Shown in pieces: positions 1 through 64,000 of a stretch of DNA of 64,000 nucleotides. The translations under genes were made by a program, and so were the position numbers. Every line of letters begins with the position of its first letter. Position 1 is the first letter of the stretch. The notes below the pieces were generated by a model. That model saw only the letters and a program-made list of their open reading frames with translations, did not search any database and was not told the origin of the DNA. The stretch is taken from the NCBI RefSeq assembly GCF_964340395.1, contig NC_135569.1, forward strand, positions 8,756,040 to 8,820,039. Direction: 5' to 3'. The DNA is from Glandiceps talaboti. Lineage: Eukaryota > Hemichordata > Enteropneusta > Spengelidae.

Positions 1-176
1 TTGGGCTTTATTTGGTTGTCAACAATGGGGTCATACAATCCCCACCTAAATACACAGACCACAGACACAGACACAGACACAGACACACCTACACCTAGAC
101 ACACATTTTAACATTTTAACATGCCTATAGTACTACTAATTATAATTATAATTTTTGTTACATTTTCTCATTGCAG

Positions 177-1163
177 AAAATCGGCTTTCTGAAAAACTGT
201 TTGGAAATATGAAAGAATGGACAATTGCCATGTATCCTTTGTGATGTATATTATTATATAATATATAAATATTTTTGGCATTATATTAAGTTTGCAATAG
301 ATGTGCCTGATATCATTGTAATGTCATTCTGTCGCACCTGAGCACAAAAGATTCCATTTTAACATGTACATGTACTACACCGGTAAAAGAAATTATATTG
401 ACTATATTAAAACAATAAATTAAGTACAATGTGACAGGACTTCACAGCATTATGCAAGAATTTCTACTTTCAAATGAATATCCATCACTCCATCCTAGGA
501 ACATTTGTACGTTTAGGCCCTGTTTACACCCATACTTCTGATAGTAATTTTATACTTCCTACCTTAACTTAAAGATTCTTAGTGCTGAAATAGGAAAAAG
601 TATTGGACAGGCTGAACAGGAAGTAATGGTGCAACTCAAGGACATTGAGGGAATGACACAGAAATATAACATAGTAAAGGCTGAACAACAAAAGATTCAG
701 AAGGTAATTATATATTTTTTGCAGTGGAAATATTCTTTATATATAAATCATACAATGTTTGTAATTTCCATTGGTTTGCTCAACTCATATCTGATTTCTC
801 AAAAATTGATGTAAGTTTAATACACCAAACAGTTTAGATTTAAACATTATTTATCTTTTTTTAATAACAATTTGTGTTTACTATTTACTCATAATATTAT
901 TTTTGATTTATCAAAGGCTTTTGAAGATGAACAAGAACGTTTTAGAAAGAAAGAAATGGAAAGAAATCAAGATGGTCCAAGTCAAGGCCAATTGAGTGAT
1001 CAGCTGCAGAGGTAAGTTACTCTACATTCTTTGTATAATATTTATGTTCTTGAAATCAGTTTGAATTCTAACTTTATCATTTTTATGTAAGTAATTGTTA
1101 ATTCTGTAAAGAGGGGTTCATTTTGACTTAATCCATGTGCCTGCTAACAAAAGACAAATCAAG

Positions 1164-1225
<62 letters not shown>

Positions 1226-4200
1226 GGTGGTGGTGGTGGTGGTCAAAATGATAAAAATCTGGTGAACCACCATATAGTATAAGTAATAGAGGTGGGTCAA
1301 CTTTCTCAAGAAATGACCAAGTATGCATCAGTTGTATATATGACTTTAATAGATGACACAGTCTGTACAATCATCTAGTTGATTTATAGACCATTGTTGT
1401 TTTGTCCTTACTTTAGGGAAGGAGAAATGAACTTGTGCAGAGATGAAGACAGGAATAACAATGATGTAGAAGAGAGCCAAACTATGGCAACTGACAATGA
1501 TACGGCACAACCACTGCAACCTCAAGGTACAAGCCATCATCATCAACAGAAAGAACTTCACATTGAAATACCAAGTGCTCCACAGTCAGCACCAGTACAC
1601 AGTATCAATACCACTACTACTAGAAACCAGACTCCACAAATAAGCATTCCTCAACACCAAATGTTGGTCTCACATCAGTCTATCAACACCATCCCACAAC
1701 TGCAGATGCCACAGGTTAACATTCCAAGACCTAGCTTAGTTTCAATGCCTCCTCACAACCAGTTTCCTCCCAGCTATACACTTCCAGAGGTAACTACAAT
1801 TTAGCATTTCATACTTTCAGACTAATTTTTATCATGTTGTACTTTCTAAATGGAGATACTGTATTGTTATAGAAATATACATTTGATTTGTGGTTGATAC
1901 CATGACTTCTGCTCCATTTGTTATATGTGCGTAAATATGGATGAGCATGTGAAAAATAAAGTTTGACCTATTTGACCACATGTAAAAAATGCTATTACAG
2001 GTACTGGGAATTTCACAAAGTGCTCATAATGCAATTATTATAGCGCCAGTACAACAGCCCTTTAACTTCCTCACTCAACTCTCCGGGGAGCACACTACAG
2101 CCTCTCTAAGTGCCTAGGATTAAAGCATTCACATTGCACCCTATATCCTACGAGGTCCCCAATTATACAGCTTGGCTGACTGGGACATAATCGTGATTTA
2201 AATCTTGTCCAAGGACTTTAACCATTCAGAAACAAATGGCAACAATAAGGCTCAAACCTGCAATTTACAGATTTCACACCAGCCACACTCACCATATTAC
2301 AATTTGAATTTTCTATGCAGGGACCAACATGTCCTACCCAGGTTCCTACACAACACAGTCAATCACAGGTCAACGCTACAACTCCATTTCCACAACTTCA
2401 TCTTCCTGCAATGACTATGAGAAGTCCACAGCAATCTGAACATCCAAGAACAGCTGTCCAGCAATCTCCTCAACTACTCAGACAAATGCAACAGCAAAAG
2501 ATTCAAAGGAAAATTGAAGCTGCTCAAGTAAGAACTGAAAACATTCTTAATTTTGAACCATAACATTGAAGCATAAAATTCACAATTTGCACCCTTAGAT
2601 GTTTTGCACAAATATTTTAAGTTCAAGTTTCATGTATGTACATTTTGAAGAGTGGGCAGCTGTCTGGATTTAGTAAAAACAAGCAAACAAAAATAAAAAA
2701 AGTGATAATTAATTTCATATTATTATGATATTTACACACACACATCCACACACACATATTTTAATGATGTATCGTAGGGTACATTTTTAAATTCAGTTAG
2801 ACAACAGCAAATTTCTTTGAAGTAATACAGGATGAATGGACTGTGATATATTGTTCACTGATAAAACTTATAATTCATATCATTATATTCCGACAGAGTG
2901 TCTCATCAATGTATTCAGCACCACTGCGTGTACCTCAAACTCAAAGTCCAGATACTGTAAGTCGACATGTGGGACAAGAAAACCAGTCTTGTAATAGAGT
3001 CATGGATCTCCTGCCAACACCATCACAAAACCAGCAATACAGTCAAGTACCTCTACAGAAGGAAACACCTGAACAAATAACGACATCCCAAAATACTATG
3101 CAGGATATTACAAACTGTAGGTCTTCTGCAGGAAACTTTATCCCAACTGAGAGCGAAGGTTAGTGATTCAGACTGAAGTATTTGTCTTCAATTTCTCATT
3201 CTGATGGCGACACTAAACAGTACTTGTCATTCTGTCCATTTCAATGATGAGTAGAATACATTTTTAGTATTGTCCACATTTCAACAAAGATTTATTATAT
3301 TTTTGGGACTGACTTAAATTTAACCAAAAAAAAAAAGAAATTTGTTGATTGTTGATCACAGTATCCCTTCATCTAGCTCTTGATTTTATTGACTTGTAGA
3401 TCACCAGAGTAGTAATTCTACTCCAACTACACCAGGGCGTGATCACACAACAACATTATCATCATCATCATCATCAGCTAAGACACCTCCTGCTGCATCA
3501 TCTGTACAACAATCTAATGAAGGTAGTGTCACAAGTCCATTCAATATGAAGAACCACATGGCATATTTAGAAACTTTGAGGAAGTCACCTGGGTTTCATT
3601 ATTCTAGCAGAGCCATGTTTAATGGGCAGACAGAGACAACCAACCAACAATCGGTAAGTTTGTATTTCCTTGTATTTACTGTACATAAAGTCAGATGAAT
3701 GTATAGTTTGAGTCACAAGGAGTGCTTTTCAGAAGCAGGTTTGGACCAGAAGTGAGAGCGATAAATAGCAGTCTGCTATGTACTTATTATTTTAAATTAC
3801 TATTATTTACTCAAGAGTACAATATCCTCCTTGAGAAAGTCATCAATTCTCTGGTTCACACTCACAGCAAAAGTTGGTGACAGACCATAGTACTTATAAT
3901 AGAGGTGTTTTGTGACATTTCTTTCAAAAATGACTGTAAAATGAATAGCTGGAATATGGTTCACTGGTTGTTGATGCCAAGGAATCAAGGCAAACATATG
4001 GAATCAGCAATTAAGACAAGAAACTATGATGTGTACATGTAAATGTGTGTAATATAACTTCACATGTGACAGTAAGATTTCAAACCTTTCAACATTCAAC
4101 ATTGCTACCTATCAATCACTTAATTAGTAGCACCTTAGTTTGTTTTCATTCTAATGTGTCTCAAGTTGACTCTCAACTATTTCTTCACAATGCATATACT

Positions 4201-6799
4201 AGATCTCTCCAAACTGTTCCTTGTCAGCAATTTCAACTCGTTAATGTATGACCACTGGTCATAATATAACTTGTACATGATATCTAAAACTGATTTCATC
4301 AGGATTTGTTTCAAAGTGTACTATTAAACACACCTTTTCCATTTTTGTGTAATACCAATTAGAATATACCGACAGATGCACCCAATTCTAGTGAGGTTAA
4401 CAGTACTTCTGGTTTCCAGGAATCTCCCTTCTTCCAATCTTTCTTTGGTGGGGTAAGTACACATGCATCATTCTATCTTCAATATTCACAAAGCACCGGA
4501 CAAGGAAATTTCACTTATATTGAGACTACCGTTTCTTGTGAATCTATAATTTTGTAGTTTACTGTTGATCTATTGCCTGGTGGAGTTGTTTTGACATGTG
4601 CACATCTATTCTGTGTATAACAGTGATGTTTTCAAGTGTTGTGTGATTGAGATGACAAGGTTACTACAGTGAGACACACAAGCGTATTTCTTGCACAAGT
4701 TGAATAAATAAGCATTGTACTTACTGATTGAGGTGTTGGGTCATTCAAGCTCCTACAACATGTTCGCATTCGATGGTAATCTACAAGTACAATTTGGAAA
4801 TGAACCAAAGGTAATTGAAAGGTAATTGTATTGTGATTGTAATAACAGTATATTTATTCGACTTCAGATAAACTTGTGTGTCTCACTGTAGTGACTTTGT
4901 CATCTCAAGTGTGCAACACTAGGAAACACCATTGTTGTGCTGAACAGAATAGATGTCTTGTGCATCGGTCAAAATATCATTGTGGGAGCAAGTCTAAAAA
5001 AGGGCACATGATTTGATTATGACCAATGACAACTTGTTTAAGAACATTGAAGAGTAATAATGACACATTGTTTTCATACAACCTCCAATGATTGGCTTAG
5101 GTGCACATTGTATCAAGGACTAGTGACCAATAGTGAGCTCAATTTGAACATGCACTACATGTAGTCATGTAGCATGAGTCTTTTCTATGTCTTTTCTATG
5201 ATTTGCTTTGACTATGGCATGTACCTGAGAATGTGATGTGTTATGAAACACTTATTGCCTGGCCATATTCGGGCACTAGTTGATGTCATATTACCCTTCA
5301 TGCTGTTATGTAGCAACTATTTCCCTCAGCTTTCAACCTCAGAAAAAGTTGGTACATAACAGCTATTGGGGTAATAGACATCTACTCATAGCCAGGCAAT
5401 ATGTGTATACTATTAAATGTCTTGGCATATGATGATACATGCATAACTTTGTTATATTATCTTGTTTTATTTATTTATCTTCTATCTTAAATATAATTCA
5501 TCTGTGTATTTAAGTCAAATGAAACAAGTTCCAGGATTGACTCAGACCAGAATATTTCGAGAAGTCAAAACTTGTTTGGAAATGCTGCACAAGGTACATA
5601 CATGGAAATTTATAACATTTACTGTTGGTGTTTTATAGAGTGTTTTTTACAAAAAGTTCAAACTCATGGAAATTTCAAAGTGATCCATCATATAACTAGT
5701 AGCAATCCCACCTTAACATATTCAAATTCTATCATCAAATCTATGATAGACAGGTCGTGTTTCTAGTTTACATTGTCACTTCTCTTAAAACCCATCAATT
5801 TGAATTATTTCACTTATGCAATCTTAGGCTTCAAGTTGCAACCCTTTTTGGGGGTCATCATGGCTTCATTCCCTTGATGAAGCAGGTGGCTGGCAGTTAA
5901 TGAAATATTAGAAGTATTCGATATTTTGACTGCAGTGATGGTTGGTGAATATAACTTTGTCTTTACCTACCTTCATGTAATCAGATAAGTTTGTGAGTCA
6001 AACAACTTAATAGTAGTATTCATCACAATTTTATTCTGCGAATTCTTGTAAATCTCTTCTATTTCTTCTGCAAATAACCTATAGGAGGTAATGATAAAAA
6101 CACCAGTTGTACAACTACATCTACTGACAATATAGGAGTTTCTAGTTTGTTTGGTTCTTCCTCTCCTAAGTCAACGTTTACATCCAGTGAAGGAACTATG
6201 ACTGGTGGTAAGTACCTGTCAGTTCATCGTTGAGTCATCTTTTCTGCATTTTTACAGGAGGGATAAATTCATACACCTATTCCAGAATGTATATATCTCT
6301 CGCGCTCTTCCAAGAAGTACAGTCCACCATCTGGTGTATAATGTACTAAGCAGGCAGTACGTATGCAAGGTGAAAGATACACAACATAAAACCAGTGAAA
6401 ATAAAAGGGGAAAAATATATCTGGACTCATTCATTTCATACAGTCAAAACTTGGGTCAAGACTTGCCTGTAAACTAATTCATCTGTACAGTCTAAGCCTT
6501 ATGTGCCTTTGTCTTTTATATAGTTCACTCGTGCTCTGAGCATTAATAATGTAACATTCTGTCATTATGTACTGCTAAGTTTCATGTTATTTCTTACAGG
6601 TTCCTTGTTTGGACAGCCTGATGAGACCAATAAACAGCCAGATAATACTAATACTTTTGCCATGTTTGGTTTCAATAATTCATCAGGTGATGATTCAGCT
6701 TCAGCGACCAGTGCTTTCAGTTTTAACTTTGGAGGTGGGGGTGGTAATAGTGGTAGTAATTCTCCCAACAACTCCAGTGGTGGATTTAGTCTCTTTTAA
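177..6799 (+). CDS. SIX6OS1-like synaptonemal-complex protein, 3' part of gene (11 exons in window)
   Basis: Exons placed by frame and GT-AG sites: 177-231, 583-703, 917-1011, 1417-1789, 2321-2527, 2897-3158, 3400-3653, 4363-4452, 5515-5593, 6085-6207 and 6600-6799 (stop at 6797). All phases agree. Earlier exons lie upstream of the window. About 618 residues are visible. The N-terminal part is a charged coiled coil (exons 1-3). A long Gln/Pro/Ser-rich disordered part follows, with a segment reading SPFNMKNHMAYLETLRKSPG then FHYSSRAMF. The tail is Phe-Gly rich (SLFGQ, MFGFNNSS, AFSFNFGGGG) and ends GGFSLF. Human SIX6OS1 (C14orf39), as I remember it, has the same order: coiled coil with a KWTLNIV-type segment (here MKEWTIAI), disorder, a SPGFSF/SPGLNLF segment, and a Phe-rich FSFPFSFG tail ending in FTFF. 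SIX6OS1 is a meiotic synaptonemal-complex central-element protein that binds SYCE1. The alternative is an unrelated FG-rich coiled-coil protein, for example nucleoporin-like. The gene structure is sound; the family call is moderate. Confidence 0.55.
1165..1242. repeat. Compound trinucleotide microsatellite (TTG)n-(GTG)n
   Basis: A run of TTG units passes directly into GTG/GGT units, inside the intron between exons 917-1011 and 1417-1789. Poly-Gln, poly-His and poly-Thr reading frames across it are by-products of the repeat. Confidence 0.9.
2035..2295. repeat. Degraded interspersed repeat, copy 1
   Basis: An intronic stretch just before exon 2321-2527 contains the phrase GAGGTCCCCAATTATACAGC followed by a TTGGCTGACTG-type segment. 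A diverged copy at 52190-52450 in a NIP7 intron has CAGGTCCCCATTCATACAGC and TAGGTTGACT in the same order, and both continue to CAGAAACAAATG. The shared order shows a common mobile origin, probably SINE-like. No end repeats are visible. Confidence 0.5.
4588..4978. repeat. Foldback element with ~110 bp arms
   Basis: The left arm begins at TTTTGACATGTGCAC and includes ACAGTGAGACACACAAG. The right arm is its reverse complement, with CTTGTGTGTCTCACTGTAGT and the mirrored GACAAGACATCTATTCTG block. It lies in the intron between exons 4363-4452 and 5515-5593. No reading frame is seen, so it looks like a non-autonomous MITE-like unit. Confidence 0.7.
5240..5410. repeat. Short palindromic element, family A copy 1
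   Basis: The left end has TATTGCCTGGCCATATTCGG and the right end has the mirrored CATAGCCAGGCAATATG. The centre also mirrors itself (CTATTTCCCTCAG against the segment after it). The same terminal sequences bound the palindrome at 7532-7726, so the two are copies of one family. Confidence 0.7.
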
Positions 6800-7035
6800 C
6801 TCTGATATGACAATACTACATATTGTGTTTCATCACATATCCTTTTCTGTAGAATGTCAGGTTTCACGAGTTTTGTGTTTTGTACGGATTGATAAACAAA
6901 GTTTCTGCTTTTAATATGTGAAACATTATTTTGTACACGTACACTACATTTATTGATTCTTAAGTTTTTTGAATGTTTTGCATGTTATACTGTATGACAC
7001 TTGCCCCCCTCCCCCTCATAGCAGAAATACTTGTA

Positions 7036-7045
7036 AATAAATAAA
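7036..7045 (+). promoter_or_regulatory. Poly(A) signal of the SIX6OS1-like gene
   Basis: Two overlapping AATAAA hexamers (7036-7041 and 7040-7045) lie about 240 bp after the stop codon at 6799, giving a plausible 3' UTR end. Confidence 0.5.
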
Positions 7046-7531
7046 CAAAATGACAAAAGTTTTATTGACAAAGTTCCATGAACTCGCGGTGCACTGTTTT
7101 GGGACTTGAATTGTTTACACTATGTTGATCACAGGGTGATTAGAATCACACAACAGAGAAACCACTATCACCCATTTGTGTAATCTACCACATTGAACAA
7201 AAATAGATTTAGTTTGCCCCTATGTTAGTAAACCAAAGGCTTGATTACTAGAGTTATATGTTAAATATTCATATTAAGCTAAAATACCCAGGGAAAGTGA
7301 AAAAGTTTTGAATTACATATACATATTTATAATATACCTAGTGATAATGCTGTGCCATGATTCGCTAGAATCAGTCACGTGATAGGAAAATAGAATGACT
7401 ATTTCCCTAGGGAAATAGTTCCATCAACTTTTACATGGTCACGTGACCACCGCGCGTTCACAGCAGGTCAAAATGGCAGCTTCTGACGATGTCGTCTGCC
7501 ACCGCGAGTTCACAGCATGAGGTATATTATA

Positions 7532-7726
7532 AAACACATATTGACTGGCCTATATTCGGGCTATAGCACCCGTTCATTACCCCCCTCGTGACTGTGAGTT
7601 GCCAGAATCACATGCTATTTCCCTCGGCCTTTGGCCTCGGGAAATAGCATGTGATTCTGGTAACTCACAGTCCCTCGGGTGTAATAAACGGGTGCTATAG
7701 CCCTCATGGCCAGGCAATATGTGTTC
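7532..7726. repeat. Near-perfect palindrome, family A copy 2
   Basis: The two arms meet at the centre CCCTCGGCCTTTGGCCTCGGG. CATGCTATTTCCC on one side is answered by GGGAAATAGCATG on the other, and the match continues out through GAATCACATG/CATGTGATTC and GGGCTATAGCACCCG/CGGGTGCTATAGCCC to the ATATTG...CAATAT ends. Arms are about 90 bp with little spacer, so this is among the youngest-looking foldbacks here. Confidence 0.85.
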
Positions 7727-7861
7727 AATATCATTTGTACTAGTGATATCATAGACCCTACACGAAGGTTCTATGGTGAAATCAACAAAGAAACCCAACA
7801 CTTTCAGTTATAACAACAGTATGACTTTAATACTTTTTAAAAAAGTTTAAAAAAAAAAAAA

Positions 7862-7985
7862 TCCATGTCTCCCTACTGGTACACTGAAAATCCTCTTTCT
7901 CCCTAGGGGATATTTGTTTGTACACAACTAAGTACAATCCTCCTTCTCCCTAGGGGTATTTGTTTGTAAATAACTAAGTACAAGT
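7862..7985. repeat. Tandem duplication, ~63-65 bp x 2
   Basis: CTTTCTCCCTAGGGGATATT-type sequence followed by TGTTTGTACACAACTAAGTAC recurs as CTTCTCCCTAGGGGTATT and TGTTTGTAAATAACTAAGTAC. Confidence 0.7.
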
Positions 7986-8213
7986 TGGGAGAAAGACGAT
8001 TTAATCCTCAACTGTAATTAATTGTGTACAATATTAACTTGTAGTTTTTTAGTGTACAACATTTCCCCCCTGGTGAGAGGACTAACGTTAAGTAATGGAT
8101 CCACATCTTTGAAACCCATTATTGCACTTTGCAAAACTATGTATTTACTGTCAGTGTGTTATAATGGCAACACTGGTTTCAAGAAGTGAAGACAGACACA
8201 AACTTAAAACTAC

Positions 8214-8716
8214 TGTGTGACACATAGCCGGTTTACAGTGCTTGTGGTATGTTCCGTTTAATCTCTCATATCTTACGTTTGTAACTAAAATTGCAAAAAA
8301 TTGTTAATATATGGTCTGAAAATATCCAACCTATCAGATCGTTCATCCCCATGGGGTATTCAAATGAAGCAAATATGCAAATGACACACATGCAAATGAA
8401 GTGTACGCAAATGAACACACATTTTAATGAAATGATATGTAGATGAACATGTGCAGTTGAGATGGACAAGGCTCTATTCTATTCTATGAACTCGTGTCCA
8501 TGTGTTCATCTGCGGATCACTTCATTTGAATGTGTGTTCATCTGCATATCACTTCATTTGAATGTGTGTTCATCTGCATACTCACTTCATTTAATATCCT
8601 GTGGTGACGAACAAGCTGATTGGGTGGATATTTTCAAACCGTATTAACAGCTTTTTGTGCAAGATATGAGAGATTGAACGGAATACCATAAGCGCCGTAA
8701 ACAGGCTATGTGTTAC
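8214..8716. repeat. Large foldback element (~500 bp) with internal direct repeats
   Basis: The left end GTGTGACACATAGCCGGTTTA is mirrored by TAAACAGGCTATGTGTTACAC at the right end. TTTAATCTCTCATATCTTACG is mirrored by CAAGATATGAGAGATTGAAC. The central part contains ~32-bp direct repeats with CATTTGAATGTGTGTTCATC on the right and their reverse complements on the left. No reading frame is retained, so it is probably a non-autonomous DNA transposon. Confidence 0.75.
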
Positions 8717-9737
8717 ACAGACATTAAATCTATTCACAGACATTGATAATTATGCTCACACTATGGCAATATATATGAGCTCATCACCTGTATCCAGTAC
8801 TAACAAATATTACTAGGTTTTCCAGCTTTTGAAAGAATGGTTGTATATGAGAAGACCTACAGTACAGAGTTTGCATCAAAGAAGACTTCCATTGTACATT
8901 TTCATCAACTCTCAGTTTTTACAGTGCGATATATCTGCACCACCAAGGCACCACTGCCACACATGTATGTCAATTGCAGGTACTGGACTTATAAACAGGG
9001 ATGTGTTTCCACTGATTACTTCCCTCAGAAGTGTATTGGAGCTCATATTTTAAAAGTGTTATTTATATGATGTTATGTAAGAATTTAATATATTCAGAAG
9101 AGATCTTTTAACTGACAAAATAAAATGATACCACATTCAAGCTGTGTTTGAGTATCGTATTTGTTTTTCACCAGTACGATGAGTTGATGTAGATAACAGA
9201 ATGCTTACAATTCAAAGAACAAATGTAGAAAGACTCATATACATGTAACTACAAGATTTAAATAACATGAAGTAATTAGTTATTGATAAAACTCTCAGCT
9301 ACATTGTTGGCAGAGAATATTAGGCTTTTTATTGGAGTCAGAATTTGAAATATCAAAGTTGTAAATACATTTTAAGTTTTTCATCTTGTGCACTTAAGGA
9401 ACCTAAACTTTTGAACAAGTGTGGTCAAATGTAATAACAATCTGTTAGGTGATGCATTGAAAACAGTATTCCACTTTCAATTTTATATTGTATTGGTGTA
9501 AATAATATGCTCTTCAGCTAACTTATGAATATTCATTTGACTAATTTCCTTTCAACAAAAATATCAAATTAGTTTCTCTTTATTCATAACATTGTGTGTA
9601 CTGTCTATCTTGTGTAGTTTAGCACACATACACTTGATGACAGGATCTAGGAATTCAAATGTTTTTATTGTGAACATAATAGTTAGATGGTGACTTGTAT
9701 CGTAATGTTCTTTGACAGACAAGCAAGTTACTCTTTG

Positions 9738-9920
9738 TTTATGTCTACGTTGTGGCAATGTGACTGTACCTTCCTCAGGACAAACTGATTATGATAGCTG
9801 TTCACCACTAGATGGCAGTGTGGTGAATAAGTGAGTCAAACCCCCCCCCCCCCCCTCCCAATTTACTCACCACACTGCCATCTAGTGGTGAACAGTCACG
9901 TTGCCGAAATGTAGACATGA
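9738..9920. promoter_or_regulatory. Inverted pair of CTCF-consensus sites around a C tract
   Basis: CCACTAGATGGCAG at 9805-9818 (+) and the same 14-mer on the minus strand at 9875-9888 both match the vertebrate CTCF core CCASYAGRKGGCRS at every position. They sit in ~36-bp inverted arms around a homopolymer of about 15 C. Weaker outer mirroring (ATGTCTACGTTGTGGCAATG against the region after 9895) suggests the pair belongs to a small foldback element. Function is inferred only from the motif. Confidence 0.5.
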
Positions 9921-10860
9921 AAAAAGTACAGAGGTTGTGTATCACCGAACATTACTGTATTACTGAAGTTCCAACCTTATGAACCTTCTTGCTGAGATAA
10001 GATGGTGACTGTTTTAATACACACTATAACACCTATTTTAACACTGGCAATGTCAACAGACAATTGTATTCACTCTAACTTTTACTCTTCCATTATGTAT
10101 AGATACAGCTTCATTTTCATCAATTTACCACCATTTATAAAGAAAAATATATATTGAAAATCTAATTTAAAAATTAACAGCTTTGATGTATGGAAAGTAA
10201 GTGAAAGTATCCCCTACAGTCTATGTGCATGAATTATGCATGCTTTAGTGATGGAATGTGTCCATATTCTTCCAAGGTAGACAAATTTGTGTGTTGTACA
10301 AAAGTTGTAGATAATTCAGTCCTTAAAAATTAGTAAAGTCAGTGATGTAATGAATGAGAACTGTGGGTGGAGATCGAGACAAGATACATGTAACTGTACA
10401 GACAAGGCACAACAGCCATTAATGAATTAGTGTCGTGTGTGTGTCTGTGTGTGTGTCTGTGTGTGTGTCTGTGTGCATGCATACCTATGTGTCTGTGTGT
10501 AGGTTTGTGTGCATGGACATTTCATTCCACACACACGTATTATTTAGACAAACTCATTTTACTTGCATGATGCAATTTTAGTGAATACATATATATAGGG
10601 CAGCTAGTCACCTATTAAATAAATAACTTATGACTGAAAATGCACAACTTAATCTGTTGAAAGCACACTTGCACAAGTAACTATGCTGCATCATGTTGTA
10701 AAAGGGTTATTCTTATAAAAAACATTCCAAGATATAAAAACAGCTAATAATTCTTAAAGAGATTACATACAGAATGTGGTGGGTTCAACATGTTCAAATT
10801 AAAAAATGATAATTTCATATCATGATTCCTGTGGTGGCTACCTTTTACGGTTTGTTATGT

Positions 10861-13800
10861 TCAGTCTGTTGAACAAGATGCCTCTGTACTTTCATCTGCT
10901 AATTTCTGTTTCTTTTTTGCCCTGATGTCGTTCATCATTTCTTCAACTGATCGTTTGTCTCTCTTATTTTCACTGGGAACTGCAAATGAAAAAAAATGAA
11001 AACAAAGATCAACCCAAATGTTGTTTCGTTGCTCAGGAGTAATGTGCTATTGCAGGTCTCAACTCGGAGCACTGATTCTTCACTTTGTATACTTCGGATA
11101 AATCACTCGGCCTTCATCAGCTTTAGGTGGTTCACTGACATAGACTTGTCCACAAACTGCAGGATGGCATTATTTACTACAATTATATACACAGTCATTG
11201 AACCATGTACAATAACAGCTGAAGGTTGAGGGATTAGCTGAGAAAAAAGCAAGAGAATCAATGCTCTGAGTTTGTTACTGCTATACAATATTGTGATTGG
11301 TCAGTCCATGGTCACATGGTACTTTACACTATTCAATGCAAAGTGACATTATTGGTTTATCACAACTTGTAATTATGCCTGTATAGGCATCTGTACAAAA
11401 AATAATGACTGGTAATGTCATATGTGTACAAGTCAACCAGAAATATGTATCAGATGAACACAGTGCTTTAGTGAGTTACGTTTACCATCCCAAACTGTTT
11501 ATTGGGTGCTAGTGTATGTGCTGCATCACACTTACCAAAACCAAACTATTTATTGGGTGCTAGCGTATGTGCGGCATCTCACTTACCAAAACCAAACTGT
11601 TTATTGGGTGCTAGCATATGTGCTGCATGACACTTACCAAAACCAAACTGTTTATTGGGTGCTAAAGTATGTGCTGCATCCTTGGCTGAATCTTCTCCTA
11701 TCAGTTTCTTATATTTATCCCTATAATTTGTCGTTGGTACAAAATCTTTTTCTTCTGTCCTTGTTGCAGTCCTACTTTCTTCTTGTGTAGATGCGGCCTA
11801 AAAATGATAAAATGTAAAATAATATTGAAATCTTTCAAAAGGGCCATATGGATGAGGATTGGGTATTTATTTTGATTTTTAATTTTCGAAACATGGCTTC
11901 TTACTTGAAAAATCAAAGTGAAACAACACAGACGAATACATTGAAAAAAGATATAAAAAATGTGTAAAATGTCTGTTATTGTACGTACAATAACAAACTT
12001 TTTACACATTTATCAGTCTTTTGCAATTTATTGAGTTTCAAACAAGGACTTGGCATATGTTGTTTCACATTGATTTTTTTAAATATCTAATTTCAATGAG
12101 TCCAGGACTCACTTTTGTTCTGTAAATTTCTCTGGCTTTTTCTGGGTCGATATCTTTACCACTTCTGTATGCTCCCAATTCTTCATCTGTAGGTGCAAAT
12201 TCCTGGAAGAAAAATAGATAAATATGTTTCTTACATTGCCACATTTCAAGGCCTCCAGCATTGCCACATTGCAAGGCCTTCAGCGTTGCCACATTGCAAG
12301 GCCTTCAGCGTTGCCACATTGCTTCAGCTATGTAAGGAATACAGGATGTTTATAACATTCTCAGTGTATATACGTATGCACACATAAATAATTACACTTT
12401 TCATTTGTTGACATGCAATTCACATGTTCTGGGTTTATGAAATTTAATATTTCCATGCAACATTTGTTGACAATTAACAATTTTTCTATTTGCATTTAGT
12501 CATGATGTATTCATGAATTGTTTGTCATTCTATAAAAAAACCTATATTTTGGGAAAAGCATCAAAATAGATCTAGGGTAATGACAATGACAAAAACACAA
12601 TAAAATTTTGTCATACCTTTTTGAATATAATCATATACCTGTCATCATCTCTTTCACCAAATGAAAATGTTGTTAGACCTGCTACTTCAGCAACATCATG
12701 TCTGTTTAGAGGAAAGCAGAATAATGTAATGGACTATGATTAATCTGTGTCTATTAGTTTAGCAGTAGTCGATTGTCTGGTTCCAAGATGCATTGCGCGT
12801 TTGGATGTCGCTCATATTGTTACATTTAGTCTTGTTTTGTCTTATTACATTTGAAATAACATTTCAATCAGGAAATGATGAAAAGACATGTTGACCTCTT
12901 TGGTTACGAGTGATTTTATGGAACAAAGACTAAACGGCATCAATAACAGAGAGGTATTTTACAGGTGAACTCAGGGTATGATCAGCTGACAACCACCCTC
13001 TGAGTAGCATGTGCAAACCCCTCAGAGCGTACACAATACATAGCATTGTATGGAGAGACGCACAATGTATCTTGGAACCGTCAACAGGTCTATTGCTACA
13101 TATGTACATGAGAACATTTTCAGTGCTTTGAAGGGTTTAGAATGGGAAAATAATGTCTTCTGGGTAAACGTTTAGCATTAATATAAATGGAACATAAAAT
13201 CCTCGATGATTCCAAACAATAAGTATGTTGCAATATTATGGCAGTTTGTGGCCATGCGAGGGCGTGCTTCATAGATGAAAATCAGCTTGGGTTGATAATG
13301 TAGAGAGGTGGATTGGAAAACCCTGGTAATTCAAAATAACCAGACACAGACAAAGTTGCATGGAAATGGATACTCAACTCCATTATTTATAGTAGCAGTC
13401 ATAAAGTTACCTTTTAGGAATCTAGTTTTGAAAACACCATCTGTCTCTTAACTGTGACTATGGTTACAACCTTTTGACTATTTACAGTAGTCTACTATCA
13501 CTGTATCAGGTGATTCCACTCAGAGGTCAACTGACCAAACAACATAACATCATTACCGTCATGACTTCTGAGTGATTCAGACAAAAGCAGTCACCTCATA
13601 ATTAGATTCCAAACAGATAATTTCATCACTATTAGACACATTATCTTTTGTAAAGGGCCGTTGTACCGCTACAGATCCATGCCAGGAGTAATAATTGTAA
13701 AGTGCTTTGAACACAGTGTGGCAAAGTGCTATATAAAAACCAACATTATTATAACATTATTTTGTATCTTACATAATACTTCTGTACACTCTATCCATTG

Positions 13801-14773
13801 GTTCATATTTCAGTCTTGTTTTTAAACTATCGTTGGTGAACTCGTTAATTTCTTTTTCTACTTTCACTCTGAATTCTGTTTTCCTCTTCTTGTCTTCTGC
13901 TTGTAACTTTTCCATTTCTTTCTTCCTTTCTGAAAATGGTCACAAATAAACATTAGGCAAGATTCAAGACTTGTTGCATTGTAAACAAAAGTAAAGCAGA
14001 TGGTATTTCACTCTGTAATTTTGAATTTTGATAAAGGCCAGGGTCAGATAAGGATTAATGTTTTGTGAGTATAACAGTTGTCTGACACTGCTATAGAAGT
14101 TTGTGATCAACAAAACAGTGAATCTATCTAATTCTAATGACCCCATGGACACAATAGCACTATGTGAGAAAATGAGATTCAAAACCTCAGCATCTCAGAG
14201 AAATTGAAGAAAGCACAGTGATCCCGACTGTTATTTGTTGTTGTTGTTGTTGTTGTTGTGGCGGGGGGGGGGGGGGGGGCGCTAAAGTTTAATAGTAATA
14301 CGATTTTTAGAAAGTGCGCCCCCATTGGAGAAGATGCTATACTTTCGTTTCTCTCACATGCTACACTTTTGTTTGGCATACATTATGTATGCTATTGTTT
14401 TTGTTTTTCAATAGCTTATTGTCCACTCTTATTTTGTAAAATAAAATATATTTCCTTACTCATTCTGTTCGATGAAAGCTTTCAAAAACGGAGGAGGACT
14501 TGGTGTGGTCGTTAAAATAGTGGTTTCTAAACTCTAAGTACAAATTTAGTGTGTTAATGTTGTACTGTGTACACTCGTGAGTTGTACGTGCGCGCATGTA
14601 GGACAATTGGAACGACTAATAATACGCGACGAAACTGACTAAAATTACACGTTTGGAATAACTTAGCAACTTTATCAAGATTAAAACTTACGTTTAGCCA
14701 TTTTCTTCTCTTTATCCCCTATCGACGGGGGTTTTTCCATCGAACCCAGAATATTTCCAAGCAGGTCAGCCAT
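10861..14773 (-). CDS. SPAG7: SPAG7, R3H-domain protein (6 exons)
   Basis: Exons on the minus strand: 14692-14773, 13773-13929, 12617-12701, 12113-12202, 11638-11797 and 10861-10979. Phases agree and give 230 residues (human about 227). The start reads [20 protein letters not shown] against human [20 protein letters not shown]. Exon 2 carries the Lys/Glu-rich stretch and [20 protein letters not shown]. Exon 3 carries [20 protein letters not shown] and [10 protein letters not shown], the R3H-type fold that binds single-stranded nucleic acid. Exon 4 gives [17 protein letters not shown]. The C-terminus has [39 protein letters not shown] and a short acidic tail. SPAG7 is a conserved, broadly expressed protein whose exact role is not settled. 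It is divergent from POLR2D with 259 bp between start codons. The end of exon 5 and its 5' splice site are tandemly repeated (11492-11687). Confidence 0.96.
11492..11687 (-). repeat. 51-bp x 4 minisatellite spanning SPAG7 exon 5 / intron 5 boundary
   Basis: The landmark ATTGGGTGCT recurs at 11501, 11552, 11603 and 11654, exactly 51 bp apart. On the gene strand each unit is ~42 bp copied from the exon 5 end (CACCCAATAAACAGTTTGG and flanks) plus the donor GGTAAGTG. The unit nearest 11654 is the real exon end; the other three lie in the intron. The farthest copy has a changed donor (GGTAAACG-like), while the two inner copies keep GTAAGTG. Confidence 0.9.
11836..12078. repeat. Interspersed element, family B copy 1
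   Basis: It contains GGCCATATGGATGAGGATTG, the palindromic ATTGTACGTACAAT core with TTTTACACATTTATCAGTC, and CAAGGACTTGGCATATGTTG. The same segments occur at 24283-24560, including the TGTAAAAT...ATTTTACA inverted arms. Both copies lie in introns (SPAG7 and TMCO4). Confidence 0.7.
12233..12325. repeat. 25-bp minisatellite x ~4 in SPAG7 intron 3
   Basis: Units of CATTGCCACATTGCAAGGCC type with a CTTCAGCGTT joint repeat at a 25-bp spacing, about 30 bp upstream (gene sense) of the exon 4 acceptor. The unit contains no splice site. Confidence 0.85.
13655..13755. repeat. SINE-like tail fragment, copy 1
   Basis: The phrases GGAGTAATAATTGTAAAGTG, CTTTGAACACAG, AAAGTGCTATATAAAAACC match GGGGTAATAATTGTAAAGC, TTTTGAGCAAGG, AAAGCGCTATATAAGAACC at 35688-35750. 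This 'TGTAAAGCGCTTTGAG...GCGCTATATAA' module is common in invertebrate short repeats. Confidence 0.55.
14232..14280. repeat. (TTG)n microsatellite abutting a G homopolymer
   Basis: TTG repeats run into an uninterrupted run of about 20 G in SPAG7 intron 1. The Gly/Pro/Thr reading frames over it are repeat artefacts. Confidence 0.9.
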
Positions 14774-15032
14774 TTTGGATATTTTCAGACACCCTAAGTT
14801 ACTGGAAACATATTAAATTTAGAATGGTTTATCAAAATACTGGGGATTTATGAAGATTTAGAAACCCGCTGAAGTCTTTTCAAATACTACAAAAAATACA
14901 ATGTATACTCAAATGTGCTTCAAACGGTGTTTGTATCTAGAGACAATAATGAATTACAATGTCATTTATATTTAGAAGCTTAGATGGTCATAATTTTGAG
15001 TAATTGAAAACAAACAACCATACCAATTTACG
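14774..15032. promoter_or_regulatory. Bidirectional promoter region, SPAG7 / POLR2D
   Basis: Only 259 bp separate the start codon of SPAG7 (minus, 14773) from that of POLR2D (plus, 15033), so both promoters and 5' UTRs must lie here or overlap the first exons. No TATA box is obvious at a convincing distance from either start. Confidence 0.7.
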
Positions 15033-16798
<1,766 letters not shown>

Positions 16799-17167
16799 AC
16801 AATTTTGTCTTTGTGTTTAGTGTTTATCAGTGTATTTAAGACTGCCATATTCCAATATATGTTGTACATTTAGTTTTATATGGGTTATGTCATTTGAAAA
16901 ATGGGGGGGGGGGGGGTTAACAATAAGTACACAGAGAGCTAGTACAGATATAAACCATGTAATTTGTAGTAACTTAGGCATACTTTTTTCAATGAGAAAA
17001 CATTTGTCTTGTTTTATGGACAACCATTCCACTTATTATAGAATATGCCAGCACAGACAATTTCTTGCGTGTCTGTGACCTCAGGGACAAATTTCCCTGA
17101 AAATGGAAGTTCTTTGATTCTTTCCAAACTTTGTCATGTGAAAACTTGTACCTTGTCCTTTTGAAAA

Positions 17168-17178
17168 AATAAAATAAA
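17168..17178 (+). promoter_or_regulatory. Poly(A) signal of POLR2D
   Basis: Overlapping AATAAA motifs at 17168 and 17173 lie about 370 bp after the POLR2D stop. Confidence 0.55.
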
Positions 17179-17360
17179 TTTGTGGGTTCACTGGCTTGTT
17201 ATCAAGGAAATCATCAATCTTGTATTTTTATTTAACAGTATTCGGTTGCCATATTGAATTCTAAAATACCTACATTTTGATGTCATTGTGACCTCTTATT
17301 TCAAAACATTGTATGGTGATAATAGCCTTAAAGACCCAGGTGTTCCTTCTGCCTATATAA

Positions 17361-17427
17361 TGCACTCTCACACCTGAACAGGGTCTGTCATAATGCACTC
17401 TCACACCTGAACAGGGTCTGTCATAAT
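17361..17427. repeat. Tandem duplication ~33 bp x 2
   Basis: GCACTCTCACACCTGAACAG followed by GGTCTGTCATAAT occurs twice back to back. Confidence 0.9.
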
Positions 17428-18433
17428 GAGCTGAGTGGAGTAGCAGGTGATTACATAAATAGACCAATGGCTAGTCTTGGTTATCCAGCCTCTCACCGCT
17501 GGGGCTCTACCTATGAGACCACCCTCCAAACAAGAGTCGCAGGGAAGTTGGACCTTTCAGACTATGGTGAAAATAGATTTTCTCTTGATTTTAACTGAGA
17601 ATAGGGTGAAGTTTTCTTGAACAAAGTACCAGTAAAAGTTTACAGAGATTATTTGGGAGGAACATTGTGTTAAAGACACTTTTCAGCAACTATCATAATA
17701 ATGTACTTAGTATATTTACTGAGTTTCTGATAACGAAAAAATAGAAATATCTACTTTTACTGGTACAGTAAAATGTTGAAAGGGGGATTTAAATAGTTAG
17801 TATAAGAACATCCAAATAGATATTTTGTTAGTCTTTTGTCAATTTAGTAGAATATTTTGTAAACTTTAGTGTTTTTGGTCTTGTCCTCACTTCTCTGTCA
17901 CAAGTTCAATGCCATATAATTTGAAAGGGTTTATCTAATAAAGTATTCTATTCTTTTTTCATAATGTTTGTGTGTTCCTACCCAACTCCCTTATCTATGC
18001 CATCTACATCACTAACTATCCTGACATTCAGATTTTTTAAACCTAATTTGCATATCACATCTGTGCTGTGATTATTTTCATTTGAACAATTTCCCATCTA
18101 GACAACCCAAGTGATATCCCCATCAAATACCCCAATAACACATGATACCTGAGAACTGACACTGAATCAATTGACACTGAATCAATCACATGCCCATAAT
18201 TGTTTACCTAGTAACGACTACCAAACTATATATCCACACTGCAGCACATTCAGAGTTACTACTGTCATTCATAGAGATTACTGATACATCCAATCCATCC
18301 ATGTTGCTGCACTCACTTTTCTACCCATAATGCACTACTCCACAGAGATAAACAATTATCGATTTCAAGTGTGCACCATTTATTCCTTAATTGCAATAGT
18401 TTGGTGATTAATTAACAATCACAGTTATTATAG

Positions 18434-18531
18434 GTAGACTGTAAGATACATTGTGTCTCTCCATCCTCACCAGCCTCCTGTCTCTTGACCGACGTGTGAG
18501 GGCGCCCTGTCACGGCGTACCTTACTGACTG
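18434..18531. mobile_element. ~98-bp MITE, Mutator-like, copy 1
   Basis: It begins TAGACTGTAAGATACATTG and ends GGCGTACCTTACTGACT, with internal GTGTGAGGGCGCCCTGTCAC. It is homologous to the copies at 33817-33914 and 44871-44969. No matching 9-bp target duplication could be seen at this copy, whose right end is diverged. Confidence 0.7.
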
Positions 18532-18931
18532 AGTTGAAGGCTAGTATAGTACAAAATTCTGCTTCAAGGAAGACACAGTACTGTGCAAATACAGTAGATA
18601 TGGCATTGAATATGAATTTTTTCAGCATAATGTATATACATAGGACTCTTGTAAGGAGCACAGCTGTGAGTACATCATAATATGACAAAGGCAGATCACC
18701 ATAGCTGTGCTTTCATAGTCCCACAACTAGCTAAATTTCAAAGTAAATACTAAAATCAATATATTCAAATTTCTGATAACATACATATTCATATATTTCT
18801 TTCCATAACAAAGTTTTGGTGGGAAATTACCATATATCACCATTTAAGTAATATACTTTGTGATTAAATTTTTAAATCCTATGTAAAGATCAGTATACAA
18901 ATATTAATAAAACTGACAAAAATCTACTTTC

Positions 18932-19464
18932 TACCAAAAAAATGTTTGGTTCCGGTTACCCGACCCCCATCCTCGTAAACCACAGCCTCTTTTACGGCAC
19001 CATCCAAATGCACTGCCCAACAAGCAGTTACATTTCCAGTTGTATTTAGCTAGTTAGGTCATTATTTCGCAGTGTCGCGGAAATAAGAGATATGGTTTGC
19101 GAGAATGCCTGACCCCACCTAATTTTTCACACTGACCCTAAACTTTCTTTTACATATTTGAGAAAAAAAAATAAAATCGTTGTGAAGTCTCACAAGAAAT
19201 ATTGGATGCGGAAACTGACATCAACTTGAAAAGTCAATACAAAACTATTCTTCCAATCTGTAATAGCTGTACATCATGTGTGAAGAAACCAACAACACAG
19301 AGACTATATGGAAAACAACTGAAATATAACTACCTGAACTAGACACTCACATATGAAAAAAAAAAGATATAAAATTTTTTTAATAAAATAAAAAATCTAC
19401 CTACCCTACCTATTCTAAAATTGAGCATAATCAGAACCACATAACTTTTTTATTAGGCCTTATA
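18932..19464. mobile_element. ~400-bp inverted-terminal-repeat element, family C copy 1, with ~150-bp insertion
   Basis: The left end has AAAATGTTTGGTTCCGGTTA and the right end has the mirrored GAACCACATAACTTTTTTATTAGGCC. Internal landmarks shared with the other copies are TTCCAATCTGTAATAGCTGT, CTGAACTAGACACTCACA and ATTCTAAAATTGAGCATAAT. Relative to the 29209 copy an extra ~150 bp (about 18966-19120) interrupts the GACCCCCATC/CTGACCCCACC region, so something inserted into it. Confidence 0.75.
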
Positions 19465-20114
19465 GAACATATGTTGTTGAATAGACCACTGATATGGTAA
19501 ATTGGACCATCAAAAATCCAAGTATTAAGAGTTTCAGTAAATCTCAAAATCAAGGCAATATGTTTGGCACGATCCATTTCTTTCATCAAGATTAACAAGA
19601 AATATCTAAACAATCTAAATTTCATTTCATTCCCTAATTAGACAAGAAATACTGGGGAAAATAATGGCGATTTGGAACATTTTGACTCACATATCGAGCA
19701 CCACAGAACCGATGATGTATAAAAAAGTTGTCGTGCTGTAGAACGACCAAGGTAATATAACCCATATTTTCTGTTTAAAGACAATATCTTGTTTGTGTAT
19801 GGTATAAAGTAGTAATTTGTCTCTCAACTGTCAAAATTAAACACACTTAATTAACTAGCTTTGCCTGATCATATGACTTGTGAGCACATCTATATGTTTT
19901 TAAAATTGGCAAGAACAAAACTGGCTTTTAATTTAATTTTTCAATTTAACATAAAAATCAAAAACATGATAAAATCTGTTTACAGGATTGTACAGGTAGC
20001 CATTTAAAAATCAAACAACTACTACAGTGTGTGACACCTATAATTGGATGATGATATGTGATATGTGTTTTATTGTCATATATATACTGATACATATATA
20101 ACGAAATGTGCATT

Positions 20115-20119
<5 letters not shown>

Positions 20120-20148
<29 letters not shown>
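20120..20148. repeat. (TA)n microsatellite
   Basis: About 14 uninterrupted TA units. Confidence 0.9.
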
Positions 20149-20152
<4 letters not shown>

Positions 20153-21299
20153 AAATTAGTACATCCAAATTTGCTAATAACTATGAAAATGACTAAATAC
20201 AAGGTGAGCATTTAGATTCCTTTATACCTTCTTACACATTTAAATAATTTGTTTTTTAATATAATCAAGTTTTCATTTATTAGGTAGCTGTATGACAATA
20301 GTTATTGTGTGGACAGGAAAGAGATATATATATGATGCAATTTACGTACTGTAAACCTGGCAATTTTTGCTGAAGACTTTTTTTCACTTATTTCACTGAA
20401 CAGCAACAAATATGTGATAGTTTATGAATTCTTTCTTGGCCATTTTGTATTCTGTCTGTCTACCCTGGTATATTTCTAATAAGTACGTACTCTGAAAATC
20501 AGATGTTTATTTTACCTGAATAGTTAAACTTTGAGACAAATTCTTTGTTATGTTGTACTTTAATATTGTTCTACCCTGTTTTGCTAAATAAAAGTTTATA
20601 CACTATTCCCCTTTATACACAGAATGAGAATGAGATGTAGTGGAATTCTACTTTCTGTTGCAATTATCTTTGACGTCTCTGTAGCAATTATCTTTGAAGC
20701 CTCATTGTAAAACACCAAGCCTCTTTTAAAGTCATATCCGATGGATTTCCACCTCCATTGTCATTTAAAGGCATACGTTGATTGTATACATTATTTAGAG
20801 GTACTTTCTCTACAAATTAGCATTCAGCCTACTCTGGCACCAGGCCAATGGAAGATTTTTTTTGTGTCTCATAAATTTCATTTTTAAATTTTGTGAAGGA
20901 AAAGGTGGTCAACTTGTAATAATTTTCCCCCAGTTACAAGTAGTCTCCTGGTGGGCTTAGTGTTCACCCGACTGTCTTCTGAGGGGCTTAGTGTTCACCT
21001 GACTGTTCGCAATCATTGAGGTTGAGTTTGAAGTACCGGTACACTGAACAGAGTAATTACAACCACCTGTCAGTGTGTGATGAATTACTACTGACATATG
21101 CTGTTCAATTTCTGCAGCAGATTTAGCTTGATTTTTTGTAGAATTTGTCCATTTGACTTGACTTAGAGAGAGAGAGAGAGATCATAGAAAATGAAAACAA
21201 CTACATGTATAGTAACTAGACTGGTTATATACTGCTCAAAGTTGTAAGCATCTTGACTTCCCCTGTCTGTTTACCCTATCACAAACATTGATCAGTAGT

Positions 21300-22525
21300 T
21301 TAAAAGTTATCATCAAGAGCCTCTGTGGCAACCTCCACGTCATCAACATCTGTCTTTTCTACAACTGTAACACCAGCAACTTCCAGTATGGGTTTCTTCT
21401 TGGTTTCCTCAGAACTTCCTTCTTTCTTGTCACCCTTGGCAACCAGTCCACTAGATGATGTATCATTGATTGAGACGCCAATGATTTTCAAGATGGTGTC
21501 CATCTTTTTAGAATAATCAAGATGACCAGAAACCTGAAAACACAAATGAAGTGATGAGTGGTAGAAGCATAAAACAAAGAGATAGTAGTCATGTGACACA
21601 AAGACAAAAGTCATGTGACATCAAGATAGAAGTCATGTGACACAAAGATAAAAGTCATGTGACATCAAGATAAAAGTTCAAGTTGGTCATTTTCCATATT
21701 CAACTGCATGACGTCTACCAGGAATTTGTACGTAAAATGTAAAATTTAACAACAAATATGACTGCCTTTCGGCCATATTTGATTCAGTTACAAAACAAGT
21801 GACATGCATACATCTCACATTGTATGTTTTACTTACCTTTGTGCCAGGTTTGATTGAACTTGGTTGGTGCATGACAGAGATATTTGGGTGACCACACACA
21901 CGTACACAATCATGCATACATCTAAAGTTATGATGGATGCATGGACGGACTGACATATGAATGAAACCAACTTAGAAGTCTCCTCTGCCAAGTGGTGCAT
22001 GTTAGGGACTAAAAATATATTATATTAATCGAGAGAACTTACCACATCACTTAAGTCTATGTTAATCATTCTTCTGTCATCCCAAGCAATAGGTTGGAGT
22101 CCAGCTATAGATATCTGAGCTGATGCTGTCCGGTATACAAATCTCAAGAGCCAATCGCTACTGCAAAGTGACAATGAATGCTAATTGGTTTAGTACTATT
22201 TTACATAATTTAATTTGCATATAATATCTTAATCCAGATGTGGTTGCAAATTATGCTTGGCACATGTATGTCCTTCGTCAAGTAGCAACACATAATCAAA
22301 GAACGCTGCACAGATGCAAGAGTCACGTAATCTAATTGTCCACATGCCTACCCATGATCCCTGTTATCGTTGCAATATACACCATCACTTGACTGTTACT
22401 ATGGGTTTGGTCTTGTTGCTAGACAAATTTGCATACATTTTCTGAATAAGCATTCACTTTTTTACCAAATGTTAGTTCTTTCTTAAAATTTTAAAAATAC
22501 ATACATATACACACACATGCACACA

Positions 22526-22565
<40 letters not shown>

Positions 22566-25500
22566 TGCACATCTGCACAGACAGACACACGCACATCTGC
22601 ACAGACAGAGAGACAGACATGTTACCATGCCTATAGCCCTAGCCACAGTTCAGATGTGCTAAAAATGGAATAACACACAGTGTGTACATGTGATTGTAAC
22701 TACCCCACTACACCTCTAGAGGGCAATATTCATTGAAAGGTCTCTAAGAGTATCCGACATGCCTGACCTGCAATATCCATTAATGATTCTCCCAGCTACA
22801 ACTCTAGAAAAGTTCTGCCAGTTTGAAGGGCTAGCCGGAACTGGTGTCCCAAGCAGAATCACATCCTCTAACAACCCTTCAGTACCTGTTTTAAAATAAA
22901 ATTATCATCATGAGAAAGAAAATGAAATAGGAATTTACACTAGGTCAAAATTAATGACTCGTCAGAACTTAAAAAGAATAATTTTTAATTTTCACAGTAA
23001 AGGCCATGACAGTAGCAATTTTATACCCTTAGAGGTAGCAGACACAGAGGGCAGTAGTCTAAAACTGTTTTCCTGTTATGGGCGATACCCAGGTAGGGAT
23101 ATACTTCAATCTACAGAGCCACTAAATAAATAAAACATGTTGTAATTTATCGATAAAACAAGTTATCTACACAGGTTGTCTACTATTCAATATATGAAAC
23201 TTTACAATACTCAGCAACATGAAATAGTTCTCAGATAAAGTAATCTTGACAAACCTTTTCTCTTTGATAGTTCTTCAAGACAGTTGTATATGACTTTGGC
23301 ACCAAGACTGAAGCCTATCAATGTCACTGGTCGATTACCCTGTAAATAATACAATTATACAAATTAATTAGGAGAGATATACAGCACTTCAAAATTTCAT
23401 TGCTCATGTTATTGAGCGAGAATTTTTTACCACCCATAGCACATGAGTTGATTTACTGTATGTCGGGATTACCACGGCAGTTTTTACTGGGGATCTTCAC
23501 TTCTAAATTATCTACATCCTGGGTTACATAATCAACAACAGACCATGGAGCTCCTTACCTGCTGCTTTGAGATGAGAACCTCAGCTAACTGCTGGCCTAC
23601 TTCCTTGGCTCTTTGCATGGCAACACCCCAGGGATTGTCTATAACACCAGCAACTGATAACACAGTAGCAGGCCATGTCAATGCAGCTAATAAACCTGAA
23701 ATAGTACAAAAGAAATCTGAGTTTTTACCAATGTCAAATGTCTACATGTGGCATGTACAACTGATGAAACTCAGTGACTAGGCCATTAATTACAGCATAA
23801 TGTACTTTAACATGCACTATACTTACCTGCAAGAATTGTGTGTTTCAGTGCTTCTTGTGTTGCCATAGTAACAGCACCTTGAAGAAGATATTCCAGAGCA
23901 TTTCCTAGTGCTATTAAGTATTTTGACTCCCATTTTAAATAATACTGTTCTTTGGATATAGCTAAATTTAACCACGGACTATGAAAGTTATCTGAAATAA
24001 ATAAGAAAAGATGATTTCCTCAAAATTTCTCACAAATTACAAAATGACAAAATACATGATCACGTGTCGACTTCTTTGCAAGAACCATATTATAAATAAC
24101 AAAATTGAAGTATTCACTAAATGTGACATTATCATTTCAGGGACTTCTGAACTATCAAAATATGATCAGAATTATTATGAGTACATGTTTACAGCATCTA
24201 TTACATAGTAAGTCATGTACATTGTAATGACACTAAATATTGTAATTTTATGCTTTCACTGCAGTGCTACTATTTCGGACCAAAAATGTGAAACCACATA
24301 GACCAAGTCTGTGTTTGTAACTCAATACATTGCAAAGATCTAAAAAAAAAAAAAGTGTAAAATAATTTGTTATTACACGTACAATAACAAACATTTTACA
24401 CACTTATCAGTCTTTTGCCATTTATTGAGTTACAAACAAGGACTTGGCATATGTTGTTTCATGTTGATATTTCAGGTAGGAAGCCATTGGAAAATTAAAT
24501 TGTTTTATAAATTACAAATCCAAAATAAATACCTAATTCTCATCCATATGGCCACTTTAAAACATATTCAACTACATTTAATAAAGGTCCACTTTGAAAA
24601 AGGATTAAATATTAGGTGTGAAAAACAGTTATCTGACAGAATTATAGGAAAAGTTGGCCAGAAACAACAGAATAATCCTATGTAATCCTCATGGCTCCAC
24701 CAAAAAGATAACACTAATGCGAGAACCTGAGATTGAAACCCTGGCCTTTAAATACCTGGTTGTTCATCACTAAGCCATCCCGAAATTGCTATGGTAACAT
24801 GTAAATGGTTGCCATGGGTGATGGGACAGAATTCAAACTGTTCAATTGCACCAACTCGTTTCTTCATTTTGTAGCCAGTAAGTCCAGCACCTGCAGCTCC
24901 AAATAAGGATGTCATGATTGCAATACCAGCTGTAGTAGTCAAAGCTGCAGCAGCAGATGTACCAATGATAGCACCCAAACCTGCTGCAATGAATGGTGCT
25001 GCTAGTCCTGCTGTCAACCCTGAGAGGAAACACCAGAATACATCCACATGTAAATTTGTAAAAAAAAATAATAATAAATTAATCATTTATTAAATTGATC
25101 TAAAAAGTGTTCAGGAACAAAAATCTCTTAAATATGACTTTTTGACATTTGCTACTCTGTGAAGTAAAAGGCTGTACATTATCATTGGGAGGACAAAATT
25201 TGAAAAGTTCTAATAGTTTGAAACATTTCATTTTTTAAAATACAATAAACCCCATCCTAGGAGCAAACAGTATACATGAACTACACTAGAAAGTATTTTT
25301 GTTAAGGGTGATAAGTAGGCAACTCTACCCGAGTTCCCCAGTCATTTACAGGGGTTCCCCACCAGAATCATGGTATGGTATGGAAAATTTGCCAGTTTTA
25401 CCCCTTTCTGTTCCCAGACCTTAGCAAAAAACACTTTAAACAGTGAATGAATCACTACTCTAGAGTTTCAATTCCTCAGTAAACTTGACAGGTCAAAGGT

Positions 25501-28405
25501 CAATATGCTAATTATTTTTTATAAGTAAACATCATCTCACCAATAGCAGCACCACCTCCAACAGTAGCTAGACCAATCAGAGCATATCTCTTCCTCTTCT
25601 TTTTCTTCTCCTTTTTTTCCCGTTCTACTTTCTGTTCTCTGTCAATAGAGGGAGACATGTTAATGGTTTGAAAATGATGGGTGGCTTGTTTAATACACAC
25701 TTCCAGATTCAATAAAATAGTACAAAATATATCATACTCATGCTAAGTTAATATCTTTGAACAGAAAATATGGACAATATACCCTGATCGTTTTACGTCA
25801 CGACAACCCATGTGGCCATTTAAAATTTCCTTCTATTTTGACTATTGATTTAAACCTATAGCTCTTACTCTGTTTCTTCTTCATGTTCTTTCAACATCCT
25901 GACCAGAATCTCTTCAAATTTTTCCAAGTGTTTCCAACGAATCCTTAAATGCCAAGCTACATGGAATATGAGCACCCTCATTCTGGCATCATAGCCTCCA
26001 TTTTGTACGGACAATGTGACCAAATCCTTCAAAACAACAAAATGTTATACAGAACCAATTCAGAAAATTACAAGACGTTAATAAATGTCTCCCTAATATC
26101 TATAGCTGCCTTCTCTGTGATCACATAACTTTAAGGTGTGTTTGTAATAAACAGCGCCATCTATCATAAAGTGAACAAGAATGGAAGTTGGCTGTGAAGG
26201 GCTCTCGGCATATAATTCATAATCCTCAATGAGACAAACTGCTTTAGCCATCTGATGATCGCAAAAGCGTGAAACAAATGAGTTATGGCTTAGATCCTTT
26301 GAATTAAGTCTATAATGCTCTGCTACTAATATTGCATTAAGCACTGTCCTCTCCACTGAGATGCCTTTATTAATAATTCTTAATTCAATAATACATTACC
26401 TCCAACATTTCTCCTACAACACTTTTTTAACTTTTCTTTTATCTAAATATAAAAAAGTGTAAAATCGCTATAATATTAATCATGCCTACCTCTGGTAAAA
26501 GCAAAGGATTATTTTTTAAGACTGGATCCTTCCGTAAAGTATCAACAAAAGCGTCTAGACTTTCACTTCCCATTCCTGACATTAGTGCATTCATAGCAGG
26601 TCCACACTGGGATGGTAGTTTTAAATGATCTAATATCATTTTAATGGTCTGCTCTCGCCAGTTTCTGTGAAAGATATACAACAAGTGACAGTAAAGCATT
26701 GACATGCTGAACCTGTTACAAACAGAGAAAGTAAATAAATGAATTGGATTAATAACATTTGGTACAACATGTTGGCAGTAGAGACTTGTATTACACTCCA
26801 TAAGTGATAACAGAGTGTGAAGTACCTAAAATAACTAATCTTTCACTCTATATCTACTCAAATTTCAGAAAAACATTATTTTTTTGAGATGAAAGGCGAA
26901 AGAAGTAGGTGGTGAATTTTTTTTTGTCTAGTTCAGGTTGTTACAATGTACATGTTGTACGTAGAGGTCAACTGAGATTTCTCATCTATGTGTTTGCACT
27001 TTCCATATGATATACAGACAACATTGTGTGCTACTACACTGTATTCTGCCATATTGTTTTGATCACAAGAATATAATGTCATCAAATCTCACTATTTCTC
27101 TCATGACTTTGCGAATTTTTTTTATTTCTCACTATTTTTTCGAATTACACAAAATGTACCTTAAAAAAGTTTAGGGTCGGCAATGAAAAACTAGATTGGG
27201 TCAGGTTACCAGAACCAAACAATCATTTTTTGCAGGGGCCTGATGAAAATAACGTAACAATTATCTTACTTGTCAAAGTCATTCTCAAAAAGTCGTCCGA
27301 GAGACACTGCACAGACTGAACAATAAGAGAACCTTGAAGCATCAGACAAAGCTTCCACTAATAACTTTCCTTCTCCGTGTTCATCTTTAACCACTGCTGC
27401 TAATTTAGCTTTCTTTGTTTTCTCCTCAGTCACTATGGCAACATCAGCCTCAATGTCATATTCACTTGAAGCGTCAGATGATATACTGCCCTCTGGAGAC
27501 AGAGTTTTGGCAGCCTGGTCATCAGCCTCTGGTATGTTTAAATCCAATGACATTGCTGCCGCAGCACCAGTTTCAGCATCATCAAGTCCACTTTTATCAT
27601 TTTTTGATTGTTTTGGTATATTTTCACCATGAGTTGTAGATATGTCTAAGCTTCCTTCAATATTCTTGTTCCTGTCTTGCTCTTCAACATTTTCAAGTCT
27701 TTTACCCTGTTTCTCAGACATGGACACTGTTTCCAGCTCACTAGTAACATTAAGATCTTTGTCAGGAACTACTGAAACACGTTCCTTTGATATGCCATCA
27801 TCAGACACTTTATCATCCTCACAGCACTCCTTCTGTTCAGATGATACACTTCCTTCTCTTTTATGACCACCTGTTAAATTTTCTTCACATTCCAAACTTC
27901 CAATTGTGGTTTTAGTTTCGTTGGGTTCACCAGTAGAAGACATATCAATCTTGTTGTCTTGTGTCAATCTATCATCCTCTGTTAGTATTTTTTCAGGTTT
28001 ATGTTCAACATGGTCCCTTTCTTGAGGTTCCTGTAAATCTTGTTGATATGTGGGGTCAATATTTTCAACATTAGCAGCATCTGTAAACAGTTCGTTATCT
28101 GTCAGAATAGTTTTGTCTGAATCCTGACCTTGTTTCGTTTTATCAAGATCCTCTTCAACACTGACTTTCAAATTATCATCCGTTGATACAGCACCACTAG
28201 GATATGAAACTTCACATCCATCTTTATCTGTACAATCTCCACTCTTACTATCTAGCATACTGGAAGACGTGTCAGTTTCCCCATCCGGCAGATTTCCCGA
28301 TCTGTCCATTTCAACAGAAGTCTTTGAGCTGTCAGGTCCCACTTTAACACCATCTTCAGAATCTGGCAATGTGTCTTGATATGTTTCAGCCATGGTCTTC
28401 TCCAT
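21300..28405 (-). CDS. TMCO4: TMCO4, transmembrane and coiled-coil domain protein 4 (11 coding exons)
   Basis: Exons on the minus strand: 27270-28405, 26490-26664, 25869-26026, 25541-25638, 24756-25019, 23827-23991, 23559-23695, 23255-23339, 22768-22885, 22043-22160 and 21300-21533. All phases agree, giving 895 residues. Residues 1-378 are an acidic, Ser/Asp/Glu-rich disordered extension encoded by one exon, much longer than I recall in human (total about 634). Then come a helical part (DLVTLSVQNGGYDARMRVLI), a Lys-rich coil and KRYALIGLATVGGGAAIG. A small-residue hydrophobic membrane region lies at about 523-570, followed by GLTGYKMKKRVGAIEQFEF. The hydrolase part has the nucleophile elbow GFSLG (720-724, Ser722), VILLGTPVP and GRIINGYCR, then SGHLDYSKKMDTILKIIGV. 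The family is a predicted alpha/beta hydrolase (DUF726) of unproven substrate. The first in-frame ATG is at 28405; a second lies four codons on. Confidence 0.95.
21587..21676. repeat. 22-bp minisatellite x 4 in TMCO4 intron 10
   Basis: Units of AGTCATGTGACACAAAGAYA type recur at 21587, 21609, 21631 and 21653. Units alternate between GACACAAAG and GACATCAAG, which suggests the last expansion step copied a 44-bp dimer. Confidence 0.9.
22504..22620. repeat. (CA)n-rich microsatellite in TMCO4 intron 9
   Basis: A CACACA run followed by CACATCTGCACAGACAGA repeats (two copies). Confidence 0.85.
24283..24560. repeat. Interspersed foldback element, family B copy 2
   Basis: The left part (GTGAAACCACATAGACCAAG, TTTGTAACTCAATACATTGC) is mirrored by TTTATTGAGTTACAAACAAG and GACTTGGCATATGTTGTTTC. 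The centre has ATTACACGTACAATAACAAA. It is followed by ATTCTCATCCATATGGCC, which in reverse complement matches the 11836 end of copy 1. It lies in TMCO4 intron 5. Confidence 0.7.
27115..27246. mobile_element. Family C element fragment
   Basis: AAAAAGTTTAGGGTCGGCAA, GAAAAACTAGATTGGGTC, CCAGAACCAAACAATCATTT match one terminal third of the family C copies (compare 63540-63610). The rest is missing. It sits right beside the exon 1 donor of TMCO4. Confidence 0.6.
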
Positions 28406-29208
28406 TGTGACAAGGTGATATGTTTAGAAATCCAATACTTCCTTATGAATCGATACTTACAACATAGTTATCTGATTATAAGTCTGGAGAAATAACTTTA
28501 CCATATATTGGAATTACAAACAAATTTCATGTCAATATCCGGGTCATACGATGTTATGGTCACTGTCAAGTGTTTGAGACACAGGTGCTTGCAAAGTTTT
28601 AAAACACATTAACAATGTATTGTTGTTTCTCAGCCTTTAAATGCATGTCATGTCCTCACTTGGCAGCCATCTTTAAAATGATAAAAATCAGGGGTTGTTT
28701 GCACACACACTTGTTGATATGGCTGGACCTGTACAAAACATAGAAAAATATAGTGTAGCAATTTAACAATTATTAAACTTACTTGTCAAAGTCTTACTTT
28801 CTATAGTGATTTATTTATTTATTTAGTACACATAATATATGGGTGGGTGGGGGGGGGGGGGCAGAGGTTATTAAAGGTACAATAAAATGAAACAAATAAC
28901 AAATATAAACTGAATTAATTTATACTACAAAGAAAAATTACTCACTTATAATAGAGCATGTATTAAAATAGATTTTTTTAAAGAAAAAAGAGTACATTTT
29001 GAATATAAAGTTGTATATATTGTAAAGTTTGAGGTGGATTTGACAAACAAATTTGTATGATACGTATGATATGGTTTTGTGTAGACTTGCTCTTTATTTG
29101 ATGAAACATGTTTTTTTTAAACACATCTGTGTTTTTTTGTGTGAAATGACAACCTGGCTGAGTGATTGTAAAAACAGTCGGTATAGCCGAGAGACTTGGG
29201 AGATAACT

Positions 29209-29604
29209 AGTAAGGCCTATAAAAAAAATTATTTGGTTCCGATTACCCGACCCCATCTTGTTTTTTACTACTGACCCTAAAGTTATCTTTTTACAAATAC
29301 AAGAAAAAATAATAAAATTGCGAAAATTGATTAAGTCTCGCCAGAAATAGTGGATGTGGAAACTGACAATAAAAAATAAATAACTGACTTAAAAAGACTG
29401 TTCTTCCAATCTGTAATGGCTGTACATCTGATAGTGATAGGAAGAAATAAACAACACAGAGACCATTTGGAAAACAATGGAAAACCTGAACTAGACACTT
29501 ACACAGAAAAAAAATTAAAATAAAATACAATAAAAAATCTACCTACCCACCTATTCTAAAATTGAGCATAATCGGAACCACACAAATTTTTTTGTTAAGC
29601 CTAA
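29209..29604. mobile_element. ~395-bp inverted-terminal-repeat element, family C copy 2
   Basis: The left end is AGTAAGGCCTATAAAAAAAA then TTATTTGGTTCCGATTACC. The right end is CATAATCGGAACCACACAAA then TTTTTTTGTTAAGCCTAA, so the termini are imperfect inverted repeats of about 30 bp. Same orientation as copy 1. No reading frame. Confidence 0.8.
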
Positions 29605-30629
29605 CTGGCAAAAACAGAACAAAAAGCTGAGGACATTGACGGCGAGGGGCTTCAAAAATGGGTGGGATATTCATACATACCCATGTACACTGACTTTGAC
29701 AAGTTGTCATAGCGATGAGATTTATTGCTATGGTGCAACCTGTGCAGTATTTTATGAATAGAAATGTTGACTTCAATAGTTTCAATTCAACTGTTTACAA
29801 TAGACATCATGTGACAGTCACAGGTTGACTTAATCTGACCCCACTTTGAGTCTTCAATTCACAGTACCTGTAATAACCATAATTCATTTTCTGAGTTTTC
29901 ATGTTTGTAAGATACACTGCATGTATCACCCATCATTCATATGTTGTCATGGACATCTGGGACAGGTAAAAACCTGAACAAAGCATCACAGAAAACCTTT
30001 TTACAAGATTAATCCTTTCTGTATTTGTATTTGATCAGTTTTCTGGCACGTACTTACCCTGGGCCATGCAATTTTTAATCCCCTATGTCGTTCACTTCAT
30101 AAATGCATATCAAAATGAATAAATTATTAAATATTTATCAGCACATTAAATTGATCATCAAATTTAATCTTCGCCCACCTAAATGGTATTCACATGAAAT
30201 TGATATCATACAGTAAATTAATTCAAATTTACATATAACGTTAGTTCATTGTGTTGACAAACAGGACAATAAGGTGACACGTTTACGGTTTATTTATCAA
30301 TGGCTTATCAACTCAGTACATGAAGCAGAACTTTTGTATTTATAATTCCGGTGTCTCTGAAGGCAGTAAAAATAAACTTCTCAAGTCCTGTTTGCAGAGT
30401 GATTATAATAAGACTCGATCGTGTTGTTGTAGAAGAAGGAAGGAAAGATCCAGCCATGGCTATCCACGTCACTGCGAGCACAGACAGAAAATAGTCATGC
30501 ACGCAGACGGAGTAGGTCGGGACTTGATTCTCGGAAAAGGGGCTCGATTCTGTGAAGACTGAAGGACAATTAATCGTGTCCCACACTTTCTCCATGTGCA
30601 TGTTCTCGTCTGCGAGGAGGACTACAATA

Positions 30630-30745
30630 TACAGACCTGTTTGCAGACGGAGTAAGTCGGGTCTCTATTCTGACATCATGGACATTGTCGGAATCGAGTA
30701 CCGATTACTCCGTCTGCAAGCAGGATGGACTATAAATAGACTACA
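30630..30745. repeat. Palindromic element, family D copy 1
   Basis: ACCTGTTTGCAGACGGAGTA is mirrored by TACTCCGTCTGCAAGCAGG, with GTCTCTATTCTGAC...GTCGGAATCGAGTA inside. Related pieces occur just upstream (30500-30560) and at 51577-51708. Confidence 0.7.
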
Positions 30746-31444
30746 TCACAGCTGACAGTGATACATAATAATTATTTGCATTATTTTTTTGCATACACAT
30801 AAACCATATGTACGTGTACACATCCGACTGTTCAATGAAATACTGGTGATGTGGTTAATCGTGTGTTTCCCATGCTGGGAATAACGACAAATAGAAAGAA
30901 AATATGGCTTACCTTTCCAACACGATGCAACAGGCTGTCGCCGCCGCTGAAACGAGACCTTAGACAACCCGGAAGACATGTACACATGTCTCGTGACTAC
31001 TGAAGCGATGTTGTTCTAGCAACGTCATTTCCGTACATGTGAAAGCGCGACACCCCATAATAAACAAAGACGTAACTTTTGTTTTTATTAGTTTGTTGCG
31101 TTACCTTGTAATTTCACCAGGGGCGGGAATGGTCCACAGACGCGTGGCATTAGACAAATATCATACCAAGTTATGATGACTGATTACAGAGATTCATCTT
31201 CCAATCTTAGTGTAGTGTACCGCGGAGTGTATGGAGAGAGGATAGAAACTTTCAAGATTTTGAAATACTTGAAGAATCAGAGACTCTCCACATGGTGGAG
31301 GATATATGGAAGAACCATGGAGGTATACCCCTGTTTGTTCCTGTATATGTTTTTTACTCGTCTTTTTAGTAGTGTATGTATTTTAATTTTTTTCTTAGTG
31401 CTGCTCCTAATAATCTTAGTGAGCCCCTGATACAAAAGGGATGC

Positions 31445-31446
31445 AA

Positions 31447-31505
<59 letters not shown>

Positions 31506-31508
31506 ATA
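31445..31508. repeat. (AAAT)n microsatellite
   Basis: About 16 uninterrupted AAAT/AATA units, some 250 bp upstream of the methyltransferase start codon. Confidence 0.95.
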
Positions 31509-31758
31509 CCTCCATGGATGAACTAAGTTTCGACTTTGATTTTAGTGTCTCCGAGCCCCAATCACAATCATTTCTTGGAAATGAAAAGAATACATGCAAA
31601 TTTAGTAAATTTAGTGTGGCTGGTGTTATGTACATATATATGTGCGAGAAATGTAGACAAGGCATTTCATACCGTGTGAATCCATATGACGTCATCAGAA
31701 AGCCACCCTTTGACATGAGTCAGCTGATCCGTTGTTGTCACCTGACTTAATATCGGTC

Positions 31759-33487
31759 ATGGCTACTACATATGGGAAACTCTTCGCTACCTCTGCAATC
31801 GCCGAAGCTTACCAGAAATTCAGACCAACGTATCCAAAATCTGTCTCAGAAAGGATAACAAGCTATTTGAAACACAAGGTAAAGAAATATCTTTGTAACA
31901 CCCTGCTTGCATGGCGATTCTAACTGTTGTTGATCCCTCCACCATGTTCACCCCTATACTGGTCCCAGAGGTAGCATAGGAACCGGTAGCATCACACCCC
32001 AATCAATATAGAGTTATGTACACTGCAGCCATAAAAATAGGGCTAAGGAAGCGTGTACTTTTACGGCCGGGATTGAGATGGTGCACCTGGTTCTCCTGGA
32101 TGGTGCACCTGGCTGTACAGTATAGCCGCTATAGCCCTGCTTGCACTGTTGCAGACGGTGTACTGGATTGGATAATTCCAGTATGTTATTTAGACACTAA
32201 ACTTCTGTGTAGTTTCATACATTTTATCTAAAATCTGCTCAAACCTGTGAAGTGAGCATTTAAAAAAAAATCAGATCAATAAAGCAGATGACTTTGTACT
32301 GTTCTTTTCTTTTGAACTTCACTGTTGCCTTGAGATTAAAATAGAAAAAAATGTGTTTCTCTACCTCATAGACAAGAAAGTACGTAATCTGGTTGAAATT
32401 TAAAGGTGTGATGTAAAATTTGAGTAGATGTATTTGGAACTTGTATTTTGTTTTTGATGAGAGGATATGATACGACTTCTGAACCATCCACTTCCCATCA
32501 AACATATGTGTGATCATCATGAATCAGTGATGTACTACTATTCTGGTAAACTGATGGCATGTCTACCCTTGTAGTGACAAGGCCCCCTAGGTCATTCATA
32601 TTTTTCTTAGCTGAATGAAGACAAATCATGTTGGGGAATGATATCTAACGATATTGATATGTTATGTTATGAGTACACACACAAAGTGTCCCAACTTACT
32701 TCACAAATAAAATGCTAATTCATTACTCACACCTGTCATCAAATCCCCATTGTCATTATCAACCCTTGTACTCAATTGACAACCATGTGTAAACAACACT
32801 ATGCCATTTTTGTTTACTTAACTAACACAACATCATGATCCCTGACAGTTATCTAATTAGTGTAATATTCTTCACAGAATCCAGGTCCTTGGAGGTTGGC
32901 TATTGATGTAGGTTGTGGTACTGGTCAAAGTACTAGGAGTCTATCTGATCACTTTGAGACAGTCATAGGATGCGACGTCAGTAAAGCTCAGATTGAAGAA
33001 GCCAAGAAAACAGAAAATCTACAAAATGTAACATACCAGTAGGTATAATCTGTGTTTATATTATCTCCCACATCACTTGACCCCAGACTTGACCTTACAG
33101 TCGACCAAAGCTGTAAGGTCAAATCAACCCCAACTTTTATACTTTGGAGCAAAATACCCCTTGTTACACATTAAAGGACAGAAAGCATTCTTTTTACATC
33201 CATGTGTCTCAGGCTCCACTGCTGCAGAAACCTAGACAGTAATTAGGACACTCAATCTGAAGTATATACAAAAATGTATGATTTATGTCAATTAACTTAG
33301 TCAAACTTGACCTGATGGTCACAATATTGAAATTATGAAAGAACACCTGGCTGTAAGTACATTTCTGAAAAGCTGTTTGTAATTCCTTGATTTGTAGTAC
33401 AATTGAATATGAAGAGCTGTCATGCTATGGTAAAGTGTCTGTCTATCTGTGTATGTGTGTGCATGCATGTGTGTGTGTGTGTGTGTG

Positions 33488-33543
<56 letters not shown>

Positions 33544-36500
33544 CATGCACATGTGTGTGTGTTTGTCTGTCTGACTGTCTGTATGCATATGTGTGTGTGC
33601 CTGTCAGTCTGTCTGTCTCTCTATGCTTGTGCATGTGTGTGTTTGTGGGTTTGTGTAACAGACTTAAAGTCAAACCATTAGACTGAGTGCAGTAAAACTT
33701 GTTGGTGGAGATACTTAGGATGTCTATAGTTAAATAAAAATGATTGCCCCACAAATATGTACTTGGCAGATTGGTCTGAAATTTAGTGAGAATGTTCTAC
33801 AGTGCAAGTGCCATTTTAGACTGTAAGATACGTTGTGACGTTCTGCCCTCATCGGCCTCTGTAGGGGTTGGCCGATGTGTGAGGGTGCCCCATCACAGCG
33901 TACCTTACAGACTAGTGCCATTTGTGCTATTTTTATACATTTGAACAGAATTTTGAAAATTTTATTGATATATCTGAACAGTAAATTTGTTGTTTTTATT
34001 TACCTTTTGAAGGTACAGTTGCATAATAAAGTTTACTATTATTGCTTTTTTTTTAGAGTTGGCAATGATGTTAGTTTACCAGCTGAAGACAACTCTGTTG
34101 ACTTAGTGACAACAGCCCAAGCAGCTCACTGGTTTGATTTGAATAAATTTTACAAAGAGGTTGACAGGGTACTCAAACCAAATGGATGTCTTGCTGTGTA
34201 TGGATACGGAAATGTACAACTATTGAACAATGCCAAGGGTAATGAACTACAGGCTGTCATGAATGAGGTAAAGTAAACACTACATGCTTGTAGTCAAGAT
34301 AGGTTACTGTTTAGGGTAATGAACTACAGGCTGTCATGAATGAGGTAAAGTAAACACTACATGCTTGTAGTCAAGATAGGTTACTGTTTAGGGTAATGAA
34401 CTACAGGCTGTCATGAATGAGGTAAAGTAAACACTACATGCTTGTAGTCAAGATAGGTTACTGTTTAGGGTAATGAACTACAGGCTGTCATGAATGAGGT
34501 AAAGTAAACACTACATGCTTGTAGTCAAGATAGGTTACTGTTTAGGGTAATGAACTACAGGCTGTCATGAATGAGGTAAAGTAAACACTACATGCTTGTA
34601 GTCAAGATAGGTTACTGTTTAGGGTAATGAACTACAGGCTGTCATGAATGAGGTAAAGTAAACACTACATGCTTGTAGTCAAGATAGGTTACTGTTTAGG
34701 GTAATGAACTACAGGCTGTCATGAATGAGGTAAAGTAAACACTACATGCTTGTAGTCAAGATAGGTTACTGTTTAGGGTAATGAACTACAGGCTGTCATG
34801 AATGAGGTAAAGTAAACACTACATGCTTGTAGTCAAGATAGGTTACTGTTTAGGGTAATGAACTACAGGCTGTCATGAATGAGGTAAAGTAAACACTACA
34901 TGCTTGTAGTCAAGATAGGTTACTGTTTAGGGTAATGAACTACAGGCTGTCATGAATGAGGTAAAGTAAACACTACATGCTTGTAGTCAAGATAGGTTAC
35001 TGTTTAGGGTAATGAACTACAGGCTGTCATGAATGAGGTAAAGTAAACACTACATGCTTGTAGTCAAGATAGGTTACTGTTTAGGGTAATGAACTACAGG
35101 CTGTCATGAATGAGGTAAAGTAAACACTACATGCTTGTAGTCAAGATAGGTTACTGTTTAGGGTAATGAACTACAGGCTGTCATGAATGAGGTAAAGTAA
35201 ACACTACATGCTTGTAGTCAAGATAGGTTACTGTTTAGGGTAATGAACTACAGGCTGTCATGAGTGAGGTAAATTAAACAATACATGTGTTTAGTCAAGA
35301 TAGGTTACTGTTTAGGGTAATGAACTACAGGCTGTCATGAATGAGGTAAAGTAAACACTACATGCTTGTAGTCAAGATAGGTTACTGTTTAGGGTAATGA
35401 ACTACAGGCTGTCATGAATGAGGTAAAGTAAACACTACATGCTTGTAGTCAAGATAGGTTACTGTTTAGGGTAATGAACTACAGGCTGTCATGAATGAGG
35501 TAAAGTAAACACTACATGCTTGTAGTCAAGATAGGTTACTGTTTAGGGTAATGAACTACAGGCTGTCATGAATGAGGTAAAGTAAACACTACATGCTTGT
35601 AGTCAAGATTGGACACTGTTTAGAACACCATGACTCACGAGTGCAAATGTGGTGTACTCGGGGTATTTGCATGAATCTGAGCCGAGCCAGGGGTAATAAT
35701 TGTAAAGCATTTTGAGCAAGGAGTGGGAAAGCGCTATATAAGAACCCAACATGAATGCCTGCAGTGTTCTCTGCACCCATAATTTCATGAGCATAACGAG
35801 TAAAAGTGCAGAAAAAACAATGCAAGCACGAGTGCAAATACCCCTGAGTACCCATGCTGGAACTTACATGGCACAGGGGTTCTGTTATTATTATATATGT
35901 TTACCTGAAATGGCAAATTTCCATGATTTTTATCATTACAGCGCGATCACATGATTTCATGTGTAGCAAACGATTGTGTTCTCATTGCATATAATTTGCA
36001 TGCAATAATGTCAGTATTGCACTGTAGTGAAAATACCACTAGTATGCGGTATCTCTTGGTGGATATATAATAATACTCTTTGTCTCATAGTTTTACTATA
36101 GAACTTTACACGGCTTCTGGGGAGAGGGAAGGAAACATATCGAAAATCTATATGCTGATTTTCAGTTACCGTATATTGAGTCTGAAAGGTAATTTTTTTC
36201 ATTTTCATATGTAAGATTTCTCTCCCCAATTATATAGCTAGTTAGTTTATCGCTCCACTACAAGAATGGTGTTCCCAACCCCACCTGTCTTATCTTAGAA
36301 TTAGACCATTTCATATATACTCATGCAATTTAATGACCTTATGATAACATGCATATCAGTCATTTCCCCATTCATGGCCAAACAAATCTGTCTCTTATGT
36401 CAACAGAATCAAACTGTTAAGTAACCAAACTTTTCACCTGGACTACTTTGCATCTAAGACTTTCAAACACTTTGAATGCTTGTAGGGACTTGATTGTCAT

Positions 36501-38599
36501 GGCTGTGTTGTCTGTTTTTGATATCTTATTTCCATTTAATTTATGAGTTATCGCAATAATAATCTTGCACATAAATACTATGTATGGCCGCAATTAGTCT
36601 GAGCCAGGGGTTGATGGGGATGTTTATACCTAAATGTCAACACAATAATCTGTAAGCTGTGATTACAGCGTGTACATTGGTCGATTTATTAGCCCCACTA
36701 AATCCAGATGTCAGTGTATAACATGGTTTGTTTGCAAGTGCACGGATTGTCATGGCAACTTGCAGATTTCAAGACAGACCTTCGTGACTTTACAAAGTAC
36801 TTGACTGTACTTAGAACTAGTCTTATCCTTGCCTTCAGAGATGATTCCATGTCCATAGAATTGACGTACACAGTAGCAGACTTTGTTGGATACCTCAGTT
36901 CCTGGTCAGCTTATCATAACTACTTGAAGACACATCCAGAGAAAACTGAAACCTTAACAGAAGTCTTACAGAAGTAAGAAACTTCATACTATATTACCTT
37001 CACATTTTGTTGAATTTCTTACCACACAAACCAAAGGCAGACACACAGACAGACAATAGCTCCGTCTACATGGCACTAAAAAGGATTCAGGATAGTTTGA
37101 AGCCTGTGTATACGCAAACGCGTTCTGAACCTGTCCTGAAACCGTCCTGACTTAGGACACCTTTGAGAGGTTTCCTGAAACCCTCCTGACTTCGTCCTAT
37201 GTACTGTCAGGACGGGACAGAAGGCGCGACATCTCCGCTGTAACCTTCCTACATGTAGACACAAATCTATCCTACCTCAGGTAGGACTTGGGACTGCCTC
37301 AGGTAGGACGACCTATGTGTAGATGGGGCTAATGTGTGTGCACATACACTCAAACATGCATATATGTATATGTTATTTGCCAAATACCGTTCCATATCTT
37401 GCTGCGAGAGGTAATTTTTCTGGTAATAACGGAGAGCCGGAGGCGAGCCGTTATACCGGAAAAATTAACTCGAGCAGCAAGATGTGGAACAGTATTTGGC
37501 AAATAACATACTTATACGTCACCTGCGACGATGAATTAATTTTTGAATGTCTAAAAATGCTGTTTCACTTTAAAATAAAATCACTTCCGCGTTATACTGT
37601 TGAGCGTAGTATCATGCACCTCTCTGATAACTGCAATGTGGTTGTTTACATGTCAGCCTTAACTTTATCATCCAATCAGAGTGCGCGTTTGCTCAGTAGT
37701 ATGACGTATTGTTTACTATTTGCATATCACTCAGCGATATTTTCAAACTTATAACCATCAGCTGAAAAATGAGTGCGTCTTTGTTTTGCGTAATGTATTC
37801 CATTAAATGTACAAAAATGTTCGTGATATGCTTTCTTGTTCTAGTTAAGCAAAAACTGCACCCTCTGTGGTGGTAATTTTCATATCCTTCGTAAATTTAT
37901 TAGGAATTCATGTTTACGATCGCGTGACGACCGCGAGTTCGCTGTCACTGGACTTTCGCCGTTCTGTGTGGAATTTTGGCTTTTTCCCTGTAACATGAAA
38001 AGTACAGTTCAAAGACTTGTTACAATTTATACAACGGTGATATTTTGTTCGGTTGACAACAAATTTGGCATTGGGAATGCTTGTTATAGCTGTATTTCTA
38101 GTTGTCTGCTAGATTTGTTTACAAGGGGACGTGCAGTGATCACGTGATACAACAAGCAAAAATACGGCTGTTGGTGAAAAATACGCCTGTGTATCTGCAG
38201 GGCTCTCGACCAATCAGAATGCGAGATTGGTGACAGGTGACGTATAATGAGCATGTCTTAGTGTCTTGTCCTGGGATCATAGCTGTAGTAATGGAGTTTT
38301 TACCTCATTTACTTGGAATCTAATTAAACCTGCACTAAAACCCCATGGTGTTTAGACACCATAAAGCGTGGAAAGGTATTAGTGGGATATACAACTTGGT
38401 GTGAACGCGCATCATTGTATATCCTTTATGCGTATTGATATGTTAGAGATAATTATGACCAGTTCTGAGTTCTATATCACATCTTTGTTTCAGGTTTATG
38501 AATGTATTGGATGTGAAGACATCACCAGCGGAAACTTCTCTACATATCAACTATCCAATTTTCCTTTTACTTGGCAGAAAACCTGAAGATTCAAAGTGA
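31759..38599 (+). CDS. SAM-dependent methyltransferase, DDB_G0268948/TMT1-like (6 exons)
   Basis: Exons 31759-31878, 32878-33038, 34057-34267, 36091-36188, 36839-36973 and 38494-38599 join in phase to 276 residues, the usual family length. The N-terminus has the family signature [19 protein letters not shown]. Motif I is [15 protein letters not shown] (DVGCGTG at 50-56, the SAM-binding loop), followed by [16 protein letters not shown]. Exon 3 has [20 protein letters not shown] and [18 protein letters not shown]. Exon 4 gives [20 protein letters not shown]. Exon 5 has [20 protein letters not shown] and the C-terminus ends in [12 protein letters not shown]. This is a class I Methyltransf_11 protein of the kind annotated as 'putative methyltransferase DDB_G0268948' and related to fungal TMT1/Crg1; the substrate is unknown. 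The end of exon 3 with its 5' splice site is repeated about 18 times downstream (34237-35622). For exon 5 I chose the acceptor at 36838, which joins exon 4 as ...[12 protein letters not shown]. Confidence 0.9.
33459..33539. repeat. (TG)n microsatellite in methyltransferase intron 2
   Basis: Long GT run with GCATG interruptions. Flanking CTGTCTGTC runs extend the low-complexity block to about 33655. The Cys-Val and Thr-His reading frames over it are artefacts. Confidence 0.95.
33817..33914. mobile_element. ~98-bp MITE, Mutator-like, copy 2, with 9-bp target duplication
   Basis: It begins TAGACTGTAAGATACGTTG and ends CAGCGTACCTTACAGACTA, an 11-bp perfect and ~21-bp imperfect terminal inverted repeat. 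GTGCCATTT stands immediately on both sides, a 9-bp target-site duplication as made by Mutator-like transposases. It has no coding capacity and lies in methyltransferase intron 2. Confidence 0.85.
34237..35622 (+). repeat. 77-bp x 18 minisatellite spanning the methyltransferase exon 3 / intron 3 boundary
   Basis: GGGTAATGAACTACAGGCTG recurs every 77 bp from 34237 to 35546 (17 exact steps, so 18 units). The first unit is the last 30 bp of exon 3 (encoding [10 protein letters not shown]) plus its donor GTAAAG and ~41 bp of intron. Units 2-18 lie in the intron and keep the 30-bp exon copy and donor. In those units the exon copy is preceded by TTACTGTTTAG, an acceptor-like end. Copies are nearly identical except the unit at 35238, which has about half a dozen changes, and the last unit, which decays at its end. 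Confidence 0.97.
35625..35870. repeat. Foldback element with SINE-like tail segment inside
   Basis: ACTCACGAGTGCAAATG and GTGTACTCGGGGTATTTGC are mirrored by GCACGAGTGCAAATACCCC and TGAGTACCC near 35825-35855. It encloses the TAATAATTGTAAAGC...GCGCTATATAAG module also seen at 13655-13755. It directly abuts the end of the 77-bp array. Confidence 0.6.
37057..37332. mobile_element. ~275-bp MITE-like element in methyltransferase intron 5
   Basis: The ends TAGCTCCGTCTACATGG and CTATGTGTAGATGGGGCTA are imperfect inverted repeats. The inside is built of short CCTGAAACC, GTCCTGACTT and GGTAGGAC repeats. GC content is higher than the flanks. Confidence 0.6.
37368..37512. repeat. Palindrome with ~55-bp arms
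   Basis: ATGTTATTTGCCAAATACCG is mirrored by AGTATTTGGCAAATAACAT, and TATCTTGCTGC/GCAGCAAGAT and the GGTAATTTTTC/GAAAAATTA blocks continue inward to AACGGAGAGCCGGAGGCGAG. Little spacer remains. Confidence 0.8.
37500..38262. repeat. Possible larger element with inverted ends TTATACGTCACCTG
   Basis: CTTATACGTCACCTGCGAC at 37510 is mirrored by GTGACAGGTGACGTATAATG near 38231-38252. Two CCAATCAGA boxes and a CACGTGAT box lie inside. The segment GCGTGACGACCGCGAGTTC resembles GTGACCACCGCGCGTTC at 7441. No reading frame is recognisable. This may be a non-autonomous DNA transposon. Confidence 0.45.
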
Positions 38600-38673
38600 A
38601 AGTTATTAGGTTGGAACTCTCTGTTGTGTTCTGTAACTTGGAACTCTGGGATATTTTCCGTTATAACAATACT

Positions 38674-39137
38674 TATAGGGAATGCCACTCCAGGAAATGA
38701 AGTCATTTTCATAAACTATGGGTTCTGGAGAGTCATTTCACGATTTTACATCACCTACAATTACTGGTGATTTCAGAGAAACGTCAAGTTGATCTTGTGC
38801 CTTTGTAGGGTATCTTTGCTGTGGGCTATTGCATCATGGGAGTCAGCAGAAATAATGAATTCAGGTTGCACAATGAGTATTCATGACAGATGTTTTATAA
38901 TGAAATGGATTAAGCACTCAGGAATCATGAATATTGAGTGTGCAACCATGAATATATTAGTTCTGCTGACTCCCATCATGCAATAGCTCATAGCAAAGAT
39001 ACAGCCCTTTAACACACAATATCAACTTGATGCTTCTCTGAAATCACCAGTAATTGTAAGTGATGTAAAATCATGAAATTACTCTCCAGAACAAATAGTT
39101 TGTGAAAATATCTTTATTTCCTGGAGTGGTGTTCCCT
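38674..39137. repeat. ~460-bp foldback element in the 3' UTR of the methyltransferase
   Basis: Left blocks GGGAATGCCACTCCAGGAAA, TTCTGGAGAGTCATTTCACG, ATTACTGGTGATTTCAGAGA and GCATCATGGGAGTCAGCAGA are answered in reverse order by CTGCTGACTCCCATCATGC, TCTCTGAAATCACCAGTAAT, TGAAATTACTCTCCAGAAC and TTTCCTGGAGTGGTGTTCCC. It lies between the stop (38599) and a poly(A) signal, so the mRNA could carry a hairpin of about 200 bp. Confidence 0.8.
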
Positions 39138-39232
39138 TTAAATATATGCTGCATTCTGAATGTATTTATGTGATATTGTGAATCTATCAAATTGTTATGT
39201 GTTTATAATGAGATGAAGACTGAAAACTTGCA

Positions 39233-39238
39233 AATAAA
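39233..39238 (+). promoter_or_regulatory. Candidate poly(A) signal of the methyltransferase
   Basis: AATAAA lies about 630 bp after the stop, beyond the foldback element. I saw no canonical signal closer to the stop. Confidence 0.4.
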
Positions 39239-39365
39239 AACACATTTATAAGATTTATGAATTCAATGAATGGAATTGTTTACTTTGTAAAATGTGTGAA
39301 ACAGTATCTTCAACTTATAGTATGAATTGGATATATATGAAATTAGACCAGTTCAAGTTATACCT

Positions 39366-39533
39366 GTATGTATGTATGTATGTATGTATGTATGTATGTA
39401 TGTATGTATGTATGTATGTATGTATGGCTGTATGTATGTATGTATGTATGTATGTATGTATGTATGTATGTATGTATGTATGTATGTATGTATGTGTGTA
39501 TGTGTGTGTATGTGTGTGTGTGTGTCTGTGTGT

Positions 39534-39580
<47 letters not shown>
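39366..39580. repeat. (TATG)n followed by (TG)n microsatellite
   Basis: About 30 TATG units with one GGCTG interruption run into TG repeats. The Met-Tyr-Val-Cys and Ile-His-Thr-Tyr frames here come from the repeat. Confidence 0.97.
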
Positions 39581-39582
<2 letters not shown>

Positions 39583-39875
39583 CTTTCTTATTTCTCCACT
39601 GATTGTGGTCCCTCCCCATCCTGTCCTTTTTTAAATCTCAGCTTTTGTGACACTTACAGTATGACGGGCAACTAAAAGCTAGATAGTCCCATAGTCATTT
39701 CAATATTGATGTATTCTTTCTGGAATGTTAATTATTTTTATCAATCTTTTGATAAGATTTGTAATAAAAAGATTAATGAATAATAAAAAGATTAATGAAT
39801 AATTACCAGAAATTGAGCTGTATTTATTTTGATTGCATTGATAGAATTTCAGCAGAGATAGAATATTCTTGTAAG

Positions 39876-40030
39876 AAGGTAAGAATTCATTGACTCGACC
39901 AGGATGGAACGTACCATTACACTGTCTATATAATAAGGGTTGTGTTGGAGGAAGGTAAGCATTCATTGAGATGGCCAGGATGGAACGTACCATTACACTC
40001 TCTATAATAGGGATTGTAATGTAAGAAGGT
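39876..40030. repeat. Diverged tandem repeat ~75 bp x 2
   Basis: CAGGATGGAACGTACCATTA is repeated about 75 bp apart, with AGAAGGTAAGAATTCATTGA and GGAAGGTAAGCATTCATTGA before each copy. A third partial unit (GTAAGAAGGTAGAT) follows. Each unit contains GGTAAG, but no exon is recognised next to it. Confidence 0.75.
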
Positions 40031-41206
40031 AGATATATACAAAACTCTATCAGCCCTTTTTCTACGGTGCATGACACTTGCATCCATATAACTTACCCTA
40101 GAGTCAGAGACCAAGAGCTACCCCTGAACTACTCTAATCTGGGTAAAGGTTGCATCATATATACCCTATGTTTCCTCTTATCCAAGCTGTCATTTGGCTG
40201 AAATTTAACATTTCAATCCTATTTGCCGGTTGAATGTAGACATGTAACCCCTAGTTTCTGACTGTAAAGTAGATTTTTGATCACCATCTTTGAATCTCTG
40301 TACAGTTAAAAATGTTGTGTTTGTAATTTTACATTCACCAGGGTACACCAAATACCCAGTAAATTGGAGTGTGTAGTCGTAAATTTCAGGTATTGATTTG
40401 TGTTTGGAATAAAAGTTGTGATATCGACAGGAATACGAGTTTCCCAATAGTAGTACATGCACGTGACTTATCATTGAAAACAATCTAGGTATATTCATGG
40501 CAAAATTAAAATCAATTTAAATTACAGTGAATTTTAGAGATAAGACATGTCTTAAATGCACATATAGTCGCAACAGACATTTGTTTACTCCAGTTTATTC
40601 ATTTATTTTATAAATTTGAAAAAGTTTTGGACAATACATTTTTCTTTACAAAACAATGTTAAAAGATCCCCACAATCACTTCAAGTGCTCTTCAAACAAT
40701 TAGATTTATGTGATCCCTTGATTATGGTTTCATAGCTTAAAACTGACATTCATACACAAACGTTAGAAACCTCTTCCTTTGTGACCCAGACAGTCGCTTG
40801 TGTTTTTCGTTTACAGACTATAGTAAATTATGATAAATGTTGATTATGTGTGAAGAAATATCATCACAGGCAACATTTTTGTGACGAAGCACAAGTCGTT
40901 CGGTGCACTTCAAGTTATACATTTGCCACCAAATCACACATATGTCGCTCTATTTTCCATGATACAGAAGGGGTTAGTGCCATAGGAACTAGCACAATTA
41001 TTGTGATCTTCTAACAATTTTAATTTTCTTAAAATTCATTCATTCTTTTTCTTGATTGTAGATGATGTCACAATGGTCATCTCAGGCTGCTTTCACAAAA
41101 AGATAATAAAGGGACTAGTGCCAACAATATGTGTTTTTCTCAAAATAGCATGACATTATGCCTTTTGGCACCATCCCCTTCAACTAATATTATGAGGTTA
41201 TTTTAC

Positions 41207-41413
41207 CCAATATCACCACAGGGGCTCAGGCTCAGTGTTGTTTACGAACACACAAAAAAGAGAGCAAATAAACAAACAATTTGTTTGTTTGTTTGTTTGT
41301 CTGTCTGTTTGTTTGTTTGTTTGTTTGTTTGTTTGTTTGTTTATTTGTTTGTTTAATTATTTATTTGTGTTCGTTAACGACACTAACTGGGCCTGAGCCC
41401 CCTGTGGTATCAC
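41207..41413. repeat. Foldback element around a (TTTG)n loop
   Basis: ACCACAGGGGCTCAGGCTCA and TTTACGAACACA are mirrored by TGTGTTCGTTAACGACACTA and GGGCCTGAGCCCCCTGTGGT. A (TTTG)n tract of about 80 bp fills the loop. Confidence 0.8.
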
Positions 41414-41966
41414 ATCACCGTTTCTGCAACGTGACACTGTACTCGTCTTGCCACTCGTCCCATATTTCGCGTTAAATATCTTCAAGAACGATTGATCTGG
41501 GCATAGGTATATGATAATATCATATATATACAAAATTCATAAAAGAAAAGTACAAGCGATATCGAGGTATAGTTTGTGACCACGTGTGTCAAACCGTATC
41601 ACGGCCATGTACGTGCATGTACTTGACTGATAGTGATACAAATAACGTGTGTCTATGTCTCTATATGCATGCATGATATGTATGTACTCTGAATGAGATG
41701 AGTGCATGTAAATTACCATAAATTACCATAATTACTTATTGTCCCAACATGATATGTAATACCTAATGTGGACGGAATGACGAACCCTACTGTAAGTTAA
41801 AGGAGAGTGCACATAAAAACTGATCAAATCATAAGTACTTTGGTGCAAATTTTCTGTAAGTTACTGTTGAAATTCGATAAAAATGTTTTTAATAGTACAA
41901 ACACCTCTTTGAGTAACGTACAAAAATAACAGCTCTGATACAATCTAATGTTATAATTTCCCTTCT

Positions 41967-42224
41967 TCATGTAGGTTTCGACAGCTGTTTATTTTTCTGC
42001 ATTTTACAAAATGATTTGAACTTTTGATGTTCCAACTCTCTCATAGTTTTGTTGAGTGTGTATATTTCGCGACGTTGTCTCTCTTTCTTTTCTTCATTTG
42101 TTTCAACGCGTTCTTTGATAGGTAGAAGAAATTTATGACGTCGAAGTAATGTTCTATCGTTTCCAATCACCATAGAGGGCGTTGTATACAGATGACAAAG
42201 TTCGGCTTTTCGCCTCCGATTCAT
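41967..42224 (-). CDS. Small basic protein sharing the C-terminal motif of the neighbouring gene
   Basis: A single-exon reading frame of 85 residues starting MNRRRKAELCHLYTTPSMVI. Residues about 47-77 read KKERQRREIYTLNKTMRELE then HQKFKSFCKMQ. This lines up with EEKQRQRLEIYALNKIMTAF then ENQNFRQFCEMQ at the end of the adjacent gene (42300-50234), with two thirds or so of positions identical or similar. The matching charged helical motif at protein level, in a frame of good length, argues that this is real coding DNA. An AATAAA on the minus strand at 42251-42256 lies between the two frames, so it is probably a separate gene or a separate terminal exon. I found no acceptor just before the ATG. 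Function unknown. Confidence 0.55.
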   Translation of the reverse strand: MNRRRKAELCHLYTTPSMVIGNDRTLLRRHKFLLPIKERVETNEEKKERQRREIYTLNKTMRELEHQKFKSFCKMQKNKQLSKPT

Positions 42225-42299
42225 CGTAATTTTTAAATTTCTTGATCAATTTTATTGTTCATAAGTATCAAATTAAAAATGACAAATTTATTCTATACA

Positions 42300-45200
42300 T
42301 TATCCGGAATTTTCGACTTTCAATTGCATTTCACAGAATTGTCTGAAATTCTGATTTTCGAAAGCTGTCATAATTTTGTTCAGTGCATAAATCTCCAATC
42401 TTTGTCTCTGTTTTTCTTCAATGATACTATCTTTTTGTCTTTGTAATTCAGATTTCCGGGCCTCTTCCTTTTTTCTTTGTTTCTTCTTCTGTTCGATTGC
42501 TTGGATATCAGAGAGTCGTGCTTTGACTGCCCTTTGGCTCTGTAACAAATGATATACAAAGTTAATAAAATATTCAACATGTTATTTCAAATTTATGTTT
42601 GAGTATATCCGTAAGTCGCGATCAAATTCCGTTTCGTTTCTATGGAAACCCATTCTTGTATGTATACACACAAGACTCTCAATATGTAAACATCGTGGTT
42701 GGACACACAAATTCAGTGCAATAAGCTATCGGGTAACCAAATCCATTAGCATAAAGGCACACGACATCAATACTTGTGTAAATATAACTTTGATATGTGA
42801 TTGAAGTTTGCTCATAAGAGTAGGAAGTTGAACAAATACATATTTTCACTTTTGATTTCAGAGTTTTTATTTAAAGTCAATGCCCATGTAAGGTAATATC
42901 AATTTTTAAAATTCAATAGATAAATTAGTTTATCAGAGTTTGTGCATAGACTTGTACAATGAAATTCACGAGACTTGAACAAAACCGTCGTCTTGATAAA
43001 TAACGCTGTTAGCGATATTTTTGTTGAGCCAAACGATAAGATGCAAGACTGTTTCATGTTTGTTGGTAAGATTTTTGTTGCGCCCAGACGATACAATTTA
43101 GCACTGTTTGCAAGGTTATTGTTGAGCCAGACGATAAATGAGTGTTGTAAGATTTCTGTTTATATTCAGTTTGTGAGAATACTTGAAGAAATTTAAAAGC
43201 AGTCTTTACACCTAATTAGGCAACACGTGATAATTAGAATTTCAATTTGTTTTAGACATTCAAGTTCATTAATTGTTAAAAAGATGTTTTTATTAACTTA
43301 GATGTGTTTTTATTCAAAGAGGGGTATTTATAAGTGTGAAGTATCAACAAAGTGTAGACAACGAAATATTGATTTTTGACCCTGAATAGCAGTGACAGAT
43401 ACTTACCCTGATATCGCTCATACAAGGCACATATTCATATTTGTCATATAGTTCAATTGTTGGCGTTGCTGGGGGTGCACATGGATAATGACCGCCACAT
43501 TCCCGCATAACACCTGACTGTTTCTCTGATAAGTACACCCTAGTCAAGTGTAGTTTCTCACCAGTGTTCAGTTTCCAGGGAGACAGAGTATCACTAGTTG
43601 CTGCTTTACAAAACACGTAAGCCGAGTTGTTGCTGTGATCTACTGCACCATACGCTCCGTGAAAACTGGAAGTTTTGGACATACGAGGCAAATGTTGTCC
43701 GTAAATAAGTGATGCTTGTTTAATACTTTGTATATGGAAGAACTGTTGTTTACTTTTCTTCGGAGCAATAGATTTGTTTAGTTGTGGAGCTTTGCTAATA
43801 GTTGGTCCACAATCAAACACGTATTCCAATTTATTCAGTGTTTCTATACCCTCGTCTGTTTCTTCAACAATTGATTCTTCGACTGTGTTATTTGGAGTTT
43901 TACTCTTATTGAAATGTCTTCTCTTGGATGATTTCCTTCTATTTCTAGACGATTTTGCTCGAGATTTCCGACTGTTTCGTTTGGAACTTTTTGGTTTACT
44001 CTTTGGTCTTTGCTTCGTTACAGTTTTTGCAACAGCGCCCTCAGACTCCGACTCTGCTATGGTGACATCTTCTAAAATGTCTTCATCTAAACTTTCTTCG
44101 TCTTTGTTGTCATCTTTAATCTCTGTTGACATAAATGATAGTGGACAGTGAGTAAGTGTAAATATTTTATTAGCTATAGTGATGTGGAGAATAAATGGAA
44201 TCGTATCAGCCAAGCAGGTTCAACATAGACACACACAATTGAGCATGTGATTAGACATTGTACATTATAATTATAGACAACTATTTTATAATACGAATAG
44301 AGCAACAGATCTAGACTGAATTAGTGATTGTTTTGGGTGGCGCTCAATTTAGAGTGAGGACCCAAAAATCAATTTGATTGGACACATTGTACCACATTCT
44401 GTGTACACAGGTGATTCAATAATATTTAAGATGTACAATGTGCAAGTAAATCATTCCAGTTTAAGTTGTTTTGACATTACAATGGCTACGGTTTACATCA
44501 CGTGACTGATGACATCATCGTTGTATATTGCATACAATAAATCACGATTGCCTGCTTTGACCAGGTGTTAACGGAATGCTGATAGCTGACCTTTGACCCT
44601 GTAGACTATTTTTCACATAGTGTATAGAAAATAGCAGCTTTATACGTCGTGCTATGCATTCCGAGTGTTAAATGTACGTTTGTATACAATTTGGGTGCCA
44701 CACACAGTCATAGATAATTTTGTCCCTAAAAATTAGTAAAATCGCCAACGTTTCCAAAATTTTTTTAACAAGGTGGAGGTAGGATATAATCGTGAGCATG
44801 TGACACCATTTGACGATTACATGTTGGATGGGGGGGGGGGGGGTAAGTATTGCATAGTTCAAGAAATTCATAGACTGTAAGATATGTCGTGTTGTTTAGC
44901 CCGCTCATAAGGCTTTTTAACCAGTGAGTGCTGGCTGATAGCTTAGCATGAATGTCTGTATCTTACAGACTAAGAAATTCATAACAAGGAATTAGTCTCG
45001 GTCAACTCTGACGTCAGCCACAGTCACTTGAATCAATCTGTATGATTTAAAAAATATATACTTATTCACTATGCATTTTTTTTTTAAAATCATACAGATT
45101 GATTCGAGTGCCTATGACTTCAGCCATCCCCAGCTCTGTGCCATGAAGTGATGAGCCATCAGCGGTGATCGAATTTGGGCAAAGGAGACGAAAATCAAGA

Positions 45201-48200
45201 CATGTTTTATACACACCCCTTTTCAGACGCTAAATCTGACTACGGACCACATTTGTATGTCTTTATGGGTGGATTTTCAAAGGGTGCTAATCTCCCTGGA
45301 TAGCATTGAAAGTCTTTTTTTTAAAAACAGAGTCTAGTATTTAAACTGTTTGTTCCAGTTGAGTCCATGCCATAATATATTGCCAGTCATTGTTACAACC
45401 TTGGAGTAATTATACTTTTGTCAAGTAATCTTGTTCATCATCAACAAACCTTTATAATTTCACAAAAGAAGACTTCGACCTTTCCCCCACACAGCCCACA
45501 TACTTTTAACTTGTTTTATAGAAAGAACTTTGGTACATCAATCGATTGAAACTCAAGAGTTCACAGATCAACTCGTCTACCTATTAAACTCAGACGACCT
45601 GCTTTCAATCTATGTTTGTTCATGTTGTTGTCAGAGGTCGGAACGTAAGTTGAATAATAAAAGCCCTGCGGTCGTACCGTGGTCATGCAGATTGTCCGAA
45701 GTGGTGTAAACGAATCGTGACCGAAGCCCTGCGGTCGTACAGCCTGACAGAACAGAGGTGTAAAACCAATCTGTATAGAGCCTGCACTGTGGGAAGCCCT
45801 GCTGCGATGACAGAGACTGTCAAAGGTGTAATTAATGAATAGATAATTCAATGAATGACATTCTGTAAGGAATTTTATTCTAGCTTATCATGCTTAAAAT
45901 GCCTTTTCTGTCGTTATTCATGAGGCTCAAGTCACGACTTGTCCGATGTTCTGTCAATAATTGTCAATACACTACGTACAAGTTATTTGTCCTATCTACC
46001 CATGTACATCACAATCTACTGCAAATGTGTAATTTTGAAACCTGCTAACACATTAAAAACGCAACGTGCATACATTTATACATTCTTGTTACACAACAAT
46101 CTACTGTAAATGTATCTATAAATTTTGAAACTAAGCTTGCTATAAACAAAACCCGACCTGCAGTCAGTCGTCAAGGTAACCGTCAAAGAATCTAGTCTAA
46201 ATTAAACATTTTTTTCCAGTTTCATTTTCCTCATAAATTTGGGGGTCGTCCGCCCCCTGATAGTCCCCCTAATCGTCGTTCTCCTGATAGTTGCGTCCCC
46301 CTCAAATTATACATTGTGCTTTCCACCAATTCCTTGATGATCTCATTGGTGGTAGTCCCCCTGAAATTACATAGGCTTTCCACTCATTCCTTAGCTAGCT
46401 TTCTATTCAATTCACGAAAAAGAAAACCACTTTACCACTATGCCATATGGGTGAAATAATTGTATGACGTCTGACGAGATTTGTGAGTGACGATGGCGGC
46501 CCTTTAAATCAATCAAATAAACCAAGTAGCAATCAATTCATATCACGTTTCCTTTCTTGTAATTTTTCATACCCTTAGCTATTATATCTGTCCTCTCCAC
46601 GTCATCCGTACAGTCATTGAATTTGATTGATTCGTACATGTTTTGACATTTACTGTTACATTTTATGAAATTGATTACCCGACTTGCCACTTGTGGCTTT
46701 AATACCATTATTATAACCGAACTTAGGAAATAACATGGAATGGTTTGGAAAAGTCCAATGTTTGTAATATATTTAGCCTACTTGTAGACTTGAAGGACTA
46801 TTGCTACTACACTATTATTCCGCTATCCAAAATATAGCCTAACGAGACTCAAAGGACTATATCGCTACTACACTATTCTGCTATCCTAACTGTCATTTTG
46901 AATTTTGGAATTTCAGCTGTCCTCTCACTTAGGGTAGCGGAATAGTGTACAATCTGTAGTTACTCCTTCAAGTCTACGTACAGTAGGCTACAAAATACAA
47001 ATATATTGCGAGCCAGGATAGTTTTTGTTTTTCCTTCGGTATTTCTTTGTTGAATCTATCTTGTCAAATTTTTCAGTTTTGTTGTTGAAGTTTCGCTATG
47101 ATCACTGTTCATATTATATTGTTCTTTATATTGCACGTTTATTACTTATTAGATTGTTGTTTTCCTGTGAAAATATCACACTCTATACTATGAGACAGTT
47201 AGTCTTTTCTCAAATGATTTTTTTTCCCGATACGGATAGAGGAAATATATTCAAGAGACAACATTTTTAAAATTTCAGCCTATATACAAGGAAAACTACA
47301 ATCCATGAATTATATGTACTATACGTGTCACTATGGTTGATAGCTTACGTCACTAGATCTGTGACTCGAGGTTTAGTGAACAAACGAGTGTATCGGAGTC
47401 ACTGATTCAGTGGAGTGGCCTCGATGCTGCTGCATACACTGAATACCGACCAATTTAAATTTGATAAAGGCAATGCACTTTACTAGACTAGTAATATTGT
47501 TAATGAGGTCGTTACGTTGCCTCCGTTCAAATCAATTATTTAGTGAATGTGACATGGTGAAAAACTTTTTAAGTACAATGTCAACCAATTTCCCTTTTCA
47601 ATATCATTACTTCATCAATAACTTTCCTGTAGTGCAGCTGCCAAAGTTTACATATACCAATTATCGAATTTTTCAACGTTGCCTTGACTACACTTCACGT
47701 TCATGTAACATCATTCACGGTTCTACTTTCCTTAGATGGCCACTACGCGTCATTTACCGTCGGCTTCTTATTAGGAAACCCATTAGGAAGGGTAAGTGTG
47801 CGTGTTTGTAAAAGTTTGTCTTCTCGTTTTCATGAGAGTACAGGAATGTTGTCATGGTGACACAAATCACGTGATGCCGTCCAGATTCGAGTAATACGGA
47901 AATGCGTACTCAACTATCGTTATGCTTAAAAGGTCGATATCAAGACTTTCAAGGAAATAAAATGAAACAGTTGAAAACATGTTTAACATGCGATATGGTT
48001 TCGTCGATTGCAGCCATCTTTTTTTTTATATATTCCCTGTCAAAAGAAGTTTATTTACGATGAACGATATTTTGTAAACGAAATAATAATACAAACACTG
48101 CAAAGAAATTATAGGGTAGATAATTTTAAAATTATTTGCGACGATTAATTTCATTTCTGAGCTGATGCTGGGTGTGAATATATAATCGAAATATATAATC

Positions 48201-50234
48201 GAAAAATCATAAAATTTCAAACCAGTTCTAAATGAGGGTAAATTTGATAGCTCAAACCGAGCACACTATCCGAACCGAGCACATGATCGTAAGCTACAAA
48301 TCCAGGTGTAATGTTTGATTGTTACGTATGTGCTACATATAATACGTAACGAAGTGCCTAGATTACATGTTTCTGTGTCGCCATTTTTACTGTACGTGTA
48401 TTTCATTTCCTGAATGGTTGGTTTCTATTCAATATCTAAGTTGACCTCTATGCGTTTAGCGAGCAAATTTTTGACACATAGTGTAAATTTACACTATCAC
48501 ACTACTCAAATATGATTTTCTTTCGAATAGTACAAAATTTAATATTTGTCAATTTTTCATAGGTTATTATTGATTATTCTCATTGTGTTATGTCATGTTG
48601 ATACACGTCACAAATCAATTGAAGTAGACTTCTACAATACAATCAAATTATTCACTATTAAGATGGCCTATAGGTCGTCCTTAATTTCCGTCATTGATAT
48701 CAGTGCTAGAACAACGAATAGCAAGGTGTACTCATGCTTTAGATATACAGTCACTTGCTGAGCTAATATTCTATGCCGGGGTGACGATATTCTATTCTAG
48801 GATGGCCATAGTACAAAATAATGATGTTATTAGGTATTTACGAATATTCAAAACAATACCTTCACAGTGTCTATTAATTTCCAATTCAAACATTGGTGAA
48901 AGTATTTTTTGAATATTCGTATTATAATACCATTCTCGCAAGCCAGAGTTATTATTTCTAAATACCTAATAACGTAAATATTTTGTATTATGACCAGCTT
49001 AGAATAGAATACAGCTTTATCATCCTGGAATGGAATACACGTATTAGCTCACACTGTGTTTAGATATGGGTAAAACAAGGATGATATTTACATTGTAAAT
49101 TGAAATTTTTCAATGCCTTTTGTTATCTGTTTAGCAGTACATACGTAGCGAACAGTGATCATAATATCGTCACGGTCGGCAGATCATGACGCCGGGGTCA
49201 TGATGACGTTGTGGTCCGATGACAGGATCTGATCTGCCACGTTCGTAAAGAGGCTAGGTATGTGAATAGCGAGTAATACGCGTCGTGTCATTCTTTTGCC
49301 CGAAGTGAATAACATGGTATACAAATTGCAGAATAAATAGAGTCAAATATAATATCGTGTCACGTCGTGATTAAGTTTGGGTTGATTTTCCACTGAATTT
49401 AATTCAAGTTTTTGTCATGGCAACGGTTTATTAGCATTGTTCAAAACATACCAGCTGTGGCCTTTACAATGATTATAAATTATGCAGTGTTTGTCTAGCC
49501 TATAGTATGGATTTTAAAAATAATACAGGTTATCTATTATCGAAAATCGATTAATCACCAGTATACGCAGTCAGTAATGATTCTTACACAACCCACGACA
49601 CATACGGACACATATCCCACAACAAATACGGACTCAGTCTGATATATACAGGGGAGGTTTGTGTATAGTGAGACGAAATAACAATAAAACATCGGACCGT
49701 ACCTTCTGTATCGTCCGTGACAGTATAAATTTGACCACTCTCAGTCTCGTAGTCGATATGATCGTTGTTTTCTGGCGACGTGGCAACGCCTTCTTCGTTT
49801 ACCTCAGTAGAATCTTCTTCACTGATATTTACAGTTTCTAAACATATTGCTGTTTTAACCAGTGTACTTTCAGTACTTGTTCGAAGTGGTTCGTCTTCCT
49901 TGCGTTTGGCACTGGTACAAGGTCCCTTTGCCAAAGAGAATTTGGGCAGGCCTATCTGTCTTCGATGCGACGCACTTGATTCCCTCGAAGCAGGGCTAGT
50001 TTGACTCGAGGCTTTGATTTGTGGTAAATTACAAGTTTGTTCGATAGAATGACGATTTTCCAAATAATGTAGAACCGAACGCTGTCCTATGTTGGCCGAT
50101 TTTGTCGCACCTTCAAGAAAGGTGGGTCTGACCAATGGTGCCCTACAGATAGTAGGTGCAAGCCCCGTAGGCACGGTTCCTTGACTACCAGCAGAGCTGA
50201 TGTTTCTATTGTGCCGGGTAACGACTGTAGCCAT
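42300..50234 (-). CDS. Unrecognised three-exon protein with basic linker and C-terminal coiled coil
   Basis: Exons on the minus strand: 49703-50234, 43407-44122 and 42300-42539. Phases agree (1, 0) and give 495 residues, with an intron of 5.6 kb after exon 1. Residues 1-177 are Ser/Thr-rich and look disordered (start MATVVTRHNRNISSAGSQGT). Exon 2 begins with an acidic stretch, then a Lys/Arg/Ser-rich stretch at about 214-246 (nuclear localisation is possible). It then has a more ordered part with SLIYGQHLPRMSKTSSFHGA, SDTLSPWKLNTGEKLHLTRV, ECGGHYPCAPPATPTIELYD and YEYVPCMSDIR. Exon 3 is a charged coiled coil (AIEQKKKQRKKEEARKSELQ) ending in the RLEIYALNKIMTAFENQNF motif also found in the small gene at 41967-42224. 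I do not recognise the family with confidence. The long upstream reading of exon 2 beyond 44122 is intron. It is divergent from NIP7. Confidence 0.75.
42990..43140. repeat. Diverged tandem repeat ~55 bp x 3 in intron 2 of the unrecognised gene
   Basis: ATTTTTGTTGAGCCAAACGA, ATTTTTGTTGCGCCCAGACG and TTATTGTTGAGCCAGACGAT occur at roughly 55-60-bp spacing. Confidence 0.6.
44871..44969. mobile_element. ~100-bp MITE, Mutator-like, copy 3, with 9-bp target duplication
   Basis: Terminal TAGACTGTAAGATATG and CTGTATCTTACAGACTA are inverted repeats. AGAAATTCA stands directly on both sides as a 9-bp target duplication. The centre differs from copies 1 and 2. It lies in the 5.6-kb intron of the unrecognised gene, next to a G homopolymer (44829-44842). 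Confidence 0.85.
45006..45128. repeat. Foldback element with ~45-bp arms
   Basis: CTTGAATCAATCTGTATGAT then TTAAAA is mirrored by TTTTAAAATCATACAGATTG then ATTCGAG. Outer TGACGTCAGCCACAG/ATGACTTCAGCC also mirror. The loop is about 40 bp of AT-rich DNA. Confidence 0.8.
45655..45800. repeat. Dispersed short repeat GAAGCCCTGCGGTCGTAC x 3
   Basis: AAGCCCTGCGGTCGTAC occurs at about 45661 and 45725, and a shorter GGAAGCCCTGC at about 45793, each roughly 65 bp apart with related intervening sequence (GTGTAAA). Confidence 0.6.
46772..46992. repeat. Foldback element bounded by TAGCCTAC...GTAGGCTA
   Basis: TAGCCTACTTGTAGACTTGA, CTACTACACTATTATTCCGC and TATCC are mirrored by GGGTAGCGGAATAGTGTAC and TTCAAGTCTACGTACAGTAG GCTA. 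The left arm carries an internal ~60-bp duplication (GGACTAT...CTACTACACTATT twice). Confidence 0.7.
48757..49062. repeat. ~305-bp foldback element
   Basis: GAGCTAATATTCTATG, ATTCTATTCTAGGATGG and GTTATTAGGTATTTACGAAT are mirrored by AAATACCTAATAAC, AGAATAGAATACAG, CATCCTGGAATGGAATACAC and ATTAGCTCAC. It lies in the 5.6-kb intron of the unrecognised gene. Confidence 0.75.
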
Positions 50235-51212
50235 CTTGTCGAATTGTCATCTGTTTGTCCTCTAAAGTTCAATAGACGAAGAAAATAATGCCCGGGCTAC
50301 GAATAAATACTGACACTATTGTCCGGTTGGACTAGTGCCAGACACCGCTATGTTGTCATCGTGTCAGACATATTAATATCGAGATCCTTTAAACGGACGG
50401 TGAAGCGTGTAGGTCACAAATTAGTACGGAAAATTGCCTAGAGTTACAAAACAACTTCTGAATAATACTGTAGGTCCTTCGATGGCATAACAGGTACGAA
50501 TTTTGAGCGAGGAGTCCGTTCACCTTGTTTTAGCGATAGTCTTTGTACTCAGTGTGTACACAGACCTTTATGACACTGCACCGTAGCGCACAGTTCGGTT
50601 GTTCTCTCGCTCTTCGAACGCTGACTATTTAAAAGTTCCAAAATCTTTGCGTGTTGAATTGTTGTCAAGTGGTCGAGCAGTCTGTCAAGTAGTTAATAGT
50701 TGGCGGTTTTCGACTCTCTCCTAATATGTTAACTTGATATACCTAATCACGTTACGCCGACACTACTGTACAGTTCTCTACCAATTAGATCAAGCTAGAG
50801 GTAAACACATGTAACCGGACATAGCATAATAGCATATAGGCGGTACAGTTGCTATGCAACCAGACGCTGGCGTTGAGTGCCATAGAACACCGTTTATGTG
50901 GATTTGTGCACAAGTTCAAGATTGCAGTCAGTTGTACTAATGTGTTTTTGTATTATTTGATTATTGTCAATTTTTCACAACAAAGAAAAGGAGTAAAATA
51001 ATGAAGCAGCACTCCAGAACAGACTATATATGTAAATTTACCCACAAAGCACAGCGCAACAGCAACGCATATCTTAACGCATGCGCATTTAGTATCGGTG
51101 ACTTAAAAACGTGTGCCGTAGAAAACGTGCTAATGTTGTTGTGTTTTAGTATTTTGGCGTAATAATAGTGGACCAGTCGATCTGTTGAAGCTAAATTTTA
51201 TACAGTAGAATC
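50235..51212. promoter_or_regulatory. Divergent promoter region, unrecognised gene / NIP7
   Basis: 978 bp separate the two start codons. The stretch is less AT-rich than its surroundings and contains scattered CpG. No core promoter element stands out. It must hold both 5' UTRs unless non-coding exons are missed. Confidence 0.55.
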
Positions 51213-54200
51213 ATGAGACCTTTAACCGAAGAAGAGACCAAGGCTTTGTTTGAAAAACTGTCTAAATAGTGAGTATTTTTGTTTCATTTGTGTAATTTGT
51301 AAAACGTAAAATGAATGGGTTCATGAACATAACGTGTTGTTCACGTTGATATATCATTATACGGCCATCATTATATGTCATTGATTTTATTACCTTTTGT
51401 TTCTCATATTAATCAGTGTTACTTGGGAACGACACCTGTTAATGTTGGTCAGTGAGTGGTTGGTGGTAGTTATGGATGGGGTGGGGGTGGGTGGCGTTGA
51501 ACACGTGACTGGATGGAGACACCTAAATTATATGTGGAGTTTATTGCACAACCATACGTATTACATGTAGTAAACATTAGACCTGCTTGTCGACAGATAT
51601 AGGACTTGATTCTGAATGTCCCTACACACTGTCCTGTGAAATCTTGAACAACAAGCTCATCATGTCAGAATCGAGTCTAACTTACTCCATCTGCAAGGAG
51701 GACTAAATAGTCTTTCACTTTTACTTTCTAAAAAGTCCTTCACATCAACCATTGCTATTGTGATACGACAAAACAATACTTTTTCTATCAATACCCATAT
51801 ATGGAGCCAGTAGGCTTTGACAGAATTAGTATTACTTTCACTATTTGTTAAAATCATCCTAATGTATATTTATAATGATATTCATATTAAATTTAATTTA
51901 CAGTATTGGTGAAAATATCAAATTATTAATTGACAGACCAGATGGCCAGTACTGCTTTAGGTATCACAGAGACAGGGTATACTATGTAAGGTAAGTAATG
52001 GTATCACCCTAGATAGGTATCACAGAGACAGGGTATACTTTGTAAGGTAAGTAATGGTATCACCCTAGATAGGTATCACAGAGACAGGGTATACTATGTA
52101 AGGTAAGTAATGGTATCACCCTAGATAGGTATCACAGAGATAGAGTATACTATGTAAGGTAAGTAATGGTATCACTATAGACAGTGTCTAGGGTATCACA
52201 TAACACAGGCCTATATTGCACTTCCTCAACTCTCTTTGGCACATCATCCATGCTGCCACAAAACATTGAATCCTTCACAAAGCAAATCACCAACCTACCA
52301 GGTCCCCATTCATACAGCTAGGTTGACTATAGAGCAAGATAATTGATAAATAATACCTATGAACTTTTTGTCACTCAGAAACAAATGACAGTGTGAAGTT
52401 TGAACTGTCAACTTGCAGATTATTCTATTAGTAGCTTAGAATCTTTACTAGGTCGATCCTGACTGTGTCCTGTCAACATACATGTAGGGTGTAGGGTCAT
52501 TTCTAAGTCATTCAGACTGTTAAATTGATTATGAAAAGAAAGTATTACTTTTTTTTCTTTTTGAAAATGTTTGCCTGTTGACCGACCAACTGATCCGTCA
52601 TTTTGAAGGTGTTACGATGAGAAACTTGGAGTTAAGTACCATTGCCCTTAAGAGATATACTTATAATGATTTTATTATTCGTTTTTTTTCCAGTGAAGCG
52701 TTGATGAAAAGAGCTGCCAATGTCAGTAGAAATCACCTGGTTAGTGTAGGTACATGTTTTGGAAAATTTACAAAAACGCAAAAATTTCGTCTTCATGTCA
52801 CAGCCCTAGATTTCCTTTCACCATATGCAAAGGTGAGTGTAATATGTTGTTAGTTTATTGAAAGCTGCACTAGCTGCAACTGGAATGTCTTTTTGAAAAT
52901 GTTTTGTTAGGTACAACACTTGTAATATCATGCACCCTGAACAGAATTGTATCATCTGTGGTAAACATATTTTTGTAGCTGTATACATGATAAATCAAAT
53001 CAAAATTGATTTTTGGGTCAGCACCCCAAAATCAGCGCCCTCAACGGCGATCACGATTTCAACTAATTTCTGTACTGCTTATGGTTAATATTGACCTCTG
53101 ATTAACATGTACAATGTGTAATTATTGGTATTTTAGCAATTTTCAATGAATAGATTGCGGTTGGCTAATTAATACGTGTCAAACTAGTACAGTTTTAACA
53201 TGGTGACAGATTGAAAACTAAGCTTTTGCTCAAGATTTAAACTTGTCACTAAAATACCAACAGATATTATATTGACCACTAATTAACAGATATAACATGA
53301 CGTCTATAAGTAACTGACCAATTTCTAGTGAATATATATGTATGCTTTGGTGAACAAATAAGTCTTCAGTTTTGTTTTGTAACAATCCAGGCTGGAGGCT
53401 TGGCAAATGTGAAGTGGCATAGAGTCCCATATTTTGATGACTGTCAGTGTTAAATTACAAAAACACTGTATATCAACCACACTTCAGGTGTGACTATAAA
53501 CCAACTTTTTGAATCCATCTGGGGCATAGAAGACATTGTAATCTGCCACATTAATCCAAATATGGAACTTTTTGCCATTTGACATTCACCAAGCCTCCAG
53601 CCTGGATTGTTTCAAAACAAAAGTGAAGACTTATTTGTTCACCAAAGCCTACAGTGTGCTGTAGCCATTCAGTTTACTACTACTAATGAACAGAACATTG
53701 CTCTGGAGATTGTTGCTATAGAAATGTGATTGATTGATAAATTGATTGATTGATTGATTGATTGATTGATAGATAGAACATCAACATAACTTGAACATAC
53801 ATAGTTGATTGAATCAAAGAAATAAAAAGGGGAAAGTGAATAAACTAACTTTAGTCTAAAATTAAATCTACTTCTACTAAAAAGAATTGCAGCAGCCAAT
53901 AATGACATTTAGGTATTATATGTCAAGTTAATCACTCAGATTCAAACCACAGGTTGACTTGTTGATAAACATTCAGTAGCTTTCTGTCTTATGCTTATCA
54001 CTTTTTGATTGATGAATGATCTATTTCTTACAGTACAAAGTGTGGGTGAAGCCTGGAGCAGAACAGTCGTATCTTTATGGAAATCACGTAGCTAAGTCTG
54101 GACTTGGTAGAATAACAGATAATACTCCACAATACCAAGGAGTGGTTGTTTACTCTATGAATGATATGCCATTAGTAAGTGAATACTCAAATATTTAATC

Positions 54201-55270
54201 AAAATTGTCATTATATCTTTACATCTGATCAAGTCAGGTCACACCCAACTGTTGGGGCACTGTGATAACTCCACTACGTTCCTCCACTCCCAATCCCAAT
54301 CTTCTGCACTTCTAATATAATCTACCATTCTCTGGTTAGTCTACTTCGTGATGTCATACTCCAGTTGGTGTGCAGTCTCCTTCATCTCCTACTGTTCGCC
54401 ATACTTCCATGCATAATTGTGTGTGTGTGTCTCAATAATCCAGGTTGGGGGGTCACATGACCCAAACATAACTTCCTTCTTTGGGTTATGTGAAGACGAG
54501 GTTCATATTCTCCAGATTTCTGCTTGACTTCTTTGATAACTGATTTATTAGTGTGGTGTTGTTTAGATGTGATGCCAAACAGTCTTCTGTAAATGTAGTT
54601 ATTTCATATTTGTTTGCAAGAATTTTACTGAATGTCTATGTAATTAATAATACCTGCCAGTGAGGGTGATATCACAATTTAGTGTCTGCTCAAGAGTTTG
54701 TACTTTTTACCTAAATGTTGATTTACAAATGTAAGGGCAGTGGCTTAAACTATGGTCTGTTGCTTTTTGGAAACACAAATTTCTTTTATTTATTTATTTA
54801 TTTATTTATCTATTTGTTTATTTAACTTTAACAAAAGTCAGGTAATCCACACAGGTGACAAAAACCTATACATGTGGACCCAAAACAAATATACATACAA
54901 AATGTACAATCGGCAAAAACTACAGTTACAAAACACAATAAATAAAATGACCTCACTGAGCCATGTTTTTGATATAAACGAAACCATCAAAGACCACAGA
55001 ATAACGGATGGCATTGCAGTATTGTAGTATTTTTTTCATATTTATTATTTTGTTATATTTATTTAGATTTATAAGTTATGTCTACAAGACATGATATTAC
55101 TACTCGGGTGAAATTTACTGACTCCATTACCATGGTGATTTGATTTACAGGGTTTCGGTGTAGCTGCCAAATCTACACAAGACTGTAGAAGAACAGATCC
55201 AATGAATATAGTTGTATTTCATCAAGCAGATATCGGTGAATATATTAGACATGAAGAAACGTTGACGTGA
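51213..55270 (+). CDS. NIP7: NIP7, 60S ribosome biogenesis protein (5 exons)
   Basis: Exons 51213-51268, 51904-51990, 52694-52832, 54034-54174 and 55151-55270 join in phase to exactly 180 residues, the same as human NIP7. The start [19 protein letters not shown] matches human [59 protein letters not shown] and [11 protein letters not shown] complete the N-terminal domain. The C-terminal PUA domain has [60 protein letters not shown] and [22 protein letters not shown]7 is a nucleolar protein needed for maturation of the 27S pre-rRNA (60S subunit) and binds RNA through the PUA domain. The end of exon 2 and its 5' splice site are tandemly repeated (51961-52184). An AATAAA sits at 55291, only about 20 bp after the stop. 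Confidence 0.98.
51577..51708. repeat. Palindromic element, family D copy 2, in NIP7 intron 1
   Basis: AGACCTGCTTGTCGACAGAT and GGACTTGATTCTGAATG are mirrored by TCAGAATCGAGTCTAACTTA and CTCCATCTGCAAGGAGGAC. The same outline, better preserved, is at 30630-30745. Confidence 0.6.
51961..52184 (+). repeat. 56-bp x 4 minisatellite spanning the NIP7 exon 2 / intron 2 boundary
   Basis: GTATCACAGAGACAGGGTAT recurs at 51961, 52017, 52073 and 52129, exactly 56 bp apart. Each unit is the last 30 bp of exon 2 (encoding YHRDRVYYV with its flanking split codons) plus the donor GTAAGT and 20 bp of intron ending in AG. Unit 1 is the real exon end. A decayed piece (AGGGTATCACATAAC) follows near 52190. Copies differ by only a few bases. 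Confidence 0.95.
52190..52450. repeat. Degraded interspersed repeat, copy 2
   Basis: Shares CAGGTCCCCATTCATACAGC, TAGGTTGACT and CAGAAACAAATG, in that order, with 2035-2295. Located in NIP7 intron 2 just after the minisatellite. Confidence 0.5.
53345..53650. repeat. ~305-bp foldback element in NIP7 intron 3
   Basis: GCTTTGGTGAACAAATAAGT, CTTCAGTTTTGTTTTG and AACAATCCAGGCTGGAGGCT are mirrored by AGCCTCCAGCCTGGATTGTT, TCAAAACAAAAGTGAAG and ACTTATTTGTTCACCAAAGC. Arms of about 95 bp match closely, so it is young. Confidence 0.85.
53733..53770. repeat. (ATTG)n microsatellite in NIP7 intron 3
   Basis: About nine ATTGATTG units. Confidence 0.9.
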
Positions 55271-55385
55271 GGAGGGCTAGATATCATGACAATAAAAAAG
55301 AATAGTAAAGCAGGTTTGTTATAATTAGTTTTATTAGGCATAACTGAACTGATGTTCAGTAGTACTTAATGCATCAAGAAATGCC

Positions 55386-55428
<43 letters not shown>

Positions 55429-55740
55429 CTCTGTCTGGCTGGCTGGCTGGCAGGCTGGCTGTGTGTGTGTGTGTGTGGGTATGTCTGTATGTATGTATGT
55501 ATGTATGTATGTATGTATGTATGTATGTATGTATGTATGTATGTATGTATGTATGTATGTATGTATGTATGTATGTATGTATGTATGTATGTATGTATGT
55601 ATGTATGTATGTATGTATGTATGTATGTGTGGGTCTGTGTGTGTCTATGTATGTATGTATGTATCTGTGTGGGTGTATGTGCACACATGTGTGTGCATGT
55701 GTATCTGTGTGTCTGTGTGTGTGGGGGTGTGTCTGTGTGG
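55386..55740. repeat. Compound microsatellite (TG)n-(CTGG)n-(TATG)n-(TG)n
   Basis: TG repeats, then GGCTGGCTGGCT, then about 35 TATG units (55488-55627), then TG-rich degenerate repeat. It starts ~90 bp after the NIP7 poly(A) signal. All long frames on both strands here are repeat artefacts. Confidence 0.97.
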
Positions 55741-56779
55741 GTGGTTGGGTTAATGGTTATGCATATTACTGGTGTCTATTTTAGTTGCTGATAGCATGTT
55801 TTCCGTGGTAATAAAGGGAGTGCATCTAACTTTTTATGAAGACTTCATCTACTACTCTTTATCATTTAGATTTTAACAGGAATTGAAATATGAAATCTCC
55901 TAAAAATACTTTCCTAGTTGGTTTGTGTTTTTCTTAACAAAATAGCCGTACAATAAATTAATCAGAAATTTCTAGAAGTGCAGGAAAACGAAAAATGATG
56001 GAACATTTTCAAAATGCAAGATTAGGTAGGACCTAGGCAGATTATACTGCCAGCATGTGGAATTGTCATTTTTAGTTGTGAGGAACTTTTCACATTCAGC
56101 CTATAGAGGGCGGTATTCATTAAAATCGGCCAATCTCAAGAAAACTTGGTCATGGAAATGTTGCAGTATGTGATGATGCCTATTTTATAAACTATACAGT
56201 TGTGCTACATTGTCATTGGCGCTATTTTTTAAAATGAGATTTACCACCTTTTATCTTCTAGGTTATATTGTGATGTGGAAGATCAAAACAAGTCTTTTCA
56301 TTGGTTCCTGTATTGCAACACAGATGTATGAAGCCAATCAGAAAGTGCCTTTCAAGTGTTGGTGATGATATCAGCGAGAACATGTAGTAAGCAAATCAAG
56401 AAGTTGTTGCCATGGCAATATTTTGATGTCATTGTCAACTTTTTGTTCATACCATTGTTGGATGTGTAAATTCCATTTTTGTCCTTTGTGATTAAAAAAC
56501 AATATAACAAGTTTTGCTGTAAAAGTTGTGTTGTGTCGTGTTATTTCATCCTGTGATTGTTGTACCATTGTGTGGTGGATACAATGTATGTTGTAGATCC
56601 CAAAATCCTTTGCACCCCAGTCCTATAGTAACTGTCATGTTGGAATATGCATCTCAATCAGGAGATAGTTTGAAGCCTGATACAAATTACCAAGCCCACA
56701 AGTCTATTTTTGTACCTACCTACCCACCCACCCACCACACCTTGCAAAGTACATTTTGGGGACTTCCCAGTGTCTACTA

Positions 56780-56930
56780 TCTTGATTACAGGGTGATTAT
56801 ACTATAGTACATGTACTGCTATCACTTACTTGGTAAACAACCACATTGAACAACAATAGCTTTAGTTTGTGTCTATCTTAAATAGTAAGCCAAAAGCTTG
56901 GTTTCTGCATTCGTAATTACTTCATTTGAT
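56780..56930. repeat. Interspersed repeat pair member (with 7120-7260)
   Basis: TTACAGGGTGATTATACTAT, CCACATTGAACAACAATAGC, TTTAGTTTGTGTCTATCTTA and AGTAAGCCAAAAGCTTG match, in order, CACAGGGTGATTAGAATCAC, CCACATTGAACAAAAATAGA, TTTAGTTTGCCCCTATGTTA and AGTAAACCAAAGGCTTG at 7130-7240. Confidence 0.65.
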
Positions 56931-57089
56931 AAATAGACCAGGTATATTTTTGGTCATAGAACAATTCAAGGTAATGATGTAGGAAATACTTATATAAGTA
57001 TTGTCACAGCATGTCTCTCAAAACAGGAATAAAGAACAACAACAAGATTAATTTGGTATAAAAGTGAATTTATGATATAAGCACTAAAG

Positions 57090-57483
57090 TTCAATAAAGG
57101 CACAATAAAAAGAATTGTGTGGTTCCGGTTATGCTCAATTTTAGAATAGGTGGAGTAGGTAGATTTTTTATTGTATTTTATTACATTTTTTTTATGTGCG
57201 AGTGTCTAGTTCAGGTTTTCCATTGTTTTCCAAATGGTCTGTGTGTTGTTTATTTCTTCCTATCAGATGTACAGCCATTATAGATTGGAAGAATAGCTTT
57301 ATATGTTTTTTTAAGTTGATGTCAGTTTCCGCATCCACTATTTCTCGTGAGACTTCAGTCAGAATTTTTTGTGATTTTATTATTTTACTCTCAAATATGT
57401 AAAAAAAAGTTTAGGATTAACGTGAAAAAACTAGGTGGGGAAGGTAACTGGAACCAAACAATTATTTTTTTTAGGCCTAACCT
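57090..57483. mobile_element. ~390-bp inverted-terminal-repeat element, family C copy 3 (reverse orientation)
   Basis: It runs opposite to copies 1 and 2: AGAATTGTGTGGTTCCGGTT then ATGCTCAATTTTAGAATAGG at the left, and CTGGAACCAAACAATTATTT then TTTTTAGGCCTAA at the right. Internal GATGTACAGCCATTATAGAT and CAGTTTCCGCATCCACTATT confirm the family. Confidence 0.8.
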
Positions 57484-58369
57484 TTAGAATCAGACTTTCC
57501 TTTTCACTATAAAATAGTCTTTGTTTTATAACAGTTATCATACATCGACCTTTGCAAAAAGAGTCTTACCTAAATTTGTCTGACAGAGTGATCCAAATGT
57601 AGTCATGAAATAACTCGGCAGGGGGTGTTTAATGATTAAATTTGGATCATTCTGTCAGATCCAGTTAGACACTGAAGAACAAATGCTTTGTTTGAAATAT
57701 GTTTTCCCCAATTAAAAGTGGAAGAAGAGACATTGTGTATGATTCACAGTGATTCCATGATTTCATGTAGCACACCAAAGCTTTCACTAGGTGTCCATCA
57801 TGGCTTCACCATTGTTTTCTGAAGTCATGACACATGTGTGACTTCAGACAATAGTCCTATATCTGGCAAAAGCTTTGATGAGCTATTTTGGTGTAATACG
57901 AAGTCAAATTCGTGAACTTAGACTGAACATTTGCACAGATGAGCTTTCATCATAAATAGTGTCATAAGATATATATAGTTTCAAATGGCAATTGCTACTT
58001 ACAGAGTCAACAAATATTTGAGAAAGGGATCCCCAATTTTTTACTCTGTGAGTAGAAATTTTGATTTGAATGCAAAGTTCATGAACATTCATTCTCGTAA
58101 GATATACAAGTACAAAGGTTGCCATTACTTTTGTTTTTTTTTGCGTCATATGGCATAGTGTGTATGTGTGTGGCATGGTTATAGAGATGGGGTTCTTTTT
58201 ACTTGGACCATATAGACACAATTCATAGCTAAACACCCACGTTAGCCAATAGCAATTGCTGGCACTTTGGTTTTCTTGCAATATACAAGTGGCATCATCA
58301 GTTATGTTATCAGGACACCTTTCTGAGATGGAATCTGCAAAAATACATATATATCGCATTGAAGAAAAA

Positions 58370-58565
58370 TATTGGAGAATAACAATTATACCAGGGCCAG
58401 TAATATCAAAGAAAAATCAGGGAAAGTTAATTTTGAATGTTTTGACTCATTTGTCGAACACAGCAGAACCAGTGACATAGACACGCATTGTTGTGACATA
58501 GACACTCGTTTTCATGCACACAGAACAACCACGGTATAAATTCTATATTTTTGGTTAAACTTGGC
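58370..58565. repeat. Diverged repeat pair member (with 19640-19790)
   Basis: TTTTGACTCATTTGTCGAAC, ACAGCAGAACCAGTGA and GAACAACCACGGTATAA match, in order, TTTTGACTCACATATCGAGC, CACAGAACCGATGA and GAACGACCAAGGTAATA at 19678-19760. Confidence 0.5.
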
Positions 58566-60416
58566 TCGTGCATTGCATCATCCCCCAAAAAACCCTCTGA
58601 CAATTGGACTACACTGTTCATCAGTTGTCAGGTATGCTAATGATACAGCTGATACAAGTTAATGTTCATTAATAGCTATGTACTCCACTTATAAAAGAAA
58701 AACAATACATATGTCAAATTGTTGGTACTCGGGAATGCTGTCAAATTATATAAGGTGATTAAGTTACAGTCTAGTGTATTGTCTGAAGTGTATAACTATC
58801 AACACTGACAACTGTAAACGCCTTCTTGAAATTAAAACTACTTCATACCTTCTAGTAATTGTTCCTGTATGAAAAATGAAAGTTAGTTTTTCTGGTCATA
58901 GTTTTATGAATTGTCAAAATTTTTGGAAGCAAATCCCAACCGACATACTTCAACAAGTCATTGGGGGGGGGGGGGCAGGTAAAAAAACCCAGGCTACCTA
59001 CCTGTGAAAGAACAAAATTATCTCAGAATACAATAGCAATTAGACTATAACTTTTGTTTGTCAATTTTATGCAAAAAAAAAAAAGCTTTGAAAGAAGTGA
59101 ATGATAAAAATTCTGTGACATAGAGGGTTTCACTAATTGTATTTTTCACAAAAAGGAAACATTGAAAAGACGATGTAAAAACTGATCTGTGGTTGAACAA
59201 AATGCTGTGGTCGATCAAAAAGCTATATGGTAATGCCATCCAATGGCCATTATAATTTATTTAATTCTGTATAGGGAGTGCTTTTGACCTACTTATGTTG
59301 TATGTCTATGCCTCTTTTATTCAAATATCCATTCACCACATTCTCTGCAAGCATGCATTGTTTGTATAAAGATGAATACTGAATAATTCTATTATCTAAG
59401 AATACAATAGAAATTTCAATACAATAGAGACCACCAAAAATGTACAGAGGCAACTGGATGGTCAATTTGTTATAGGAATGTCCACTTTGAACATAATGCA
59501 ACCGTGAGTGCCAGCTGATAGGTGTGGCATGACAATTAATCTTGATGGTTTGTCCTCAGTCAAGGCTACCTTGATTTTCTTTCAGGGTCAAGACATTTTT
59601 ATAACAGGCTCTGAAACAACTTCTCAAAATATCTTATTTATCTGTGGAGGTTTGCTAAACGATTTGTTAATTTACAAATAATTGATACATAAAAGATCAT
59701 TCACACATTCGCACTTTGAAAGAGAGCACACAATACATTTGTATTGACAAAATTTTAAAGGGAGCCTTTTCCATTCACAGGTGGTTGTTGTGGTGAATAT
59801 CGTTAAGTTAAAGGGTCTTTTGAGAAAGTGTTGCGCTTTCATAGATTTTGCCGATAGAATTATATCAATGAAATGTTCCTTGAAGGAACGAGAACGCACA
59901 CAAAATGTGGTTACATATGCTATTTCATATACCATATGTGCCGAGATACAATTGAAAGATAGGCGAAAGTGTAAACATATCACTTTCCTTGCTGCCAATG
60001 AGTTTATATCCACAAAGTTAAAGGGCATAGAATACTAACAACTATTTACGAGGACTCGGCCGCTGTCCTGTACTGTCGCTGTGGTAGTCAATATATTGAT
60101 CGATAAAAAGTTAGAAATTTCACCGCAAATTCCCACCTCAGCGATGTTCTGAAAATATTACCACGTCATCAGAGGTTGGCGGAGGACTGAAGGCTGGAAG
60201 TGCCGTGAAGGCTACAGAAAACGTACAGACACTGTCGTTCGCGAGTGAGTGAGTGTATGCTGCTGGAGGCGTGGACACCTAGTACCTGCTTGAAACAAGT
60301 TGAGTGAGGATAGCATTGGGACAGTGACTGAAAATATTGGCGGGTTAAAAATTTATTACATATTTGACTGCCAAAACGTCAAATAAATCTCACAGTGTAT
60401 CTAAATTTCACCCAAC

Positions 60417-60512
60417 ATGACGTCACGTGAGAGAAATGGTTTCGGCGTTCCAATGGATACATACGGATCGACGGATGATACAGCGTCGTTCATCAACAAA
60501 GATCAACTGATG
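60417..60512 (+). CDS. First coding exon of a gene that continues beyond the window
   Basis: The exon encodes 32 residues (MTSRERNGFGVPMDTYGSTD then DTASFINKDQLM) and ends in phase 0 at the donor GTACGT (60513). The ATG lies in an ACATGACG context just after a CpG-rich upstream stretch, and in-frame stops occur before it. Composition is that of a disordered cytoplasmic N-terminus. No second exon could be identified in 60513-64000, so the first intron is at least ~3.5 kb. I do not recognise the protein. The exon could be spurious; the support is its start context, CpG-rich leader and clean donor. Confidence 0.4.
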
Positions 60513-62052
60513 GTACGTACACATTACATTGCAGTCGTGACTTGTTTTAATAATTTACGCAATGACAATTTGACGTCGATATTCACAAATATCCATGAAT
60601 GTTATCCGAAACGATACTAATAATTACTCTATTTATTTAAATGGGACTAGTGTATTATGTAAAATAATGGAATTAGCAGCAACAAATGGGTTTCATCTGA
60701 AATAGTAAACGGGACATCCAAATGAGAAGGCGAAATGCATCAATATCTTTTGCTGTGGATAACACAAAACATGTACACCTGTTTTCAACAATCGGTTTCA
60801 TGTATCAGCTTTTAAATATAAAGCTTCCGACTTAAGGATATTATCGACCAGACTGCCACAAAACTTGGCTCATTACCAGTCTTTAGACAATACAGCAAAG
60901 GTTGATAAATTTATCTAAAGACATGCCCGGACATTGTTTTTTGATTATCACATTTGTTTCAAGTTCCGTCATGCCTGTCGCTTTTCACCGAGTCTCAATA
61001 GCGAGTTAAGGTAGAATAATAGAGCGGATGAGAGAAACAAATTTTGATGAAGTGTCAGAAATTTCAGCTGCTTGTCTTCAGTTTATTGCGATGCTGTCTT
61101 CATCTGAGTTTACAATTGAGTATAAAAGATGGCTGGGTTAATAGGTCAATCATCAATTTTACATGACTTGAAGTAGAAGTGTGAAGACTATGTAAGGATG
61201 ATAGCATGGCGGAATGACATGACAAGTCACATTAAGAATTAATAATGCCATACTAATTTAGATAATGGTGAGGTACAGTTGGGGAGTTTCATTCTCTTTT
61301 GGAATGTTTCAATACATACCTACATGTAGCTGAATTCATTGACCGGTTACGATGAGCCAAATCATTGAATATTCTGTTGATAGTTTTAATTATATTTGGA
61401 ATCCTAATGGTTCATTGCTTGTCAATGGCAAGTGCAAAGTAGTGTGTGTAAAAGACCGTAGCTAGACATTTTTCTGGACAATTATCCAAAACTAACAAAT
61501 TAAGTAGAAATTAAAATACGATTATCAATGGATACAGTTCTGAAATCGAACAGTTTGAATTTAATATTAAAGATCTGTATGACTGTGAAGCCTCCAGGAT
61601 GATCAATAATTTGAGATATATGATAATGGGTAAATATTAGTAAATATTACATACTGTATAATTGATATGGTAATTTCCAAACAAACCAACCATGACACAC
61701 AGCATACAAGTTGCTATAAAGAGTCAAATTGTATGAATTTCAATAACATAGTTATACAATATTCTTGGTGTGTATTATTTAGAACTTTGGGATTTTTGAA
61801 ACTAGACCAATCTCTTCTCAAAATTGAGATAGCTAACTATGGCATACTTTATGTGAATTTTAAATAAATAGAGGGATCTGTAAATTGTACAGATAATTGT
61901 TTTAACATCAAAGTCTCAGACACAAGTAAATATTTGATTAGGTATCATCAGATGAACTCTAGGACCATTGAAGTGTCTAGTGTACTTTGCCTAGTAATGG
62001 AAATAAGTTTGAAGTAATTTTGATAGCAGAGAAATGAAATATATATATAAGA

Positions 62053-62197
<145 letters not shown>

Positions 62198-63180
62198 TAT
62201 ATATGTATATTATGATTGAATGTTCACATAATACGCTTGATTCATAGCTACAAATGAAAATTTCTACATATAGTGATATACTCAACTATTATTTTAACGC
62301 AAGTCTAAAATTTTCTCTAATGTCTTGTCAGCATTGCCAAAGTTATCTCACCTTGGACATACAACTACAACAACAGCCCATAGTAGTATATTCCTGGTGA
62401 TTTTGACGATATGCCAGTAAGAATTTGGCTTTCTTTATCAAAAAGTTTGTTTGTGTGAGGAGAATTTTTCATTTGCAAATCTATATATCTTGAAGTATTA
62501 TTTGATTGCTGTCATCTGGAATAACCAAAGGGTTATCATGCCATATAAGATATGTTACTATAAAATTCCATTTTGAGACTAATACATATTTTAATATCCA
62601 GGAAACAGCTGAATAATAAATGGTTGGAACTGATAGAGCTGCTTGTCAATTCATTTAAGCTCTAGCAGGAAATTATTTTTGAAACTTATGTCCTGGGTAG
62701 GAAAGGAGCACATTTTTTCTCATAAACTAATTTATAGATTTCAAATATTGGCATGTACTGGGTTTCTCCAAACTGTTCCTAGGTAGTGATGTATAAAGAA
62801 AATGGAGTCATTTTTTTTACATCGATAAAATTACAAAACACAAGAATTAAACTGGATGGTCTCAACAATCTCATTGTAGTAGGTTTCTGGCTAGCTTTTT
62901 GACTGCCTAAGCTCTGTTCACAATGCATAATCAGGTCACCAAAAATATGTTAGATTGACAGTTGTTGAAAAAAAGCAGAAATTTATTAAAAACTGAATTT
63001 TTATAATTTGATGATTACTATTCAAGGTTAGGTTTAATATTTATGTGAACTTTTGTATGTATTAATGGGCAACTAATAACTTTATGAAGGATAGAGTGAA
63101 ATTATATAAAATTGAAAAAAGTAAAAGTGAACGCATTCACAATTTGTAGACACTGTTTTATATTGCGGAACAAGACAAGA

Positions 63181-63624
63181 TAAGGCCAAATAAAAAAAAT
63201 GGCGTGGTTCTGATTATGCTCAATTTTAGAATAGGTGGGGTAGGTAGATTTTTTATTTTATTATATATTTTTTCTATGTGTGAGTGTCTAGTTCAGATAG
63301 TTATGTTTTCTGTTGTTTTCCAAATGGTCTATGTTGTGTTATTTATTTCTTCTCATCACATGTACAGCCATTACAGATTGGAAGAATAGTTTTATATTGT
63401 CTTTTTAAGTTGATATCAGTTTCTGCATCCACTAATCCAGGCGAGACTTCACAATTTTTGTGATTGTATTATTTTTTTCTTGAATATAAGTCAAAGTGAC
63501 TACCAACTAAAAAAAGTTAATTTCGAGCCCTAATATGTAAAAAAAAAGTTTAGGTTTGGCAGTGAAAAACTAGGTGAGGTTTGATATTCGGAACCAAACA
63601 AGTTTTTTCTTTAGGCCTAATGTG
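63181..63624. mobile_element. ~440-bp inverted-terminal-repeat element, family C copy 4 (reverse orientation)
   Basis: AAATGGCGTGGTTCTGATTA then TGCTCAATTTTAGAATAGG at the left and ATTCGGAACCAAACAAGTTT then TTTCTTTAGGCCTAA at the right. Internal GATTGGAAGAATAG and CAGTTTCTGCATCCACTAA match the other copies. About 50 extra bp (near 63490-63535) distinguish it from copy 3. Confidence 0.8.
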
Positions 63625-64000
63625 TAAATTTAGTCCAGATTGTCTGAAATCAGTGAAGTGTACAGTAGCTTTAAGAATACAACCAAGATATCAAAGATAC
63701 GCGACAATACTGCTCCTCTAAGTACAACACATTGAGAGGAATTTCACAATGATACGTAATAACTTGTCCCATCTGATGTAACTAAACTATCTTGTCTGAA
63801 TATCTACATGTAAATTGTGAATACAGCAGTGTTGTCACACATAGTATGGCCTGGAGACTTTGCTATCAAGGCATGACTAGATTTTTCTGGCAGATGGCTT
63901 TGTCATGCCAATTGGCCAAGTCTCTGGGCTAACACAGTCTTCCACTCAGACACTTTCATATGTTGTAACCATGACAGCAATTAAAGGTATAGCAAACAGA

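Follow-up and report, generated by a model that had tools for sequence, protein, structure and literature searches.

Why should the last codons of an exon, together with the splice donor that follows them, lie in 18 nearly perfect tandem copies inside a gene, and which of those donors would the spliceosome use? The question is raised by a methyltransferase gene of the enteropneust Glandiceps talaboti (Hemichordata), located in a 64-kb window (the whole stretch of DNA analysed here, whose positions are used throughout unless another sequence is named). Minisatellite-like tandem duplications of exon-intron boundaries are known from amphioxus, where they have been called mirages (PMC3087553, PMC3902484). 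An earlier note on the present locus had described its array from the sequence alone and had proposed that it offers up to 18 competing 5' splice sites. Here we delimit the array, follow the consequences of using each kind of donor, look for similar arrays in the window and elsewhere in the genome, and weigh what the array may be.

A 77-bp array across an exon-intron boundary

The host gene and the features of its array, all on the + strand, are as follows.

31759-38599, +: DDB_G0268948-like methyltransferase gene with six coding exons
31759-31878, 32878-33038 and 34057-34267, +: coding exons 1-3
36091-36188, 36839-36973 and 38494-38599, +: coding exons 4-6
34238-35623, +: minisatellite of 18 x 77 bp that spans the junction of exon 3 and intron 3, cut into units
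34238-34267, +: final 30 nt of exon 3 (10 residues), forming the exonic part of unit 1
34268-34314, +: opening 47 nt of intron 3, forming the intronic part of unit 1 and including the native donor GTAAAG
34274, +: in-frame TAA within the intronic part of unit 1
35239-35315, +: variant unit 14, with 6 substitutions and the donor GTAAAT
35547-35623, +: edge unit 18, with 3 substitutions, all in its last 14 bp

Joining the six coding exons through the first donor of the array gives a 276-residue product with no leftover frame, whose best Pfam match is Methyltransf_11 (E 1.2e-23). This product is the NCBI protein 'putative methyltransferase DDB_G0268948 [Glandiceps talaboti]' (P0001, 276 aa, 100% identity over 100%), a model that may itself be a prediction; among the matches listed (120 of 658), the remaining G. 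talaboti entries are at most 67% identical to it. Extra copies of the repeated peptide were found in none of 11 aligned homologues of the methyltransferase.

Tandem Repeats Finder reports the array at 34236-35623 with a period of 77, 18.0 copies, 98% matches and 0% indels, and its score of 2713 is the highest of the 46 rows returned for the 64-kb window. Cut apart, the array consists of 18 head-to-tail units of exactly 77 bp, 16 of them identical, each made of the last 30 nt of exon 3 followed by the first 47 nt of intron 3. Both analyses thus bear out the 18 repeats of 77-bp period, built from an exon end and its 5' splice site, that the earlier note had recorded. Its array was the right one, placed one base out of frame (34238-35623 is correct), and its count of 18 holds for the array as a whole; because unit 1 is the end of exon 3 itself, the intronic copies number 17. 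Every unit contains a GT donor, GTAAAG in 17 and GTAAAT in one, and the exon copy of 30 nt in phase 0, this distribution of donors and the next exon at 36091 are all as had been claimed. The common ending ascribed to the intronic units needs one correction, since 17 of the 18 units end in GTTACTGTTTAG and the last in GACACTGTTTAG. When 264 bases of the array were searched against the assembly (47 contigs, 590 Mb), at least nine matches came back, each within the array itself.

Predicted use of the repeated donors

When donors 2, 3, 14 or 18 were used by script with no further splicing, the reading frame in each case stopped at codon 167, after 166 residues, because a TAA stands in frame directly after GTAAAG. 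The remaining later donors should meet the same TAA, as all of them read through the sequence of unit 1. Use of a unit as a 30-nt exon does add 10 residues in frame, as had been anticipated, and the frame was kept in every combination tested (n = 0, 1, 2 and 17 added copies). Such cassette use requires introns of 47 nt, and the two unit junctions measured, those of units 2 and 18, make poor acceptors: the preceding 20 nt are 50% pyrimidine with a longest run of 3, whereas the methyltransferase gene's five real acceptors have 60-80% pyrimidine and runs of 5-10. The donor, GAG/GTAAAG, has a low score (3.3, where the NIP7 donor described below reaches 7.7 on the scoring matrix used), and since this low-scoring donor is identical in 17 of the 18 units, sequence alone does not favour copy 1. 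RNA hairpins were also considered as the point of the repeat and were rejected, because folding was no better than that of shuffled sequences, with unremarkable z values of -1.25 for the 47-nt intronic part of unit 1, -1.04 for that of unit 14 and -0.93 for a 148-nt stretch.

Sister arrays in NIP7 and SPAG7

Two further arrays in the window span a donor.

51959-52182, +: NIP7 boundary array of 4 x 56 bp, each unit comprising 32 nt from the end of exon 2 and 24 nt of intron including the donor GTAAGT
11477-11680, -: SPAG7 boundary array of 4 x 51 bp (3.7 copies in Tandem Repeats Finder), comprising the last 43 nt of an exon and GTAAGT

Spliced by hand through donor 1, NIP7 yields a product that aligns over all 180 aa with the NIP7 homologue of PDB 8fkt, which we take to be the human protein; donor 2 leads to an immediate stop, and Pfam returned nothing for the 29-residue NIP7 exon. 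The donor-1 product of SPAG7, likewise spliced by hand, was queried over 203 aa and is 100% identical there to the SPAG7 model of G. talaboti; a PDB search with 54 residues of SPAG7 returned nothing. In the SPAG7 array, the last copy of which diverges at the donor, donor 3 would meet a stop and donor 2 would add 17 residues with no stop; this makes donor 2 the strongest candidate for a variant that is really spliced, and makes splice variants in the sister arrays possible. Together with the methyltransferase array, 3 of the 12 complex arrays of period at least 20 in the window span a donor, and the spacers of two of these three, those in methyltransferase and NIP7, begin with GT and end with AG.

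Two other repeats in the window may be recorded here. A 25-bp x 3.6 array in an intron of SPAG7 (12234-12322) stops about 31 nt short of the next exon without crossing it. A perfect 33-bp x 2.2 repeat at 17357-17428 lies in an open frame, may represent an in-frame coding duplication, and has a donor-like site on the - strand.

Origin of the array

Several paralogues exist in the genome, with 51 exon matches in total, those of the gene itself included. For comparison we used six cut-out exon-3 loci (L029-L034), leaving out more distant exon-3 matches. In all six the boundary falls at the same codon; each has one donor, and no array spans it. An array common to the paralogues, spanning the boundary in 0 of 6, was therefore rejected, and the exon 3 / intron 3 boundary, which all six keep, is older than the array. 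An intron new to this gene would be absent from its relatives; the position of intron 3 is common to all six loci. Deeper in the intron, two paralogue loci carry other repeats (42 bp x 2.0 in L030 and TATG in L033).

At the edges of the array, the upstream flank ends in CCAAG, and the downstream side reads TTTAG and then continues into unrelated sequence. The AG shared by these edges would fit a microhomology of 2 bp at the initial duplication. From the identity of 16 units we infer recent growth or homogenisation, in agreement with the young or homogenised array that had been proposed.

Putative boundary arrays elsewhere in the genome

We sampled 18 pieces of 10 kb (L009-L026), set at distances of 1, 2 or 5 Mb from the starts of contigs rather than at random. 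These pieces contain 45 complex arrays of period at least 20, which cover 14.6% of readable bases. The survey addressed donors, not acceptors, and the array with the top donor score among the 45 was inspected; outside that inspection, three further arrays have donor scores above 3.3 (L010 9611-9673, L019 9668-9780 and L024 885-930). Long arrays also occur in the sampled pieces, with an 89-bp unit over 6.5 kb in L015 and a 44-bp unit over 5.4 kb in L025. Five arrays on C1 (L039-L043) were taken in addition from the listing of the donor-triplet pattern described in the next section. Two arrays are located as follows.

Sampled piece L019, 1396-2223, -: array of 33 bp x 25 from the donor of an open exon, recognised by frame and splice signals
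C1, 5046389 to beyond 5049108: 27-bp donor-containing array of more than 2.7 kb (L043), after a probable short exon

The exon at the L019 array, joined by hand with neighbouring frames, gives a weak match to Fam20C (25.4 bits, against a curated cut-off of 26.8), by which the gene is possibly a Fam20C-like kinase gene. The exon peptide matched no Pfam family and gave one unrelated match in PDB (E 0.13), and NCBIfam returned nothing for the hand-joined frames. On C1, the L042 array comes after an acceptor and 45 open codons, and that of L043 probably follows a short exon; L040 and L041 are ambiguous and L039 is not coding-like. With exons at L019 and L039-L043 called from frames and splice signals rather than homology, the anatomy seen in the methyltransferase, NIP7 and SPAG7 genes appears to be present at two or more further loci.

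Are donors favoured sites of minisatellites?

Genome-wide, windows with a triplet of the donor word AGGTAAGT at 28-58 bp spacing number 2884, against 1016 for TGAATGGA, 682 for GGATAGTA and 907 for ATGATAGG, three control words of the same composition, with one long array counted many times because triplet windows overlap within arrays. Among the matches listed, the distinct arrays on C1 up to 5.05 Mb number 5 for the donor, 2 for TGAATGGA and 0 for GGATAGTA; this comparison ends at the last of 100 listed donor places, and ATGATAGG falls outside it. Outside arrays, the four words occur 13 (AGGTAAGT), 17 (TGAATGGA), 0 (GGATAGTA) and 2 (ATGATAGG) times in 210,997 sampled bases. As both GGATAGTA and ATGATAGG are rare outside arrays, the donor is not clearly enriched per word over either, and after normalisation for word frequency the evidence for donor enrichment is mixed, giving a lead.

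Tail probabilities were calculated after the fact. For the 3 of 12 arrays in the window, the Poisson tail is 0.0005, 0.0034 or 0.010 when 20, 40 or 60 donors are assumed, and 0.0098, 0.036 or 0.073, again after the fact, when the given array is left out; in the sampled pieces, the likewise retrospective tail for at least one donor array is 0.35 to 0.82. Comparisons of distinct arrays, also made after the fact and raw for word frequency, give 0.019 (4 of 9, simple-repeat-like arrays excluded) or 0.054 (5 of 17) against TGAATGGA and 3e-5 or 4e-4 against GGATAGTA. That minisatellites in acorn worms arise preferentially at 5' splice sites, so that an exon end with its donor stands in tandem copies in hundreds of genes, is a proposal we regard as doubtful. 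If true, it would mean a continuing supply of longer introns, alternative donors and occasionally new exons, a property that acorn worms would have in common with amphioxus and that may be of old standing in deuterostomes.

Discussion

We consider it very probable that the methyltransferase array is a mirage-type minisatellite which arose by repeated tandem duplication across the exon-intron boundary, and in which copy 1 is the working donor and the other copies leave with the intron. One initial tandem duplication, its ends sharing the 2-bp microhomology AG, would have been followed by growth through slippage or unequal exchange and by homogenisation. Copy 1, being joined to the real exon, would have retained donor function; the spliceosome would join donor 1 to the acceptor at 36091, so removing the other 17 copies, and products of later donors, with their early stop, would be lost or truncated. 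The intron would thereby have been lengthened by 17 x 77 = 1309 bp by an array that is otherwise largely inert: with copies 2-18 spliced out and later-donor products stopping early, lengthening the intron would be its main effect. Several observations support use of the first donor, namely the identity of the NCBI protein with the donor-1 product, the lack of added copies in the 11 homologues, the in-frame TAA and the weak acceptors at the two unit junctions measured. The reading is also supported by the shared anatomy of NIP7 and SPAG7 and by the normal splicing reported for the amphioxus mirages.

The array could instead regulate splicing, either because its 18 donors compete or because its units are included as cassette exons of 30 nt. 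The outcome would be length isoforms, or unproductive transcripts by which expression is tuned. Its intronic units have suitable features, as they end in AG, present a phase-0 exon copy of 30 nt and carry a GT donor, the frame survives 0, 1, 2 or 17 added copies, and the SPAG7 array allows a form with 17 additional residues. The proposal of 18 meaningful competing donors is nevertheless not supported by our results: a later donor used alone runs into the stop at codon 167, cassettes would need 47-nt introns with poor pyrimidine tracts, the NCBI model is the first-donor product and, like the 11 aligned homologues, has no added copies, and the amphioxus precedents reportedly splice normally (PMC3087553, PMC3902484). 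We therefore judge the regulatory explanation unlikely and give it little credence.

Fainter still is the case for a stage in intron gain or in the shift of an exon end by tandem duplication, after which later mutation could make a copy into a real exon. Such a role has been proposed for amphioxus globin mirages (PMC3087553), it is related to the AGGT tandem-duplication model (PMC4974935), and the GT-to-AG spacers of the methyltransferase and NIP7 arrays would suit it; at the methyltransferase, however, no intron has been gained, since all six paralogue loci share its position, and what is described is a possible future rather than a present function. That the assembly has inflated the number or identity of the units, as their near-perfect identity might suggest, is hardly credible given the 6 private substitutions of unit 14 and the 3 of the edge unit, an assembly of 590 Mb in 47 contigs, and similar arrays at other loci. 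Boundary arrays like the one in the methyltransferase gene offer a natural test of which donor a spliceosome takes when the choices are identical and only their position differs, and they are relevant to the sources of intron length and of new introns.

Comparison with known systems

Boundary minisatellites are a known kind of element from amphioxus; what is new here is the hemichordate context and the recurrence in NIP7 and SPAG7, which bring the phenomenon into another deuterostome phylum, represented there by three cases within one 64-kb window. Among the titles and abstracts found on hemichordates or acorn worms and minisatellites, in a search that covered few subscription papers, none reports such arrays.

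Tandem duplication of AGGT-containing sequence, as modelled for intron gain with the examples of ATP2A1 and potato RdRp (PMC4974935), multiplies splice signals, as does the methyltransferase array; unlike those cases, the methyltransferase intron was pre-existing, and the gene shows no sign of a new one. In human segmental duplications, internal tandem repeats located at exon-intron boundaries are reported to form novel introns with alternative transcripts (PMC2812944). The methyltransferase array resembles them in its minisatellite length and its place at a boundary; the human repeats can alter splicing, whereas the recorded methyltransferase protein is unaltered.

The closest likeness is to the amphioxus mirages, which are described in Adh3, troponin C and the globins BflGb6 and BflGb9, with similar repeats in PGBD5, and which reportedly leave regular splicing undisturbed and vary in length (PMC3087553, PMC3902484). 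As in those accounts, the methyltransferase repeat unit spans an exon-intron boundary and many units carry splice signals. It differs in having 18 units, of which 16 are identical; the two BflGb6 haplotypes have 6 and 3 (same sources). Its host is a hemichordate and not a cephalochordate, a difference of provenance that lies outside the structural definition; by that definition, the methyltransferase array is a mirage.
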